Positions 1 through 52,506 of a DNA stretch of 52,506 bases are shown here, in pieces; within the stretch, counting starts at the first letter, position 1, and every line of letters starts with the position of its first letter. A model generated the notes under the pieces. That model did not search any database. It was not told where the DNA came from and saw only the letters and a list, made by a program, of their open reading frames with translations. Position numbers and translations under genes: made by a program. The DNA comes from an uncultured Oscillospiraceae bacterium (lineage in GTDB: Bacteria; Bacillota; Clostridia; Oscillospirales; Oscillospiraceae), in the NCBI GenBank assembly GCA_944385535.1, contig CALWXR010000012.1, forward strand, positions 1-52,506, in the 5' to 3' direction.

Positions 1-443
1 ATTTCCCGGACAATGGCTTCCTCCAGCTTCCGTCTGCCGCAGAGGTAGGCGAACAGCTGACGGTCATTGTTTGCAGGTTTGGGAAGCACAAAGGGAATCG
101 GCTGCGGCTGCTTGACAGGAGGCGGAATGCTCCGGGGAATCACACGCGGAGTAAATCCGGGCTGAACCGTTCCAGCCAGAATCAGCACCGCCTCCGGGAA
201 GGACCGGCCCTCATAGAACACAATGAATTCCAGCGCCCTGCCGGAAAGGCCACGGCTGTTCCAGAACCAGGAGCCGGAAGGGGCGAACACCAAACTGTCA
301 TGCTGGCGCATATAGAAGTAGCGCCCGGTGCGAACCAGATCGTACCCCTGACGCTGGGCGTAGAAGAGCGCATTGTCATTGCGCTTGGCGGCTTCATACT
401 CTTCCTTGGTGTAGTAGGTGCGGTTGTTGCGGCTGATGGACAT
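1..443 (-). CDS. DUF3991/TOPRIM-type mobilisation protein, N-terminal part (runs off the left edge)
   Basis: An open minus-strand frame begins at an ATG at 443, preceded by a good Shine-Dalgarno sequence (GAAGGAGAATTCCT then ATG), and stays open to base 1, giving 147 visible residues. The N-terminus (SRNNRTYYTKEEYEAAKRND) and the following aromatic-rich stretch with FVF/SGSWFWNSRGLSGRALEF-like text resemble DUF3991 domains. These sit in front of a TOPRIM fold in proteins carried by Firmicutes integrative and conjugative elements, where they are thought to assist DNA processing. The TOPRIM half would lie outside the window. The downstream ssb, DUF3849 protein and sortases fit such an element. 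The family call is from memory of motifs. Confidence 0.7.
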   Translation of the reverse strand, partial: MSISRNNRTYYTKEEYEAAKRNDNALFYAQRQGYDLVRTGRYFYMRQHDSLVFAPSGSWFWNSRGLSGRALEFIVFYEGRSFPEAVLILAGTVQPGFTPRVIPRSIPPPVKQPQPIPFVLPKPANNDRQLFAYLCGRRKLEEAIVRE

Positions 444-465
444 AGGAATTCTCCTTCAAAAAAAT

Positions 466-492
466 CCCCTCTCTTTTTGGGGAAGAGAGGGG
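466..492. terminator. Hairpin CCCCTCTCTT...AAGAGAGGGG, copy 1
   Basis: Ten-base arms (466-475 and 483-492) flank a short T/G-rich loop, with an A-run just left of the arms, which reads as a T-run after the hairpin on the minus strand. The same arms recur at 2001-2026. This copy lies immediately upstream of the DUF3991 gene, so it would end minus-strand transcription arriving from the right. Confidence 0.55.
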
Positions 493-505
493 AAGCGGTT
501 ATGGT

Positions 506-562
506 GTATTTACGTTTGGGGAGATGTATGGGCTTCTTTCGGCCTGCTGTCAGCGAAATAAA
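506..562 (-). pseudogene. ssb 3'-end remnant
   Basis: Read on the minus strand, this stretch encodes AVYFADSRPKEAHTSPQT and a stop. It is clearly related to the C-terminus of the intact SSB at 2044-2394 (NVYFGESKPKEAQTPAQV and a stop). Upstream in the same frame there is a stop codon and no further SSB similarity, so only the last 20 or so codons remain. Together with the adjacent hairpin it forms an imperfect direct repeat with 2001-2100 on the other side of the AAA ATPase gene. Confidence 0.7.
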
Positions 563-674
563 CAGCGTTGGCAGTTTACCGCCAATCCTTCGGCAGAATA
601 CTAAAGTGTATCTGCTGAATTTTATCTTGTTTTGCATTTTGTCAGTTACAACTTATAAACTTGCAGATTTCCCG

Positions 675-703
675 TTGTATTTCATCCGCAAATGTGTTAT
701 GCT
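675..703 (+). promoter_or_regulatory. Putative promoter of the AAA ATPase gene
   Basis: TTGTAT (675-680), a 17-base spacer and TATGCT (698-703) lie 25 bases before the start codon of the ATPase gene. An overlapping TATGAT is 5 bases further on. Read by eye only. Confidence 0.45.
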
Positions 704-728
704 ATGATCAATCACAAGGAAGGGGGCT

Positions 729-1952
729 ATGAGATTTATGATTAAACGGGAATTATATATGAAGCGTATCCGTCCGTTCATTGGCACGGAGATTGTCAAG
801 GTCATGACCGGCATTCGCCGCTGCGGAAAGTCGGTCATGCTGGAACTGATCAAGCAGGAGCTTGTTGAGTCCGGCGTTTGCGAATCAAACTTCATCTCTA
901 TCAACTTTGAAGATATGCGCTATTCGCATCTGCAAACGGCAAGAGCGCTGCATGACGAAATCATAGAGAGAGTCGGAAAGATTGATGGCAAGGTTTATTT
1001 GTTCTTTGATGAAATTCAGGAAGTCAAGGACTGGGAGAAATGTATCAACTCCCTGCGTGTTGCACTGGACTGCGACATCTACATCACCGGATCAAATGCA
1101 AAACTTCTTTCCGGCGAGCTTGCCACATATCTGGGAGGACGCTATGTGGAGTTTATCATCTATCCCTTTTCCTTTGCGGAGTTTATGGAGCTGTACCGCC
1201 TGACTTCGCCGGAAGAATCAATCCAGAAGTGTTTTCAGCAATATCTGCTCTTTGGCGGTATGCCCTATCTTGCCAACATTCACTATGCAGAGGAACCGTC
1301 CAAGCAGTATTTGCACGACCTTTTCAACTCCGTTCAGTTAAAGGATATTGTGAAACGGAACAAAATCAGAGATGTGGATTTATTGGAACGGATTATCGCC
1401 TATGTGATTGCCAATGTGGGCACCACATTCTCTGCAACATCCCTTGCAAAATTCCTCAAGAGCGAGCAGCGCACCGTTGCGCCGGAAACCATTCTCAACT
1501 ACATCAAATATTGCTGCGATGCCTATTTGTTCTATCAAGTGAAGCGGGAAGATTTGCAGGGCAAACAGCTCCTCGCCTCAAACGAGAAATACTACATTGC
1601 CGATCATGGCATCCGGGAAGCAGTCTTTGGAGGGAACACAAGAGATATTAACCTCATCCTTGAGAACATTGTGTATCTGGAACTGCTGCGCAGAGGGTAT
1701 GAAGTGACTGTTGGCAGAACCGGCGACAAGGAGATTGATTTCGTCTGCGGCAAGCGTGGAGAACGGCTGTATGTTCAGGTTTCCTATTTGCTTGCCGCTG
1801 AGGAAACCATCCGGCGGGAATTTGGCGCATACGATAACATCAGGGATAATTTCCCCAAGTATGTGGTATCGCTTGACGAGTTTGATATGAGCCGGAACGG
1901 CATCAAGCACCGAAACATCCGAGACTTCCTGCTGATGCAGGAATGGAACTGA
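729..1952 (+). CDS. AAA family ATPase with DUF4143 C-terminal domain
   Basis: This 407-residue protein has a Walker A motif GIRRCGKS (residues 28-35), a Walker B-like KVYLFFDEIQ (around 90), an ITGSN sensor-like segment (around 118) and a C-terminal DUF4143 region ending in an EIDFVC...YVQVSY stretch that resembles a decayed PD-(D/E)XK nuclease fold. The start at 729 follows GGAAGGGGGCT; the Met at 738 is an alternative. Proteins of this type are common in gut bacteria and archaea, often in accessory DNA, and their cellular role is not settled. It runs opposite to the surrounding element genes, has its own promoter and lies between duplicated hairpin/ssb sequences, so it is best read as inserted cargo. 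Confidence 0.85.
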   Translation: MRFMIKRELYMKRIRPFIGTEIVKVMTGIRRCGKSVMLELIKQELVESGVCESNFISINFEDMRYSHLQTARALHDEIIERVGKIDGKVYLFFDEIQEVKDWEKCINSLRVALDCDIYITGSNAKLLSGELATYLGGRYVEFIIYPFSFAEFMELYRLTSPEESIQKCFQQYLLFGGMPYLANIHYAEEPSKQYLHDLFNSVQLKDIVKRNKIRDVDLLERIIAYVIANVGTTFSATSLAKFLKSEQRTVAPETILNYIKYCCDAYLFYQVKREDLQGKQLLASNEKYYIADHGIREAVFGGNTRDINLILENIVYLELLRRGYEVTVGRTGDKEIDFVCGKRGERLYVQVSYLLAAEETIRREFGAYDNIRDNFPKYVVSLDEFDMSRNGIKHRNIRDFLLMQEWN

Positions 1953-2000
1953 CGCATTTGCCTGTCACAGGTTTCGGCAAATACTCCGTTTGATTAAAAA

Positions 2001-2026
2001 CCCCTCTCTTCGGGAAAAGAGAGGGG
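2001..2026. terminator. Hairpin CCCCTCTCTT...AAGAGAGGGG, copy 2
   Basis: Arms at 2001-2010 and 2017-2026 surround a CGGGAA loop, with an A-run before the left arm. On the minus strand the hairpin is followed by a T-run, so it terminates the sortase/ssb operon just after the ssb stop codon. The plus-strand ATPase gene also converges on it. It has the same arms as the hairpin at 466-492. Confidence 0.7.
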
Positions 2027-2043
2027 TCAAGTTCCATATCTGC

Positions 2044-2394
2044 TTACACTTGCGCAGGTGTCTGGGCTTCTTTCGGCTTGCTTTCGCCGAAGTAAACATT
2101 GTCCACGCTGACCAGCATTTCCCGGCGCTGCTCCCCGTCGGGGGTTTTCCAGCTGTTTACCTCCAGACGGCCCGTGATAATCACGGCGCTTCCTTTCTGA
2201 AAGTGCTGGCAGAGAAATTCTGCCGTCTGACGCCAGGCCATACAGGGGATGAAATCGGCCTCCCGCTGCTTGTCCGCCTGCCGGTAATCCCGGTCACAGG
2301 CAATGGAAAAACGGACATAGGCTGCATCGCCGGATGTCCGCTGAAGCACAGGTGTTTGGGCAATCCTGCCTGCCAAAGAAACTGTATTGAGCAT
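2044..2394 (-). CDS. ssb: Single-stranded DNA-binding protein (element-borne)
   Basis: A 116-residue OB-fold protein beginning MLNTVSLAGRIAQTPVLQ, with the SSB hallmarks VRFSIACDRDY, DFIPCMAWRQTAEF and a GRLEVNSW strand. It binds single-stranded DNA, presumably during conjugative transfer or replication of the element. The C-terminus ends TPAQV rather than the acidic DDDIPF-type tail of chromosomal SSB, which is usual for ICE-borne copies and suggests weaker recruitment of host repair partners. The start follows CAGGAGGATTTTCTC. It is 20 bases downstream of the DUF3849 gene and probably co-transcribed with it and the sortases. Confidence 0.93.
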   Translation of the reverse strand: MLNTVSLAGRIAQTPVLQRTSGDAAYVRFSIACDRDYRQADKQREADFIPCMAWRQTAEFLCQHFQKGSAVIITGRLEVNSWKTPDGEQRREMLVSVDNVYFGESKPKEAQTPAQV

Positions 2395-2414
2395 GAGAAA
2401 ATCCTCCTGTAGCC

Positions 2415-3458
2415 TTATCTTTCCCGTTCCTGGTTTTTCTGTTTTGCCAGGTTCTGCTGGGCAATGATCGTTCTTGTCTGACTGGTAAACAGATCAATCA
2501 AACCAGGATGGGCCTGATTGACTGCAAACTGGGCGGTATCCTGATACAGCTCACTGCCTTGCGTCATGATCTTACTTGCCCATTCTTTATTGCCGGGAGA
2601 AATTCTTCCATCTTTCTGCTTGTGCTGGATGGTCAGGGCCAGAATGAACTGCACCCGCTCCTTGCCAAACTCCTTCAGGACAGCTTTCGCCCCCGCCGGG
2701 TCCAGGTGGTGATCCACATAGTTGTCCTGGATGGCCTGCTCAATTGCCTTGGTGCAGGCAAGATTCTGCCGGGCGGATTCCTGGTACTGGGCCAGCTCCC
2801 CATGCTCCGCTGCGTAGCGTGCGGTGTGGGGATAAACGGAGATTTCCTGCTCTTTCGGCTCCATAGGCAGCACAATAATAGCGCCGCCCAGATTGAGAAA
2901 CATCTCCGGCGTGCGATATTTCCGGGAAAACTGCTCCATCAGCTCCGGCGTAAGGGAGGTAAAATCCTCATCCCCCAGGCCAACCACCAAAAAGGTGCCG
3001 GAAAGGAAATCGTAGATAGCGCCGTCCTCATCCCGCAGAACCCGATTCCTGGGCTTGCCTTTCAGCTTTCCCTCTTCGTCAAGGACGATGGCCACAGGCT
3101 CGGGAAAGGGATAAATGGCTTCAATGCTTCCGCCGACTTCCCGCTGCAGCGATTCCAGCCCCGGTACGATCTCTTTCTCATAGGGATACTTTTGCGGCTC
3201 CACTACCAGCACCCGGATGGGTTCCTGGTTCATTTCAAATTCTTCCATAGTTTCCTCCATTTCCCAAATCAGTTCGTCCTGGGGCACCGTCAGGTAGTCC
3301 CGGCAAAAATAGATGATTGCAGCCACCAGCTTCTCCGCAACGATGAGACGTTCTTTCTCCGGCAGCAACAGGAACCATGCCTGAAAATCGTCATAATTCA
3401 GGCGTTCAATGACCTCGTTCCATTCCTGGGCGAGATCAGCAATGCGTCGTTTGTTCAT
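2415..3458 (-). CDS. DUF3846/DUF3849 domain protein of conjugative elements
   Basis: A 347-residue soluble protein. Residues about 78-140 (IRVLVVEPQKYPYEKEIV... through a VGGSIEAIYPF segment and an LPxN-like KPRNRVL) match the DUF3846 pattern. Residues about 210-300 (YPHTARYAAEHGELAQY... ACTKAIEQAI ... KERVQFILALTIQHK) match DUF3849. Both families occur mainly in Firmicutes ICEs and their function is unknown. The start ATG at 3458 is preceded by CAGGAGGAAACACC. It sits between ssb and the sortase genes in one minus-strand run. Confidence 0.75.
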   Translation of the reverse strand: MNKRRIADLAQEWNEVIERLNYDDFQAWFLLLPEKERLIVAEKLVAAIIYFCRDYLTVPQDELIWEMEETMEEFEMNQEPIRVLVVEPQKYPYEKEIVPGLESLQREVGGSIEAIYPFPEPVAIVLDEEGKLKGKPRNRVLRDEDGAIYDFLSGTFLVVGLGDEDFTSLTPELMEQFSRKYRTPEMFLNLGGAIIVLPMEPKEQEISVYPHTARYAAEHGELAQYQESARQNLACTKAIEQAIQDNYVDHHLDPAGAKAVLKEFGKERVQFILALTIQHKQKDGRISPGNKEWASKIMTQGSELYQDTAQFAVNQAHPGLIDLFTSQTRTIIAQQNLAKQKNQERER

Positions 3459-3506
3459 GGTGTTTCCTCCTGTAGGTTAGATTTTGTGTATGAATCAGGG
3501 CGGAAG

Positions 3507-4217
3507 TCAGCTGGCTTCCACCCGTTCACAGATTACCAGACAGCGGTTCTTGACGCCGCCTGGTGCATATTCGCAGGTCATTAAGGTGAGCAGATCCTGC
3601 CCCTGCTGAATCAGCAAGGATTTGTTGGATTTGGGATAGATGGTTTTCACCTCTTTGACCTGATAAGTCAGGGTTTCCCATAAGTTGGTAATCTCTACCA
3701 ACTCACCGGCTTTTAATCTGGGAATGTCCCGGAAGTAGGCACCGCCCCGCCATCCCCGGTGTCCGGCAATGACGCAGTTGGTATTCTCACCGCCAATGGG
3801 CAGGCTGGTCTGGGACATATGGGCAGCGCCCAGAGCCAGGTTTTCTGCGCTGGCACCCAGATAGATGGGCATCTCTACATTCAGGCTGGGAATGGAAATG
3901 ACCCCGAACACTTCCTCGTCCAGGCCGTAGTCCGAGAGAAGAAAAGAAGGGGTCTCATAGGCATCCACGCTGTTGAATCCTGCCTGTCCTTCCTCAAAGA
4001 TGCGCTGATTATAGGCTTCCATGGCGATTCTCAGCGGGTCAGACGGCTGCGTGGACTGGATCACATCTTGCTCCTGTTCCCGGGATAAGAACAGCTGGGC
4101 CGTCCTACTCTGCTGCCGGTCCAGCAAAAGACCGTTGACGATTGGGTAAAGAAACGCTCCCAGCCCTCCAAGAAAGACGGCCAGAAGCAGAATCAGGGCA
4201 ATCAGTTTACCTTTCAT
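3507..4217 (-). CDS. Sortase (TLMTC type), probably pilus/surface assembly
   Basis: A 236-residue protein with an N-terminal membrane anchor (LIALILLLAVFLGGLGAFLYP), catalytic His in AGHRGWRGG, catalytic Cys in TLMTC and Arg in KNRCLVICERV, the three sortase active-site residues. It should act outside the membrane, cleaving sorting motifs and joining surface proteins or pilin subunits. An SDPL segment (about residue 60) may correspond to the lid of class C enzymes, so class C is favoured but not certain. The ATG at 4217 is taken as the start; an in-frame TTG at 4226 is possible. It overlaps the end of the next sortase gene by 11 bases. Confidence 0.82.
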   Translation of the reverse strand: MKGKLIALILLLAVFLGGLGAFLYPIVNGLLLDRQQSRTAQLFLSREQEQDVIQSTQPSDPLRIAMEAYNQRIFEEGQAGFNSVDAYETPSFLLSDYGLDEEVFGVISIPSLNVEMPIYLGASAENLALGAAHMSQTSLPIGGENTNCVIAGHRGWRGGAYFRDIPRLKAGELVEITNLWETLTYQVKEVKTIYPKSNKSLLIQQGQDLLTLMTCEYAPGGVKNRCLVICERVEAS

Positions 4218-5154
4218 ACTTCCCAACCCGTCCTTTCTTCCGCAGCCGAGTCACCAGAAACCAGGAAGAACACAGAGCGCCGGTGATGCCGATCCCCAGC
4301 AGAATCCCTCTGAGGTATTGCTGCTCCCAGGTGGAAGCTGGCTTGTCCGCTGACAGAGAAATGGCTTGCGTTTTCTCTTCCTCCGAGTACGGAATCCGGG
4401 ACCCCCGGACCAACAGCCGGTGGGTATTGACCCCAAAGGGGGTGCAGGTGACCAGGGTGCAGTAGTCTGCACCGTCCGTAATTCCCAGATAGGTGGTGTC
4501 GCTGGGCAGTACCGTTTTAATCTGGTCTACCTGATACGCCAGGGTTTCTTCCAGAACCTCCAGGTAGAATATATCCCCGATTTCCAGCTGATCCAGGTCG
4601 GAGAGCATTTTGTTGTTGGCCATTCCCGAGTGACCGGTTAGCACCGTGTGGGTGCTGGCACCGCCCACCGGAAGAGAGCTGCCCAGCAAATGGCCTACGC
4701 CAACCTCTAATGTGGCGTCGGATGTGCCGTGGTAGATGGGCAGCTCCGCTTCAATCTGCGGGATAACCAAGTATCCCATAATACCGTTCCCGGCGATGTT
4801 CAGCAGGTTTGCGTAGTCTACAGATGCCAGCTCCACGGCTGCGCTGGAAAACGCATCCACTTGCTGCGCTCCGGGAACCAGGGCGGCATTATATTGGACT
4901 GCCAGTGCCCGGTTCTCTTGAAGAAACCGGGCATCTGTGTTTGCCAGCTCCTGATTGTACTGGGTGTGAATCAGGGACTGATGACGGCTGTTGTAGGCGG
5001 TGGAGATCAGGGGGTAAAGGGTGATGCCCAGGGCAATGAGGAAGAGGGAAACTGCCAGTGTAATTTGAATGTGTTTTTGTTTCGTAGGGAAACCTCCTTC
5101 AAGAAAATGGATTGACTGAATCACGGTATCGTGATATTCTGTAGAAAGAACCAT
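4207..5154 (-). CDS. Class C sortase with an aberrant start region
   Basis: The catalytic residues are clear: His in VLTGHSG, Cys in TLVTCTPFG and Arg in THRLLVRG, with an N-terminal TM (IQITLAVSLFLIALGITLYP) and a C-terminal TM. This is the classic class C (pilin-polymerising) layout. The only upstream ATG in frame (5154) has no ribosome-binding site. Codon 24 from that ATG is ACG at 5085, preceded by GAAGGAGG at ideal 7-base spacing and followed by KQKHIQITLAV, which looks like a normal sortase beginning. The natural start therefore seems to have changed from ATG to ACG. No pilin gene lies upstream; a plus-strand DUF2442 gene is there instead. Functional status is uncertain. Confidence 0.8.
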   Translation of the reverse strand: MVLSTEYHDTVIQSIHFLEGGFPTKQKHIQITLAVSLFLIALGITLYPLISTAYNSRHQSLIHTQYNQELANTDARFLQENRALAVQYNAALVPGAQQVDAFSSAAVELASVDYANLLNIAGNGIMGYLVIPQIEAELPIYHGTSDATLEVGVGHLLGSSLPVGGASTHTVLTGHSGMANNKMLSDLDQLEIGDIFYLEVLEETLAYQVDQIKTVLPSDTTYLGITDGADYCTLVTCTPFGVNTHRLLVRGSRIPYSEEEKTQAISLSADKPASTWEQQYLRGILLGIGITGALCSSWFLVTRLRKKGRVGKYER

Positions 5155-5208
5155 TTGGGAAACCCAGGAGTTCCGTAAGATTCCACCGCTGGAATAAGGA
5201 GGTCTTGT

Positions 5209-5643
5209 ATGTTTCATAAAGTAAAAAATGTTTCTCCGCTGCCGGATTTTCGGCTCAGCGTCCAATTCAGCGAGGGTGTCACGAAGCTTTACGATGTGAA
5301 ACCCTTGTTTGAAAAGCTCCCCGTCTTTACCGCTCTGAAAGATGACCTCGCGCTGTTCGGCTGTGTGTCGGTGGACGTGGGCGGTTACGGCATTATCTGG
5401 GGAGACGAACTGGATTTGTCCTGTGACGAATTGTGGGAACATGGTACGGCGGTGGCCACGCCTTTTGACGGACTGCTGGCCCTCAGCGATGCCACCGAAC
5501 TTTGGGGGCTGAGCGAAAGCGCGCTGCGCAAAGCCATTTCCTACGGAAAGCTGGTTAATGGCGTGGATGTCTGCAAATTCGGGAAGCAGTGGGTTGTTTC
5601 CATAGATGCCATGAACCGGGAGTACGGAAACCGAGTGGGATAA
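5209..5643 (+). CDS. DUF2442 protein with a C-terminal helix-turn-helix-like segment
   Basis: A 144-residue protein starting after AAGGAGGTCTTGT. Residues 1-80 (HKVKNVSPLPDFRLSVQFSEG ... YDVKPLF ... VDVGGYGIIWGDELDLSCDELW) match DUF2442, a small domain of unknown function found near toxin-antitoxin genes. The remainder (DATELWGLSESALRKAISYG ... FGKQWVVSIDAMNREYG) looks like an excisionase-type helix-turn-helix. It may bind DNA as an antitoxin or regulator, but no toxin gene is next to it. Its stop codon abuts the truncated intron reverse transcriptase on the other strand. Confidence 0.75.
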   Translation: MFHKVKNVSPLPDFRLSVQFSEGVTKLYDVKPLFEKLPVFTALKDDLALFGCVSVDVGGYGIIWGDELDLSCDELWEHGTAVATPFDGLLALSDATELWGLSESALRKAISYGKLVNGVDVCKFGKQWVVSIDAMNREYGNRVG

Positions 5644-5644
5644 G

Positions 5645-6118
5645 ACCTTTACAATCAGCGACTACCATCGTGGCAATTTTGTAGTAATTTTGCGTTCCCA
5701 TAACCATGGAATTGTAGAGCTTGATTTCATCAATCTCTTTTTTTCCAGGTCTGGGGTTTGCTACATTCTTGGCTTGTTCTATGAACATCTGCTTTTGTTT
5801 TTTGAGTGCTTTATCGCATATGTGTGACTTCACTACCCTTTTATTTCCCTTCGGATAAGTCTTGATTTTGAAACCAAGAAATTCCGAATATCGGCGCTTG
5901 ACATTTACTACCCTTGTTTTCTCTGGGGACACTTCCAGCTTTAGCCGTTCCTGTAACCATTGCGTTATTGCAATCATTGCTTTTTCTGCATCGGTTTTTG
6001 TGCGGCAGAAGATCCGAAAATCATCTGCATACCGAACAATACGCATTTCTTTTAAGTTTGTGAGTTTCATGGCAGTATAGCCTAACCCTAAAAGTTGTGG
6101 TTGTAAATGAACTGTCAG
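5645..6118 (-). pseudogene. ltrA: Group II intron reverse transcriptase/maturase fragment
   Basis: On the minus strand the frame reads LTVHLQPQLLGLGYTAMKLT then MRIVRYADDFRIF. The catalytic YADD of reverse transcriptases is followed by ITQWLQERLKLEVSPEKT and a SEFLGFKIK segment, typical of group II intron RTs. Similarity stops after YYKIATMVVADCK, where the frame runs into antisense of the DUF2442 gene. Upstream there are stop codons within 50 bases. The first RT domains, the maturase X domain and the HNH end are therefore missing, and no intron domain V was recognised nearby. It is a dead relic. Confidence 0.85.
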
Positions 6119-6120
6119 CG

Positions 6121-6149
6121 TTGACTTACCCGCAGCTTTTAGGGTATTT
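6121..6149 (+). promoter_or_regulatory. Promoter-like sequence in the RT/Spo0A-like gap
   Basis: TTGACT (6121-6126), a 17-base spacer and GTATTT (6144-6149) point rightwards. Downstream is only a short open frame from an ATG at 6196, after AGCAGGGGGAAATT, of 71 codons with no recognisable features and antisense to the Spo0A-like gene. The motif could be the outward promoter of a lost element. Confidence 0.3.
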
Positions 6150-6305
6150 TTTTACAACTAAAAGCGTTGTAACCCGAAACAAGCAGGGGGAAATTATGGC
6201 GGTATGCGCGTTCTTCGATCAATGGAGCGCGCCGTTTTTGATCGAGGGATGCATAGGGAGTGATGTGCTGAGGCGAATACCGGAATTTGTTCCTGAGCGG
6301 TATGC

Positions 6306-6512
6306 CTATAGCATCTTTGTGATTTGTTCGATGAACGCTTCCGGAGTGGGCCGTTCTCCCGGAAAGGCCATCCTATCCCACAGAGGCTGCGCCGATGGGT
6401 CGTGGTGATTGTATGCCGCATCAATCGCTATCTGCATTTCTCTGATCACATTCTCTGGTGTGCTTCCGCTTTCTCTTGCGATCCGTTTAACGATCTGCTG
6501 AAAGCAACTCAT
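6306..6512 (-). CDS. Spo0A C-terminal-domain-like small protein
   Basis: A 68-residue protein: MSCFQQIVKRIARESG, then TPENVIREMQIAIDAAYN, then WDRMAFPGERPTPEAFIEQI. The pattern recalls the sporulation initiation factor Spo0A C-terminal (effector) domain, which small stand-alone proteins in Clostridia also carry. No receiver domain is present, so it cannot be a phospho-regulated Spo0A. It might be a DNA-binding accessory protein. The SD (GTGGAAACGAT before ATG) is weak. The family call rests on remembered similarity. Confidence 0.6.
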   Translation of the reverse strand: MSCFQQIVKRIARESGSTPENVIREMQIAIDAAYNHHDPSAQPLWDRMAFPGERPTPEAFIEQITKML

Positions 6513-6641
6513 ATCGTTTCCACAATCTTTAGAATTAATCTTTGCTCTATAGAATAATAATAGAGGAAAAAGCGTGTCGAAATCCCTCAGAATTTGTCGA
6601 GAAAACAGAAAATGTGGAAGAGCCGGAACGCTCTTCCACGA

Positions 6642-6959
6642 TCATTTTTCAATCAGTGCGCTTACTACCCGCAGTATTCGCTTTTTCTCTTCGTTGGGAA
6701 GATCCGCGATGGCGGCAGAAAGCTCTGAAGCGACTCCCGTTGCCGCATGGTCAACCACATCTACCAGAAGCTCGTCCGCCGATACCTCCAAAACATTGGC
6801 GATGGCCACAAAGGTATCCATCCGAAGAATCTTGGCGCCCCGTTCGATCACACTTACATGGGTGGGGCTGATGTCTATAAGCGCGGCCAGATCTTCCTGG
6901 GTCATGTTTCTCTTTTCCCGTGCTGCTTTGATTCGCCGCCCGACTGCCTTTGCGTCCAT
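6642..6959 (-). CDS. XRE-family helix-turn-helix transcriptional regulator
   Basis: A 105-residue protein whose first 65 residues form a Cro/CI-type HTH: GRRIKAAREKRNMTQEDLAA, then LIDISPTHVSVIERGAK, then FVAIANVLEVSADELL. The C-terminal 40 residues (ELSAAIADLPNEEKKRILRVV) are helical and probably dimerise. It is preceded by an inverted repeat and two direct repeats sharing CTAAAG (6974-7065) that look like its operators, suggesting autoregulation. It resembles repressors of mobile elements or Tn916-type regulators. Confidence 0.9.
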   Translation of the reverse strand: MDAKAVGRRIKAAREKRNMTQEDLAALIDISPTHVSVIERGAKILRMDTFVAIANVLEVSADELLVDVVDHAATGVASELSAAIADLPNEEKKRILRVVSALIEK

Positions 6960-6973
6960 CCAAGCACCTCTTT

Positions 6974-7065
6974 CTTTAGAACGTTGTTTTGTTCTAAAGA
7001 TAGTATAGTGTTTGCCGGATGATTCACACAGAAGCTAAAGAGCGAGTTATTGTTCTAAAGAGCGA
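6974..7065. promoter_or_regulatory. Operator-like repeats upstream of the XRE gene
   Basis: CTTTAGAAC (6974-6982) and GTTCTAAAG (6991-6999) form a perfect 9-bp inverted repeat with an 8-bp spacer. GTTCTAAAG recurs at 7052-7060. The string CTAAAGAGCGA occurs at 7035-7045 and 7055-7065, exactly 20 bp (about two helical turns) apart. The arrangement is typical of binding sites for a small dimeric repressor; the XRE protein is the obvious candidate. Confidence 0.6.
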
Positions 7066-7187
7066 TTCATGACGGAAATTTCCTATGGAGCGCAGACCAT
7101 CCTCTTTTCCTTATTTGAGGAAAGCTGCTGTGCCTTCAATCTGCCAACCTGCTGCAGAAAGAAAAATAAGCAGCGGCAAACGCCCAT

Positions 7188-7220
7188 GAACCGGGATGCC
7201 TCTCCCCGGTTTATGGGCCT
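7188..7220. terminator. Hairpin after the AlbA_2 gene
   Basis: GCCCATGAACCGGG and CCCGGTTTATGGGC can pair across a short loop with one mismatch, followed on the plus strand by CTCTTTT. It sits about 20 bases past the stop of the minus-strand AlbA_2 gene. Apart from this hairpin I see nothing in 7070-7237. Confidence 0.45.
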
Positions 7221-7237
7221 CTTTTGGGGATCCCATA

Positions 7238-7693
7238 TTATTCTTTGGCCTGGCGGAACATGTCGTCCACCTCTTCCCGGGAGCAGCGGTAATCCCCCTC
7301 TCCCCGGCGCAGATAGGTATGACGGTAAGGCTCCCCCATTAAATACACCGGCTTTTGCTCCTTTCCGGCCGGGGGCACGGTGATGGCAATGATTCTCTTT
7401 CCCTCCGCTTGCAGAATCTGAACGTCCTCCCGGCTGAGAAGGTTGACGCTGACCCGGGCCGGGTCGCGAACAACGGCCCAAAAATCCTCCATAAGCCATT
7501 GGGGATCCAGCAGATCCAGGGCCTGAAGGGTTTTGTCCGGCCGCTCCTTCACCCCCAGCAGAATCACGCCTCCCTGGGCGTTGGCAAAGGCGGAGTAAGT
7601 CTCCCAGATGCTCTCCGGCAGGCCGCCTAAAGCCTCCTTGGCTTCCAGCCGGTTATTCTCCCGGTACATTTGCAGATTGGTAATATCCAGCAT
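7238..7693 (-). CDS. Short AlbA_2 (Schlafen-like) domain protein
   Basis: A 151-residue protein starting MLDITNLQMYRENNRLEAKE after AGGAGGCGCTGTC. The core ESIWETYSAFANAQGGVILLGV and the later YRHTYLRRGEGDYRCSREEV are the AlbA_2 signature, seen in larger predicted regulators with a C-terminal ATPase or winged helix. Here only the AlbA_2 domain is present, so it is either a stand-alone member or truncated. It lies at the right end of the accessory region; the MATE gene is divergent. Confidence 0.8.
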   Translation of the reverse strand: MLDITNLQMYRENNRLEAKEALGGLPESIWETYSAFANAQGGVILLGVKERPDKTLQALDLLDPQWLMEDFWAVVRDPARVSVNLLSREDVQILQAEGKRIIAITVPPAGKEQKPVYLMGEPYRHTYLRRGEGDYRCSREEVDDMFRQAKE

Positions 7694-7812
7694 GACAGCG
7701 CCTCCTGAGAAAATAAGTCTACGGAAATGATACCACATTTCCCTCCCCTTTTCCAGTCTCTTATGTACCATTGTCAAAACCGGCATTTTTCAAAGAAAAT
7801 GCCCAGGATCTG

Positions 7813-7842
7813 TTGCGCATTTGCGGCGGAATATGGTATGAT
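7813..7842 (+). promoter_or_regulatory. Putative promoter of the MATE gene
   Basis: TTGCGC (7813-7818), an 18-base spacer and TATGAT (7837-7842) lie 25 bases before the start codon. Confidence 0.45.
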
Positions 7843-7867
7843 AATAAGAAAAAGAAGGGAATGACGA

Positions 7868-9265
7868 ATGATGGCTGCTGGAAAAAACCAGGATCCGGAA
7901 AGAAAACAGCAAATGATGTTGGAGGCGCCCATCTCCCGGGTGATCCCCAAAATGGCCATTCCAACCATTGTGGCCTTTCTCATCAACTCCGTTTACTCCC
8001 TGGCGGACACCTACTTTGTCAGCTCCCTGGGCACCAGCGCCACGGCGGCGGTAAGCGTCAACGCGTCCCTGGATCAGCTGATCATGATGACCGGTTCCAT
8101 GCTGGCAGTGGGCGCCAACAGCTACATTGCCCGGCTTCTGGGCCAGGGGGATAAGGAAAAGGCCAGTCAGGTGCTGTCTACCGCCTTTTTCCTGGCCACG
8201 GGCCTGGGAAGCGCCCTGATGATATTGGGCAGCGTCTTTATGGAGCCCATGGTTCGGCTTCTGGGGGCTACGGACACCTGTCTGGAATACTCCATCGACT
8301 ACGCCACCTATGTGCTGCTGGCCGCCCCCTTCATGGCTGGGAATTTCGTCATGAACCAGTGCCTGCGCAGCGAGGGCAGCGCCACCCTGTCCATGGTGGG
8401 CATGGGCTTCGGCGGCGTTTTGAACTGCATTCTGGATCCCATTTTTATTTTTACCTTCCAGATGGGGGTGGCAGGGGCCTCCCTGGCTACCGCCATTTCC
8501 AAGTGGGTCAGCTTCGGGATCCTGATCTTTCCCTATCTGACCAGAAGGAGCCTGCTCCGCCTGTCCATATTCCGCGTCCGCTTCAGCCGGGATATTATCA
8601 CCCAGATCGTAAGCGTGGGCTCCTCCTCCATGTTCCGCTCCGGCCTTTCCGTGGTGTCGGGGATCCTGCTCAATACCCTGGCCGGAGGCATTTCCGACTC
8701 GGTACTGGCGGCGGTGGGGGTGTGCAATAAGGTGATGATGTTCCCCTTCAGCATCATCCTGGGCTTCGGAACCGGCTTCCAGCCGGTGGCGGGCTATAAC
8801 TGGGGCGCGAAGCGATATGACCGGGTTTGGGAAAGCTATCGCTTCAGCAGCTGGGTGGCCATTGCCGGCAGCGTGGTCATGGGCGTGTTCGTGGCCGTGA
8901 TGGCGGATACCTTCCTTGTGCTGTTCGCCGGAACCGACCAGCAAATGCGGCGCATCGGCGTGCTGTGCATGGTGTCTCAGTGTATTGCCCTGCCCGTCCA
9001 CGGCTGGGTGGCGGTGGTCAACATGCTCTGTGCCGGATTGGGCAATGCCCGGGGGGCCATTACATTGTCCACCGCCCGGCAGGGGACTTGCTTTCTGCCC
9101 ATTCTGTTTCCCATGACCTGGATTTTCGGGGCCTACGGCCTGGCTACGGTACAGGCGGCGGCAGATATCCTGAGCTTGGTTCTGGCGGTGCCCATCGCGG
9201 TAAGGATGCGGCGCAGGATCCGGCAATGTCAGTTGACAACACAGAATTCTCATGGTATTCTTTAA
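7868..9265 (+). CDS. MATE family multidrug/toxin efflux transporter
   Basis: A 465-residue membrane protein with about 12 hydrophobic segments in two MatE halves. The first half contains PKMAIPTIVAFLINSVYSLAD and the loop ARLLGQGDKEKA; the second contains GFGTGFQPVAGYNWGAKRYD, both highly typical of the DinF/NorM-like clade in Clostridia. It should exchange Na+ or H+ for cationic drugs or metabolites across the cytoplasmic membrane; the substrate cannot be read from sequence. The start (ATG ATG at 7868/7871) follows GAAGGGAATGACGA. The promoter of the next operon lies inside its last codons. Confidence 0.93.
   Translation: MMAAGKNQDPERKQQMMLEAPISRVIPKMAIPTIVAFLINSVYSLADTYFVSSLGTSATAAVSVNASLDQLIMMTGSMLAVGANSYIARLLGQGDKEKASQVLSTAFFLATGLGSALMILGSVFMEPMVRLLGATDTCLEYSIDYATYVLLAAPFMAGNFVMNQCLRSEGSATLSMVGMGFGGVLNCILDPIFIFTFQMGVAGASLATAISKWVSFGILIFPYLTRRSLLRLSIFRVRFSRDIITQIVSVGSSSMFRSGLSVVSGILLNTLAGGISDSVLAAVGVCNKVMMFPFSIILGFGTGFQPVAGYNWGAKRYDRVWESYRFSSWVAIAGSVVMGVFVAVMADTFLVLFAGTDQQMRRIGVLCMVSQCIALPVHGWVAVVNMLCAGLGNARGAITLSTARQGTCFLPILFPMTWIFGAYGLATVQAAADILSLVLAVPIAVRMRRRIRQCQLTTQNSHGIL
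9233..9261 (+). promoter_or_regulatory. Promoter of the O-acylation operon
   Basis: A perfect TTGACA (9233-9238), 17-base spacer and TATTCT (9256-9261) overlap the end of the MATE gene and lie 76 bases before the SGNH lipoprotein start. Confidence 0.65.
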
Positions 9266-9337
9266 TTTATATTGGTATATTCTTGCAAAACACCGGAAAC
9301 CGGTCTAAATTGACCAATCTGTGTTTGGGAGGAAGAA

Positions 9338-10408
9338 ATGTTGAAGCATCTGCGCAAAGCGGGACTCACGGCCCTGCTGCTTTTGGGACTGGCAGGGTGC
9401 GGCGAAGTCTCACGGGGGGCGCCCACCATTCCCCCGGAAACCGTTCACGTCCATGAATATACCCAAACGGTGATTCCCCCCAGCTGTACGGAGGATGGAT
9501 ACACCCTGCATCAATGTGCCTGCGGGGACAGCTACACCGATCAGCAGATCCCTATGACCGGCCACAGCTACACCCCCGTCCAGTGGGAAGCCAATTGTCT
9601 GGAGGGAGAGGGCATCCGCTATACCTGCGCCTGTGGGGACAGCTATCTGGAGCAGACCAGTCCGCCCCTTGGCCACCAATACGCCGTGGAAGAGGTGGTG
9701 GAGCCTGAGGGGGAAGCCCGGGGATACACCCTGCACCGGTGCGTCCGCTGCGACAACAGCTACCGGGACAGCTTCACCTGGAGCCCGGAGGCCTTTGCGG
9801 ATTTCTTTGAGGACGCGGTATTTGTGGGGGACTCCATCACCTATAAGATGATCTACCACAACGCCAAGTATAAATCCCTGGGCAACGCCACCATCCTGGC
9901 CCGGGGAGGCGTGTCTCTGACCACCCTGGTGGACAAGGACAGCAGTTATAAGCTTTACTACCGGGGCAAGATCTCGGAGCTGGAAGATATCATGACAAAG
10001 TGCGGCGGAAAGAAGCTGTTTGTGCTCCTGGGCGTCAACGATGTTCCCTGGCTGGGGGTGGAAAAGACCATCCAAAAGCTGGATACCCTGGTAAACAACG
10101 TGCTGGAAAAGAATCCGGATGTGGAAATTTATCTGCAATCCTGCACCCCCATCTACCTGAAACGGGAAAAAGGGAACCTGACCAACGCCAGACTGGACGA
10201 ATACAACGTCCTGCTGAAGGAGTACGCTCTGGAAAAGGGCTATCACTACATCGATATTGCCACCCCAATGAAAAACGAGGAAAACGCGCTGCGGGCGGAA
10301 TACTGTCTGGATCAGTCCATTCATGTCAACGACGCCGGATGCGCGGTTTGGATCAACGAAATCAAAAGCTATCTTTATGAGGAGAATCTTTATGAACAGA
10401 GCAAGTAA
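9338..10408 (+). CDS. SGNH/GDSL-like lipoprotein with ribbon-like Cys/His repeats
   Basis: A 356-residue lipoprotein (lipobox LAGC at residues 18-21). Residues 35-145 hold three repeats of about 36 residues, each beginning H-x-Y and carrying Y-T/R-x-x-C-x-C/R-C-G/D-x-SY (for example YTLHQCACGDSY, IRYTCACGDSY, YTLHRCVRCDNSY), which suggest small metal-binding or disulfide-stabilised modules. The catalytic part has VFVGDSITYK (Ser), VLLGVNDV (Asn) and DQSIHVND (Asp/His), the SGNH hydrolase blocks. It could be an acetyl-esterase or acetyl-transferase acting on a surface polymer with the MBOAT and DHHW proteins downstream. The start follows GGGAGGAAGA. Confidence 0.8.
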   Translation: MLKHLRKAGLTALLLLGLAGCGEVSRGAPTIPPETVHVHEYTQTVIPPSCTEDGYTLHQCACGDSYTDQQIPMTGHSYTPVQWEANCLEGEGIRYTCACGDSYLEQTSPPLGHQYAVEEVVEPEGEARGYTLHRCVRCDNSYRDSFTWSPEAFADFFEDAVFVGDSITYKMIYHNAKYKSLGNATILARGGVSLTTLVDKDSSYKLYYRGKISELEDIMTKCGGKKLFVLLGVNDVPWLGVEKTIQKLDTLVNNVLEKNPDVEIYLQSCTPIYLKREKGNLTNARLDEYNVLLKEYALEKGYHYIDIATPMKNEENALRAEYCLDQSIHVNDAGCAVWINEIKSYLYEENLYEQSK

Positions 10409-10955
10409 ATGGATCAGCCTGCTGCTGGCGGCGCTGCTGGTGCTTACCGGCTGCGGCGGCGAGACCACCCAGCAGACCACCGCCGCCAGCCAGGCGGAAG
10501 AAACCACCGCCGTTACGGTTCCTTCGGAAGCCACCCTGCCGGAAGCCACCCAGGCTTCCTCTTCCGGCCCGGTGATGGGGGAAGTGTACAATAAAATGAT
10601 TGAAAACGTCCAGATGCCGGAAATGCTGGAGCTGGATGAGCAAATGCAGCTGGACTATTGCGGCATTGATTCCCAGGAACTGATTCAATCCCTGGTGCTG
10701 GTTTGCTCCGACGGCATGCGTACCGACGAGATCTGGCTGCTGGAAGCCCCGGACGAGGAAACCGCCCAGGCCCTGGCTGAGCTGGCTCAGCAGCGGCTGG
10801 ACGTGAAAGGGCAGGAGAGCGTCACCTACTCCCCGGAGCAGTACGCCGTGGTGCAGGAGGCGCAGATCCTCCAGCAGGGGAATTTCCTGGCCCTGATCGT
10901 ATCGCCGGAAGTGGAAGCCCTGGCGGAGGTCTACCGCCAGGAAATGGGTATGTAA
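10392..10955 (+). CDS. DUF4358-type small lipoprotein
   Basis: A 187-residue lipoprotein starting MNRASKWISLLLAALLVLTGC (cleavage before the Cys), then a Thr/Ala/Glu-rich linker and a compact domain with VYNKMIENVQMPEM and a C-terminal ALAEVYRQEM. This matches my memory of DUF4358, a family of Firmicutes lipoproteins often found with MBOAT/DHHW genes; its role is unknown. The ATG at 10392 follows GAGGAGAATCTTT and overlaps the end of the SGNH gene by 17 bases, so the two are translationally coupled. Confidence 0.7.
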   Translation: MNRASKWISLLLAALLVLTGCGGETTQQTTAASQAEETTAVTVPSEATLPEATQASSSGPVMGEVYNKMIENVQMPEMLELDEQMQLDYCGIDSQELIQSLVLVCSDGMRTDEIWLLEAPDEETAQALAELAQQRLDVKGQESVTYSPEQYAVVQEAQILQQGNFLALIVSPEVEALAEVYRQEMGM

Positions 10956-10965
10956 CAAGGAATGG

Positions 10966-11100
10966 TCAGGCTTTTCTGCTCTCATAGCGGGAAAGCCTGA
11001 TTGTTTCCCGCTGCGTCCGCGGAAACAGGGCTCCCGCACAAGGGCACGTACCCGCGGGCCGGAAAGCCTTGCCTTTCCAGCGGGTTAAGATACGCGGGAG
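10966..11100 (+). promoter_or_regulatory. Structured leader before the MBOAT gene (candidate RNA element)
   Basis: TCAGGCT (10966-10972) pairs with AGCCTGA (10994-11000), and GCGGGAA (10987-10993) pairs with TTCCCGC (11005-11011), which together can form an H-type pseudoknot. The second partner can alternatively pair with GCGGAAA (11019-11025). Further on, three nested stems form an arm: CTCCCGC/GCGGGAG (11031-11037/11094-11100), ACCCGC/GCGGGT (11050-11055/11080-11085) and GGAAAG/CTTTCC (11061-11066/11073-11078). I could not assign it to a known riboswitch class. It ends about 40 bases before the MBOAT start codon. Confidence 0.5.
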
Positions 11101-11141
11101 ACCCGGCCGGGATATCACTTCATTCGGAAGGAGACAGAGCC

Positions 11142-12527
11142 ATGCTCTTTTCCAGCAATGTATTTCTCTATTTCTATCTGCCCATAGTTTTGGTCCTTTA
11201 CTACCTTTCCCCCAGAAAGCTTCGGAATTTCACCTTGTTCCTGGTGAGTCTGTTCTTCTACGGCTGGGGGGAGCCGGTATACGTGCTTTTGATGGTGGCG
11301 GTGATCCTGCTGAACTATGTGTGCGGATATCTGATTTTCCGACGCCAGGAGCAAGGCCGCAGCGCCAAAAAGGTGCTGGCAGCGGGGGTTGTGCTGAATC
11401 TTCTTATATTGGCCTATTACAAGTACGCCGGCTTCCTGGTGGACAGCCTGAAGCATGTGCTGCCCCTCCTGTCGGACCTGCCCACGCCCCAGGTCACATT
11501 GCCCATCGGCATCTCCTTTTATACCTTCCAGTCTATGAGCTATATCATCGACGTCTATCGCAAGGACGCCCCGGTACAGAAAAATCCCATCACCTTCGGC
11601 ACCTACGTGACCTTGTTCCCCCAGCTCATCGCCGGTCCCATTGTACGCTATTACGATGTGGCGCAGCAGCTGATCTGCCGGAAAGAGACCGTGTCCGCCT
11701 TCGCCTCCGGCATCCGGGTATTTGTGGTCGGTCTGGCGAAAAAGGTGCTGCTGGCAAATCAAATGGGCCAGCTGTGGCTGACCTTGCAGCAGGAGCCCGG
11801 CACCCTGGCCGCCTGGGCAGGCATTGCAGCCTACGCCTTGCAGCTGTATTTCGACTTCTCCGGCTATTCCGACATGGCCATCGGTCTGGGGCGGATGCTG
11901 GGCATCGAATTTCTGATCAACTTCAACTATCCCTACATTGCCCAGAGCATTACGGATTTCTGGCGGCGGTGGCATATCTCCCTGTCCACCTGGTTCCGGG
12001 AATATGTGTACATCCCCCTGGGAGGCAACCGGAAGGGCCTCAGGCGGCAGATTCTGAATCTGCTGATCGTCTGGAGCCTGACGGGATTATGGCACGGGGC
12101 CAGCTGGAATTTCCTGCTGTGGGGCGTATACTACGGTGTGCTGCTGATTATTGAAAAGCTGGTGCTGCTGAAGCTGCTGGATCGGGCGCCCGCTTTCCTG
12201 CGCCATGGATATACCCTGGCGGCGGTTCTGCTGGGCTGGGCCCTGTTCTACTTTGAGGATCTGCAGGCTCTGGGAGCCTTCTTTGACAGCGCCTTCCGCT
12301 TTGTGCCCACCGCCGTTACCGCTGTGAACCAGATCCTGGGTTATCTGCCTCTGATGGGGATTGCCGCCTTCGCCGCCACCCCCGCGGGAACATGCCTGTA
12401 TAAAAAGATCCGGGGCAAACGCTGGATCGCCGCCGGGGAACTGGTCTGCATCGGGGCGCTGTTGCTCCTGTGCGCCGCCGCCCTGGCCAGCCAAAGCTAC
12501 AACCCCTTTATCTACTTCCGTTTCTGA
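11142..12527 (+). CDS. MBOAT family O-acyltransferase (AlgI/DltB/PatA-like)
   Basis: A 461-residue polytopic membrane protein starting MLFSSNVFLYFYLPIVLVLYYL after GGAAGGAGACAGAGCC. It has the typical MBOAT features: SFYTFQSMSYIIDVYR, LFPQLIAGPIVRY, FDFSGYSDMAIGLGRMLGI, FWRRWHISLSTWFREYVYIPLGG and the catalytic His in GLWHGASWNFLLWG. Such proteins pass acyl (usually acetyl) groups across the membrane to a partner that modifies an extracellular polymer. The adjacent DHHW protein is the expected partner. The polymer is not identifiable here, since no glycosyltransferase cluster adjoins. Confidence 0.95.
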   Translation: MLFSSNVFLYFYLPIVLVLYYLSPRKLRNFTLFLVSLFFYGWGEPVYVLLMVAVILLNYVCGYLIFRRQEQGRSAKKVLAAGVVLNLLILAYYKYAGFLVDSLKHVLPLLSDLPTPQVTLPIGISFYTFQSMSYIIDVYRKDAPVQKNPITFGTYVTLFPQLIAGPIVRYYDVAQQLICRKETVSAFASGIRVFVVGLAKKVLLANQMGQLWLTLQQEPGTLAAWAGIAAYALQLYFDFSGYSDMAIGLGRMLGIEFLINFNYPYIAQSITDFWRRWHISLSTWFREYVYIPLGGNRKGLRRQILNLLIVWSLTGLWHGASWNFLLWGVYYGVLLIIEKLVLLKLLDRAPAFLRHGYTLAAVLLGWALFYFEDLQALGAFFDSAFRFVPTAVTAVNQILGYLPLMGIAAFAATPAGTCLYKKIRGKRWIAAGELVCIGALLLLCAAALASQSYNPFIYFRF

Positions 12528-12539
12528 GGAGGCGGCGCC

Positions 12540-13664
12540 ATGAAAACAGAACGAAAAGACTTTATCCTAAGCGCCGCCTTCTGCGCCTTTCTGGCGGTCA
12601 TGCTGGCGCTGTTTCTGCTGCTTCCCAAGCAGGAATTCTCCGAAAAGGAAAAGCGGTATTTGACCAAAATGCCGGAGCTGACCTGGGAGAAGGTCAGTTC
12701 CGGGGCTTATGGGGAGGAGTTGGAAGCCTACCTGGCGGACCACGTGCCGGGCCGGGATTTTCTGGTAGGGCTGTCGGCCTATTATGATCTATTCTCCAAC
12801 CGGCAGGTGGCCGCCCAGGTCTACGTGGCGGAAGGGGATCGTCTGGTGGAGCCGCCGGTTCTCTGGGAGGAAGCCGCCGCGGTCAAAAACATGGCCTCTG
12901 TGAACAAGTTCGCCGAGACCGCGGGCAGCCCGGTGGATCTGATGATCGTCCCCTCCGCGGGCTTTGTATTGGAGGATACCATTTTGGGGCTCCACAATCC
13001 CTACCGGGATGATGAAATCATTCAAAACATCTACGCCATGGCCGGAGAAACGGTAGACTGCGTGGATCTGATCGGGCCCCTGGCCGAATCCCCGGAACGG
13101 AAAGCGCTGTATTACCGCACCGATCACCACTGGACCAGTCTGGGAGCCTACACCGCCTACGGGGCCTACATGGAAGCCCTGGAGCGGGATTATCCCCGCC
13201 GGGAGGAATTTCAAATCGAACAAATCCAAAACTTCCAGGGCTCCACCTACTCCCGCAGCGCCCTGTGGCTGACTCCGGGAGAGCCTCTGGAGCTATGGCA
13301 TGCCGGAGCGGAACTGGCCGTGACCAACGGGGAGGATGAAACGCCCCACGAAGGGGTCTTTTACCGGCAGCGTCTGGAGGAGCTGGACAAGTACACCGTG
13401 TACCTAGACGGCAACCACTCCATCGTGCGCATCGAAAATCCAGAGGCCGCCGGTCAGGGAAGGCTCCTGGTGATCCGGGACTCCTACGCCAACTGCCTGG
13501 GCACCTTCCTGGCAAACTCCTATGAGTCGGTGACCCTGGTGGATCTTCGCTACTACAAAAAGCCGGTATCGGAACTGCTGGAGCAGGAGGATTATACAAA
13601 CATTCTCCTGTGCTACAGCATCGGCAATTTCCTCACCGACGCCAACATCATTTGGCTGCGATAA
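12540..13664 (+). CDS. DHHW family protein (AlgJ/AlgX-like SGNH acetyltransferase partner)
   Basis: A 374-residue protein with one N-terminal membrane anchor (ILSAAFCAFLAVMLALFLLLP). The eponymous motif YYRTDHHWTSLGAY is near residue 196 and a VIRDSYANC Ser block near 313, giving the Asp/His and Ser of an SGNH-like active site. In alginate-type systems this protein receives the acyl group from the MBOAT channel and attaches it to the polysaccharide. It starts 12 bases after the MBOAT stop with GAGGAGGCGGCGCC, closing the operon. Confidence 0.88.
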   Translation: MKTERKDFILSAAFCAFLAVMLALFLLLPKQEFSEKEKRYLTKMPELTWEKVSSGAYGEELEAYLADHVPGRDFLVGLSAYYDLFSNRQVAAQVYVAEGDRLVEPPVLWEEAAAVKNMASVNKFAETAGSPVDLMIVPSAGFVLEDTILGLHNPYRDDEIIQNIYAMAGETVDCVDLIGPLAESPERKALYYRTDHHWTSLGAYTAYGAYMEALERDYPRREEFQIEQIQNFQGSTYSRSALWLTPGEPLELWHAGAELAVTNGEDETPHEGVFYRQRLEELDKYTVYLDGNHSIVRIENPEAAGQGRLLVIRDSYANCLGTFLANSYESVTLVDLRYYKKPVSELLEQEDYTNILLCYSIGNFLTDANIIWLR

Positions 13665-13686
13665 TACCTACTGAACAACGGGAAAT

Positions 13687-13713
13687 GGGGCTGTCTCACT
13701 AAGAGGCAGCCCC
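13687..13713. repeat. GGGGCTGTCTC hairpin, copy 1
   Basis: GGGGCTGTCTC (13687-13697) pairs with GAGGCAGCCCC (13703-13713) with one mismatch. A near-identical hairpin occurs at 41578-41604. It lies between convergent genes and may act as a bidirectional terminator, although no clear T-run follows, or be an IS-end remnant. Confidence 0.5.
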
Positions 13714-13729
13714 AAAGCTATAGGAGGCG

Positions 13730-14482
13730 TTATTTCAGCTCCCGGAGGATCCCGGCGCAGGCGCGGACTTCGGCTTCGTCGGTCTGCCAGAGGTCGTACT
13801 CTGACAGGGAGGGCAGGCCCATGGAGACGGACTGCTTCCGGTAGCGCATGCCGCTGTCAATGGTGCCGGTTCTGGCGGTGGCGTGGAAGGTCACAATGCC
13901 GGTGTGTTCGTGGATGGCCCGGATATTGCCGCTTTTGACCCCGCTGCCCGCCATGATGGTGATTCGGCCCGCCGCCTGACGGTTTAGCTTTCCAAGCAGC
14001 TCCATGCCCGCCGGGGCGCTTTGGGCCTGGCCGGAGGTGAGAATGGCTTTGCACCCCAGAGAAAGGGCCTCTTCCAAAGTCCGGAAGGGATCCCGGGTCA
14101 TGTCAAAGGCACGGTGGAGGGTGATCTCCAGATCTCCCGCCCGGTCCATCATCCGCTTCATCTTCTCCAGATCCAGATCCCCGTCCGGGGTCAGCGCGCC
14201 GATGACCACACCGTTTGCCCCCAGCTCCCGGAACTGATCGATACACCGGCACATTTCCTCGGTCTCCGCCTCATCGTACAGAAAGTCGCCGAACCGGGGA
14301 CGGATGAGCACATTGATCTTCACGTCACAGTCCCGGCGCAGCTGCTCAAATAGGGCCAAGGAGGGGGTAGTGCCCCCGATCACCAGATTGGCGCACAATT
14401 CCAGCCGGTCCGCGCCGCCCCGGCTGGCGGCCATGCCGGAAGCGTAAGAGCCGGTACAAATCTCAAGCAAGGGTTTTGTCAT
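13730..14482 (-). CDS. cutC: CutC family protein (copper homeostasis/TIM barrel)
   Basis: A 250-residue protein starting MTKPLLEICTGSYASGMAAS after AAGGAGAATTCCC. CutC landmarks are GGADRLELCANLVIGGTTPS, VLIRPRFGDFLY, GVVIGALTPDGDLD, LHRAFDMTRDP, ILTSGQAQSA and IMAGSGVKSGN. The family is a PF03932 TIM barrel historically linked to copper tolerance, though its biochemical role is unclear. It is monocistronic, with a TATAAT-like -10 (complement at 14543-14548) with TG extension. Confidence 0.95.
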   Translation of the reverse strand: MTKPLLEICTGSYASGMAASRGGADRLELCANLVIGGTTPSLALFEQLRRDCDVKINVLIRPRFGDFLYDEAETEEMCRCIDQFRELGANGVVIGALTPDGDLDLEKMKRMMDRAGDLEITLHRAFDMTRDPFRTLEEALSLGCKAILTSGQAQSAPAGMELLGKLNRQAAGRITIMAGSGVKSGNIRAIHEHTGIVTFHATARTGTIDSGMRYRKQSVSMGLPSLSEYDLWQTDEAEVRACAGILRELK

Positions 14483-14756
14483 GGGAATTCTCCTTTCAGG
14501 TAAGCAAAGGCCAAACCGGCACAATGATATTGTTTCAGGGATATTATAGCAGACAAAGCGCCGGTTTGCTATAGGCATCCGGGATTGGCCGGATTTTTTA
14601 TGCGTACCGAACAGGAAATTGAAACAGCGCAGCACGGATTGCAACGAGAAGCGGGCAGGATTTTAAAGGCTTCTTGCCCGTGGATTCCTCCGCTTTTTGA
14701 GCTTTCGGCTGTGGCAAAAGCTCTCGGCTCCTTAGAATTCTTCTGGTAAATCATTC

Positions 14757-16270
14757 TTATTCCAGTTCAAACGCTCCGGTATAGAGCTGGTAATACACGC
14801 CCTGCTTTTCGATCAACCGGTCATGGCTGCCCCGTTCAATGATGGAGCCGTGGTCAAGCGCCATGATTACGTCAGAATTCTGAACCGTGGACAGGCGGTG
14901 GGCGATTACAAAGACTGTACGGCCCTTCATCAGGCCGTCCATCCCCGCCTGCACCAGCGCCTCGGTCCGGGTATCGATGGAGGATGTGGCTTCGTCCAGA
15001 ATCATCACAGGCGGGTCGGCCACAGCGGCCCGGGCGATGGAAATCAGCTGCCGCTGGCCCTGGGAAAGGCCGCTGCCGTCGCCCTTGAGGACTGTATCAT
15101 AGCCTTGGGGCAGCATGCGTATAAAGCTGTCCGCATTGGCCAGCTTTGCCGCCGCGATACACTGCTCATCTGTGGCGTCAGGATTGCCGTAGCGCAAATT
15201 TTCCATTACCGTGCCGGTGAACAGGTTGACATCCTGCAGAACGATCCCCATGCTGCGCCGCAGATCCGCCTTTTTGATCTTATTGATGTTGATGCCGTCA
15301 TACCGGATCTTGCCGTCGGCAATGTCATAGAACCGGTTGATCAGGTTGGTGATGGTGGTCTTGCCCGCTCCGGTAGCGCCCACAAAGGCGATTTTCTGCC
15401 CCGGCTCGGCGTAAAGGGTGATGTCGTGGAGCACTTCCTTCTCCGGGGTATAGCCAAAGTCCACATGATCCAGCACAATACGGCCTTCCAGCTTCGTATA
15501 GGTCAGGGTTCCGTCATGATGGGGATGCTTCCATGCCCATACTCCGGTACGCTCGCCGCACTCCACAAGCTGCCCGTTTTCCTCCCGCGCGTTCACCAGC
15601 GTCACATAGCCGTCGTCCGTTTCCGGCTCCTCGTCCATGAAATCAAAAATGCGCTGCGCGCCCGCAAGGGCGGTGATGATGGAGTTGAACTGGTTGGCGA
15701 TCTGAGAAATCGGGTTGGTAAAATTCCAGGAAAGGGTCAGAAAGGAGGCAATCGCGCCCAGGGTTAATGTGTTAAACCCAAACAGCCCCAGGTTTGCCGT
15801 ACCCGCGATGGCCATGTATCCGCCGATGAGGGCGATGATCACATACTGCACATAGCCAAGGGCGTTCATCATGGGCATCATGGAGTTGGCGTATCCGTTG
15901 GCTTTGCCGGAATTGCTTTCCCAAGCTTGATTGCGGCGGCAAAGCTCCGCCTTTGCCTGGGGCTCATGGCAGAACACCTTGACCACCTTCTGCCCGTTGA
16001 TCATTTCCTCAATATAGGCGTCCAGATCCGCAAGGGATGTCTGCTGCGCCGCAAAGTAGCCGCCGCTGCGCCCGATTACCAGCTTCGCCATACACAGGAT
16101 CACAGCCATGGCCACACATACCACAAGGGTCAGCCAGACGCTGAGGTACAGCATACAGCAGAACACCGCCACAAGGGTGCAGACGGAGGAAACAAGCTGC
16201 GCCATGGACTGGGCGATCATCTGCCGCAGGGTGTCCGTATCGTTGGTATAAAGGCTCACGGTATCGCCAT
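14757..16270 (-). pseudogene. ABC exporter subunit 2, N-terminus deleted
   Basis: The frame encodes the second half of an exporter TMD from GDTVSLYTNDTDTLRQM onward, then a complete nucleotide-binding domain: Walker A GATGAGKT, Q-loop VLQDVNLF, signature LSQGQ, Walker B VMILDEATSS and H-loop AHRLST. About the first 125 residues (first TM helices) are missing. The frame joins directly to the middle of subunit 1 at about 16270. A GTG at 16259 could only give a truncated protein. Subunit 2 of such heterodimers carries the consensus ATPase site, so loss of its TM1-2 should inactivate the exporter. Confidence 0.85.
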
Positions 16271-17541
16271 ACCATGGCTACGGCGCTGCGCAGAGTATCC
16301 AGATCATACCGGCGTACATCCACGCCGCCGACCGTCAGGCTGCCGTCCGTAATGTCGTACAGACGGGGAATCAGCTGCACCAGAGAGGTCTTGGACGAAC
16401 CGGTGCCGCCGAGAATGCCCACCGTCTGGCCGGAAGGGATATGCAGGCTGATGCGGTCCAGCACCTTTTTGTCCGCTTTGGACGCGTAGGAAAAGCTGAC
16501 GTTTTCAAAGCAGATCTCACCGCTGCTGACCTCATATACCGGCTGCTCCGGATTGGCAATATCTGTTTTTTCCTGTAGCAGCTCCCCGATCCGCTTGGCG
16601 GAGGAGCTGGCAATGGTGATCATGGCAAACACCATGGACAGCATCATCAGGCTGGTGAGAATTTGAATGGCGTAGGTAATCAGGGCGGTGAGGTCTCCGG
16701 TGGTCAGGCCAAGGGCCGGATTGTTTCCGCTGGCGAGGATCGCTTTCGCTCCGATCCAGGAAATCAGGATCATGCAGGCGTACATACAAGCCTGCATCAG
16801 AGGGCTGTTCAGGGCAATGAGCCGTTCGCCCTTTCCGAAATCCTCATAGATGCTCTGAGAGATCTTTTTGAATTTGCCGGTTTCATGCTCCTCCTGGTTG
16901 AAGGATTTTACCACACGAATGCCCCGCAGATTCTCCTGCACCACATTGTTCAGCCCGTCGTAGGTGTGGAATACCCGCTCGAATACCGGATGTACCTTTA
17001 GGATAATCAGGGATAAAAGGATGGCCAAAACCGGGATGACCGCCAGAAACACCAGCGAGATGCTGCGGTTGATGCCAAAGGAAACGATCATGGAAAATAC
17101 GATCATGATCGGTCCCCGAATCGCCATACGGATCAGCATTTGATAGGCGTTCTGCACATTGGTCACATCCGTTGTCAGGCGGGTAACAATGGACGTCGTG
17201 GAGAATTTGTCAATGTTTGAAAAAGCGAAGGTCTGCACGTTGTCGTACATATCTTGCCGCAAATTGGCGGCAAACCCGGCGGCGGCCTTCGCGCCAATAT
17301 GGGCCGACAGCATTCCCACGCCCAGCTCCAGCAAAGCAAAGATCAGAAGGGCGATGGCGTACTTCCATACAACGTCCATGTTTCCGGCTTCAATGCCGAA
17401 GTCGATCAGATCCGCCATGCAAAGGGGAATGATGATTTCCATCACAACCTCCATAACAGAGAGGAAGATGGTCGTCCACGAGCCTTTTTTGTGTTCCCGC
17501 AGACTGTTCAGTAGTGTTCGAATCAAAATAAATGCACTCAT
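16271..17541 (-). pseudogene. ABC exporter subunit 1, nucleotide-binding domain truncated
   Basis: From the ATG at 17541 the product begins MSAFILIRTLLNSLREHKKG and has a full six-helix TMD, then an NBD with Walker A GGTGSSKT. After LDTLRSAVAMV the expected Q-loop, LSGGQ signature and Walker B are absent. The frame passes into the TMD of subunit 2 out of register and stops at 16009. The join contains a short ATGG microhomology. The 5' end, MarR control and operators are intact. The break could be a true deletion of roughly 0.9 kb or an assembly collapse between paralogous genes. Confidence 0.85.
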
Positions 17542-17548
17542 TTCTTTT

Positions 17549-17562
17549 TGTAGCACGCTACA
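17549..17562. promoter_or_regulatory. MarR operator palindrome, site 1
   Basis: TGTAGCACGCTACA, a perfect palindrome apart from the central AC, lies directly before the ABC subunit 1 start codon. Confidence 0.7.
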
Positions 17563-17590
17563 TTTTAGGGATATTTTTGCGCCTGCGATA

Positions 17591-17604
17591 TGTAGCAGGC
17601 TACA
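17591..17604. promoter_or_regulatory. MarR operator palindrome, site 2
   Basis: TGTAGCAGGCTACA is in the marR-ABC intergenic gap, 42 bases from site 1 (four helical turns). Confidence 0.7.
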
Positions 17605-17648
17605 TTTTTGCCGGAAAAATTGACCGGCGCAGAATCGTCCAGCCAATT

Positions 17649-18065
17649 TTACTCTATGTTTTTCAAGATTTGGTCCAGCATTCGCTTCAGTTCGGCTGCC
17701 TCAGCCGGAGAAAAAGAACGCAGCAAAATCTGCTCATGTTCTTTTGTGACCTGTTCCATGGTCCGACCCATCCGGTGTGCCGTTTCTGTCAGCCGAACCA
17801 TTTTGTTTCGCCGGTCCCCCGGATCGAACCATGTATCCAGAAAGCCGTTCTGCTCCATGCGGGAAACGACGCCCACCACAGTCGGATGAGAAACCTGCAG
17901 ATAATCTTCGATTTCCTTCTGCGTCGCCTCCCCGCCTTTTTCGTTGAGAAAGGCCAGTACCCGGCTTTGGGTCAGTGTCAGATTATGCTGCTTCAAATCC
18001 GCATCGGCGCGAACCTTTAACCTTTCTGTAATCAGCTTCAGCTTATAGCCAATATCCTGCTCCAC
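17649..18065 (-). CDS. MarR family transcriptional regulator
   Basis: A 138-residue winged-helix protein: LTLTQSRVLAFLNEKGGEAT, recognition region YLQVSHPTVVGVVSRMEQNG and wing DPGDRRNKMVRLTETA. It leads the ABC exporter operon and is flanked by three copies of a 14-bp palindrome (17549, 17591, 18087), one over its own promoter region, so it most likely represses itself and the exporter until a ligand (probably the exported compound) binds. The start ATG follows a GGGAGGAGGTGTCACGTGGAGC-like region in minus orientation (two SD options). Confidence 0.93.
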   Translation of the reverse strand: MEQDIGYKLKLITERLKVRADADLKQHNLTLTQSRVLAFLNEKGGEATQKEIEDYLQVSHPTVVGVVSRMEQNGFLDTWFDPGDRRNKMVRLTETAHRMGRTMEQVTKEHEQILLRSFSPAEAAELKRMLDQILKNIE

Positions 18066-18086
18066 GTGACACCTCCTCCCTTTAAC

Positions 18087-18100
18087 TGTAGCACACTACA
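18087..18100. promoter_or_regulatory. MarR operator palindrome, site 3
   Basis: TGTAGCACACTACA lies 22 bases upstream of the marR start codon, where it would block the promoter. It has one mismatch relative to the other two sites. Confidence 0.7.
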
Positions 18101-18170
18101 TATTATAAGACATTATTCGGCTCCTGTCAAGCACTGCGGCAAAATAATATGATGCGAGAGGGTATGCGCG

Positions 18171-18215
18171 CCATTCCGGAATGGAGAAACGGCATAGCCG
18201 AAGCTACGCCGTTTC
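18171..18215. other. Paired hairpins between marR and tRNA-Val
   Basis: The palindrome CCATTCCGGAATGG (18171-18184) is followed by GAAACGGC-TAGC / GCTA-GCCGTTTC (18186-18215) around a CGAA tetraloop. These lie about 60-100 bases downstream of the minus-strand tRNA and may terminate it or mark a repeat. The rest of 18101-18271 shows nothing else. Confidence 0.4.
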
Positions 18216-18271
18216 CGAAAAACAATCTTATGCTGTTTTATTGAGCCGCCCCGGAAGGGTGGCTGATCGTT

Positions 18272-18348
18272 TGGTGGACGATATAGGACTCGAACCTATG
18301 ACCTTCCGCACGTCAAGCGGATGCTCTAGCCAGCTGAGCTAATCGTCC
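18272..18348 (-). tRNA. tRNA-Val (anticodon GAC), CCA encoded
   Basis: Read on the minus strand, the acceptor GGACGAT (18342-18348) pairs with ATCGTCC before discriminator A and an encoded CCA (18272-18274). The D-arm AGCTCAGCTGGCTAGAGC, the anticodon arm TCCGC-TTGACGT-GCGGA with GAC at positions 34-36, and the T-arm with GGTTCGAGTCC are all canonical. The total is 77 nt including CCA. Confidence 0.96.
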
Positions 18349-18441
18349 ATAGGGCACTTACTGATTCAGTATACATACAAGGCGGGTTTTTGTCAAGGCT
18401 TTTCGGGCAAAATACCTTTTTACCCTGCCGGGGGCTGATAC

Positions 18442-18470
18442 TTGCGAAAATGGGGATCCTGATATATAAT
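18442..18470 (+). promoter_or_regulatory. Promoter of the ymdB operon
   Basis: TTGCGA (18442-18447), a 17-base spacer and a perfect TATAAT (18465-18470) lie 72 bases before ymdB. The untranslated leader contains a small ACGCCC/GGGCGT hairpin. Confidence 0.65.
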
Positions 18471-18541
18471 GGGTAAAATACAGGACAAGGCCCGAAAAAC
18501 GCCCGTGGGGGCGTCTAATTTGGGTATCAGGAGGAAATGCT

Positions 18542-19318
18542 ATGGAATTGAGAGTTCTGTCTGTAGGAGATGTGGTGGGAAATCCCGGTCTGGAGCGGGT
18601 TCGGCGGCATCTGCGGCAGATGAAGCGGGATTGTCAAGCGGATTTTACCGTAGTCAACGGAGAGAACGCCGCGGTGGTGGGCCTGCTTCCCCACCAGGCG
18701 GAGGAGATCTTCAACGCCGGGGCGGACTGCATCACCATGGGCAACCACACCTGGGGCAAGCGGGAGATCGTGGACTATATGGACGAGTGTCCCCACATTC
18801 TTCGCCCCGCCAATTACGCGCCCCAGGTTCCCGGCCGGGGCTGGCAGGTATTTGACACCAAGGCCGGGCCGGTGGCGGTGATCGATCTGATCGGCCGGTG
18901 CAATATGGACTACGGGCCGGACAACCCCTTTTTGTTGGTGGAAAAGATCCTGAAGCAGATTGACGCCAAAATCATTCTGGTGGAGTTCCACGCGGAGGCC
19001 ACCTCGGAAAAGCTGGCTATGGGTCACATGCTGGACGGCCGGGTCAGCGCCCTGTGGGGCACCCACACCCACGTTCCCACGTCGGACGCCCAGGTTTTGC
19101 CCAAGGGAACGGGGTATGTGACGGATCTTGGCATGACCGGGCCGAAAAACTCGGTTTTAGGGATCCGGCCGGAACTCTCCATCGCCAAATTCCGGGGCGA
19201 TCTGACAGAGCGCTACCGCTGGGCGGAGGGCCCTTCCAAAATGGAGGCGGTGCTCTTCACCATTGACAGCGCTTCCGGCAAATGCGTGAAGGCAGAGAGG
19301 GTGGATCAATGGGACTGA
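18542..19318 (+). CDS. ymdB: YmdB family metallophosphoesterase (2',3'-cyclic nucleotide phosphodiesterase)
   Basis: A 258-residue enzyme starting MELRVLSVGDVVGNPGLERV after AGGAGGAAATGCT. Metal-binding motifs: GDVVGNPG, VVNGENAAVVG, MGNHTWGK, VEFHAEATSEKLAM and GTHTHVPTSD. These match the TIGR00282 family, which hydrolyses 2',3'-cAMP and in Bacillus affects biofilm and motility decisions. Its stop overlaps the start of the following SbcD-like gene, so the three genes are probably one operon. Confidence 0.95.
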   Translation: MELRVLSVGDVVGNPGLERVRRHLRQMKRDCQADFTVVNGENAAVVGLLPHQAEEIFNAGADCITMGNHTWGKREIVDYMDECPHILRPANYAPQVPGRGWQVFDTKAGPVAVIDLIGRCNMDYGPDNPFLLVEKILKQIDAKIILVEFHAEATSEKLAMGHMLDGRVSALWGTHTHVPTSDAQVLPKGTGYVTDLGMTGPKNSVLGIRPELSIAKFRGDLTERYRWAEGPSKMEAVLFTIDSASGKCVKAERVDQWD

Positions 19319-20370
19319 AAATTTTACACACCGCCGACTGGCACCTGGACTCCCCATTCACCGGGTTTTCCCAGGCCCAGCGGGAGGTATTAAAGCAGCG
19401 ACAGCGGGAGATCCCCCGGAAAGTAGCGGAAGCCTGCCGCCGGGAAAACTGTCAAATGATGCTGCTGGCGGGAGATGTTTTTGACGGGGTTCCCAATCGG
19501 GACACCGTGGACAGCCTGAAGGCCGTCCTGGGCTCTATCGCCGTTCCCGTATTCATTGCCCCGGGCAATCACGACTTTATCGGCCCGGACAGCCCCTGGC
19601 TGGAGGTCTGGCCGGAGAACGTTCATATCTTCGCCGGGCCCATCTCTTCGGTTTCCCTGCCGGAACTGGACTGCCGGGTATACGGGGCGGGCTATGAGAG
19701 CATGGACTGCGGCCCCCTGCTGGCCCGGTTTCAAAGGGAAGGGGATGAGCGCTACCACATTGGGGTGCTCCACGGGGATCCTGTGCAAAAAAATTCCCCC
19801 TACTGCCCCATTACCAACGCCCAGGTGCGCTCCTCGGGCTTGGACTGCCTTGCCCTGGGCCACATCCACAAGGCGGGCTTTTTCCGCGCCGGCCAGACCC
19901 TGTGCGTCTGGCCCGGGTGTCCCATGGGCCGGGGCTGGGACGAGGCCGGGGAAAAGGGCGTATGCGTCCTGACCCTGGAGGAAGAGGCCCAGGTTCAGGC
20001 GGTTCCCCTGGACACCCTGCGGTTTCATAATCTGCAAGCCGACGTGGAGGGCGGGGCGGAGGAAGCCCTGGAAAAGCTTCTGCCGGGGGCGGGAAGCCAG
20101 GACTTTTACCGGATCACCCTGACCGGCTACGGAAGCGTCGATCCGGCGGCCTTGCGGCGGCGGTTCCCGGAATTCCCCAATCTGGAGCTTCGGGACGAAA
20201 CACGGCCCCCCCTGGATATCTGGGCGGGAGCCGGCGCAGATACCCTGGAAGGGGTGTACTTCCGCCTTCTTCAGGAAGAATTGGAAGCTTCCCCGGACAA
20301 CCGGGAGATCATACAGCGCGCCGCTGAAATTTCCCGCAGGCTGCTGGACGGCCGGGAGGTGCAGCTATGA
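19309..20370 (+). CDS. SbcD/YhaO-like DNA repair metallophosphoesterase
   Basis: A 353-residue calcineurin-like phosphoesterase with MGLKILHTADWHLDSP, LLAGDVFDGV, IAPGNHDFIG, GVLHGDP and LALGHIHKAG, the five metal-ligand blocks of SbcD/Mre11 nucleases. It should cleave DNA ends or hairpins together with the ATPase encoded immediately downstream (4-base overlap, ATGA). The ATG at 19309 overlaps the ymdB stop. The C-terminal 120 residues form the capping/adaptor region. Confidence 0.92.
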   Translation: MGLKILHTADWHLDSPFTGFSQAQREVLKQRQREIPRKVAEACRRENCQMMLLAGDVFDGVPNRDTVDSLKAVLGSIAVPVFIAPGNHDFIGPDSPWLEVWPENVHIFAGPISSVSLPELDCRVYGAGYESMDCGPLLARFQREGDERYHIGVLHGDPVQKNSPYCPITNAQVRSSGLDCLALGHIHKAGFFRAGQTLCVWPGCPMGRGWDEAGEKGVCVLTLEEEAQVQAVPLDTLRFHNLQADVEGGAEEALEKLLPGAGSQDFYRITLTGYGSVDPAALRRRFPEFPNLELRDETRPPLDIWAGAGADTLEGVYFRLLQEELEASPDNREIIQRAAEISRRLLDGREVQL

Positions 20371-22490
20371 GAATCTATAAAATGACCGCCACCTTTGGCA
20401 AGCTGGAGCAGCAGACCCTGACCTTAGAGCCGGGACTGAACATCATCACCGCTCCCAACGAATGGGGCAAAAGCACCTGGTGCGGCTTTCTCGCGGCGAT
20501 GCTTTACGGCCTGGACACCCGGGCAAAGTCCACAAAAACAACCCTGGCGGACAAGGAGCGGTTCGCCCCCTGGTCCGGAAGCCCTATGGCCGGACGGATC
20601 GACCTGAACTGGAAGGGCCGGGACATCACCATCCAGCGGCAAACTAAGGGCCGCGTTCCTCTGGGAGAATTCAAGGCCTATGAGACCGCCTCCGGTCTGC
20701 CGGTGCCGGAATTGACCGCCGCCAACTGCGGAAGCCTGCTGCTGGGGGTGGAGCAGAGCGTATTTCGCCGGGCGGGCTTCATCCGTCTGTCCGATCTGCC
20801 TGTGACCCAGGACGAAGCCCTGCGGCGGCGGCTGAACGCTCTGGTAACCACCGGAGACGAAAGCGGCGCGGCGGACCGGCTGGCAGACAATCTGCGGGAT
20901 CTGAAAAACCGCTGCCGCTATAAGCGCACCGGATTGCTCCCCCAGCTGGAGCAGCAGCGGGAAGCGCTGGAAGGGAAGCTGGAAGAGCTGGGCAGTCTGG
21001 ATCAGCAGATGAAAAAGCTGAACATGCGCCTGGGGGAGCTGAAGTCCTGGCTGTCACAGCTGCGCAATCACCAGCTGGCCCTGGACCGCTCCGCCGCGGA
21101 AGCCGACGCCGCCCGGGTGGCGGAAGCCCGGGAGGAGCTGGAGCGGGCAGAGGATCGGCTGGCGGTGCTGGAAGCCGCCTGCGCCTCTCTCCCTTCCCTG
21201 GAGGAGACCGAGCAGAAGATCCGGGAATTAAAGGGGCTGCGGGACGAATGGAACGCCCTGCAAATGGAGCTGCAAATGCTGCCCCGGCCCCCTCTGCCTC
21301 CCGCCAAGCGGGAGCCTTTCGGCGACCTGTCCCTGGAGCAGGGGGCGGAAATGGTAAGATCCGACCAGGAAACCTACAGCAAGCTTCGCCGCAGCAAGGA
21401 CGATGTTCTGTCCCTGTTCCTGGGCGCCGTGGCGCTGATCGGGGCGGTGGTATTGCTGGTGATCAGACAGTATCCCGCCGCCGGGATCACCGCCGGGGCG
21501 GGGCTTTTGGCCCTGATCCTGGCCCTGGGAAAAAAGCGGGCCAAGGATTTGGAGCTGAAAAAGCTGGAAAGCAAGTACGGCTCTCCCGACGCCGCCCACT
21601 GGGCCGACGGGCTTCGCTCCTACAGCGAGGAACTGCGCCTGTATAACCAGGCGGTGAAGGAATATCGGGAGTCCCAGGGGGATGTGGAGGTGCGGCAGAT
21701 GGTACTGCGCAAGCGGCGGGAATCGACCTGCGGCGACCAGGAGCCGGAGGCCCTTTTGGAATTCTGGCAGCAGACCGCCGCCAAGCGGATCTCCCTCCAG
21801 GACGCCCGGCGGGAAGCCCAGCGGTGCGGCAAAACCCTGCAAACCTTGACCGCCATGGCAAAGCCCCTGGGTCAGGCGGCGGGGGTGGATGAACTGACCT
21901 TCACCCAGGAGGAAACCACCCGTCTGACAGCGGAATGTATGGCCGAGCAGCAGCGGCTGCAAACCCGGAAAGGGCAGTATGAAGGACGGATGGAAGCCCT
22001 GGGAGACCGGAAGCGTCTGCAAGGGGAGCTGCTGGAAGTAAACCGGCGGATTCAGGATCTGGAGAAAACCTATGCGGCCCTGACCCTGGCCCAGGAGGCC
22101 CTGGTTAAGGCCAGGGAGGAGTTGCAGCGCCGGTTCGCCCCCCGGATCTCCCAGCGCGGAGGGCAGTTCCTGGAAGCCATGACCGGCGGCCGGTACCGGC
22201 AGCTGACCATTGGCGCGGACTTCTCCCTGCTGACCGGAGCTGACACGGAACAGACCATTCGGGACGCCCTGTGGCGCAGCGACGGAACGGTGGATCAGCT
22301 GTATCTGGCTTTGCGCCTGGCGGTAGCGGAAGAGCTGACCCCGGACGCGCCCCTCATTTTGGACGACGCCCTGGCCCGGTTCGACGACGACCGGATGGCC
22401 GCCGCAGTCGGGCTGCTGAAAGATATGTCCAAAAGCAAGCAGGTGATTTTGTTTACCTGCCAGGGCCGGGAAAGCAGCGTCTGTCATTGA
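20367..22490 (+). CDS. YhaN/SbcC-like AAA ATPase with coiled coil and a central membrane hairpin
   Basis: A 707-residue SMC-like protein with Walker A APNEWGKST (residues 30-38), long coiled coils (about 190-300 and 420-590) and Walker B APLILDDALARFDDDRM near the end. Unlike SbcC it has two adjacent hydrophobic helices around residues 348-395 (LFLGAVALIGAVVLLVI and AGITAGAGLLALILAL) instead of a zinc hook, as in the YhaN type. It presumably couples ATP hydrolysis to the upstream nuclease and may tether it to the membrane. Confidence 0.9.
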   Translation: MRIYKMTATFGKLEQQTLTLEPGLNIITAPNEWGKSTWCGFLAAMLYGLDTRAKSTKTTLADKERFAPWSGSPMAGRIDLNWKGRDITIQRQTKGRVPLGEFKAYETASGLPVPELTAANCGSLLLGVEQSVFRRAGFIRLSDLPVTQDEALRRRLNALVTTGDESGAADRLADNLRDLKNRCRYKRTGLLPQLEQQREALEGKLEELGSLDQQMKKLNMRLGELKSWLSQLRNHQLALDRSAAEADAARVAEAREELERAEDRLAVLEAACASLPSLEETEQKIRELKGLRDEWNALQMELQMLPRPPLPPAKREPFGDLSLEQGAEMVRSDQETYSKLRRSKDDVLSLFLGAVALIGAVVLLVIRQYPAAGITAGAGLLALILALGKKRAKDLELKKLESKYGSPDAAHWADGLRSYSEELRLYNQAVKEYRESQGDVEVRQMVLRKRRESTCGDQEPEALLEFWQQTAAKRISLQDARREAQRCGKTLQTLTAMAKPLGQAAGVDELTFTQEETTRLTAECMAEQQRLQTRKGQYEGRMEALGDRKRLQGELLEVNRRIQDLEKTYAALTLAQEALVKAREELQRRFAPRISQRGGQFLEAMTGGRYRQLTIGADFSLLTGADTEQTIRDALWRSDGTVDQLYLALRLAVAEELTPDAPLILDDALARFDDDRMAAAVGLLKDMSKSKQVILFTCQGRESSVCH

Positions 22491-22498
22491 TTTTAAAA

Positions 22499-22559
22499 GG
22501 TTCTATAATAAATGTTGGGGTCAGGTGAAGAGCCTGACCCCAACATTTATTATAGAACC
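22499..22559. repeat. 61-bp perfect palindrome (27-bp arms, 7-base loop)
   Basis: The arm 22499-22525 (GGTTCTATAATAAATG... to GTCAGG) is exactly complementary to 22533-22559, with loop TGAAGAG. It begins 8 bases after the YhaN-like stop codon. The ends (GGTTCTATAATAAATGTTGG) recall ISL3-family termini, so it may be a miniature element that also serves as a terminator. Confidence 0.75.
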
Positions 22560-22563
22560 AAAA

Positions 22564-22588
22564 GGACGCGCCCATTCAGGGCGCGTCC
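22564..22588. repeat. GGACGCGCCC hairpin, copy 1
   Basis: GGACGCGCCC / GGGCGCGTCC around ATTCA; an identical 25-bp copy is at 22928-22952. The two bracket the mosaic element between them. Confidence 0.75.
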
Positions 22589-22619
22589 CCAGAGTGTAGA
22601 AAAAGCTTCTGGCGCATCA

Positions 22620-22877
22620 GCGCCCAAGGCTCCCTTGTGTAAAGGGTAAGCGAAGCGCAGTCGTGGTAGTGAATGACAGCGTAAGTGGGCAGTCAGAGCC
22701 GCGACCGGGCTCGCCGCAGCGAGCTGTCACAAATCTTCGATTTGTGACTGAGGGATTGTGCGGTACAATGTACGAATTCGCTCGCACTTCGGCAAAGTGG
22801 GAACATTCTGCCGCGTCAATCCCTCCGAGCAGGCTTCGCCTGCCCACCTCCCTTTACACTTTTGGAGGCTTTGGTGC
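22620..22877. mobile_element. MITE-like repeat mosaic with imperfect terminal inverted repeats
   Basis: The left end 22620-22646 (containing GGCTCCCTTGTGTAAAGGG) is complementary, with a few mismatches, to 22850-22877 (containing CCCTTTACACTTTTGGAGGC). Inside are shorter palindromes such as GTCACAAATC-TTC-GATTTGTGAC and GCAGGCTTCGCCTGC. There is no coding frame with a family signature in 22491-22971. Elements with GAGCTGTCAC/GTGACTGAGGGATTG text are common between genes in gut Clostridia genomes. Confidence 0.55.
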
Positions 22878-22927
22878 GGTGCTTGTTTATAAACTTCTAC
22901 GCAGAAATTTACTTCTTCGACAGTCTA

Positions 22928-22952
22928 GGACGCGCCCATTCAGGGCGCGTCC
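22928..22952. repeat. GGACGCGCCC hairpin, copy 2
   Basis: Identical in all 25 bases to 22564-22588. It ends 19 bases before the ROK gene stop codon and may terminate that gene on the minus strand. Confidence 0.75.
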
Positions 22953-22971
22953 CAAAGCTATGTTCCGTTAC

Positions 22972-24351
22972 TCAGCGGATTCTGGGCAGGCTGGCAGCCG
23001 CTACAGACTGGCCCACCCGGCGGGTCTTTTCATCGGGCAGCATGACCTGACACTTCTTCGCCAGATCCGGATATTCCGCCACCAGAATTTCCTGGCATAC
23101 CCGCAGAATGGTGTCGCCGCCCTTGCCGGACATGACCCGGCCCAGCATCATCATATGCTCAATGTCATAGAACTGGGAGTAGAGCACCACCGTATAGGCA
23201 AGGTACGCGCCGATGGTTTCAAAAATGGCCTGGGCTCTGGGGTCGTCCTCCTGCATCAACGCCTGAACCACCTTCAGCTTCTCCGCCGGAGACAGGCTTT
23301 CTTCCAGTTCGATTCCCGCCGCCGGGGCCAGCTTGATCACCGCGTCCTGGGAGAAGTACTTGCAGCCTACGCCGTAGTCGGTGGACCACTCGTCCTGCAT
23401 GGCCCCTTCTTGCAGATCCACGGGAGCGAAGGCCAGCTCGTTGATCCAGCCCAGCACATTTTTATCCTTGTCCACATAGCCCACGGCTTCCGAGGTGCCC
23501 ATGGCCACGCCCATGATGCTGCCAACGCCCAAGCCCATAGCGCCGGCCAGGGCGGAAACGTCGCCGTCGTTGGCAACCACAATGGGCACGTCCCCGATTT
23601 CCTTGGCCGCCCGGTCATAGATGGTCTTGACCTTATCCCAATTGCTCCGGGGCACCTTGATGAACAGGGAGGCCACCATGGGGGCGTTGCCGATGAACAC
23701 GCCGGCGGAGGACACGCCGATGGCGTCCACCCGGGGCATTTTGGAGGCGGCGGTCTTGAATGCCTCTACAATATGGCCGTAGTGATAGTCCGGATCCTCC
23801 TGCAATTTGGGGAACCACACCACTTCCTCGGAGTAGACGCACTCCCCGTCCACCACCGCGGACACCTTCCGGTCGGAACCGCCGGCGTCAAAGCCGATGC
23901 GGCAGCCGTCCATGTTCCCGCCCATGGGCTCCGCCATCTCGTTGGCCTGGGGGCAGGCATCCAGGGGCAGATCCAGAATCTCCAGCTCCCGCTCATAAAG
24001 CTGGAAGAAGAAGGTGTGGTCAAATTCCCGCTCCCCGCCGGGGGCGTAGGCCTTCTTCAGCCGCTGGGCAATCGCGCTGCATCCGCAGACGCTGACCCGG
24101 AAGCCGCCGATGGACCACAGCAGGAATTTCACATACCGCTCCACATACCGGTAGTCCGCCTCGGCCATTTCTTCCGTGCCGTAGATAAACGTATGCTGGA
24201 CGGAAACCCTGCCCTTGTCCCGCTCCACGGCAATGGAGATGGGCTGCTTCGCCCCCTTCAGATAGGCTGCCCGCCATACGCCGAAGGGGATAAAGCTCTG
24301 GTCCAGCTTCGGCGCGTGGTTCATCTGATATTCAACGCCAAGATACTGCAT
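22972..24351 (-). CDS. ROK family sugar kinase with an N-terminal extension (amino-sugar kinase)
   Basis: A 459-residue protein. The ROK phosphate-1 block, normally at the N-terminus, appears near residue 157 as GFDAGGSDRKVSAVVDGE. The catalytic Asp block is VVANDGDVSALAGA, then MGVAMGTSEAVGYVD. The zinc motif CxCGxxGCxE is reduced to DYGVGCKYFSQD. About 150 N-terminal residues form an extra domain of unknown role. In this cluster it is the likely kinase making GlcNAc-6-P or ManNAc-6-P from the NanA/AGE product. It has its own promoter (complement of TTGTAT at 24407-24412 and of TATAAT at 24385-24390). The start follows GGAGGAGTAACC. Confidence 0.8.
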   Translation of the reverse strand: MQYLGVEYQMNHAPKLDQSFIPFGVWRAAYLKGAKQPISIAVERDKGRVSVQHTFIYGTEEMAEADYRYVERYVKFLLWSIGGFRVSVCGCSAIAQRLKKAYAPGGEREFDHTFFFQLYERELEILDLPLDACPQANEMAEPMGGNMDGCRIGFDAGGSDRKVSAVVDGECVYSEEVVWFPKLQEDPDYHYGHIVEAFKTAASKMPRVDAIGVSSAGVFIGNAPMVASLFIKVPRSNWDKVKTIYDRAAKEIGDVPIVVANDGDVSALAGAMGLGVGSIMGVAMGTSEAVGYVDKDKNVLGWINELAFAPVDLQEGAMQDEWSTDYGVGCKYFSQDAVIKLAPAAGIELEESLSPAEKLKVVQALMQEDDPRAQAIFETIGAYLAYTVVLYSQFYDIEHMMMLGRVMSGKGGDTILRVCQEILVAEYPDLAKKCQVMLPDEKTRRVGQSVAAASLPRIR

Positions 24352-24384
24352 GGTTACTCCTCCTTATGTTTGGATGTCTCTTTC

Positions 24385-24412
24385 ATTATATCATAGGGAA
24401 TGATGGATACAA
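24385..24412 (-). promoter_or_regulatory. Promoter of the ROK gene
   Basis: On the minus strand TTGTAT, 16 bases, then TATAAT; 34 bases before the ROK start codon. Confidence 0.55.
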
Positions 24413-24456
24413 TACCAATAAACACCGGGTTTTTGCAAAAACAGATTCTTTGAAAT

Positions 24457-24480
24457 CAGCCGCCGGATTCCCGGCGGCTG
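24457..24480 (-). terminator. Hairpin after nanA
   Basis: CAGCCGCCGG / CCGGCGGCTG (24457-24466, 24471-24480) with a 4-base loop starts 7 bases after the nanA stop. The following minus-strand run is only moderately T-rich. Confidence 0.6.
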
Positions 24481-24486
24481 AGATCC

Positions 24487-25395
24487 TTAACAATAGGTTT
24501 TGACGGCGGCTTGGATCATGGAAGCGCACTCGTCCGCAATGGGCAGGTCGCTTTCCACCAGCGGCGCCAGGGGCAGGCGGACGCTTCCGCAGTCCGGTCC
24601 GTCCATCCGGCGGAGGATCTCCTTAATCATGGCGTACATGTTGCCATGGCCGGAGCACATCTTATAGATGATCCGGCAGGCCTCGTTCTGGATTTGACGG
24701 GCCTTCTCCAGATTGCCGGAGAGGAATTCCTTGCGCATCTGAATGTACAGCTCAGGCATAGCCCCGTAGGTGCCGCCGATTCCGCCGATGGCCCCCATAG
24801 CCAGGCCGGAGATCAGCTGCTCGTCAGGGCCGTTGAACACGATGGCTCCCTCGTCCCGCCACATCTGGATGTCCTGGGTGGGCATGGAGGAGTTCTTCAC
24901 GCCAATGACTTTGGGGTTTTTCAGCATCTCCTTCAGCAGGGGTACGGTCAGCGCCACGCCTGCCAGCTGAGGAATGTTGTAGATGATAAAGTCGGTGTTG
25001 GGGGCGGCGGCGCTGATGTGGTTCCAGTACTGGGCCACCGCGTAGGGGGGCAGCTTAAAGTAGATGGGCGGGATGGCCGCAATGGCGTCCACCCCCAGGC
25101 TTTCCGCGTGGGCGGCCAGGATCTGAGAGTCGGCGGTGTTGTTGCAGGCCACGTGGGCGATGATGGTGAGCTTGCCCTCGGCCTCCGCCATCACATTTTC
25201 CAGCACGATCTTCCGCTCTTCCACACTCTGGTAGATGCACTCCCCGGAGGAGCCGCCTACGTACAGGCCGGTCACCCCTTTGTCCAGGAAATGCCGGGTC
25301 AGCGCCCGGACAGCGGCCGGGGCGATGTTTCCCTCAGCGTCGTAGCAGGCGTAGAAGGCGGGGAAGATCCCCTCATATTTTTTCATATCGGTCAT
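24487..25395 (-). CDS. nanA: DHDPS-family aldolase, probable N-acetylneuraminate lyase
   Basis: A 302-residue TIM-barrel aldolase. Key segments: GGSSGECIYQS (substrate carboxylate binding), FIIYNIPQLAGVAL with the Tyr, and the Schiff-base Lys in VIGVKNSSMPTQD. These fit the NanA branch of the DHDPS family better than DapA. It should cleave sialic acid to N-acetylmannosamine and pyruvate. The neighbours (sugar ABC transporter, ROK kinase, AGE epimerase, RpiR regulator) support this. The start follows AAGGAGAACATTT. Confidence 0.85.
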   Translation of the reverse strand: MTDMKKYEGIFPAFYACYDAEGNIAPAAVRALTRHFLDKGVTGLYVGGSSGECIYQSVEERKIVLENVMAEAEGKLTIIAHVACNNTADSQILAAHAESLGVDAIAAIPPIYFKLPPYAVAQYWNHISAAAPNTDFIIYNIPQLAGVALTVPLLKEMLKNPKVIGVKNSSMPTQDIQMWRDEGAIVFNGPDEQLISGLAMGAIGGIGGTYGAMPELYIQMRKEFLSGNLEKARQIQNEACRIIYKMCSGHGNMYAMIKEILRRMDGPDCGSVRLPLAPLVESDLPIADECASMIQAAVKTYC

Positions 25396-25437
25396 AAATG
25401 TTCTCCTTATTATAAGCTCCTTTAGGCGGGAGGGGGC

Positions 25438-26352
25438 TTAACCCTTCACCGCGCCCATGGTGATGCCCTTGGTAAAGTACTTCTGGAAAATCAAGAATAC
25501 GATGATGATAGGCACCGACGCCAAAGCGGAGCCTGCCATCAGAAGTCCGAAGTCCGTGGAGTTCTCGCCCTGCATGGTGGCGATGCCCAGGGAGATGGTC
25601 AGCTGCTCAGTGCTCATGAGCATAATCAGCTGCATGAAGTAATCGTTCCAGGAGTTGATAAAGGTGAAAATGGCGCAGGCGCCCACGCCGGGCTTAATCA
25701 TGGGGAACATGACGTCGGTAAAGGTGCGCCACTCATTGGCGCCGTCGATCCGGCAGGCCTCCACCATTTCCGTGGGAATGCCCTCGGAAAACTGCTTCAG
25801 CAGGAACACGCCGAAGGGCCAGCCCACAATGGGGATGATCACCGACCAGATGGTATCGTACAGGTCCAGGGCGGACATCTCCCGCAGCAGAGGGATGAGG
25901 ATCACCTGCTTGGGCAGGGCCATTGCGCAGACGATCAGGCTGAAAAGAATGGTCTTGCCGTAGAACCGCTTTTTCGCCAAGGCGTAGCCCGCCATGGCGG
26001 CGGTGAGACAGGTGAGCAGCATGGAGCTGACGCTCATAAACACCGTGTTCACCAGCCAGCGGACAGCGGCAGGCACCGTGGGGCCGGTGATGCGATAGTC
26101 AAAAAGCTCAAAACCAAACAGCGGGGCGGAGCGCTTGCTCATCAGGTTTTCGTAGTTGGTCATGACCCATTCCGAGGGAACCCACACCGGGGTGGTGGAC
26201 AGGATCTCGGTTTTGGTCTTAAAGGAACCGGTAATGATCCAGTACAGGGGGAACAGGAAGGTAAAAGCAACAAGGCAGATCAGCACGCAGCAAATGATGT
26301 AATACGCTCTGGAATGTCTCTGCTCGGGAGCCAGCGAATTGTGTTTAGCCAT
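25438..26352 (-). CDS. Sugar ABC transporter permease (MalG/SatG-like)
   Basis: A 304-residue membrane protein with six TM helices. The EAA loop typical of MalG permeases is near residue 195 (EMVEACRIDGANEWRTFTDV), which contacts the ATPase. The ATPase subunit is not encoded here, so a shared MsiK/UgpC-type ATPase elsewhere is likely, as usual for carbohydrate uptake type-1 systems. The start follows GGGGGAGGTACGATT. Confidence 0.93.
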   Translation of the reverse strand: MAKHNSLAPEQRHSRAYYIICCVLICLVAFTFLFPLYWIITGSFKTKTEILSTTPVWVPSEWVMTNYENLMSKRSAPLFGFELFDYRITGPTVPAAVRWLVNTVFMSVSSMLLTCLTAAMAGYALAKKRFYGKTILFSLIVCAMALPKQVILIPLLREMSALDLYDTIWSVIIPIVGWPFGVFLLKQFSEGIPTEMVEACRIDGANEWRTFTDVMFPMIKPGVGACAIFTFINSWNDYFMQLIMLMSTEQLTISLGIATMQGENSTDFGLLMAGSALASVPIIIVFLIFQKYFTKGITMGAVKG

Positions 26353-26368
26353 AATCGTACCTCCCCCC

Positions 26369-27280
26369 TTATTTCTCCTGGCCGACCTTGAACTGAATGG
26401 CCGACAGGATGGCGATGATGATCGCCAGAATTACGCCCATGGCGTTGCCGTAGCCGTACTTATACAGCTTGAAGGCGTTGTAGTAGATGTAATACATGAT
26501 GGTCATGGTGGAATTGTTGGGACCACCGGAGGTCAGCAGCTGGATCAGGGCAAAGCACTGGAAGGAGTTAATGGTGGTGATGACCAGGATGTACAGGGTG
26601 GTGGGCATCATCTGGGGCCACTTGATTTTCCAGAAGGCCTGCATTGAGGTAGCGCCGTCCACCTCGGCAGCCTCCACCAGGGACTTGTCCACATTGTCCA
26701 GAGCGGAGACGTACAGCACAATGGGCTGGCCCACGGAGGTGGTCAGCAGGATCAGAATGATGCACCCCAGGGCATACCGTTCGTCTCCCAGCCAGTTGAT
26801 GGGCTTATCCAAAATTCCCAGCACGTCCTTGCCCAGGTAGTTGAAAATGCCGTAGTAATTGTTGAACATCCACTTCCAGACCATGGTGACCGCCACGGAG
26901 CCGGTGACCACAGGCAGATAGAAGATGCACCGGAAAGCGGAGGTAGCGGCTACCGGCATCTTGCTGATGATGGAGGCAACCCACATGGAGAAAGCGCAGG
27001 TGACAGGTACAGAAACCACCACGATCACCAGGGTGTTTTTCAGGGCGATCCAGAACACCTGATCCTGGAACAGCGTCTTATAGTTATCCAGGCCGGTGAA
27101 AATGTCTTCCCGTCCCATGGTGGCGTCGAAGAAGCTGGTATAGACGCACATAAACATGGGGTAAAGCACAAAGCCCACAAAGAAAAGCAGGAAGGGCAGC
27201 AGGAACAAGTATGCGGCGATATTCTCCTGCATTACCAGCCGGCGCTGCCGTTTGCTGTATTGAATTTGATTCTTTACCAA
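26369..27280 (-). CDS. Sugar ABC transporter permease (MalF-like), TTG start
   Basis: A 303-residue six-helix permease with the EAA loop DKSLVEAAEVDGATSMQAF. The start is a TTG at 27280, with GAGGAGGATCCC at correct spacing and the sequence (TTG)VKNQIQYSKRQRRLVMQENI; the next ATG (MQENIAAYLF) has no SD. It is separated from the binding-protein gene by 199 bases holding an attenuator-like hairpin, and by only 16 bases from the second permease. Confidence 0.92.
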   Translation of the reverse strand: MVKNQIQYSKRQRRLVMQENIAAYLFLLPFLLFFVGFVLYPMFMCVYTSFFDATMGREDIFTGLDNYKTLFQDQVFWIALKNTLVIVVVSVPVTCAFSMWVASIISKMPVAATSAFRCIFYLPVVTGSVAVTMVWKWMFNNYYGIFNYLGKDVLGILDKPINWLGDERYALGCIILILLTTSVGQPIVLYVSALDNVDKSLVEAAEVDGATSMQAFWKIKWPQMMPTTLYILVITTINSFQCFALIQLLTSGGPNNSTMTIMYYIYYNAFKLYKYGYGNAMGVILAIIIAILSAIQFKVGQEK

Positions 27281-27420
27281 AGGGATCCTCCTCTCAAAGT
27301 TCCCGAAATGCCTTGGGGATCCTCCGCTCAGCAGCCTATTTCCGCCGCAGCCCTTTCGTTACGGAGAAAATACATCCGCTGACCGGTGTGGATTACGGAG
27401 CCAAGACCTCCCTTGAAGTG

Positions 27421-27451
27421 AGCGCCCCTCCCCTTAGAGGGAAGGGGCGCT
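27421..27451 (-). terminator. Attenuator-like hairpin between binding protein and permeases
   Basis: AGCGCCCCT and AGGGGCGCT form the base, with an inner CCC/GGG pairing. It lies 29 bases after the binding-protein stop and has no strong T-run. Such structures commonly stabilise the upstream mRNA and lower permease expression. The rest of 27281-27479 shows no gene. Confidence 0.5.
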
Positions 27452-27479
27452 GTGTTAGTTTGCCTCTGGAAGTTCAGGA

Positions 27480-28817
27480 TCAGCCGGCGGAAGCGGCGGC
27501 GTTGGACGCATCCTGGGCGGTCTGCATCTCAGCCAGGATCGCCTCCGCGGTACCATCGGAGGAGTTGACCCGCTGGAGCATGTTCCACCACTCGGTACGA
27601 GCCTGGGTCCAGCCCAGGGTCACCTGGTAGTAGTCGCCCTGCATGGGATCCAGGGCAGAGTACTCGGTGATCAGGGGGTTGACAGACTCAAAGCCGGGCA
27701 GGTCACGGACGGGGGTAAAGTTGGTGGCCTCAACCGTCTTGGTGTACTGGGCGTCATCCTGGCTCATGAACTGGATGAAGGTCTTGGCGGCCTCGATCTT
27801 GGCCTCGTCGCCGTTGTCGAACACGCCGAAGCCCCAGATGCCCATCTGCAGGGAGGGCTCAGAGTCGGAGGGGAATGCCATGGGCAGTACGTCGAAGGTC
27901 AGAGCATCCGCATTGTTCAGCTCGTCATTGATGTTCCAGCAGAAGCTCATCTGGAAGGTGCCGTTGATAAAGTTCTGAATGGCCTCGGAAGCCACGATGG
28001 CGGGGTCAAAGACAATGCCGTCCTGGGCGTACAGCTTGGCAAGGCCCTCGGCGTTCTCCTGAGAAGCGTAAGTATACTCGGTGTGCTCCGCGTTGGCATA
28101 GGTGCCGCCGCCGATGTTGGTGATCAGCGCCCGGGTGCCCTGGTCGCCGCCATGGCCGCCGCAGTAGATGGCGCCCACATACTCGTGACCGGCGTCATAG
28201 ACCGCCTGAACAGCCTTCAGGAAATCCTCCACGGAGTTCCAGGTGTGGGTCTCCTCGTTCAGGTACTGCAGAGCGCCGGCAGCCTCGAACACATCCCGGT
28301 TAATGGCCATGCCATGGGTAATCATGCACACAGGCATTTCGTAAACCGCGCCGTCAGTGCCGGTGCAGGAGGCCAGAACGGAGTCATAGGTGCCTTCAGG
28401 GACGATGTCCGCCAAATCCACCATCAGACCCTTGGCGCCCCAGTTGGCAACCAGACGCTCGGGGCCTTCCATAACGATGTCGGGAGCCTGGCCGCCTTCG
28501 ATGGCGGTGTTCACCTTGTCGTCACCGTTGGTGTAGTCCAGGTACTCCACCTTCACGGTGATGTTGGGATAAACGGCGTTGAAGTCCGCCAGCAGAGACT
28601 TGACGGTGGCTTCGTCGGTCCACTTGCCGATGGGGTAGGTCCACAGGCTGATTTCCACGGGCGCGGCCTCGTCAGTGGCAGCCTCGGTCTGCTGCGCTTC
28701 GGTCTGCTGGGTTTCCGCAGCGGGGGCTGTGGTTTCCTCGGGAGCCTTCTCCACGGAGCAGGCAGCGAAGGAAGCAACCATGACCAGGGCCAGCAGAAGG
28801 GCAATCATCTTCTTCAT
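27480..28817 (-). CDS. Extracellular sugar-binding lipoprotein, probably sialic acid
   Basis: A 445-residue lipoprotein: signal MKKMIALLLALVMVASFAAC, a Glu/Thr/Gln-rich spacer to residue 50, then a family-1 solute-binding fold (ISLWTYPIGKWTDEATVKSL, then LADFNAVYPNITVKVEYLDY, APDIVMEGPERLV, then FINGTFQMSFCWNIND). It delivers the substrate to the two permeases encoded downstream. Sialic acid is inferred only from the linked nanA/AGE genes. The start follows TTAGGAGGAAATACTG. A strong promoter lies 138 bases upstream. Confidence 0.9.
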   Translation of the reverse strand: MKKMIALLLALVMVASFAACSVEKAPEETTAPAAETQQTEAQQTEAATDEAAPVEISLWTYPIGKWTDEATVKSLLADFNAVYPNITVKVEYLDYTNGDDKVNTAIEGGQAPDIVMEGPERLVANWGAKGLMVDLADIVPEGTYDSVLASCTGTDGAVYEMPVCMITHGMAINRDVFEAAGALQYLNEETHTWNSVEDFLKAVQAVYDAGHEYVGAIYCGGHGGDQGTRALITNIGGGTYANAEHTEYTYASQENAEGLAKLYAQDGIVFDPAIVASEAIQNFINGTFQMSFCWNINDELNNADALTFDVLPMAFPSDSEPSLQMGIWGFGVFDNGDEAKIEAAKTFIQFMSQDDAQYTKTVEATNFTPVRDLPGFESVNPLITEYSALDPMQGDYYQVTLGWTQARTEWWNMLQRVNSSDGTAEAILAEMQTAQDASNAAASAG

Positions 28818-28954
28818 CAGTATTTCCTCCTAATCATAATTCTTTTATGCAATCACGGCCTTGCGCCGCGAGAGCCAGATTCAAAATTCCCCAAATCGGG
28901 GAGTGGGAAACAATTTCCCGCCGCTTACCGGGGATTTTCCCCGTCCGCAAATTC

Positions 28955-28983
28955 ATCTTACAATAATCGCCCGGTAAAGTCAA
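28955..28983 (-). promoter_or_regulatory. Promoter of the sialate transporter operon
   Basis: On the minus strand TTGACT (28978-28983), 17 bases, TAAGAT (28955-28960), about 138 bases before the binding-protein start. A CCGGGGA/TCCCCG hairpin lies in the leader. Confidence 0.65.
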
Positions 28984-29047
28984 CCAAAAAATGAAAATAA
29001 TTTTCTAAAAATGCCTTAAAAAGAAAATTTCTTCCATTTCGCACAAT

Positions 29048-29057
29048 GAAACGTTTC
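29048..29057. promoter_or_regulatory. LacI-type operator GAAACGTTTC
   Basis: A perfect 10-bp palindrome with the central CG typical of LacI/CcpA-family sites, 65 bases upstream of the -35 box of the transporter promoter. It could bind the LacI regulator encoded at 32622-33656 or CcpA. Confidence 0.5.
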
Positions 29058-29171
29058 CTTTTTTTTGCAAACTGACGAACTTTTTTTCTTCCCTTGACGA
29101 ATGGGAATGGGGAAAGTATGCTATTGTTAGAGTAACCAGTATACCATAGCTTTTCCACGAAATATAGAAAA

Positions 29172-29198
29172 AGCCGCCTGCTTTATGGTCAGGCAGCT
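29172..29198 (-). terminator. Terminator overlapping the end of the YesL gene
   Basis: On the minus strand GCTGCCTG and CAGGCGGC pair across ACCATAAAG and are followed by TTTTTC. The upstream arm includes the last codons and stop of the gene. Confidence 0.65.
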
Positions 29199-29812
29199 TC
29201 CTCCCGGGTTAAGAAGGGCTTGAATATAGGCTCCACCAGCACCGACGCTGTCAGACAGGCAAAGGCGGGCAGGAAAAACAGCGGAAACAGATACCGCAGG
29301 CACAGATACATGGCCCCGCCTGTCAGCAGTCCCAAAAGCAATGTCCTGGGGAAATGGGCCAGGGACAGCAGCAGCGTGTTTTTCAGCAGCTGGGGCAGGG
29401 GGTTTTCAAACCGGGACAGCACCGCGAACATCAGGCTGAACATTCCCAGCGCCGCCACCGCCAGCAAAATCGCCAGACAAAAGAAGGCCCAGGAAAGGCT
29501 CCCCGCCGCGCACCCGTTCCAAACCCGGATCAGCCCCCAGCCGCCCCCCGCAAATGCCGACAACATCAGCAAGCCGGGCACGATCCCCGGCTTCAGGTTC
29601 CGGCGGAAGGAATGGAAAAAGCGCCCCCAGGAATGCTTGTCCCCCTGGCGAAAGCACCGGTAGGCCGCGTCATACAGCGCGGCCCAGGACGCGCCCAGGG
29701 TAACAAGCGGAAAGCACCCCAGCACCCAGAACAAACTGAGAAACACGCAGTCGGTGATCTGGGAAAGGGTAATCATCAGCGGATTGTCAGGGTCAAGCAG
29801 CTTTCGGAACAT
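29189..29812 (-). CDS. yesL: YesL (DUF624) family membrane protein
   Basis: A 207-residue protein starting MFRKLLDPDNPLMITLSQIT after CGGAGGTGCGCC. It has about five TM segments and the DUF624 core LFWVLGCFPLVTLGASWAALYDAAYR. YesL proteins accompany sugar ABC transporters and polysaccharide-degradation genes in Firmicutes but have no defined biochemical role. It has its own promoter next to the 435-bp repeat (29899-29927). Confidence 0.85.
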   Translation of the reverse strand: MFRKLLDPDNPLMITLSQITDCVFLSLFWVLGCFPLVTLGASWAALYDAAYRCFRQGDKHSWGRFFHSFRRNLKPGIVPGLLMLSAFAGGGWGLIRVWNGCAAGSLSWAFFCLAILLAVAALGMFSLMFAVLSRFENPLPQLLKNTLLLSLAHFPRTLLLGLLTGGAMYLCLRYLFPLFFLPAFACLTASVLVEPIFKPFLTREEAA

Positions 29813-29898
29813 GGCGCACCTCCGGGAAATGGATACCTGGTAAGGGGTCGGGGGGCATATTGGCATGCCGCCAAACCCCGGATTGAACCGGTAAGTTC

Positions 29899-29927
29899 AT
29901 TGTAGCACAAAGATCCGCATCTGTCAC
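29899..29927 (-). promoter_or_regulatory. Promoter of the YesL gene
   Basis: On the minus strand GTGACA (29922-29927), 17 bases, TACAAT (29899-29904). The repeat element begins 6 bases upstream. Confidence 0.55.
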
Positions 29928-29932
29928 CTGGG

Positions 29933-30369
29933 ATATAAAATTATATGCTTATCGGCTTGGTTCAGCAAAGACTCTGCCAGTGCAGGTGAAAGAGGAATGT
30001 TCGTTGGTTTCTCCGAGCTTCCCTGAAAAATGGCGGGCTTGAGGTTGGGTAGTGATTGGGGTGCTGTGCACCGATTCGGGCACCGTACCCATTCAGTGGT
30101 GAAAGGGTATACCGGCACTTCCCAAGTGCGCGCCGGGAGGGGTCCGGGGAGGGCGGCTCTGGCGCGGGAGCTGGCCAGCGTTCAGCGCCTCCCCGGTCGG
30201 CTTCTTTGCTTCCTTTCTTGCCGAGACAAGAAAGGAAGGCCCCCGGCAGGGTAGGGGAGCACCCGGACGAGGGATGCGCCAAACCTTTCCCGCATTTGCA
30301 TCATTCTTTCGGATAGAAAATCTGGTTTCTTGCGTAAGCTGAGTTAACCAGATAAGCATATAAAATTAT
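29933..30369. mobile_element. 435-bp structured repeat element, copy A
   Basis: The element is bounded by TTATATGCTTATC (29941-29953) and its exact complement GATAAGCATATAA (30351-30363). The string ATATAAAATTAT occurs at both edges (29933-29944 and 30358-30369), like a target duplication overlapping the inverted repeats. Inside are a four-run G-tract (30135-30153), a GCACTT/AAGTGC hairpin and a 12-bp hairpin CTTCCTTTCTTG/CAAGAAAGGAAG (30209-30238). Bases 30161-30262 are identical to 52226-52327. Short frames exist on both strands but none resembles a protein. The copy fills the gap between the divergent yesL and AGE promoters. Confidence 0.75.
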
Positions 30370-30384
30370 TTCTTAATAGGAAAT

Positions 30385-30416
30385 TTATTGAAATTTATTT
30401 TCAATAATGGTATGAT
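30385..30416 (+). promoter_or_regulatory. AGE promoter overlapped by a palindromic operator
   Basis: TTGAAA (30388-30393), 17 bases, TATGAT (30411-30416). The palindrome TTATTGAAA-N5-TTTCAATAA (30385-30407) covers the -35 box. TGAAA-centred palindromes suit RpiR-family repressors, and the rpiR gene is second in this transcript. Confidence 0.7.
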
Positions 30417-30454
30417 GATAGTATCATTAAAAATCAAATGGGAGGGGTTACCTT

Positions 30455-31645
30455 ATGGATCGCGAAAAAATGATTGCTCAGCGGCAATGGGTTCAGGAGC
30501 AGCTGAAAAATGTGGCCGACTTCTGGCTGAAAAACGGCATGGATCCCGTTCACGGAGGCATCTATACCTGCCTGGACCGGCAGGGAAAGATTTACTCCAC
30601 CGACAAGAGCGTATGGATGCAGGGCCGGTGCGGCTGGACCTACGCCTACCTGTGCCATGTGTACGGGGTGAAAGAGGAATGGCTGGCGGCTTCCAAGAGC
30701 TGCATCGACTTTTTGGAAAACCACTGCGTCAACCACGAGGCCGGCGGACGGCTGTACTTTACCGTCACCGAGGACGGTCAGCCTCTGCGCCAGCGCCGCT
30801 ACTGCTTCTCCGAAGCCTTCTACTGCATCGCCAACGGAGAGTACTACGGAATCACCGGAAAAAAAGAGCACCTGGAGCGTGCCCGCCGGGCCTACGATAT
30901 GTACTGGAATTTGAATCACGGCATGGCCGATCCTACGGGCATGGGCCCCAAGTCCACCCGCCCGGGCCGGAGTCTGGGCATTCCCATGATCCTTTTAAAC
31001 GTCACCGGCGTATTGAAGCGGGTGGATCCGGAGCGGAAGGAAATTTATGACGCCCGGGCCAAGGAATGCGTGGAGGATATCTTCCGCTACCATGTAAAGC
31101 CGGAGCTGGGCTGCACCTTGGAAAACGTAGCCCCGGACGGCACGCCCCGCCTGAACATCACCGAGGGCCGGATGGTGAACCCCGGCCACGACATTGAGTG
31201 CAGCTGGTTCTTAATGGACTACGCCAACGACTCAGGCGACGCCGAGCTGCATAAAAAGGCGGTTAACGTATTTGACATGGCCTTTACCAAGGGTTGGGAT
31301 CCGGAATACGGCGGCATTCTGTACTTCATGGACTGCCTGGGCAATCCCCCGGAGGCCTATGAGCACGACATGAAGCTGTGGTGGCCCCACAACGAGGCCC
31401 TGATCGCCTCCCTGATGATCTACCGGGACACGGGAGACGAGCGGTATTTAGGCTACTTCGATCAGATCCTTGCCTACTGCCAGACCTATTTCGCCGACGA
31501 ATACGGCGAATGGTACGGGTATCTGCGCCGGGACGGCAAGCCCACCCAGCCCGCCTGCAAGGGCAGCACCTTCAAAGGCCCCTTCCACGTGCCCCGCTGC
31601 CTGATCCTGGTGGATCAGATGATGGGGCAGATCCTGGACCGGTAA
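30455..31645 (+). CDS. AGE family epimerase, probable N-acylglucosamine 2-epimerase
   Basis: A 396-residue (alpha/alpha)6-barrel protein. Family segments: GWTYAYLCHVYG, RRYCFSEAFYCIANGEYY, RMVNPGHDIECSWFLMDYA with the catalytic-type His, DPEYGGILYFMD, KLWWPHNEALIA with His and HVPRCLI. It would interconvert N-acetylmannosamine and N-acetylglucosamine, replacing the NanE (ManNAc-6-P epimerase) step, as in the Bacteroides nan pathway. The start follows GGGAGGGGTTACCTT. It is co-transcribed with the RpiR regulator. Confidence 0.92.
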   Translation: MDREKMIAQRQWVQEQLKNVADFWLKNGMDPVHGGIYTCLDRQGKIYSTDKSVWMQGRCGWTYAYLCHVYGVKEEWLAASKSCIDFLENHCVNHEAGGRLYFTVTEDGQPLRQRRYCFSEAFYCIANGEYYGITGKKEHLERARRAYDMYWNLNHGMADPTGMGPKSTRPGRSLGIPMILLNVTGVLKRVDPERKEIYDARAKECVEDIFRYHVKPELGCTLENVAPDGTPRLNITEGRMVNPGHDIECSWFLMDYANDSGDAELHKKAVNVFDMAFTKGWDPEYGGILYFMDCLGNPPEAYEHDMKLWWPHNEALIASLMIYRDTGDERYLGYFDQILAYCQTYFADEYGEWYGYLRRDGKPTQPACKGSTFKGPFHVPRCLILVDQMMGQILDR

Positions 31646-31691
31646 CCGCCTCTTCCATTTTTCAGGAGACTACACCGAAAGGAATGGTTCC

Positions 31692-32534
31692 ATGGATGAA
31701 CCCAATATTTTAGAGCGCATCCACGCTTCCTATTACCAGTTCACCGCCGCGGAACGGAAGGTAGCGGACTATGTTCTTGCCCAGTACAACCAGGTTCAGT
31801 TCATGTCCATCACCCAGCTGGCAGATGAATGCGGCACCGCTGAGGCCACCATTTCCCGGTTTTGCAGAAGTCTGAAATTAAAGGGCTTCAACGCCTTTAA
31901 ACTGGAGCTTGCCAAGCATTCCGCTTCCATCCCCTCAACCTCCAGTCACCACGAGCCGGATACTTCCCAGGGCCGGGTGGCGGAAGTGCGCCGCACAGCG
32001 GTGGAGGCGGTGCATCAAACCATAGACCTGGTGGAGCCGGCTCAGATCCTCCGGGCGGTAGAGCTGTTTGAATCCGCCCCCCGGGTCATGTGCATCGGCT
32101 CCGGCGGCAGTATGATTATCGCCAGCGAATGCGCCCATCTGTTCTCCACGATCAGCGGAAAGTTCTGTGCCGTATCCGACTCCCATCTGCAAATGACCGC
32201 CGCCGCCACCATGGATCCCAAGGACGTGATCGTTCTGTTCTCCTACTCCGGCGCAACCACCAGCGGCCTTCAGGCCCTGGAATACGCCAAAAGCAGAGGG
32301 ATCCGCACGGTGCTGGTGACCCGGTTCAAAAAGTCCCCGGCGGCCAAGCTGGCGGATGTGGTGCTCCGCTGCGGCTCCAACGAAAGCCCCTTCCAGCCGG
32401 GCTCCGTTCCCGCGAAAATCGCCCAGCTGGTGGTCATCGACACCTTGTTCCAGGAGTACTACCACCGGAATCGGGAAAGCAGCGATGAAAACATCCAGCG
32501 CATCGCCGACGCCCTGTCGGATAAGCATGTATAA
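31692..32534 (+). CDS. MurR/RpiR family transcriptional regulator
   Basis: A 280-residue protein with an N-terminal RpiR HTH (FTAAERKVADYVLAQYNQV, TQLADECGTAEATISRFCRS) and a C-terminal SIS domain (RVMCIGSGGSMIIASECAHL, VIVLFSYSGATTSG) that binds sugar phosphates. It most likely senses ManNAc-6-P or GlcNAc-6-P and controls the nan genes; the palindrome at 30385-30407 is the likely operator. It ends at a strong bidirectional terminator. Confidence 0.94.
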   Translation: MDEPNILERIHASYYQFTAAERKVADYVLAQYNQVQFMSITQLADECGTAEATISRFCRSLKLKGFNAFKLELAKHSASIPSTSSHHEPDTSQGRVAEVRRTAVEAVHQTIDLVEPAQILRAVELFESAPRVMCIGSGGSMIIASECAHLFSTISGKFCAVSDSHLQMTAAATMDPKDVIVLFSYSGATTSGLQALEYAKSRGIRTVLVTRFKKSPAAKLADVVLRCGSNESPFQPGSVPAKIAQLVVIDTLFQEYYHRNRESSDENIQRIADALSDKHV

Positions 32535-32567
32535 ATTTAACCACCGGCCGCGCCGGTGGTTAAATTT
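32533..32567. terminator. Bidirectional terminator between rpiR and lacI-type genes
   Basis: AAATTTAACCACCGGC (32533-32548) and GCCGGTGGTTAAATTT (32552-32567) form a perfect 16-bp stem with a 3-base loop and T/A tracts on both sides. Confidence 0.9.
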
Positions 32568-32621
32568 TTATAGTATGGCCGGCGGCAGTCTGCCTGCCAT
32601 GTGCTTTTGGATTGTCCCGGT

Positions 32622-33656
32622 TTACGGGATTCCGGGGACGCCTTTACTCCTTTTTGGGGCCGCGGCGCTTTCCCGCTGCATCAGCGTCACCGGCACCGTG
32701 ACCCAGCGGCCGTTTTTGCCTCCTTCCATGGCGCTTTGCAGCAGTTCAATGCTCTTTTGGGCCAGCATCTGTACCGACTGGGCCACGGTAGACAGCCGGG
32801 GGACGGTATATTCGCCAATGGTCAGGCCGTCAAAGCCCACCACGGATACATCCCGGGGCACCCGCTTCCCCGCGTCCTCCAATGCCCGGATCGCCCCAAT
32901 GGCCATCACGTCGGACACGGCAAACACGGCGGTAAACTCCCGGTTCCGGCAAAGCAGGGTCCGGGCCGCCTGATATCCATCCTCATAGGAAAACCGGATG
33001 GATTCATAGTCCCGCTCAGGGTCAAAAGCCAGGCTATGCTTTTCAAATGCCGCCATGGCGCCTTCAAACCGCTTCCGGGCAGTGTCGGAGGTCTCCCGTT
33101 CGCCGCCGATCAGGACGATTTTTCTGTGTCCCAGAGACACCAGGTAGTCAATGGCCATTTCCCCTGCCAGGGCGTCATCAGAGGTGACGCTGGACAGATT
33201 GGGAAAGGCCAGATCCGCCGCGTCGTTGGTCACCAGCACACAGGGCAGGCTGATATGGTGAAAATCCCGGCGAAAATGCTCCCGGCTGCCTCCCAGAAAC
33301 AGCACCCCCAGGGGCTTCTTTTCCTGACAAAGGCGAATGGCCTGGCGAACCTCATTCTCATTTTCGTCAATATAGTCCACCACAAGGGGGTATTTCATTT
33401 GCGCCACTCTGGATTGAAGTTCCTCCAGCAGGCTGCTGAACAGCTGGTTATTGTTGCCCTTACAGATCACCAGCACAGATGTGCCCCGGTGCTGCTTCAG
33501 CTGCTTGGCATTGGCGTTCAGCTGAAAGCCCGATTCTTTCGCGGCCTTCAGGATCACTTCCCTTGCCCGGTTGCTGACGTTGGGCTGGTTGTTCAGCACC
33601 CGGGAAACGGTGCCCAGGGAATAACCGGTTTGGGCCGCCAAGTCTTTGATGGTCAC
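32622..33656 (-). CDS. LacI family transcriptional regulator (GTG start)
   Basis: A 344-residue protein: LacI HTH (TIKDLAAQTGYSLGTVSRVL, then NNQPNVSNRAREVILKAAKE) and a periplasmic-binding-like sensor domain (LGVLFLGGSREH, LGHRKIVLIGGERETSDT, AVSDVMAIGAIRAL, VSVVGFDGLTIGEYTVPRLS). The start is GTG at 33656 after AAGGAGGAACGCTCC. Promoter on the minus strand: TTGTAA (33725-33730), 17 bases, TATAAT (33702-33707). It may control the adjacent sialate cluster, through the GAAACGTTTC palindrome at 29048. Confidence 0.94.
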   Translation of the reverse strand: MTIKDLAAQTGYSLGTVSRVLNNQPNVSNRAREVILKAAKESGFQLNANAKQLKQHRGTSVLVICKGNNNQLFSSLLEELQSRVAQMKYPLVVDYIDENENEVRQAIRLCQEKKPLGVLFLGGSREHFRRDFHHISLPCVLVTNDAADLAFPNLSSVTSDDALAGEMAIDYLVSLGHRKIVLIGGERETSDTARKRFEGAMAAFEKHSLAFDPERDYESIRFSYEDGYQAARTLLCRNREFTAVFAVSDVMAIGAIRALEDAGKRVPRDVSVVGFDGLTIGEYTVPRLSTVAQSVQMLAQKSIELLQSAMEGGKNGRWVTVPVTLMQRESAAAPKRSKGVPGIP

Positions 33657-33701
33657 GGAGCGTTCCTCCTTATTTATAGAAAACCATTTTTCCGTACGAA
33701 G

Positions 33702-33730
33702 ATTATACCTGAAATTCCACCCTTTTACAA
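33702..33730 (-). promoter_or_regulatory. Promoter of the lacI-type gene
   Basis: TTGTAA, 17 bases, TATAAT on the minus strand, 46 bases before the GTG start. Confidence 0.6.
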
Positions 33731-33761
33731 GCCCCGCCGGGCCCTAGCCGAAAGGGAGCAG

Positions 33762-33791
33762 AAAAAAGGCCGGCCCCCGCGGGGGCCGGCC
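33762..33791 (-). terminator. Strong terminator after gap
   Basis: A perfect 24-base GC palindrome (33768-33791, GGCCGGCCCCCG half) followed on the minus strand by six Ts (33762-33767), 20 bases past the gap stop codon. Confidence 0.9.
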
Positions 33792-33810
33792 GGAGATTAA
33801 CTGGCTTACA

Positions 33811-34827
33811 TTACAGCAGAGTGGAGAAGTGCTTGATGGTGCGGACCATCTGAGAAACGTAGGAGTTCTCATTGTCGTACCAGGACACAACCTGAACCTG
33901 GGTCTTGCCGCCGTCCAGGGGGCAAACCATGGTCTGAGTGGCGTCGAACAGGGAGCCGAAGCGCATGCCGATGACGTCGGAGGAAACAATCTCATCCTCG
34001 TTGTAGCCGAAGGACTCGGTAGCGGCAGCCTTCATGGCGGCGTTGATGTCGTCCTTGGTCACAGCCTTGTCCACAACGGCGTTCAGAATGGTGGTGGAGC
34101 CGGTGGGAGTGGGAACACGCTGAGCGGCGCCGATCAGCTTGCCGTTCAGCTCGGGGATGACCAGGCCGATGGCCTTGGCAGCGCCGGTGGAGTTGGGAAC
34201 AATGTTCACAGCGCCGGCACGGGAGCGGCGCAGGTCGCCCTTGCGCTGGGGGCCGTCCAGGATCATCTGGTCGCCGGTGTAGGCGTGGATGGTGCACATA
34301 ATGCCGGACTCGATGGGAGCCAGGTCATTCAGAGCCTTGGCCATGGGGGCCAGGCAGTTGGTGGTGCAGGAAGCGGCGGAGATGATGTGATCGTCCTTGG
34401 TCAGGGTCTCGTGGTTGACGTTGTAAACGATGGTGGGCAGATCGTTGCCGGCAGGAGCGGAGATGACGACCTTCTTGGCGCCGGCGTCGATGTGGGCCTG
34501 AGCCTTAGCCTTGGAAGTGTAGAAGCCGGTGCACTCCAGAACAACGTCCACACCCAGCTCGCCCCAGGGCAGCTCAGCGGCGTTGGCCTTGGCGTAAATG
34601 GTGATCTTCTTGCCGTCCACAACGATGTTGTCCTCGCCGGCCTCGACGGTGTGACCCATAGCGGCGTAGTTGCCCTGGGTGGAATCGTACTTCAGCAGGT
34701 GCGCCAGCATCTTGGGGGAGGTCAGGTCGTTGATGGCAACGACTTCGAAGCCCTCAGCGCCGAACATCTGACGGAAGGCCAGACGGCCGATACGGCCAAA
34801 ACCATTGATTGCTACTTTAACAGACAT
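33811..34827 (-). CDS. gap: Glyceraldehyde-3-phosphate dehydrogenase, type I
   Basis: A 338-residue enzyme starting [20 protein letters not shown] after GGAGGAATTACC. NAD-binding GFGRIGR and the IND Asp after the second strand indicate NAD+ use. Catalytic Cys in [12 protein letters not shown], His in HAYTGDQ; substrate loops [12 protein letters not shown] and NENSYVSQM. It is the glycolytic GAPDH, monocistronic, with a consensus-like promoter and a very strong terminator. Confidence 0.98.
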
Positions 34828-34905
34828 GGTAATTCCTCCATTTTTATTACTGCGATGCAGTATTATACTTGGAATATACGGCATTCGATATTACCGTACG
34901 GATTT

Positions 34906-34934
34906 ATTATACAATATGGAAGCAGCCTTGTAAA
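34906..34934 (-). promoter_or_regulatory. Promoter of gap
   Basis: On the minus strand TTTACA (34929-34934), 17 bases, TATAAT (34906-34911). A second TATAAT lies nearer the gene (about 34861-34866) and may be an additional start. The leader is about 75 bases. Confidence 0.65.
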
Positions 34935-34982
34935 CTGTGAAAAGTGTACAAAACAGTTTCTATTTCCTGTTAATTCGGTGCA

Positions 34983-35017
34983 CTTTGCTTACGCTCGTCC
35001 GATCATCGGAAGCAAAG
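34983..35017 (-). terminator. Hairpin after the DUF3048 gene
   Basis: CTTTGCTT (34983-34990) pairs with AAGCAAAG (35010-35017), extended by GTGC/GCAC with a bulge, 20 bases beyond the stop codon. Confidence 0.45.
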
Positions 35018-35036
35018 CACCCCGGCGGGGGCGGCT

Positions 35037-36158
35037 TTATGCCTCCGCTTCTTCAACGGCGCCCCAGGTCACAGGGGATTCCGGCGCGCAGATGGCGATA
35101 TAGGTGTTGCCCTGGCCGAAGGGGAGGGGCTGGCCGTCCTCCGTAAAGAAGCGGAAGGGTTCTTCCTCCCCGTCACAGGTCCAGGTCATGGGGATGATCT
35201 TGCCGCCGCAGGCAAAATAGCCGGCACCGCCGGCCACAAAGTCCGGACTGAAGTAGGTGCAGCCGGAGCCGTACACCTTGGAGATCTGGGTGTACATGAC
35301 CACCACATTCTGGAAGGCCTCCGGCTCTTCCGTGATCTGATCGGTCATCATCTGGTCATACTGGTAGAACACGTATTTTCCCAGAGTCTCATCATAGCGC
35401 ATGATGGTTTCTTTTTTATAGTTCTCATAGGTGAGCACCACGCTGATCTGCTGGGCATCCTCACCGTTTGCGGGCGTGCCGTCCTCGGTGAAGAGGAAGC
35501 CATAGTCCCGCTCCAGGGTCATGGGCACGCCCTGGGACTCCGCGTAGGCCTTGATTCCGGGGCCGTTGCCGAACAGGCAGTGCTCGTAGCCCCGGCCATA
35601 CTCCGTATCCCGATAGGCGGTATTCTGAGAAAGCTCGTCACCCTGCCGGTCCAGAGAATCGATGTTATAGTGGACGATCCCCCGGCTGTTGGCATCCCCA
35701 ATCACCGTGCCGGAGCCGCCGGCATGGGTCAGGATCAGGCTGTAGTGCTGGGCAAGATCATTGAACATCAGCCGGGTGGATCGGGTGGAGCCGATGGCCT
35801 CCACGCTTTCAATATCCGTATACAGGGCCAGGCACCGGACGATGGAGTTGTTCACAAAGCACTCCACCAGCATATCCGCCTGATTCACGCCCACATGGGG
35901 GATGGCATCCCGGATATTGCTGATGGTGTTGGCAAAGATCCGTCCGGTAAAGGGGGCGTCCAGAATCTCGCCGTTCAGGGGATTGTAGTACACCGGCGCG
36001 GGCTCGGTGGTCTCCTCCGTAGTTTCTGCCTGGGTTTGCTCCGGCTGGGTTTCCTGAACGCCGGCGTTCGGCTGGGTATCGGCATAGTAGTCCTGCTTTT
36101 TTCCGCAGCCTGCCAGCAGCATGGCCGCCAGAAGGGTAAGCGCGATGATCCGCTTCAT
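35037..36158 (-). CDS. DUF3048 (YerB-like) lipoprotein
   Basis: A 373-residue lipoprotein (MKRIIALTLLAAMLLAGC) with a Gln/Thr/Glu-rich linker and the DUF3048 core: ANTISNIRDAIPHVGVNQAD, RCLALYTDIESVEAIGSTRS, LTHAGGSG, and the C-terminal TYFSPDFVAGGAGYFACGGK and GQGNTYIAIC. It is an extracellular protein of unknown function, YerB-like. It is the last gene of the likely secA-pgeF-binding protein-DUF3048 run. The start follows GAAAGGAAGATAATT. Confidence 0.85.
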   Translation of the reverse strand: MKRIIALTLLAAMLLAGCGKKQDYYADTQPNAGVQETQPEQTQAETTEETTEPAPVYYNPLNGEILDAPFTGRIFANTISNIRDAIPHVGVNQADMLVECFVNNSIVRCLALYTDIESVEAIGSTRSTRLMFNDLAQHYSLILTHAGGSGTVIGDANSRGIVHYNIDSLDRQGDELSQNTAYRDTEYGRGYEHCLFGNGPGIKAYAESQGVPMTLERDYGFLFTEDGTPANGEDAQQISVVLTYENYKKETIMRYDETLGKYVFYQYDQMMTDQITEEPEAFQNVVVMYTQISKVYGSGCTYFSPDFVAGGAGYFACGGKIIPMTWTCDGEEEPFRFFTEDGQPLPFGQGNTYIAICAPESPVTWGAVEEAEA

Positions 36159-36200
36159 AATTATCTTCCTTTCGTCATTGCTTTTTCAAATTGAATCCGG

Positions 36201-37778
36201 TCAATCCTCCACCTCAATGCTGTCCATGGTCTTGCCCAGGGAGTAGGCAAACACATTGTCCCGGGTGGGGGTCAGGTCGGTGAGCAGGCCCCGCTTGGCG
36301 TAAACCGCGTAGTAACCGAACATCACCGGAAGGATCCGGCCGTCGTCCGCCACCATTTTGTACAGGTTATAGTAGTTGCCCTCGTCTTCCAGGGAAAGCT
36401 TGACCATGTTGTAAATGGTCTCGTTGGCCAGGCCGCCCCAGCCCATCTCTCCCCAGGGCCGGTAAAATTCCGACAGATCCATGGTAGACGACAGCCGGGT
36501 GACGCCCAGATAGATGTCAAAGTTCTGGGCCTCGATGACCTGCTCATACATACCGGTGGAATACTCCTTGGTCTCGCAGGGAAGTCCAAAATCCGTTAAG
36601 GTTTCGGCAATCTGCCGGGCGCACCGGAGCCGGGCGGAGTCGTCGCTGTTCACCACCAGCCGCATGGTCTTGTCCTTGCCCTTGTCATCCTCGGGAATCT
36701 GAAAGCCGCTCATTTCATTGATAAAGCGCATTTCATCATACTCATAATTCTGGGCCAGACTCTCGTAATAATAGGGAGAGTTGGGCGAAACGGGCAGGGT
36801 CACCGGAATGGCCATGCCATCGTAGTTCTCCTCCACCAGGGTAGCCCGGTCAATGGCGTAGGTGAGAATGGTTCGCAGGGTGCCGTCTGTAAAGAAATCG
36901 CTCCAGGTGACGTTACAGCCAATATACATCATATAGCCGTTTTCAATCTCCCACAGCTCATAGTCACAGCGGTAGTCGGCATAGACGTCGGTTTGGGGAT
37001 TGGTGCACACAATGCCCACGTCTCCAAACTCAAATTCATCCCGGATTTGGGAGGTGGACTCCGCTTCCAGCAGGGGAACATGGGAGGCGGTAGCCGCCAG
37101 CTCCGTACTGCCGCACCACCAGTTGCTCACCCGCTGCAAGTAAGACTGGGCGTTCTCCTCCTCCACCAGGGCATAGGGCCCGCTGCCCACAGGGTGATCC
37201 GCCTGAACCTCGGCGGCCTTCACGATGGGAATATCCAGCAGCAGGGGAAAGTTCTGGTAGGGGGTATCCAGGAAGAAGTCGATGCCGCCGTCGCTGGACA
37301 GCTCGATCTTGGCAATATGGGTAAAGCGCCCCTTGTAGTAGACATTTTCCCGGGCCTGCTCATAAGAAGCCATTACATCCTGCAAGGTGACCTGGGCGCC
37401 GTCGGAAAAGGTGGCGTTTTCCTCAATATAAATGGTCCAGGTTCGGTAATCCGTGGTCACCTTGTAGCCGGAGCAGAGAATGGGAACCGGCTCATAGTCG
37501 GAGTTTACATAAAACAGCGGCTGATAGATCAGGGACATCACCAGCCGGTTGGTGTAGTCGCTGCCGTACAGGGGGTTCATGGATCGTTCCTTATAATAGA
37601 TCAGGGTCAGCTCCTGGGTATCTTCCTCCTCAGGCAGAATGTCCTCCGGCTCCTGGCCTTCCATCAAAATGGCGTCGCCGGTGGCTACATAGGCGGAATT
37701 GTCGATCTTTCTGCCGCAGCCCGGGAGCATGCCCAGCAGCATCACCACGGCTGTCAACATCGCGATCCGTTTTTTCAT
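36201..37778 (-). CDS. Peptide-type ABC transporter substrate-binding lipoprotein
   Basis: A 525-residue lipoprotein (MKKRIAMLTAVVMLLGMLPG before the Cys) of the family-5 (DppA/OppA-like) binding proteins: SMNPLYGSDYTNRLVMSLIY, PLFYVNSDYEPVPILCSGY, WTIYIEENATFSDGAQVT, DVMASYEQARENVYYKGRF, PVGSGPYALVEEENAQSYL. No permease or ATPase is adjacent, so it is an orphan binding protein. The start ATG at 37778 overlaps the pgeF stop (ATGA) and follows GGAGGCAGATCA. Confidence 0.85.
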   Translation of the reverse strand: MKKRIAMLTAVVMLLGMLPGCGRKIDNSAYVATGDAILMEGQEPEDILPEEEDTQELTLIYYKERSMNPLYGSDYTNRLVMSLIYQPLFYVNSDYEPVPILCSGYKVTTDYRTWTIYIEENATFSDGAQVTLQDVMASYEQARENVYYKGRFTHIAKIELSSDGGIDFFLDTPYQNFPLLLDIPIVKAAEVQADHPVGSGPYALVEEENAQSYLQRVSNWWCGSTELAATASHVPLLEAESTSQIRDEFEFGDVGIVCTNPQTDVYADYRCDYELWEIENGYMMYIGCNVTWSDFFTDGTLRTILTYAIDRATLVEENYDGMAIPVTLPVSPNSPYYYESLAQNYEYDEMRFINEMSGFQIPEDDKGKDKTMRLVVNSDDSARLRCARQIAETLTDFGLPCETKEYSTGMYEQVIEAQNFDIYLGVTRLSSTMDLSEFYRPWGEMGWGGLANETIYNMVKLSLEDEGNYYNLYKMVADDGRILPVMFGYYAVYAKRGLLTDLTPTRDNVFAYSLGKTMDSIEVED

Positions 37779-38575
37779 TGATCTGCCTCCTTGCATAGAA
37801 TCAGCGCCCCCTGAGAGCCTCGCCGCCCCTGGGTGAACCGGTGGGACCAGAACCGATCATGGCTGCAATAGGTGCATTCGTCGCTGATGTCAATATGGGT
37901 GACCCCCGCCCGGTTCAGGGCCAGGGCGTTGATGGCCTTCAGATCCAAGTGGTACTTTTCCCCGCGTTTTTCTATATAGGGCAGCACATCCTCTCCAAAG
38001 GCGGCGAGCATGGCCTGGGGCACATCGGCGTCGGTTTCAAAATGGCACTGGCCGATGTTGGGGCCGATGGCCGCCCGGATATTCTCCGGTTTGCAGCCGA
38101 AAGAACGAACCATCGCCTCCACCACCTTGGGGCCGATGGCCTTGGCGGTGCCCCGCCAGCCCGCGTGGGCAGCGCCCACGGCGCCGGTCACCGGGTCGTG
38201 GAAGAGCAGGGGCGTGCAGTCGGCGGTGAACACCATTAAGCTCACCCCGGGGGTGTTGGTCACCAGGCCGTCGCACTCCGGGTAATTCCGGTGGCACAGC
38301 CCCGCCCCGTCCTTATCCGTCACCACCCGGACAATGTCCGAGTGGGTCTGATGGGTCATTACGATTTTGTCCGGGTCAACACCCACGCCCTCACAGAGGA
38401 TGCGGATGTTTTGTTCCACATTCTCCATGGTGTCCTCCCGGCCCACAGCCAGATTCATGCTGGCCTGGTTTCCGGTGCTCACGCCCCCATAGCGGGTGGT
38501 AAAGCAGTGGGGCGCGGCGATCCCCTCCGCCGTGAGATATTCCAATGTTCCAACTTTTACATTCTTTATAGACAT
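37775..38575 (-). CDS. pgeF: Laccase-domain protein, purine nucleoside phosphorylase/peptidoglycan editing factor
   Basis: A 266-residue YfiH/PgeF family protein: MTHQTHSDIVRVV, ECDGLVTNTPGVSLMVFTAD, CTPLLFHDP, VGAAHAGWRGTAKAI and GPNIGQCHFET. Metal-binding His/Cys residues are conserved. The family salvages purine nucleosides (adenosine, inosine) and in E. coli removes wrong residues from peptidoglycan precursors. The start (MSIKNVKVG) follows CAGGAGCAAATC. It lies 35 bases after secA. Confidence 0.93.
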   Translation of the reverse strand: MSIKNVKVGTLEYLTAEGIAAPHCFTTRYGGVSTGNQASMNLAVGREDTMENVEQNIRILCEGVGVDPDKIVMTHQTHSDIVRVVTDKDGAGLCHRNYPECDGLVTNTPGVSLMVFTADCTPLLFHDPVTGAVGAAHAGWRGTAKAIGPKVVEAMVRSFGCKPENIRAAIGPNIGQCHFETDADVPQAMLAAFGEDVLPYIEKRGEKYHLDLKAINALALNRAGVTHIDISDECTYCSHDRFWSHRFTQGRRGSQGALILCKEADQ

Positions 38576-38609
38576 GATTTGCTCCTGACAGCGGAAGGGG
38601 CTTTCCACC

Positions 38610-41366
38610 TCATTCCGCCATTTTATCTTTCTGCATACAGCACTTTTTATACTTCTTGCCGCTGCCGCAGGGGCAGGGATCGTTGGGGCCGACCTTCTTG
38701 GCGGCGTTGCGCACCGGCTGCCGCTTCACCTGGGCCTTGCCCGCGGCGGTGGCGCCGGTCTCCTTGGCCACCTTCTCCCGCTTGACCTCCTGGGCAGGCC
38801 GCAGCTGCACCAGGAACATCCGCCGGATGGTCTCCTCCCGGATGGCCTGGATCATGGCCTGGAACATTTGATAGCCCTCTTCCTTGTAGGCCACCACCGG
38901 ATCATGCTGGCCGTAGGCCCGCAGGCCGATGCCCTGCTTCAGATCCTCCATGGCGTCGATGTTGTCCATCCAGTATTCGTCCACCACCCGGAGCATGATC
39001 ACCCGCTCCAGCTCCCGCATGACCTTGGGGGTATAGGCGGTTTCCTTGGCCTCGTAGGTGTTCCTGGCAATGTCGAATACCGTTTCCGTCAGATCCTCCG
39101 CCTTTTTGCCCAGAAGCTGATTCTCCCGGGAAGCCAGAGTTCCCTTGGCGAAGTAGATCCCTTCCATGGAAGCGGCCAGGTTTTTCAGTCCCTTTTCCGT
39201 AACCAGCCCGCCGTCGTCGCTGAGGGCGGTGGTAACGGTGCTCTCCACAAAGGCGCGGAGCATGGTCATCATATTCTCCCGCAGGTCCTCTCCGTCCAGC
39301 ACCTTCTGCCGCTGGGCGTAGATCACTTCCCGCTGGGTGTTCATCACGTTGTCGTATTCCAGCACGTTCTTTCTGGCCCGGAAGTTCCGGGATTCCACGT
39401 TCTTCTGGGCGTTTTCCACGGCGTTGCTCAAAATCTTGGCGTCAATGGGGGTATCCTCGTCAATGCCCAGGGAATCCATCATGCCCATGACCCGATCCGT
39501 GGAGAACAGGCGCATCAGATCGTCCTGCAGGCTCAGGTAGAACCGGCTCTCGCCGGGATCCCCCTGACGGCCGGAACGGCCCCGGAGCTGGTTGTCGATC
39601 CGCCGGGACTCATGGCGCTCGGTGCCCACAATGAACAGGCCCCCTGCCTGGCGAACCTTTTCCGCCTCGTCCTTGATCTCCTCCCGGTGCTTTTTCAGCA
39701 GCTGCTCATACTTTCCGCGTACCGCCAGAATCTCCGGATCGGAAGTCTCGGCATAGGAGTCCGCCTCCCGGAGCAGCTCCTCGGGCAGATCCATCTTCGC
39801 CAGCTCCGCCTTGGCCAGGAAGTCCGCGTTGCCGCCCAGCATAATATCCGTACCACGGCCGGCCATGTTGGTGGCGATGGTCACCGCCCCGAATTTACCG
39901 GCCTGGGCCACAATCTGGGCCTCCTGCTCATGGTGCTTGGCGTTGAGCACGTTGTGGCCGATGCCCTCCCGCTTTAACAGCTTGCTGAGCAGCTCGCTTT
40001 TCTCAATGGAAATGGTGCCCACCAGCACCGGCTGGCCCTTTTCGTGGCAGGTCTTTACCTGCTCCACAATGGCCCGGTACTTGCCCGCCTCATTTTTATA
40101 TACCACATCGGTGTGGTCCTGCCGGATCACCGGCTTGTTGGTGGGGATCTCCACCACGTCCAGATTGTAAATGGCGTTGAATTCCTCTTCTTCCGTCAAT
40201 GCGGTGCCGGTCATGCCGGAGAGCTTATTGTACAGCCGGAAGAAGTTCTGGAAGGTGATGGTGGCCAGGGTCTTGCTTTCTCCCGCCACGGCTACCCCTT
40301 CCTTGGCCTCGATGGCCTGATGCAAGCCTTCATTGTACCGCCGCCCGTACATTAACCGTCCGGTGAACTCGTCCACAATGATGATCTGGCCGTCCTTTAC
40401 CACATAGTCAATGTCCTTCTTCATCAGGCCCCGGGCCTTCATGGCCTGGTTGATGTGGTGGGAAAGGGTGGTGTTCTCCGCGTCCGCCAGGTTCTCCACC
40501 CCGAAGTATTTTTCCGCCTTGGCGATGCCGCTGGCGGTGAGGGACACGGTACGGTGCTTCTCGTCTACGATGTAGTCGCAGTCGTAGTCGTCCTGAACTT
40601 CCTTCTCGTCGGTTTTGGCGAACACCTGCCGGCGCAGAGTGGACACAAAATAATCCGTCATTTCATACAGCTTGGAGGAATCCTCCCCCTTGCCGGAAAT
40701 AATCAGCGGGGTTCTTGCCTCGTCAATGAGGATGGAGTCCACCTCGTCCACAATGGCAAAATTATGACCCCGCTGAACCAGCTCCTGCTTGTAGATGGCC
40801 ATGTTGTCCCGCAGATAATCAAAGCCCAGCTCATTGTTGGTGCAGTAAGTAATGTCCGCGGCATAGGCGGCCCGGCGCTCCTGCTGGCTCATGCCCGGGA
40901 TCACCAGGCCGATGGTCAGGCCCATATAGCGGTAGACCTTGCCCATCCACTCGGACTGATACTTGGCCAGGTAGTCGTTGACGGTGACCACGTGGACGCC
41001 TTTGCCGGTGAGGGCGTTCAGGTAGCAGGGCAGAATGGCAACCAGGGTCTTGCCTTCACCGGTTTTCATTTCCGCGATCCGGCCCTGATGGAGCACGATG
41101 CCGCCGATGAGCTGAACCGGGTAAGGGCGCAATCCCAGCACCCGGTCCGCCGCCTCCCGAATGGCGGCGAAGGCCTCGGGCAAAAGATCGTCCAGCGTCT
41201 CCCCCTCATTCAGCCGTTTTTTAAATTCTCCGGTTTTTGCCTTCAGCGCTTCCTCAGACAGTTCCCGGTACTCCGGCTCCAGCGCCAGGATCTTGTCCAC
41301 CAGGGGCTGGATCTTCTTGATCTCCCGCTGGGAACGGGTGCCGAACACTTTATCGAAAAGTCCCAT
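38610..41366 (-). CDS. secA: Preprotein translocase ATPase SecA
   Basis: A 918-residue full-length SecA: N-terminal MGLFDKVFGTRSQREIKKIQ, Walker A AEMKTGEGKT, VVTVNDYLAK, DEVDSILIDEARTPL, motif MAGRGTDIMLGGN, LRGRSGRQGDPGESRF, and the C-terminal zinc motif CPCGSGKKYKKCC that binds SecB or ribosomes. It drives export through SecYEG at the cytoplasmic membrane. The start follows TAAAGGAGAAGGATC. The promoter region on the minus strand has an extended TGCTATAAT at about 41421. Confidence 0.99.
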   Translation of the reverse strand: MGLFDKVFGTRSQREIKKIQPLVDKILALEPEYRELSEEALKAKTGEFKKRLNEGETLDDLLPEAFAAIREAADRVLGLRPYPVQLIGGIVLHQGRIAEMKTGEGKTLVAILPCYLNALTGKGVHVVTVNDYLAKYQSEWMGKVYRYMGLTIGLVIPGMSQQERRAAYAADITYCTNNELGFDYLRDNMAIYKQELVQRGHNFAIVDEVDSILIDEARTPLIISGKGEDSSKLYEMTDYFVSTLRRQVFAKTDEKEVQDDYDCDYIVDEKHRTVSLTASGIAKAEKYFGVENLADAENTTLSHHINQAMKARGLMKKDIDYVVKDGQIIIVDEFTGRLMYGRRYNEGLHQAIEAKEGVAVAGESKTLATITFQNFFRLYNKLSGMTGTALTEEEEFNAIYNLDVVEIPTNKPVIRQDHTDVVYKNEAGKYRAIVEQVKTCHEKGQPVLVGTISIEKSELLSKLLKREGIGHNVLNAKHHEQEAQIVAQAGKFGAVTIATNMAGRGTDIMLGGNADFLAKAELAKMDLPEELLREADSYAETSDPEILAVRGKYEQLLKKHREEIKDEAEKVRQAGGLFIVGTERHESRRIDNQLRGRSGRQGDPGESRFYLSLQDDLMRLFSTDRVMGMMDSLGIDEDTPIDAKILSNAVENAQKNVESRNFRARKNVLEYDNVMNTQREVIYAQRQKVLDGEDLRENMMTMLRAFVESTVTTALSDDGGLVTEKGLKNLAASMEGIYFAKGTLASRENQLLGKKAEDLTETVFDIARNTYEAKETAYTPKVMRELERVIMLRVVDEYWMDNIDAMEDLKQGIGLRAYGQHDPVVAYKEEGYQMFQAMIQAIREETIRRMFLVQLRPAQEVKREKVAKETGATAAGKAQVKRQPVRNAAKKVGPNDPCPCGSGKKYKKCCMQKDKMAE

Positions 41367-41577
41367 GATCCTTCTCCTTTAATAAAAACAAATGGCAATA
41401 ACAAATCAATTTACGGTATTATAGCACAGCTGTAAAGAAAAATATAGACGAATTTGTGAATAAAATCCGCCGGTTTCTCTTAAGAATTGTTGTACGGGGT
41501 TCCCCGAAACCGGAGGGAATCCCTCGCTTCCGGGCCGCCGGTCCCTGGGTAACCAAAGCCGAAGGGCGCAATTTTTT

Positions 41578-41604
41578 GGGGCTGTCTCTTAATCAGACAG
41601 CCCC
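41578..41604. repeat. GGGGCTGTCT hairpin, copy 2
   Basis: GGGGCTGTCT (41578-41587) and AGACAGCCCC (41595-41604) form a perfect 10-bp stem with a T-run before it (a terminator-like A-run on the minus strand). It is closely related to the hairpin at 13687-13713. Within 41367-41658 the only other signals are the secA promoter and a GC-rich CCGGAGGGA/TCCCTCGCTTCCGG hairpin near 41510-41535. Confidence 0.55.
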
Positions 41605-41658
41605 ACATTGTTTTCGGCATTCATAAACTCCCGGGCACCGCGCCCTATGTCAAAGCGT

Positions 41659-42843
41659 CTATGGGGAAACCCCGCCGCCGGATTTCCGGGTTCTCTCCCG
41701 GCTGAAAAAATCACAGATTTCCGCTCTTCCCGCCAAGACCCGGCCCTGCTGAAAATTCTCTTTGCCGCCGCCCCGGCCCTTTAAAGCGGCGGTCATTTCT
41801 TTGCCCAGCTGCCTTACGTCCCCGGCGCGGCTGACCAGGCAGTAGCCGTAGCCCTCTTCCTCGCTTCCGCTGAACACCGCCGCCGTGCCGCCGCAGCCTT
41901 TCCCAATGGCGTCCGCCAGATCCCGGAGGCCGGCGCTGTCCAGGTTTTCTTCAAAGTGGAGAACGTCCCCTTGGTTTTCATAGTCCCGGGCGATGGCGGC
42001 AAAGATCCGCTTTTCCAGGCCCACAATCCGGTATTTCTGCTGGGCAAGGACCTCATTCATCCGCCGGGCGGCGGCGCCGGTCTCCCGAATCTTGGCGGAA
42101 AAGGCCTGGGATACCTGCTTGTTTTGCTGGTAGGCCTGGTTCAGAATGGCCAGGGCCTGACCGCCGCAGGCCATTTCCATCCGGGTGCCGCCCCGGAAGC
42201 CCAGCACGCTGAACAGCTTCACCAGGCCGATCTCCCCGGTGGCCTGCACGTGAGTGCCGCAGCAGGCGCAGGTATCATACCCCGGCACCTGCACAATCCG
42301 CACCGGCCAGGGCAAGGCCCGTTTCGTCCGATATGTAAGTTTACATAACTCTTCTTCCGACGGATACCAGCAGCGAATGGGCAGATTCCGCCACACCGCC
42401 CGGTTGGCTTCGGCTTCGATTTGGGGCAGGTCCTCCGGAGGGATCACCCCGTCAAAGTCGATGGTCACCACATCGGCGCCCATATGGAAGCCGGTATTAT
42501 GGTAACCATACCACCGGTGGATGATGCCGGAGACGATATGCTCCCCGGAGTGCTGCTGCATCCGGGAGAACCGGGCTTCATAGTCCACAATTCCCTCTAC
42601 GATCTCGCCTTCCGCCAAGGGGCCGCCGCACAGGTGAACCACCGTCTCCCCCCGCTCCCGGGTATCCAGCACCCGGACAGGGCCCAAGGTTCCTGTGTCC
42701 GCCCCCTGGCCCCCGCCCTCGGGATAAAAGGCGGTGGCTTCCAGAATGATCTCATATCCCGCCTTTACCGGAACACAGGAAAGAATCCGGGAGGTAAACC
42801 GGGACAAGTGGGAATCCTCATAGTAAAGCTTTCGTGTCTGCAT
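41659..42843 (-). CDS. Alanyl-tRNA editing protein AlaX-L (with DHHA1 domain)
   Basis: A 394-residue protein starting MQTRKLYYEDSHLSRFTSRI after AAAGGAAGGTGCCAGCC. It has AlaRS-type editing motifs: ATAFYPEGGGQGADTG, zinc ligands HSGEH (HxxxH) and CACCGTH (CxxxH), and a C-terminal DHHA1-like domain (GGKENFQQGRVLAG). It hydrolyses Ser-tRNA(Ala) and Gly-tRNA(Ala) in trans. The length and DHHA1 tail place it in the AlaX-L/M group rather than the short AlaX-S. Confidence 0.92.
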   Translation of the reverse strand: MQTRKLYYEDSHLSRFTSRILSCVPVKAGYEIILEATAFYPEGGGQGADTGTLGPVRVLDTRERGETVVHLCGGPLAEGEIVEGIVDYEARFSRMQQHSGEHIVSGIIHRWYGYHNTGFHMGADVVTIDFDGVIPPEDLPQIEAEANRAVWRNLPIRCWYPSEEELCKLTYRTKRALPWPVRIVQVPGYDTCACCGTHVQATGEIGLVKLFSVLGFRGGTRMEMACGGQALAILNQAYQQNKQVSQAFSAKIRETGAAARRMNEVLAQQKYRIVGLEKRIFAAIARDYENQGDVLHFEENLDSAGLRDLADAIGKGCGGTAAVFSGSEEEGYGYCLVSRAGDVRQLGKEMTAALKGRGGGKENFQQGRVLAGRAEICDFFSRERTRKSGGGVSP

Positions 42844-43037
42844 GGCTGGCACCTTCCTTTGCATTCTGCCTTTGAGTATACCACACCGGACTTTCCATTG
42901 CAAGGGGCGGGGAGTTTACATAATCCCGCCTCCCGCAGTTTACATAATCATGCACATAATTTTTCGAAGGAAATACTTCTCTTTTGACGATTTTTGGTGT
43001 AGAATATACAAAACACTACACACAAGAGGTGATCGTT

Positions 43038-43808
43038 ATGCCCGCCGGCTATGCCCATTACCGATTTGGCAAGCAGGCCCTTTCCGCCCTTCCCGATGAC
43101 ATCCGCAAAAGCATTCAGCGGTTCCGTCGGCTGTACGATGTGGGGCTTCACGGCCCGGACATCTTCTTCTACTACAATCCATTTTGGAAAACCGCCGCCG
43201 GAGAACTGGGGCACCAATTTCACGCCATGACCGGGCAGGAATTCTTTGCCCAGGCCGCTCAAGCCGCCGCCACGGAAGCAGGCCGTGTCTATCTGTACGG
43301 CCTGCTGGCCCACTACTGCCTGGACAGCGCCTGTCACCCCTATGTAAACAAGGCGGAGGAAAGCGGGGAAGCCCGGCATGTGGAACTGGAATCGGAATTT
43401 GACCGGTACCTTCTGGACTGCGACGGCTTAAAGCCTCCCCACACCCAGGATCTCAGCCCCCACATAAAGCTGACCCGGGGAGAATGCGTCACCGTGGCCG
43501 CCTTCTATCCCCCCGCCACACCGGGGCAGATCAACGCCGCCGTCCGTCACATGGCCTGGGCCGCCAGATTCTTCTCCGGCAAAAAACGCCGCCGGGTGGA
43601 ACGGCTGGTAAAGCTCACAAAAAGCCAGCTCATTGCCGATCACCTTCTTCCTACCCGGGCCGACGCCCGGTGGAAGGTGATGGACAGCCAGATGCTGGTA
43701 TACTATAACCGGGCCCTGAACAGCTATCCCCAGCTTTTAGAGCGGCTGATCCAGTCAATGAATACGGACGCCTCCCTGGGAGAGGAATTCAGCCAGACCT
43801 TTGGCTAA
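43038..43808 (+). CDS. Zinc-dependent phospholipase C-like protein
   Basis: A 256-residue protein starting MPAGYAHYRFGKQALSALPD after CAAGAGGTGATCGTT. His/Asp clusters HYRFG, VGLHGPDIFFYYNPF, GHQFHAM and LLAHYCLDSACHPYV match the S1/P1-phospholipase C-like metal site of this Clostridia family. There is no signal peptide, so it probably acts in the cytoplasm and its substrate is unknown. It is followed 39 bases later by the MFS gene. Confidence 0.82.
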   Translation: MPAGYAHYRFGKQALSALPDDIRKSIQRFRRLYDVGLHGPDIFFYYNPFWKTAAGELGHQFHAMTGQEFFAQAAQAAATEAGRVYLYGLLAHYCLDSACHPYVNKAEESGEARHVELESEFDRYLLDCDGLKPPHTQDLSPHIKLTRGECVTVAAFYPPATPGQINAAVRHMAWAARFFSGKKRRRVERLVKLTKSQLIADHLLPTRADARWKVMDSQMLVYYNRALNSYPQLLERLIQSMNTDASLGEEFSQTFG

Positions 43809-43846
43809 CGCAAAAGGGGAATCCATATAAGAAACGGAGCATAATC

Positions 43847-45133
43847 ATGAACGAAAAAATGAAGCTGACGCCTCTGGAACGGAGCTGGATCCTCTATGAT
43901 ATCGGCAATTCCGCCTTCATCCTGCTGGTGTCCACCCTGATCCCCATCTACTTCAACACCCTTGCCACCGCCGGAGGCGTGGACGAAGAGATGTACCTGT
44001 CCTACTGGGGCTACGCCGGTTCCGCGGCTACCCTGCTGGTTGCTTTCATCGGCCCCATTTGCGGCACCTTGGCGGACTACAAGGGCTTCAAAAAGCCGAT
44101 CTTTACCGTCTGTGTCCTGCTGGGGGCTGTTGGCTGTGCCATGCTGGGAGGCGTTGGCAGCTGGCTGTCCTTTTTGATCGTGTTCGTCATCGCCAAAGTA
44201 GGCTATTCCTCCTCTCTGGTGTTTTATGACGCCATGCTGCCGGAGATCACCACCGGAAGCCGGATGGACAAGGTATCCTCCATGGGCTATGCCTTTGGCT
44301 ATATCGGCTCTGTAATCCCCTTTGTGGTGTGCCTGATCCTGGTGCTCACCAGCAGCGATCAGGCAGCCGCCATGGCCATTGCCTTTTTGATCACCGCGGC
44401 ATGGTGGGTGCTGTGCTCGCTGCCCCTGCTCAGGCGCTACCGCCAGAGCGCCTATGTGGAAGGACAGAGCCACCCCATGGCCGACACCTTCCGCCAGCTG
44501 GGCAAGACCTTCCGGGAAGCCAAGAAACAAAAGCACATTTTCCTGTATCTGCTGGCCTTTTTCTTCTTTATTGACGGCGTGTACACCATCATCGACATGG
44601 CCACCGCCTACGGCACCGCCCTGGGCCTGGATACCACCGGACTGCTGCTGGCCCTGCTGCTGACCCAGATCGTTGCCTTCCCCTGCGCCATTTTATTCGG
44701 CCGTCTTTCCGCCAGGTATGACGCGGGCCTGCTGATCCGGATTTGCATTCTGGCCTACACCGGCATCACCCTGTTCGCCGTGTTTCTGGTGAGCCAGTGG
44801 CAGTTCTGGCTGCTGGCGACCCTGGTTGGCATGTTCCAGGGCGGGATCCAGGCCCTCAGCCGCAGCTACCTGGGGAAAATCATCCCTCCGGAGCGCAGCG
44901 GCGAGTATTTCGGTCTTATGGACATCTGCGGCAAGGGCGCTTCCTTCCTGGGCACCATGCTGGTGGCTCTGGTCAGTCAGCTCACCGGCGGTATGACCAT
45001 CCGGGTATTCGGCCTGGAGCTGCAAAACGAAAGCATCGCCGTGGGCACCCTGGTGATCATCTTCCTGATCGGCTATGCCCTCTTCTGCAAAGCGGATCAG
45101 CTGAACAAGCAGCGTCATACGGATTCTCTTTGA
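43847..45133 (+). CDS. MFS transporter, UMF1/Atg22-like
   Basis: A 428-residue, 12-TM protein. The N-terminus LTPLERSWILYDIGNSAFIL and the loop FIGPICGTLADYKGFKKP, with DAMLPEITTGSRMDKVSSMG, GYAFGYIGS and GGIQALSRSYLGKIIPPERS, are hallmarks of the UMF1 subfamily related to yeast vacuolar Atg22 amino-acid effluxers. The substrate in bacteria is unknown. The start follows GGAGCATAATC. Confidence 0.9.
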   Translation: MNEKMKLTPLERSWILYDIGNSAFILLVSTLIPIYFNTLATAGGVDEEMYLSYWGYAGSAATLLVAFIGPICGTLADYKGFKKPIFTVCVLLGAVGCAMLGGVGSWLSFLIVFVIAKVGYSSSLVFYDAMLPEITTGSRMDKVSSMGYAFGYIGSVIPFVVCLILVLTSSDQAAAMAIAFLITAAWWVLCSLPLLRRYRQSAYVEGQSHPMADTFRQLGKTFREAKKQKHIFLYLLAFFFFIDGVYTIIDMATAYGTALGLDTTGLLLALLLTQIVAFPCAILFGRLSARYDAGLLIRICILAYTGITLFAVFLVSQWQFWLLATLVGMFQGGIQALSRSYLGKIIPPERSGEYFGLMDICGKGASFLGTMLVALVSQLTGGMTIRVFGLELQNESIAVGTLVIIFLIGYALFCKADQLNKQRHTDSL

Positions 45134-45189
45134 ACATCCTGAATCCATTCGGATGAAAGATTTTCATCAAGAACAGTATCAGTAAAGCG

Positions 45190-45228
45190 AACGTGCTGTG
45201 GTCGGAGAAATCGGCCACAGCACGTTTT
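45190..45228 (+). terminator. Terminator after the MFS gene
   Basis: ACGTGCTGTGG and CCACAGCACGT arms with inner TCG/CGG, followed by five Ts. Confidence 0.85.
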
Positions 45229-45297
45229 TATGTCATTTTCAGCGCGGCCGGAAGCTCCCGGCGCTGATGAGCGGGGAAGGGGACGTTCCGGGAAAAA

Positions 45298-45720
45298 TCA
45301 TACCCTTTGCTTTTTCAGCAGGGACAGGCTGACCATCAGAATACAGGCCCATAAGAACAGGCTCAGCACCCAGTAGCCGCTGCACATCATGGGCGTGGAT
45401 ACCAGGATCAGGATCCCATGGAGCACATTGCCCACAGTCTCCGACGCGAAAGCGGACAGAACATTCAGGATCAGCACCAGCACCGTCCCGGCCAAGGAAG
45501 CGGCCGAGAGATTTCGCAGCAGCCTGAGGGTTTTTCCGTCCCCTTCCCGGCTTGCCTGATACAGCAAATACCCCGGCGGCGCGAAAAAGAGAAGGGAAAG
45601 CGCCGTCAGCACCCCCTGCACCGCCCCGGACACCTCCTGGGAAAAGCCGGGGATAAATCCCAGCCCCGCGCACACAATAAACAAAACGCCCCACAGGACG
45701 AATACGGTTTTCTTACTCAT
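45298..45720 (-). CDS. Small four-helix membrane protein, unknown function
   Basis: A 140-residue protein with four hydrophobic helices (VFVLWGVLFIVCAGLGFIP, AVQGVLTALSLLFFAPPGYL, ASLAGTVLVLILNVLSAF, YWVLSLFLWACILMVSLSLL). I do not recognise the family. The start follows TTAAGGAGTCATTTC, so it is likely expressed. It is a single gene converging on the MFS gene. Confidence 0.75.
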   Translation of the reverse strand: MSKKTVFVLWGVLFIVCAGLGFIPGFSQEVSGAVQGVLTALSLLFFAPPGYLLYQASREGDGKTLRLLRNLSAASLAGTVLVLILNVLSAFASETVGNVLHGILILVSTPMMCSGYWVLSLFLWACILMVSLSLLKKQRV

Positions 45721-45819
45721 GAAATGACTCCTTAAGCATGTAGTTTCTTTTTTATTTTACCCCAAATCCCGCCTGTTGGCAAGAGGGCGGATCCGTCGAA
45801 TCCCGCCTGGAAAAAAAGC

Positions 45820-45848
45820 TGGACAGTGGTTCCATTGTCTGATATAAT
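45820..45848 (+). promoter_or_regulatory. Promoter of nrdR
   Basis: TGGACA (45820-45825), 17 bases, TATAAT (45843-45848), 36 bases before the start codon. Confidence 0.65.
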
Positions 45849-45883
45849 AGGTAAAATATCTTGGAAAAGGGAGTGATTCCCCC

Positions 45884-46324
45884 ATGAAATGTCCGTTTTG
45901 CGGCGACCAGGAAAGCAAAGTCGTAGACTCCCGCCACTCGGAAGACGGCACGAGCATCCGGCGGCGCCGGGAATGTATGGGCTGTCAGCGGCGCTTTACC
46001 ACCTATGAGGTAGTGGAAAGCCTGCCCATCATCGTGGTTAAGCGGGACGGCTCCCGTCAGGCCTTTGACCGCAATAAAATACTCAACTCCATGATCCGGG
46101 CCTTTGACAAGCGGAGAGTGGACGTAACCGAATTGGACCGGATCACCATTGAGATCGAGCAGGCCATCCAGAACACCCTGGAGCGGGAGGTCAGCACCGA
46201 CAAGCTTGGGGAGATGGTCATGGAACGGCTGAAGCCCTTGGACGAGGTGGCCTACATCCGCTTTGCCTCGATCTACCATCGGTTTCAGGACGCAGGCAGC
46301 TTTATGCGATTCCTGGAGGAATAA
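45884..46324 (+). CDS. nrdR: Transcriptional repressor NrdR
   Basis: A 146-residue protein with an N-terminal zinc ribbon (CPFC...CMGC), RRRRECMGCQRRFTTYE, and an ATP-cone domain (VVKRDGSRQAFDRNKILNSM ... VAYIRFASIYHRFQD). It senses (d)ATP and represses ribonucleotide reductase genes through NrdR boxes; none of its targets is in the window. The start follows AAGGGAGTGATTCCCCC. The next gene begins 3 bases after its stop. Confidence 0.98.
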   Translation: MKCPFCGDQESKVVDSRHSEDGTSIRRRRECMGCQRRFTTYEVVESLPIIVVKRDGSRQAFDRNKILNSMIRAFDKRRVDVTELDRITIEIEQAIQNTLEREVSTDKLGEMVMERLKPLDEVAYIRFASIYHRFQDAGSFMRFLEE

Positions 46325-46326
46325 TC

Positions 46327-46893
46327 ATGCAGACAACAGAAGTTATGGAAACCGTCGCCACCGTGGCCACCGAAGCCACCGAAGCCACGGAAGCGGTTCT
46401 GAACGCCGACTCCATCAAGGGGCTTATGGACGCCTTTGACCCGGCCGCGCTTCTTCCGGATCTTGCCAGCATCTTTGGCAGTCTGGAAACCATCTGCCGG
46501 GTGGCTGTGCTCATCGGACCGATTTTGATGCTGGCTCTGGGCCTTTCCTATCTATTCTTCGCCCCCAAGGAAGCCAACTTCTATTTTGGCTACCGGTGCT
46601 ATTTCGGCATGGGCAGCGTGCAGGCATGGCGGTTTACCCAGCGGATCGCGGGGCTGATCCTGGGAGGACTGGGACTGATCCTGACCATAATCATGGTATT
46701 TATCACCGCCGGCTTTGACAGCGGGGAGGCCATGGACATGGTATGGACCGCGGTCAACTGCCTGATCTGGGAAGCCGTGCTGGCCCTGGCCGCCACCATC
46801 TCCATCAATCTGCTGGCCGCTGCCCGGTATGACCGCAGGGGCGAGCTTCGCAGCAAGAGCAAAAAGAAGCCCGGAAAGGGCAAAGCCCATTAA
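46327..46893 (+). CDS. Membrane protein with SdpI-like region
   Basis: A 188-residue protein: a repetitive Thr/Ala/Glu/Val N-terminus (TEVMETVATVATEATEATEA), then three TM helices with YFGYRCYFGMGSVQAWRFTQ between the first and second, resembling the SdpI signature (immunity-type membrane proteins), and a Lys-rich tail. The start follows GGAGGAATAATC. It is tightly coupled to nrdR. The SdpI assignment is tentative and a link with a toxin is not evident. Confidence 0.6.
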   Translation: MQTTEVMETVATVATEATEATEAVLNADSIKGLMDAFDPAALLPDLASIFGSLETICRVAVLIGPILMLALGLSYLFFAPKEANFYFGYRCYFGMGSVQAWRFTQRIAGLILGGLGLILTIIMVFITAGFDSGEAMDMVWTAVNCLIWEAVLALAATISINLLAAARYDRRGELRSKSKKKPGKGKAH

Positions 46894-47044
46894 GCCCCCC
46901 GCCGGGGACGCGCGGATGACGGAAGCTCTCCCTCAGCCGTCACACAATTCCAAACAGCTTGACTGCCCTTTTTGAATGGAATCCAGCAATCCGGCCATCC
47001 GATTCCCCAAAAAGGGCCTTTGCTTTGACCGAAAGGATCCCCCT

Positions 47045-48961
47045 ATGGAACATATCAAAAATTATCTGGGCAGCTTTACCCTGAAATCCAGGCTTTGGAA
47101 CATCCCTTTTTTGATCTCCTGCCTGTCAGCCGGGTTCATGCTGTTTTCCACCATGCACAATTTTCCCGGCTTTCTCACCTTTCTGTTCCTCGTCCTTGGC
47201 CTTTGCCTGGTTTTCCCCTTTGATCCCCAGGTGATCCGGCGCAAGGGCAGCTTTTCCTTCTTTTTGGCAGCGGTGATCCTTGCCGGTTTTCTATCCGCCT
47301 TCTTTTATCCCATCGCTCTGGAAAGCCGCCGGATCGGATCCCTTGTCGCCTTCCTTCAGGCCATCCTTCCGTTGACAGCGGAAAGGATCACTCTGTTGGC
47401 GGCCATCCTCCTGGGGGGAGCCTCCGTTTACGCCCTTCTGCTTCTTATATGCCTGGAAGAGGAAAGGCTTGGATTCCTGGACGCCCTGGGGGATCTGAAA
47501 GGGCGGCTTTCCGCCAATCCTTCCATTCTCCGCTCCTATCTCATCCTGTGCGCTGTGAACTGGATCTCCATCAGCGCCCTGGTTCGGGCCAATGTGGACT
47601 ATATGGACGATATGCAGCGGATCGTGGACGGGATTCCCGGATTTGAGCTGTTCAGCCGGCATTTTATGGGCTTTTTAATCAAGCTGGTGAATACCGGCGA
47701 CTATCTGGTGGATCTGTCGCCCCTGACCCAGTTTTTGGCGGTGCTGATCGTTTCCGCCGCCGGCATGATCCTGATCCTTACCTTCTCCCAAAAAGAACAG
47801 GTTTCCCTTTGGAGCGTTGTGGCTGTGCTTCCTGTGGGTCTGTGCCCCTACTTCCTGGAATGCCTGTCTTTCAAATTCGACTGCCCCTACATGGCGCTGA
47901 CCATTTTCCTGAATCTGTTCCCCCTGCTGTTTTTCAGCCGTAAGCCCGGGCTTTATATTACGGTGACCGCTGTGTGTATTCTGCTGGCCAGCTCCATCTA
48001 TCAGGCAAGCTTGGGGATCTTCCCCTCCACCGTGGTTCTGCTGGCCTTTGTGCTCTGGCATCGGGAGAACACCTTCCAAAAGCCCGTCCGGGTGGCGCTG
48101 TACTCCGCCGCCGGATATCTCATAGGCGTGGCGCTGTACCGGGTGTTTATCATGAAGCCGGTTTCCGACTATGTAAGCAGTGAGATGTTCCCCCTGAGCC
48201 AGCTTCCTGCGGGCGTTCTTTCCAATCTCAGGCAATATTTTCAGCTGGTGCTTTCTGATTTTGACTGGAAGTGGATCGCCGCCATTGGGATCCTTTTGGT
48301 CAGCTTTGTGGTTCTGCACGTTCGTCAGGCGAAAACCAAAAAGCTGCTCACCGGCCTGCTGGCCGCCGCGGCCCTCACATTGGCGCTGTGCCTGTCCTTT
48401 GGCCTGTACATCGCCTTGACCACGCCTTCCTTTGCCTGTCGGGCCATGTACGGCTTTGGAGTGTGCATCGCCGTTATCGCCCTGCTGTGTGTGGACTTTG
48501 ACCGGGCCCAGATCCCCAAGCTGGCCTGCCTGTGTTTGAGTTGGTTTATGATTGTATTTTCCTTTATGTACGGCAACGCCCTGGAAGAGCAGGTCCGCTA
48601 CCGGAACTTCCGTATGGAAATGGTGCTTCAGGAGCTGAACGATCTGTCTGTGCTGGATTCTCAGGAACCCACCAACATTCAAGTCACCGGCTCCATCGGC
48701 TTCTCTCCCATTCTGGAAAACATGCCCCAGTTCTCCGGCGCCCTGGGCCGCATGGTCACCATGACCTTCCAGCAGGATCATTCCACCTGGAACGACTACG
48801 CCTTTTACTACTATTACGGTCTGGAAAATGTGGTGACGGTGTGGGATCTGGAAGAGAAAAACCTCCCCCTGGTGCACGACGGCTATTACCAAACCATTTA
48901 CGCGGACGAAAACAACATCCTCATCCATTTGAAAGAGCGCGGCTCTGACGCCCTGAAATAA
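47045..48961 (+). CDS. GtrII-type glucosyltransferase domain membrane protein
   Basis: A 638-residue polytopic protein starting MEHIKNYLGSFTLKSRLWNI. It has about 11-13 TM helices. A luminal/extracellular loop VRANVDYMDDMQRIVDGIPG with paired Asp residues, followed by SRHFMGFLIKLVN, is the GT-C-like active-site pattern of the GtrII (Glucos_trans_II) family, which adds glucose from a lipid-linked donor to surface glycans. No GtrA/GtrB genes are adjacent. An alternative start at 46976 has no SD; GAAAGGATCCCCCT precedes 47045. Confidence 0.8.
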   Translation: MEHIKNYLGSFTLKSRLWNIPFLISCLSAGFMLFSTMHNFPGFLTFLFLVLGLCLVFPFDPQVIRRKGSFSFFLAAVILAGFLSAFFYPIALESRRIGSLVAFLQAILPLTAERITLLAAILLGGASVYALLLLICLEEERLGFLDALGDLKGRLSANPSILRSYLILCAVNWISISALVRANVDYMDDMQRIVDGIPGFELFSRHFMGFLIKLVNTGDYLVDLSPLTQFLAVLIVSAAGMILILTFSQKEQVSLWSVVAVLPVGLCPYFLECLSFKFDCPYMALTIFLNLFPLLFFSRKPGLYITVTAVCILLASSIYQASLGIFPSTVVLLAFVLWHRENTFQKPVRVALYSAAGYLIGVALYRVFIMKPVSDYVSSEMFPLSQLPAGVLSNLRQYFQLVLSDFDWKWIAAIGILLVSFVVLHVRQAKTKKLLTGLLAAAALTLALCLSFGLYIALTTPSFACRAMYGFGVCIAVIALLCVDFDRAQIPKLACLCLSWFMIVFSFMYGNALEEQVRYRNFRMEMVLQELNDLSVLDSQEPTNIQVTGSIGFSPILENMPQFSGALGRMVTMTFQQDHSTWNDYAFYYYYGLENVVTVWDLEEKNLPLVHDGYYQTIYADENNILIHLKERGSDALK

Positions 48962-48971
48962 CCCTGTTTTT

Positions 48972-49017
48972 CCTCTACCGCCAGTAGAAACGGGAATTCT
49001 ACCACCGGTAGGGGAGG
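48972..49017. other. Imperfect hairpin after the glucosyltransferase gene
   Basis: CTCTACCG pairs with CGGTAGGGG and GTAGAA with TTCTAC in an interrupted stem. No T-run follows. Confidence 0.4.
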
Positions 49018-49113
49018 GCATAGGAAAAATTCTCCCATTAGGGGCATGACTTTTTTCCCCATCTGTATTATAATAAGCTGGTTAACATATTTCCACTTAG
49101 GAGCGTGAGAACG

Positions 49114-49977
49114 ATGTCTGATTATCAAATCATTACCGACTCCAGCTGTGACTTCCCCACGGCGGATTATGAAACCTACGGCCTGATCAACGTTCCCCTG
49201 ACCGTGGATTTTCAGGGCCGGATTTTTGATGATGTAAACGACGATTCCCTGAAGCAGATGTACGACGCCTTCCGTACCGGCGGCATTGCCAAGACCTCCG
49301 CCATCAATCCGGAACGCTGGTCCAACGCCATGATCCCCGTTCTGGAGGCGGGCAAGGACGTTCTGGTGCTGGCCTTCTCCTCCGGCCTGTCCACCACCTA
49401 CCAGTCCGCCGTCATTGCCGGGGAAGATCTGAAGCAGCGCTATCCCCAGCGGAAGATCTACGTGGTGGATACCCTCTGCGCCTCCCTGGGCCAGGGCTTG
49501 CTCACCTGGTACGCCTGCAAGAAGCGGGATGAGGGCATGGATCTGGACACTCTGCATACCTGGGTGGAAGAGAACAAGCTGCACCTGTGCCACTGGTTCA
49601 CCGTGGACGATCTGATGCACCTGAAGCGGGGCGGCCGGATCAGCGCCAGCACCGCGTTGGTGGGCACCATGCTGAATATGAAGCCGGTGCTCCACATGGA
49701 CGACGAGGGGCACCTGATCAGCATGTCCAAGGTTCGGGGCCGGAGGGCCTCCATCGAGGCTCTGGCAAAGAAGGCCGGGGAACTGGGCGCGGGCTACGAC
49801 AACAGCACCATGTTCATCTCCCACGGCGACTGCCGGGAGGACGCGGAATACCTGGCCAAGCTGCTGAAGGAAAACTACGGCGTAAAGGAAGTGTTCATCA
49901 ATTACGTAGGCGCGGTCATCGGCTCCCACACCGGTCCCGGCGTTCTGGCCCTGTTCTTCCTGGGCAAGTATCGGTAA
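49114..49977 (+). CDS. DegV family fatty-acid-binding protein
   Basis: A 287-residue protein starting MSDYQIITDSSCDFPTADYE. DegV motifs: TDSSCD, TSAINPERWSNAM, LAFSSGLSTTYQSA, VDTLCASLGQGLL, LKRGGRISASTALVGTMLNM and HTGPGVLALFFLGKY. DegV/FakB proteins bind a fatty acid and present it to the FakA kinase; fakA is not in the window. The ATG at 49114 is chosen over a GTG at 49105 that is too close to AGGAG. The upstream -10 TATAAT has an ATGACT -35 at 17 bases. Confidence 0.95.
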   Translation: MSDYQIITDSSCDFPTADYETYGLINVPLTVDFQGRIFDDVNDDSLKQMYDAFRTGGIAKTSAINPERWSNAMIPVLEAGKDVLVLAFSSGLSTTYQSAVIAGEDLKQRYPQRKIYVVDTLCASLGQGLLTWYACKKRDEGMDLDTLHTWVEENKLHLCHWFTVDDLMHLKRGGRISASTALVGTMLNMKPVLHMDDEGHLISMSKVRGRRASIEALAKKAGELGAGYDNSTMFISHGDCREDAEYLAKLLKENYGVKEVFINYVGAVIGSHTGPGVLALFFLGKYR

Positions 49978-49988
49978 ACAGAATTTAA

Positions 49989-50008
49989 GGGAGGGGCCGT
50001 CCCCTCCC
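49989..50008 (+). terminator. Terminator after degV
   Basis: GGGAGGGG / CCCCTCCC with a 4-base loop, followed by TTTCTTT. Confidence 0.85.
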
Positions 50009-50024
50009 TTTCTTTAATAGGAAA

Positions 50025-50045
50025 CCCCCGGCCATTGACCGGGGG
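50025..50045 (-). terminator. Terminator after the zinc-ribbon membrane protein
   Basis: CCCCCGG / CCGGGGG with a 7-base loop, 7 bases past the stop codon on the minus strand, followed by TTTCC. Confidence 0.7.
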
Positions 50046-50051
50046 AGCTGC

Positions 50052-50465
50052 TCAGGTTTTCTTCACAAATTTTTCCTTACACTTGGGGCAGGTGATGGCG
50101 ATCTTCCCCTTGCCTCTGGGGACCCGCACCGTCTGATGGCATCGGGGACAGTCAAAATAGCGATTCTCCCGATCCTTGATCCGATCCAGCATCATTAAAA
50201 ACTTCCGGTTTTCCCGATAGCGCTTATAGGTATTCCGGGACAGGCTGCGGAAAATGGCCCAAAACATCAGGCCGTAGCTCAGCGCCCAGAAAACCAAATT
50301 CAACGGCGAGGTCTGGATCCAAACAGACAATAGGCTTGCCGCCAAGCCGGTGCATAAAATCACCATATTCAACCGGTCTGTCCTATAGCGCCCGGCCATA
50401 AAGCTGCGAAACCCCGCGGATAATTTGGCGGAGAATCTTTGAAGCCAATTGCTGATTCCACTCAT
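50052..50465 (-). CDS. Small membrane protein with C-terminal zinc ribbon
   Basis: A 137-residue protein starting MSGISNWLQRFSAKLSAGFR. It has two TM helices (LNMVILCTGLAASLLSVWI and LVFWALSYGLMFWAIF), a basic linker (RNTYKRYRENRKF) and a four-Cys zinc ribbon (CPRC ... CPKC, residues about 109-132) on the cytoplasmic side. Function unknown. Minus-strand promoter: TTGCAA (50579-50584), 16 bases, TATAAT (50557-50562). Confidence 0.75.
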   Translation of the reverse strand: MSGISNWLQRFSAKLSAGFRSFMAGRYRTDRLNMVILCTGLAASLLSVWIQTSPLNLVFWALSYGLMFWAIFRSLSRNTYKRYRENRKFLMMLDRIKDRENRYFDCPRCHQTVRVPRGKGKIAITCPKCKEKFVKKT

Positions 50466-50556
50466 AACATACGCACCTTTGCATAAAAAGCTGATAGGAC
50501 GTCCCGAAAACCCATTTGCTCCGCGGCAGCCGGGTTTTGGCGGCATTCTGATACTT

Positions 50557-50584
50557 ATTATATTGCAAAAAACGCCGATTGCAA
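50557..50584 (-). promoter_or_regulatory. Promoter of the zinc-ribbon membrane protein
   Basis: The complement reads TTGCAA-N16-TATAAT. The rest of 50585-50797 holds an AT-rich CTTCTTC/GAAGAA hairpin near 50665 and an ATTTTCCGGAAT-type palindrome, but no gene. Confidence 0.5.
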
Positions 50585-50797
50585 CCGCTCCAAAGGAAAG
50601 TTAACGGATTGTTTAAGATTTAATTAAGTCAATAGCCGGAATTTTCCGGAATGGCAGGGGGACTTCTTCTTTTTTTGAAGAAAAAAAGCCGGAAAACTCT
50701 GTTTTTCCCCGGCAAGGGACTATCCCCGGTTTTTGTTTTGGAAAGCTTCTTTCTTCTCCGCTTGCCGCCGCCGGAGGATCTTTCTCCGGTTTCCCTC

Positions 50798-50826
50798 TTG
50801 GCGAACGGGGAAAAATATGATATACT
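50798..50826 (+). promoter_or_regulatory. Promoter of the GH25 gene
   Basis: TTGGCG (50798-50803), 17 bases, TATACT (50821-50826), 32 bases before the GTG start. Confidence 0.55.
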
Positions 50827-50858
50827 GGTCAGAAGAATTTGCCGAAAGGAGGCTGGAC

Positions 50859-51956
50859 GTGAAAACCATCGACTTACCTGTGGAGGATGAGACCGGTGAA
50901 GAGCCGATCCCTACCCAGATCCCGGAACTGGTTCTGGAAAAAGACCATCAGAAAACGCCCCTCCCGCAAGAGCCAGATCCGTCCGCCCCTCCAATGGAGC
51001 AGCTGCTCGATGACACGTATCCCCCCGCCCCGCCTCGCCGGAAGAAACTGCGAGCAGAGGCGGTCATGGGGATCATCGCCGGTTTCTGCGCGGTTTTGCT
51101 GTGTGTAACGGCGGTGCTGTGTATCCCTTATTACCATGTGGAGGAAACCGACGACCCCGAAGCCTACGTGGATCGCCACCAGCATGCTGCCGGGGAGACA
51201 GAAGCCTTCCTGGAACCCACCCAGGTTGAGGAAGAGGAGACGCTGGCGCCGGAAGAAACCCAGGAACCCACCATCCCTCCGGAGAAAAACCCCTACGGCT
51301 CTCTGGATTTCCAGTATCAGAAGCATAACTACCTGTACTGCCTGCGAACCGACAGCTACGCCGGCATTGACGTCTCCGCCTATCAGGGCAATATTGACTG
51401 GAAGCAGGTAAAGAATTCCGGCATTGAATTTGCCATCATCCGTCTGGGCTACCGGGGCTACGGTCAAGCCGGCCGGCTGGTGGAGGATGAATTCGCCCAG
51501 CAAAATCTGCAGGGAGCGGCGGACGCGGGTCTGGCGGTAGGAGCTTACTTCTTCTCCCAGGCCCTGAGCATCCAGGAGGCGGAGGAAGAAATCGCCTTTA
51601 TGCTGGAGATTCTGGGGGATTATAAGCTGGAAATGCCCATCATCCTGGACTGGGAAATTCCCGGCGTGGATTCTCCCCGCACCGCCAATATGGATGCCCG
51701 GACCTTAACGGACATTCAGCTCCACTTCTGCCAGAAGATGACCGAGCTGGGCTATCAGCCCATGGTGTACTTTAACTGGCACCAGTCGGAAACCCTGTAC
51801 TACTTAAGCGAACTGGAAGCATACCCCTTCTGGCTGGCGCTGTACCAGGATCGGATGACCTATCCCTGGAAGGTGGAAATGTGGCAGTTCACCGACCGGG
51901 GCAGTGTTCCGGGCATCGAAGGAAATGTGGATATCAACGTATACATGCCCGGATAA
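50859..51956 (+). CDS. Membrane-anchored GH25 lysozyme (GTG start)
   Basis: A 365-residue protein. The GTG at 50859 has AAAGGAGG at good spacing; the ATG at 50818 overlaps the promoter and is rejected. An acidic, Pro-rich cytoplasmic segment (1-65) is followed by one TM (AVMGIIAGFCAVLLCVTAVL), a Glu/Thr/Pro linker and a GH25 muramidase domain: YAGIDVSAYQGNIDWKQV, FAIIRLGYRGYG, GAYFFSQAL, PIILDWEIPG (catalytic Asp/Glu), MVYFNWHQSE and MWQFTDRGSVPGIEGNVDIN. It should cleave peptidoglycan from outside the membrane while anchored to it. The long cytoplasmic N-terminus is unusual and may bind a partner. Confidence 0.92.
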   Translation: MKTIDLPVEDETGEEPIPTQIPELVLEKDHQKTPLPQEPDPSAPPMEQLLDDTYPPAPPRRKKLRAEAVMGIIAGFCAVLLCVTAVLCIPYYHVEETDDPEAYVDRHQHAAGETEAFLEPTQVEEEETLAPEETQEPTIPPEKNPYGSLDFQYQKHNYLYCLRTDSYAGIDVSAYQGNIDWKQVKNSGIEFAIIRLGYRGYGQAGRLVEDEFAQQNLQGAADAGLAVGAYFFSQALSIQEAEEEIAFMLEILGDYKLEMPIILDWEIPGVDSPRTANMDARTLTDIQLHFCQKMTELGYQPMVYFNWHQSETLYYLSELEAYPFWLALYQDRMTYPWKVEMWQFTDRGSVPGIEGNVDINVYMPG

Positions 51957-51961
51957 CATTA

Positions 51962-51992
51962 CCGGACCTGCGTTTTCGCAGGTCCGGATTTT
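51962..51992 (+). terminator. Terminator after the GH25 gene
   Basis: CCGGACCTGC (51962-51971) and GCAGGTCCGG (51978-51987) with loop GTTTTC, then ATTTTT. Confidence 0.9.
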
Positions 51993-51995
51993 TCT

Positions 51996-52437
51996 TTATG
52001 TGGTTATCGACTGATTCAGCAAAGAATTTACAAACTCCCAAACGGAATGCGGCCCATTGGTTCCACCGCAAGCAGAAAGCAATCTCAAGGCTGGGCAGTG
52101 ATTCGGATGCTGTGTACCGATTCGGGCACAGTACCCATTCAGCGGTGAAAGGGTATACCGGCACCTACCAAGTGCGCGCCGGGAGGGGTCCGGGGAGGGC
52201 GGGCGGCGAATCGCCGCGGATGATGGGCGCGGGAGCTGGCCAGCGTTCAGCGCCTCCCCGGTCGGCTTCTTTGCTTCCTTTCTTGCCGAGACAAGAAAGG
52301 AAGGCCCCCGGCAGGGTAGGGGAGCACTTAGACGCGGAACCAGCCAAACCCTTGCGCCAATTTCCCTTTTGTTTCCCAGCAGCTGGATCAATATTTATAC
52401 CAAGCTGAGTAAACACGATAAGCAATTTTTTTATATG
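51996..52437. mobile_element. 435-bp structured repeat element, copy B
   Basis: Left end TTTATGTGGTTATCGACTGA then TTCAGC; right end AAGCTGAGTAAACACGATAAGC. The G-tract is at 52181-52199 and the 12-bp hairpin at 52274-52303. Bases 52226-52327 are identical to copy A. Relative to A it carries an extra GC-rich hairpin (GGCGGCGAATCGCCGC) at about 52201-52216, and its first 80 bases differ. No protein-coding frame is recognisable. Confidence 0.75.
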
Positions 52438-52506
52438 CTTATCGACTTTGTTCAGCAAAGGCTCAGCCAGTGCCGGTGAGAGAGGAATGTTCGTTGGTTC
52501 CTCCGA
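52432..52506. mobile_element. 435-bp structured repeat element, copy C (left end only)
   Basis: From TATATGCTTATCGACTTTG to the window end this matches the first 75 bases of copy A (29942-30016) closely (CAGCAAAG, GAGGAATGTTCGTTGG, CTCCGA). It abuts the right end of copy B, so two copies are tandem. Confidence 0.75.

Follow-up and report, generated by a model that had tools for sequence, protein, structure and literature searches.

A non-autonomous IS1595-type MITE of an uncultured Oscillospiraceae bacterium and the pseudoknot module that it appears to have captured

The repeated element studied here is, in our view quite probably, a non-autonomous IS1595-type MITE with a captured structured module (an arm, an H-type pseudoknot and a triple helix), an assessment that takes in our guess that the module acts as RNA in a 3'-structure. 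What argues for this is comparison of sequences: the anatomy of the MITE, its copy number, a partner insertion sequence, covariation of the pseudoknot loop with bases upstream and of the linker with the stem, and strand specificity.

The window (the whole stretch of 52,506 nucleotides that was analysed) corresponds to contig C12 of a draft genome that we call G000 and that comprises 121 contigs with 2.85 Mb in all; other genomes are likewise numbered G, contigs within a genome C, and loci L. The sole tRNA found in the window is tRNA-Val (gac), at 18272-18348. A preliminary description, made from the letters of the window, had reported a family of elements with terminal inverted repeats (TIRs) and a structured core, and all of these (repeats, multiple copies and core) are present in the sequence where it had placed them. 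The occurrence of ATATAAAATTAT at both edges of copy A, also reported, is real, and the boundary can now be refined, as an 8-bp target duplication lies inside that sequence and the element proper occupies 29944-30360. The exact identity over 102 nt between copies A and B (30161-30262 and 52226-52327) cannot be extended on either side, and copy B, whose left segment differs, falls into a subfamily with L023 and L051, which have a similar one. The features are as follows.

29936-29943, no strand: left 8-bp target duplication of copy A, TAAAATTA, identical to 30361-30368
29944-29968, + strand: left TIR of copy A; shares 20/25 positions with the left and 19/25 with the right IS1595 end, and 18/25 with the right TIR of copy A
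29944-30360, + strand: copy A, IS1595-type MITE of 417 bp with imperfect 25-bp TIRs
30144-30196, + strand: arm P1/H1 (outer strands 30144-30152 and 30188-30196), a perfect 9-base inverted repeat
30197-30200, + strand: S1 5' strand, TCGG, predicted to pair with 30221-30224
30201-30208, + strand: L1 linker CTTCTTTG, putative third strand in the S2 major groove (parallel U.A / C.G match to the purine strand)
30209-30220, + strand: S2 5' strand CTTCCTTTCTTG, perfect 12-bp stem with 30227-30238
30221-30224, + strand: S1 3' strand, CCGA, in the S2 loop
30227-30238, + strand: S2 3' purine strand CAAGAAAGGAAG
30239-30262, + strand: H3, the GC-rich 3' segment that closes the 102-nt block, identical in copies A and B
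30336-30360, - strand: right TIR of copy A, 19/25 identical to each IS1595 end
30361-30368, no strand: right 8-bp target duplication of copy A, TAAAATTA
51997-52425 (approximate), + strand: copy B of the MITE, in which the left segment is of another type and an insertion resembles that of L020-L022; 5/8 agreement between the flanks
52262-52303, + strand: pseudoknot of copy B, same sequence as that of copy A
52434-52506, + strand: copy C, start only, ending with the contig

The MITE family and its likely mover

A DNA search of the own genome, a step that the preliminary description had proposed, located 45 places, so further copies do exist; at 22 of these the match covers at least 399 of 437 bases. 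The 22 aligned copies have sharp ends, beyond which the flanks are unrelated. Paired ends were found at 23 of 49 loci scanned, and 17 of the 23 have a perfect 8-bp target duplication, the kind of fixed-length duplication that had been suggested as a mark of mobility (alternative end pairings in L018, 4/8, and L022, 1/8, were dropped from this count, and L061 and L051 were kept as paired-end loci). At the remaining six, agreement is at 7 (L007), 6 (L003), 5 (copy B), 4 (L011), 2 (L061) and 1 (L051) of 8 positions; left and right flanks taken from different copies, as a control, agree on average at 3.0 of 8. Copy C is partial because the contig ends there. Several other contigs of G000 also terminate 76-77 bases inside the element, and since such ends look like assembly breaks, the genome probably has more full copies than were counted.

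Some loci are arranged in unusual ways. At G000:C45:22863-23364 (L002 and L066), two copies lie in direct tandem with one common spacer, which equals the target duplication, as though the target duplication of one copy had served the other as an insertion or recombination site. L003 (G000:C20:3899-4319) and L006 (G000:C24:3009-3443) have one flank in common, inverted, and different flanks on the other side, which suggests recombination between copies or an assembly join. In other genomes, ends matching those of the MITE occur in G002 as well as in G005 and G036, and in G031 two elements of 315 and 331 bases (L069 on C159 and L070 on C251) have both ends as in the MITE and another, pseudoknot-free interior.

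The termini were also compared with insertion sequences of the same genome, another proposal of the preliminary description. A terminal-sequence search found a 988-bp element (G000:C1:955-1942) with similar ends (19-20 of 25 positions identical between the MITE ends and each of its own) and its own 8-bp duplication, AATGTTTA. Its transposase matches Pfam PF12762 (2.7e-20) and PF12760 (2.1e-12) and the NCBIfam IS1595-family model NF033547 (3.2e-51). The similar ends and the 8-bp duplication, both in the same genome, make an IS1595-family element the likely mover of the MITE there. The element can thus be assigned to an IS family, which the preliminary description had been unable to do, whereas its failure to match a named RNA still holds, no bacterial Rfam family matching the window element.

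Further transposase homologues are an open one (76%) on C29, a broken one on C80, a fragment on C92 and one of 87% in G018; the C80 locus (L252 and L253, G000:C80:7591-8449) is a diverged IS1595 copy with a broken transposase frame. At E<=1e-20, 35 of the 37 genomes searched, including G007 and G014, gave no IS1595 transposase; where congeners have similar ends, their mover is absent, diverged or unassembled. IS1595 insertion sequences and the MITEs derived from them have the same type of ends, 8-bp target duplications and a PF12762/PF12760 transposase in the same genome. The window element differs from the insertion sequences in holding, where a gene would be, a structured module of other origin. 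A first step in its history would then be movement in trans of a 417-bp element, its IS1595-type ends and duplications being evident from its anatomy, by an IS1595 transposase that would recognize the similar 25-bp ends and make 8-bp target duplications.

The structured core: arm, pseudoknot and apparent triple helix

The element has a low predicted fold energy (z = -4.1 for the + strand and -4.9 for the - strand, 0/100 shuffles being as low). Covariation supports a fold of the module into arm P1 and an H-type pseudoknot in which the S2 loop would pair with bases upstream. When flanks were compared across phyla, that loop proved complementary to the bases directly before TTCTTTG, the sequences differing by group: TCGG/CCGA in the window, and TCGC/GCGA, CCTG/CAGG, GTGGC/GCCAC, GTTCC/GGAAC, GCAG/CTGC and TGTG/CACA among the other pairs, with 48 different S1 strings recorded and G-U pairs occurring in S1. 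For 108 distinct sequences the mean best run of pairs was 4.35, against 3.04+-0.07 for shuffled loops (300 shuffles, highest 3.21), and 80% of sequences had a run of at least 4 (21% when shuffled). Pairing in one fixed register holds in 59.7% of cells, a low figure that reflects register shifts between groups, hence the floating register of the shuffle test. A later independent set from Nitrospinota and Gastranaerophilales (37 hits, giving 30 distinct sequences; one duplicate, L294, was left out) supported S1 weakly, at 3.82 against 3.46+-0.12 (500 shuffles, highest 3.84).

The outer stem of the arm covaries among 71 distinct Oscillospiraceae copies (6.65 against 5.54+-0.10; 200 shuffles, highest 5.87; this test, like those of S1 and the linker, ignores relatedness). 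By eye, a GC-rich hairpin similar to the one that follows S2 is seen in Betaproteobacteria and not in Gastranaerophilales; in both groups the pseudoknot appears, again by eye, as the end of a unit of ~270-290 nt, the unit's own arm enclosing TGTCTGA..GAGTTT, a loop that may form tandem G.A pairs.

Aligned in parallel with the purine strand CAAGAAAG, the linker TTCTTTG places T against A and C against G, the arrangement expected in a pyrimidine-motif triple helix; with UUCUUU set beside AAGAAA, on the purine side of the 12-bp stem, U.A-U and C+.G-C triplets would result. Where the purine strand deviates, the linker in many cases follows it: AAGAAAAG occurs with TTCTTTTG in Variovorax or with TTCTTTTC in G026, AGAAGAAAG with TCTTCTTTG in G313, CAAAAAAT with TTTTTTG in G282, AAAGAAG with TTTCTTG in Zoogloea, and CAAAAG with GTTTTG in G434. 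In an unpicked set of 107 distinct sense hits the match was 6.07, against 5.79+-0.03 for shuffled linkers (500 shuffles, highest 5.89), and for the 45 that lack the standard purine strand it was 6.00 against 5.48+-0.06 (2000 shuffles, highest 5.71); of these 45, 14 fit their own linker better than the standard linker, two (L088 and L197) fit it worse, and for 29 the two were equal. A hand-picked set of 29 sequences, one per genome and class, gave better matches in 20, worse in none and equal ones in nine, with L220, L268, L088, L197:1501, L197:2066, L255, L256, L227, L239, L271 and the G537 copies L223, L226 and L245 omitted. Because this set was hand-picked, we place the claim on the unpicked test.

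A first automatic test, in which the strand was chosen by S1 alone, was negative: in 25 non-canonical hairpins, many of them wrong strands, the own linker scored 3.92 and shuffled ones 3.60+-0.13 (highest 4.12), with 4.68 for a substituted canonical linker. The later independent set (6.13 against 6.08+-0.03) is almost uninformative here, since the linker hardly varies in it. The match is specific to one strand, the opposite strand of the same hairpins scoring 3.1 against 5.4. From these comparisons the linker and the S2 purine strand apparently form a U·A-U/C·G-C major-groove triple helix; to our knowledge, few natural pyrimidine-motif triple helices are backed by comparative sequence evidence. 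As a second step of the proposed mechanism, the cargo would keep its pseudoknot and apparent triple helix on one strand only, as the covariation suggests.

Distribution and separability of the module

The exact pattern was found in 56 stretches of genome_contigs, 44 of them from uncultured Oscillospiraceae and the other 12 from Denitromonas, Zoogloea or Zoogloeaceae, a Proteobacteria MAG, Gastranaerophilales and a Nitrospinota MAG. A covariance model was then built from the 52-nt region; as it was seeded by the exact pattern, the invariance of its centre is partly a matter of ascertainment. At E<=1e-3 it matched 70 of 299 sampled genomes in the phylum of a Zoogloea genome and three of 299 from the own phylum (all three multicopy), and at E<=1e-4 it matched 15 of 40 genomes of the own genus, 19 of 146 in the phylum of a Gastranaerophilales genome and one of 77 in that of the Nitrospinota MAG (33 matches, some of them reverse-strand echoes). 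We take the three other phyla to be Pseudomonadota, Cyanobacteriota and Nitrospinota. In the own-genus search G000 gave 55 matches, including reverse-strand echoes of the palindromic stem, and 28 full-length sense places. Many module-bearing genomes are draft MAGs, so contamination is possible in single cases. It seems that the module is probably a widespread one, of structured RNA or of single-stranded DNA.

A phage origin was rejected: with the element as query, phage records gave no match at 1e-5, the best 40 of the 206 records at E<=10 had a query coverage of at most 37%, and the exact pattern occurred 0 times in viral_contigs. Among plasmids there was one record at 1e-5 (Iodobacter) and twelve at E<=10, the pseudoknot being visible in records of Iodobacter, Variovorax and Comamonas. 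The element had no match in a collection of 5,426 E. coli genomes. In Denitromonas G060 (L162, L168, L182 and L185) another repeat, GGCGGGTT..AACCCGCC with GTAGGG motifs, often precedes the pseudoknot unit.

Closer relatives bear on how module and MITE belong together. When 60 genomes were searched as relatives, matches were found in 13, namely G000 and 12 further genomes of its genus; among the matches listed the whole element occurs only in G000, the other genomes having the core alone or the ends alone, and a whole-length alignment of relatives gave nothing meaningful outside the core. In ten congeners either TIR was found at none of 25 distinct pseudoknots (330 bases upstream and 230 downstream, some loci being cut by contig ends), while both TIRs accompany five of seven distinct pseudoknots in G000 and two of four in G007, and one left TIR was found among three in G014. 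The reverse case is provided by six loci in G005, G031 and G036 with matching ends and no pseudoknot pattern. Since congeners have the core without these TIRs, and the same ends occur elsewhere without the core, the sequences argue that the core is a module captured by the MITE and separable from it.

Known families, alternatives and possible role

Neither in the window nor at the other loci scanned did an Rfam match cover the pseudoknot. In the window nothing bacterial reached the gathering score or relaxed E-values, the three relaxed hits being to eukaryotic families far below threshold. The TwoAYGGAY model (RF01731) gave no match to the window at gathering score and none at E<=5 over 29800-30500; by eye, the two AYGGAY-loop hairpins are absent from the window element, whose arm offers a single loop position of that kind, GCGGGAGC. 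At relaxed E-values, TwoAYGGAY lies 5' of the pseudoknot in three of 38 distinct loci, a fraction that does not give the share of TwoAYGGAY RNAs with a pseudoknot, as the loci were chosen for the latter: immediately before it in L204, twice (69.0 and 64.2 bits), and in L191 (46.0), and 47 bases 5' of it in L211 (40.7, the gathering score being 43). Both L204 matches (945-1105 and 1354-1515, ~250 bases apart) end inside the start of the respective pseudoknots at 1103 and 1514. TwoAYGGAY thus shares the pseudoknot 3' of it in some loci, and its model stops matching where the pseudoknot starts. In a table of PMC2864571, TwoAYGGAY is listed for human gut, gamma-Proteobacteria and Clostridiales.

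Pseudoknots in which a pyrimidine-rich linker lies along the stem as a triple helix occur in telomerase RNA and the SAM-II riboswitch. Ours differs in having many copies per genome, on mobile DNA, and in that no ligand or partner is known for it. A search of the open literature, subscription journals and supplements lying outside its scope, found no earlier description of the pseudoknot, and searches with its sequence strings listed no paper that we judged, from the listing, to be on bacteria. An earlier description is possible, for example among the 250 mobile or repeat candidates mentioned in PMC11109978. As far as its description in PMC3110155 goes, BRE, the Beta-proteobacterial repeat element known from Bordetella, is a GC-rich repeat of Betaproteobacteria that reaches 29 copies in a genome and was first noticed in a region with expressed sRNAs; compared by description alone, its 75-91 bp, often in tandem, stand against ~270-290 nt for the Betaproteobacterial pseudoknot unit, and the two may or may not be the same. 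We give the pseudoknot module a fair chance of being a distinct class.

The strongest alternative is that the module works as single-stranded DNA, a hairpin or triplex recognized by a transposase, recombinase or replication protein in the manner of REP sequences or IS200/IS605 ends, its repetition being a sign of that mobility. Pyrimidine-motif triplexes can form in DNA also, and the module is repetitive, patchy across phyla and specific to one strand; close direct and inverted copies in G035 and G022 resemble REP clusters. In G035 (L096, L033 and L045) such copies, some ~185 bases apart, are of subtypes TCGG/CCGA and CCTG/CAGG. Nevertheless, we regard this alternative as unlikely, given the G-U pairs of S1 and the RNA family TwoAYGGAY that runs into the pseudoknot twice in L204. 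A REP/RAYT system was rejected for G000, G007, G014 and G022, all module-bearing, where PF01797 (Y1 transposase) had 0 matches; the domain is, though, present in module-bearing G004, G005 and G017. The GTAG and CGTC REP superfamilies are described, in the relevant part of PMC3733652, as palindromic repeats of several phyla, mostly between unidirectional and convergent ORFs. In comparison with them the window module is longer (pseudoknot and linker match) and lacks a GTAG/CGTC tag (by eye, there is no GTAG tag at the S2 flanks), and its own genome is without a Y1 transposase.

That the element is a plain MITE, with a functionless core made uniform by recent spread or gene conversion, seems to us improbable. 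The intact duplications do indicate recent movement, and gene conversion could hold a central tract uniform. However, recent spread alone would leave the arms as uniform as the core, and the 22 copies, compared in pairs, have an average identity of 0.99 at 30161-30262, 0.95 at 30123-30160 and 0.85-0.91 in the arms; moreover, the same structure recurs with compensating changes in other genera and phyla.

A role as a CsrA sponge, in which GGA-containing hairpin loops (here GCGGGAGC) would titrate CsrA, has been proposed for TwoAYGGAY (PMC4333381); the arm of the window element does have a CGGGAG loop, and loci that bear TwoAYGGAY have loops of the CAGGGAUG type. We rejected it as very improbable, because PF02599 had no match in 25 same-genus genomes, G000 among them (the control was positive in E. 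coli, B. subtilis and T. maritima; a remote CsrA might escape the model). It is just as improbable that the core encodes a small protein: several frames are open for 64-106 codons across the element, but, in line with the preliminary description, which had seen no sensible coding frame, none is open through all eight stretches compared (324-500 bases, from different groups), and sequence changes follow pairing.

Returning to the captured RNA module, the preliminary suggestion of a functional RNA or protein-binding structure mobilized as a MITE is supported, by the ends, 8-bp duplications and IS1595 partner on the one hand and by covariation in unrelated genomes on the other; for the 'functional' status of the core the support is that of conservation and covariation in the sequences. 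As a third step, the acting strand would be RNA rather than single-stranded DNA, as the G-U pairs of S1 and the Rfam RNA that in places runs into the pseudoknot suggest. The fourth step is a guess, that the module forms a compact barrier which resists exonuclease or polymerase and is located at or close to the 3' ends of those transcripts that enter it. We offer this job tentatively, as a guess that is more doubtful than not. Such a 3' structure would make the repeat tolerable or mildly useful to its hosts, and so aid its spread. Gene context fits the idea loosely: among 42 loci given (crude ORF calls), a copy was placed in 41 and both neighbours in 31, 15 being between convergent and two between divergent genes, and 13 of the 41 copies fall inside a called ORF; copy A itself lies between divergent genes, not at a 3' end.

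It is conceivable, and in our estimation a little less doubtful than this particular job, that the module represents a pan-phylum class of repetitive RNA outside Rfam, with a pseudoknot and a pyrimidine-motif triple helix active in host transcripts, of which TwoAYGGAY would be one 5'-extended branch and which would have spread, inside genomes and from one to another, by riding unrelated transposons (here, the IS1595 MITE). If the module has kept its triple helix in four phyla, often in multiple copies, it would constitute a large natural data set on how triple helices work and evolve. TwoAYGGAY RNAs, themselves unexplained, would gain in the pseudoknot a candidate 3' domain, and the capture of a structured module by a MITE makes the role of repetitive structured elements in bacteria directly testable.
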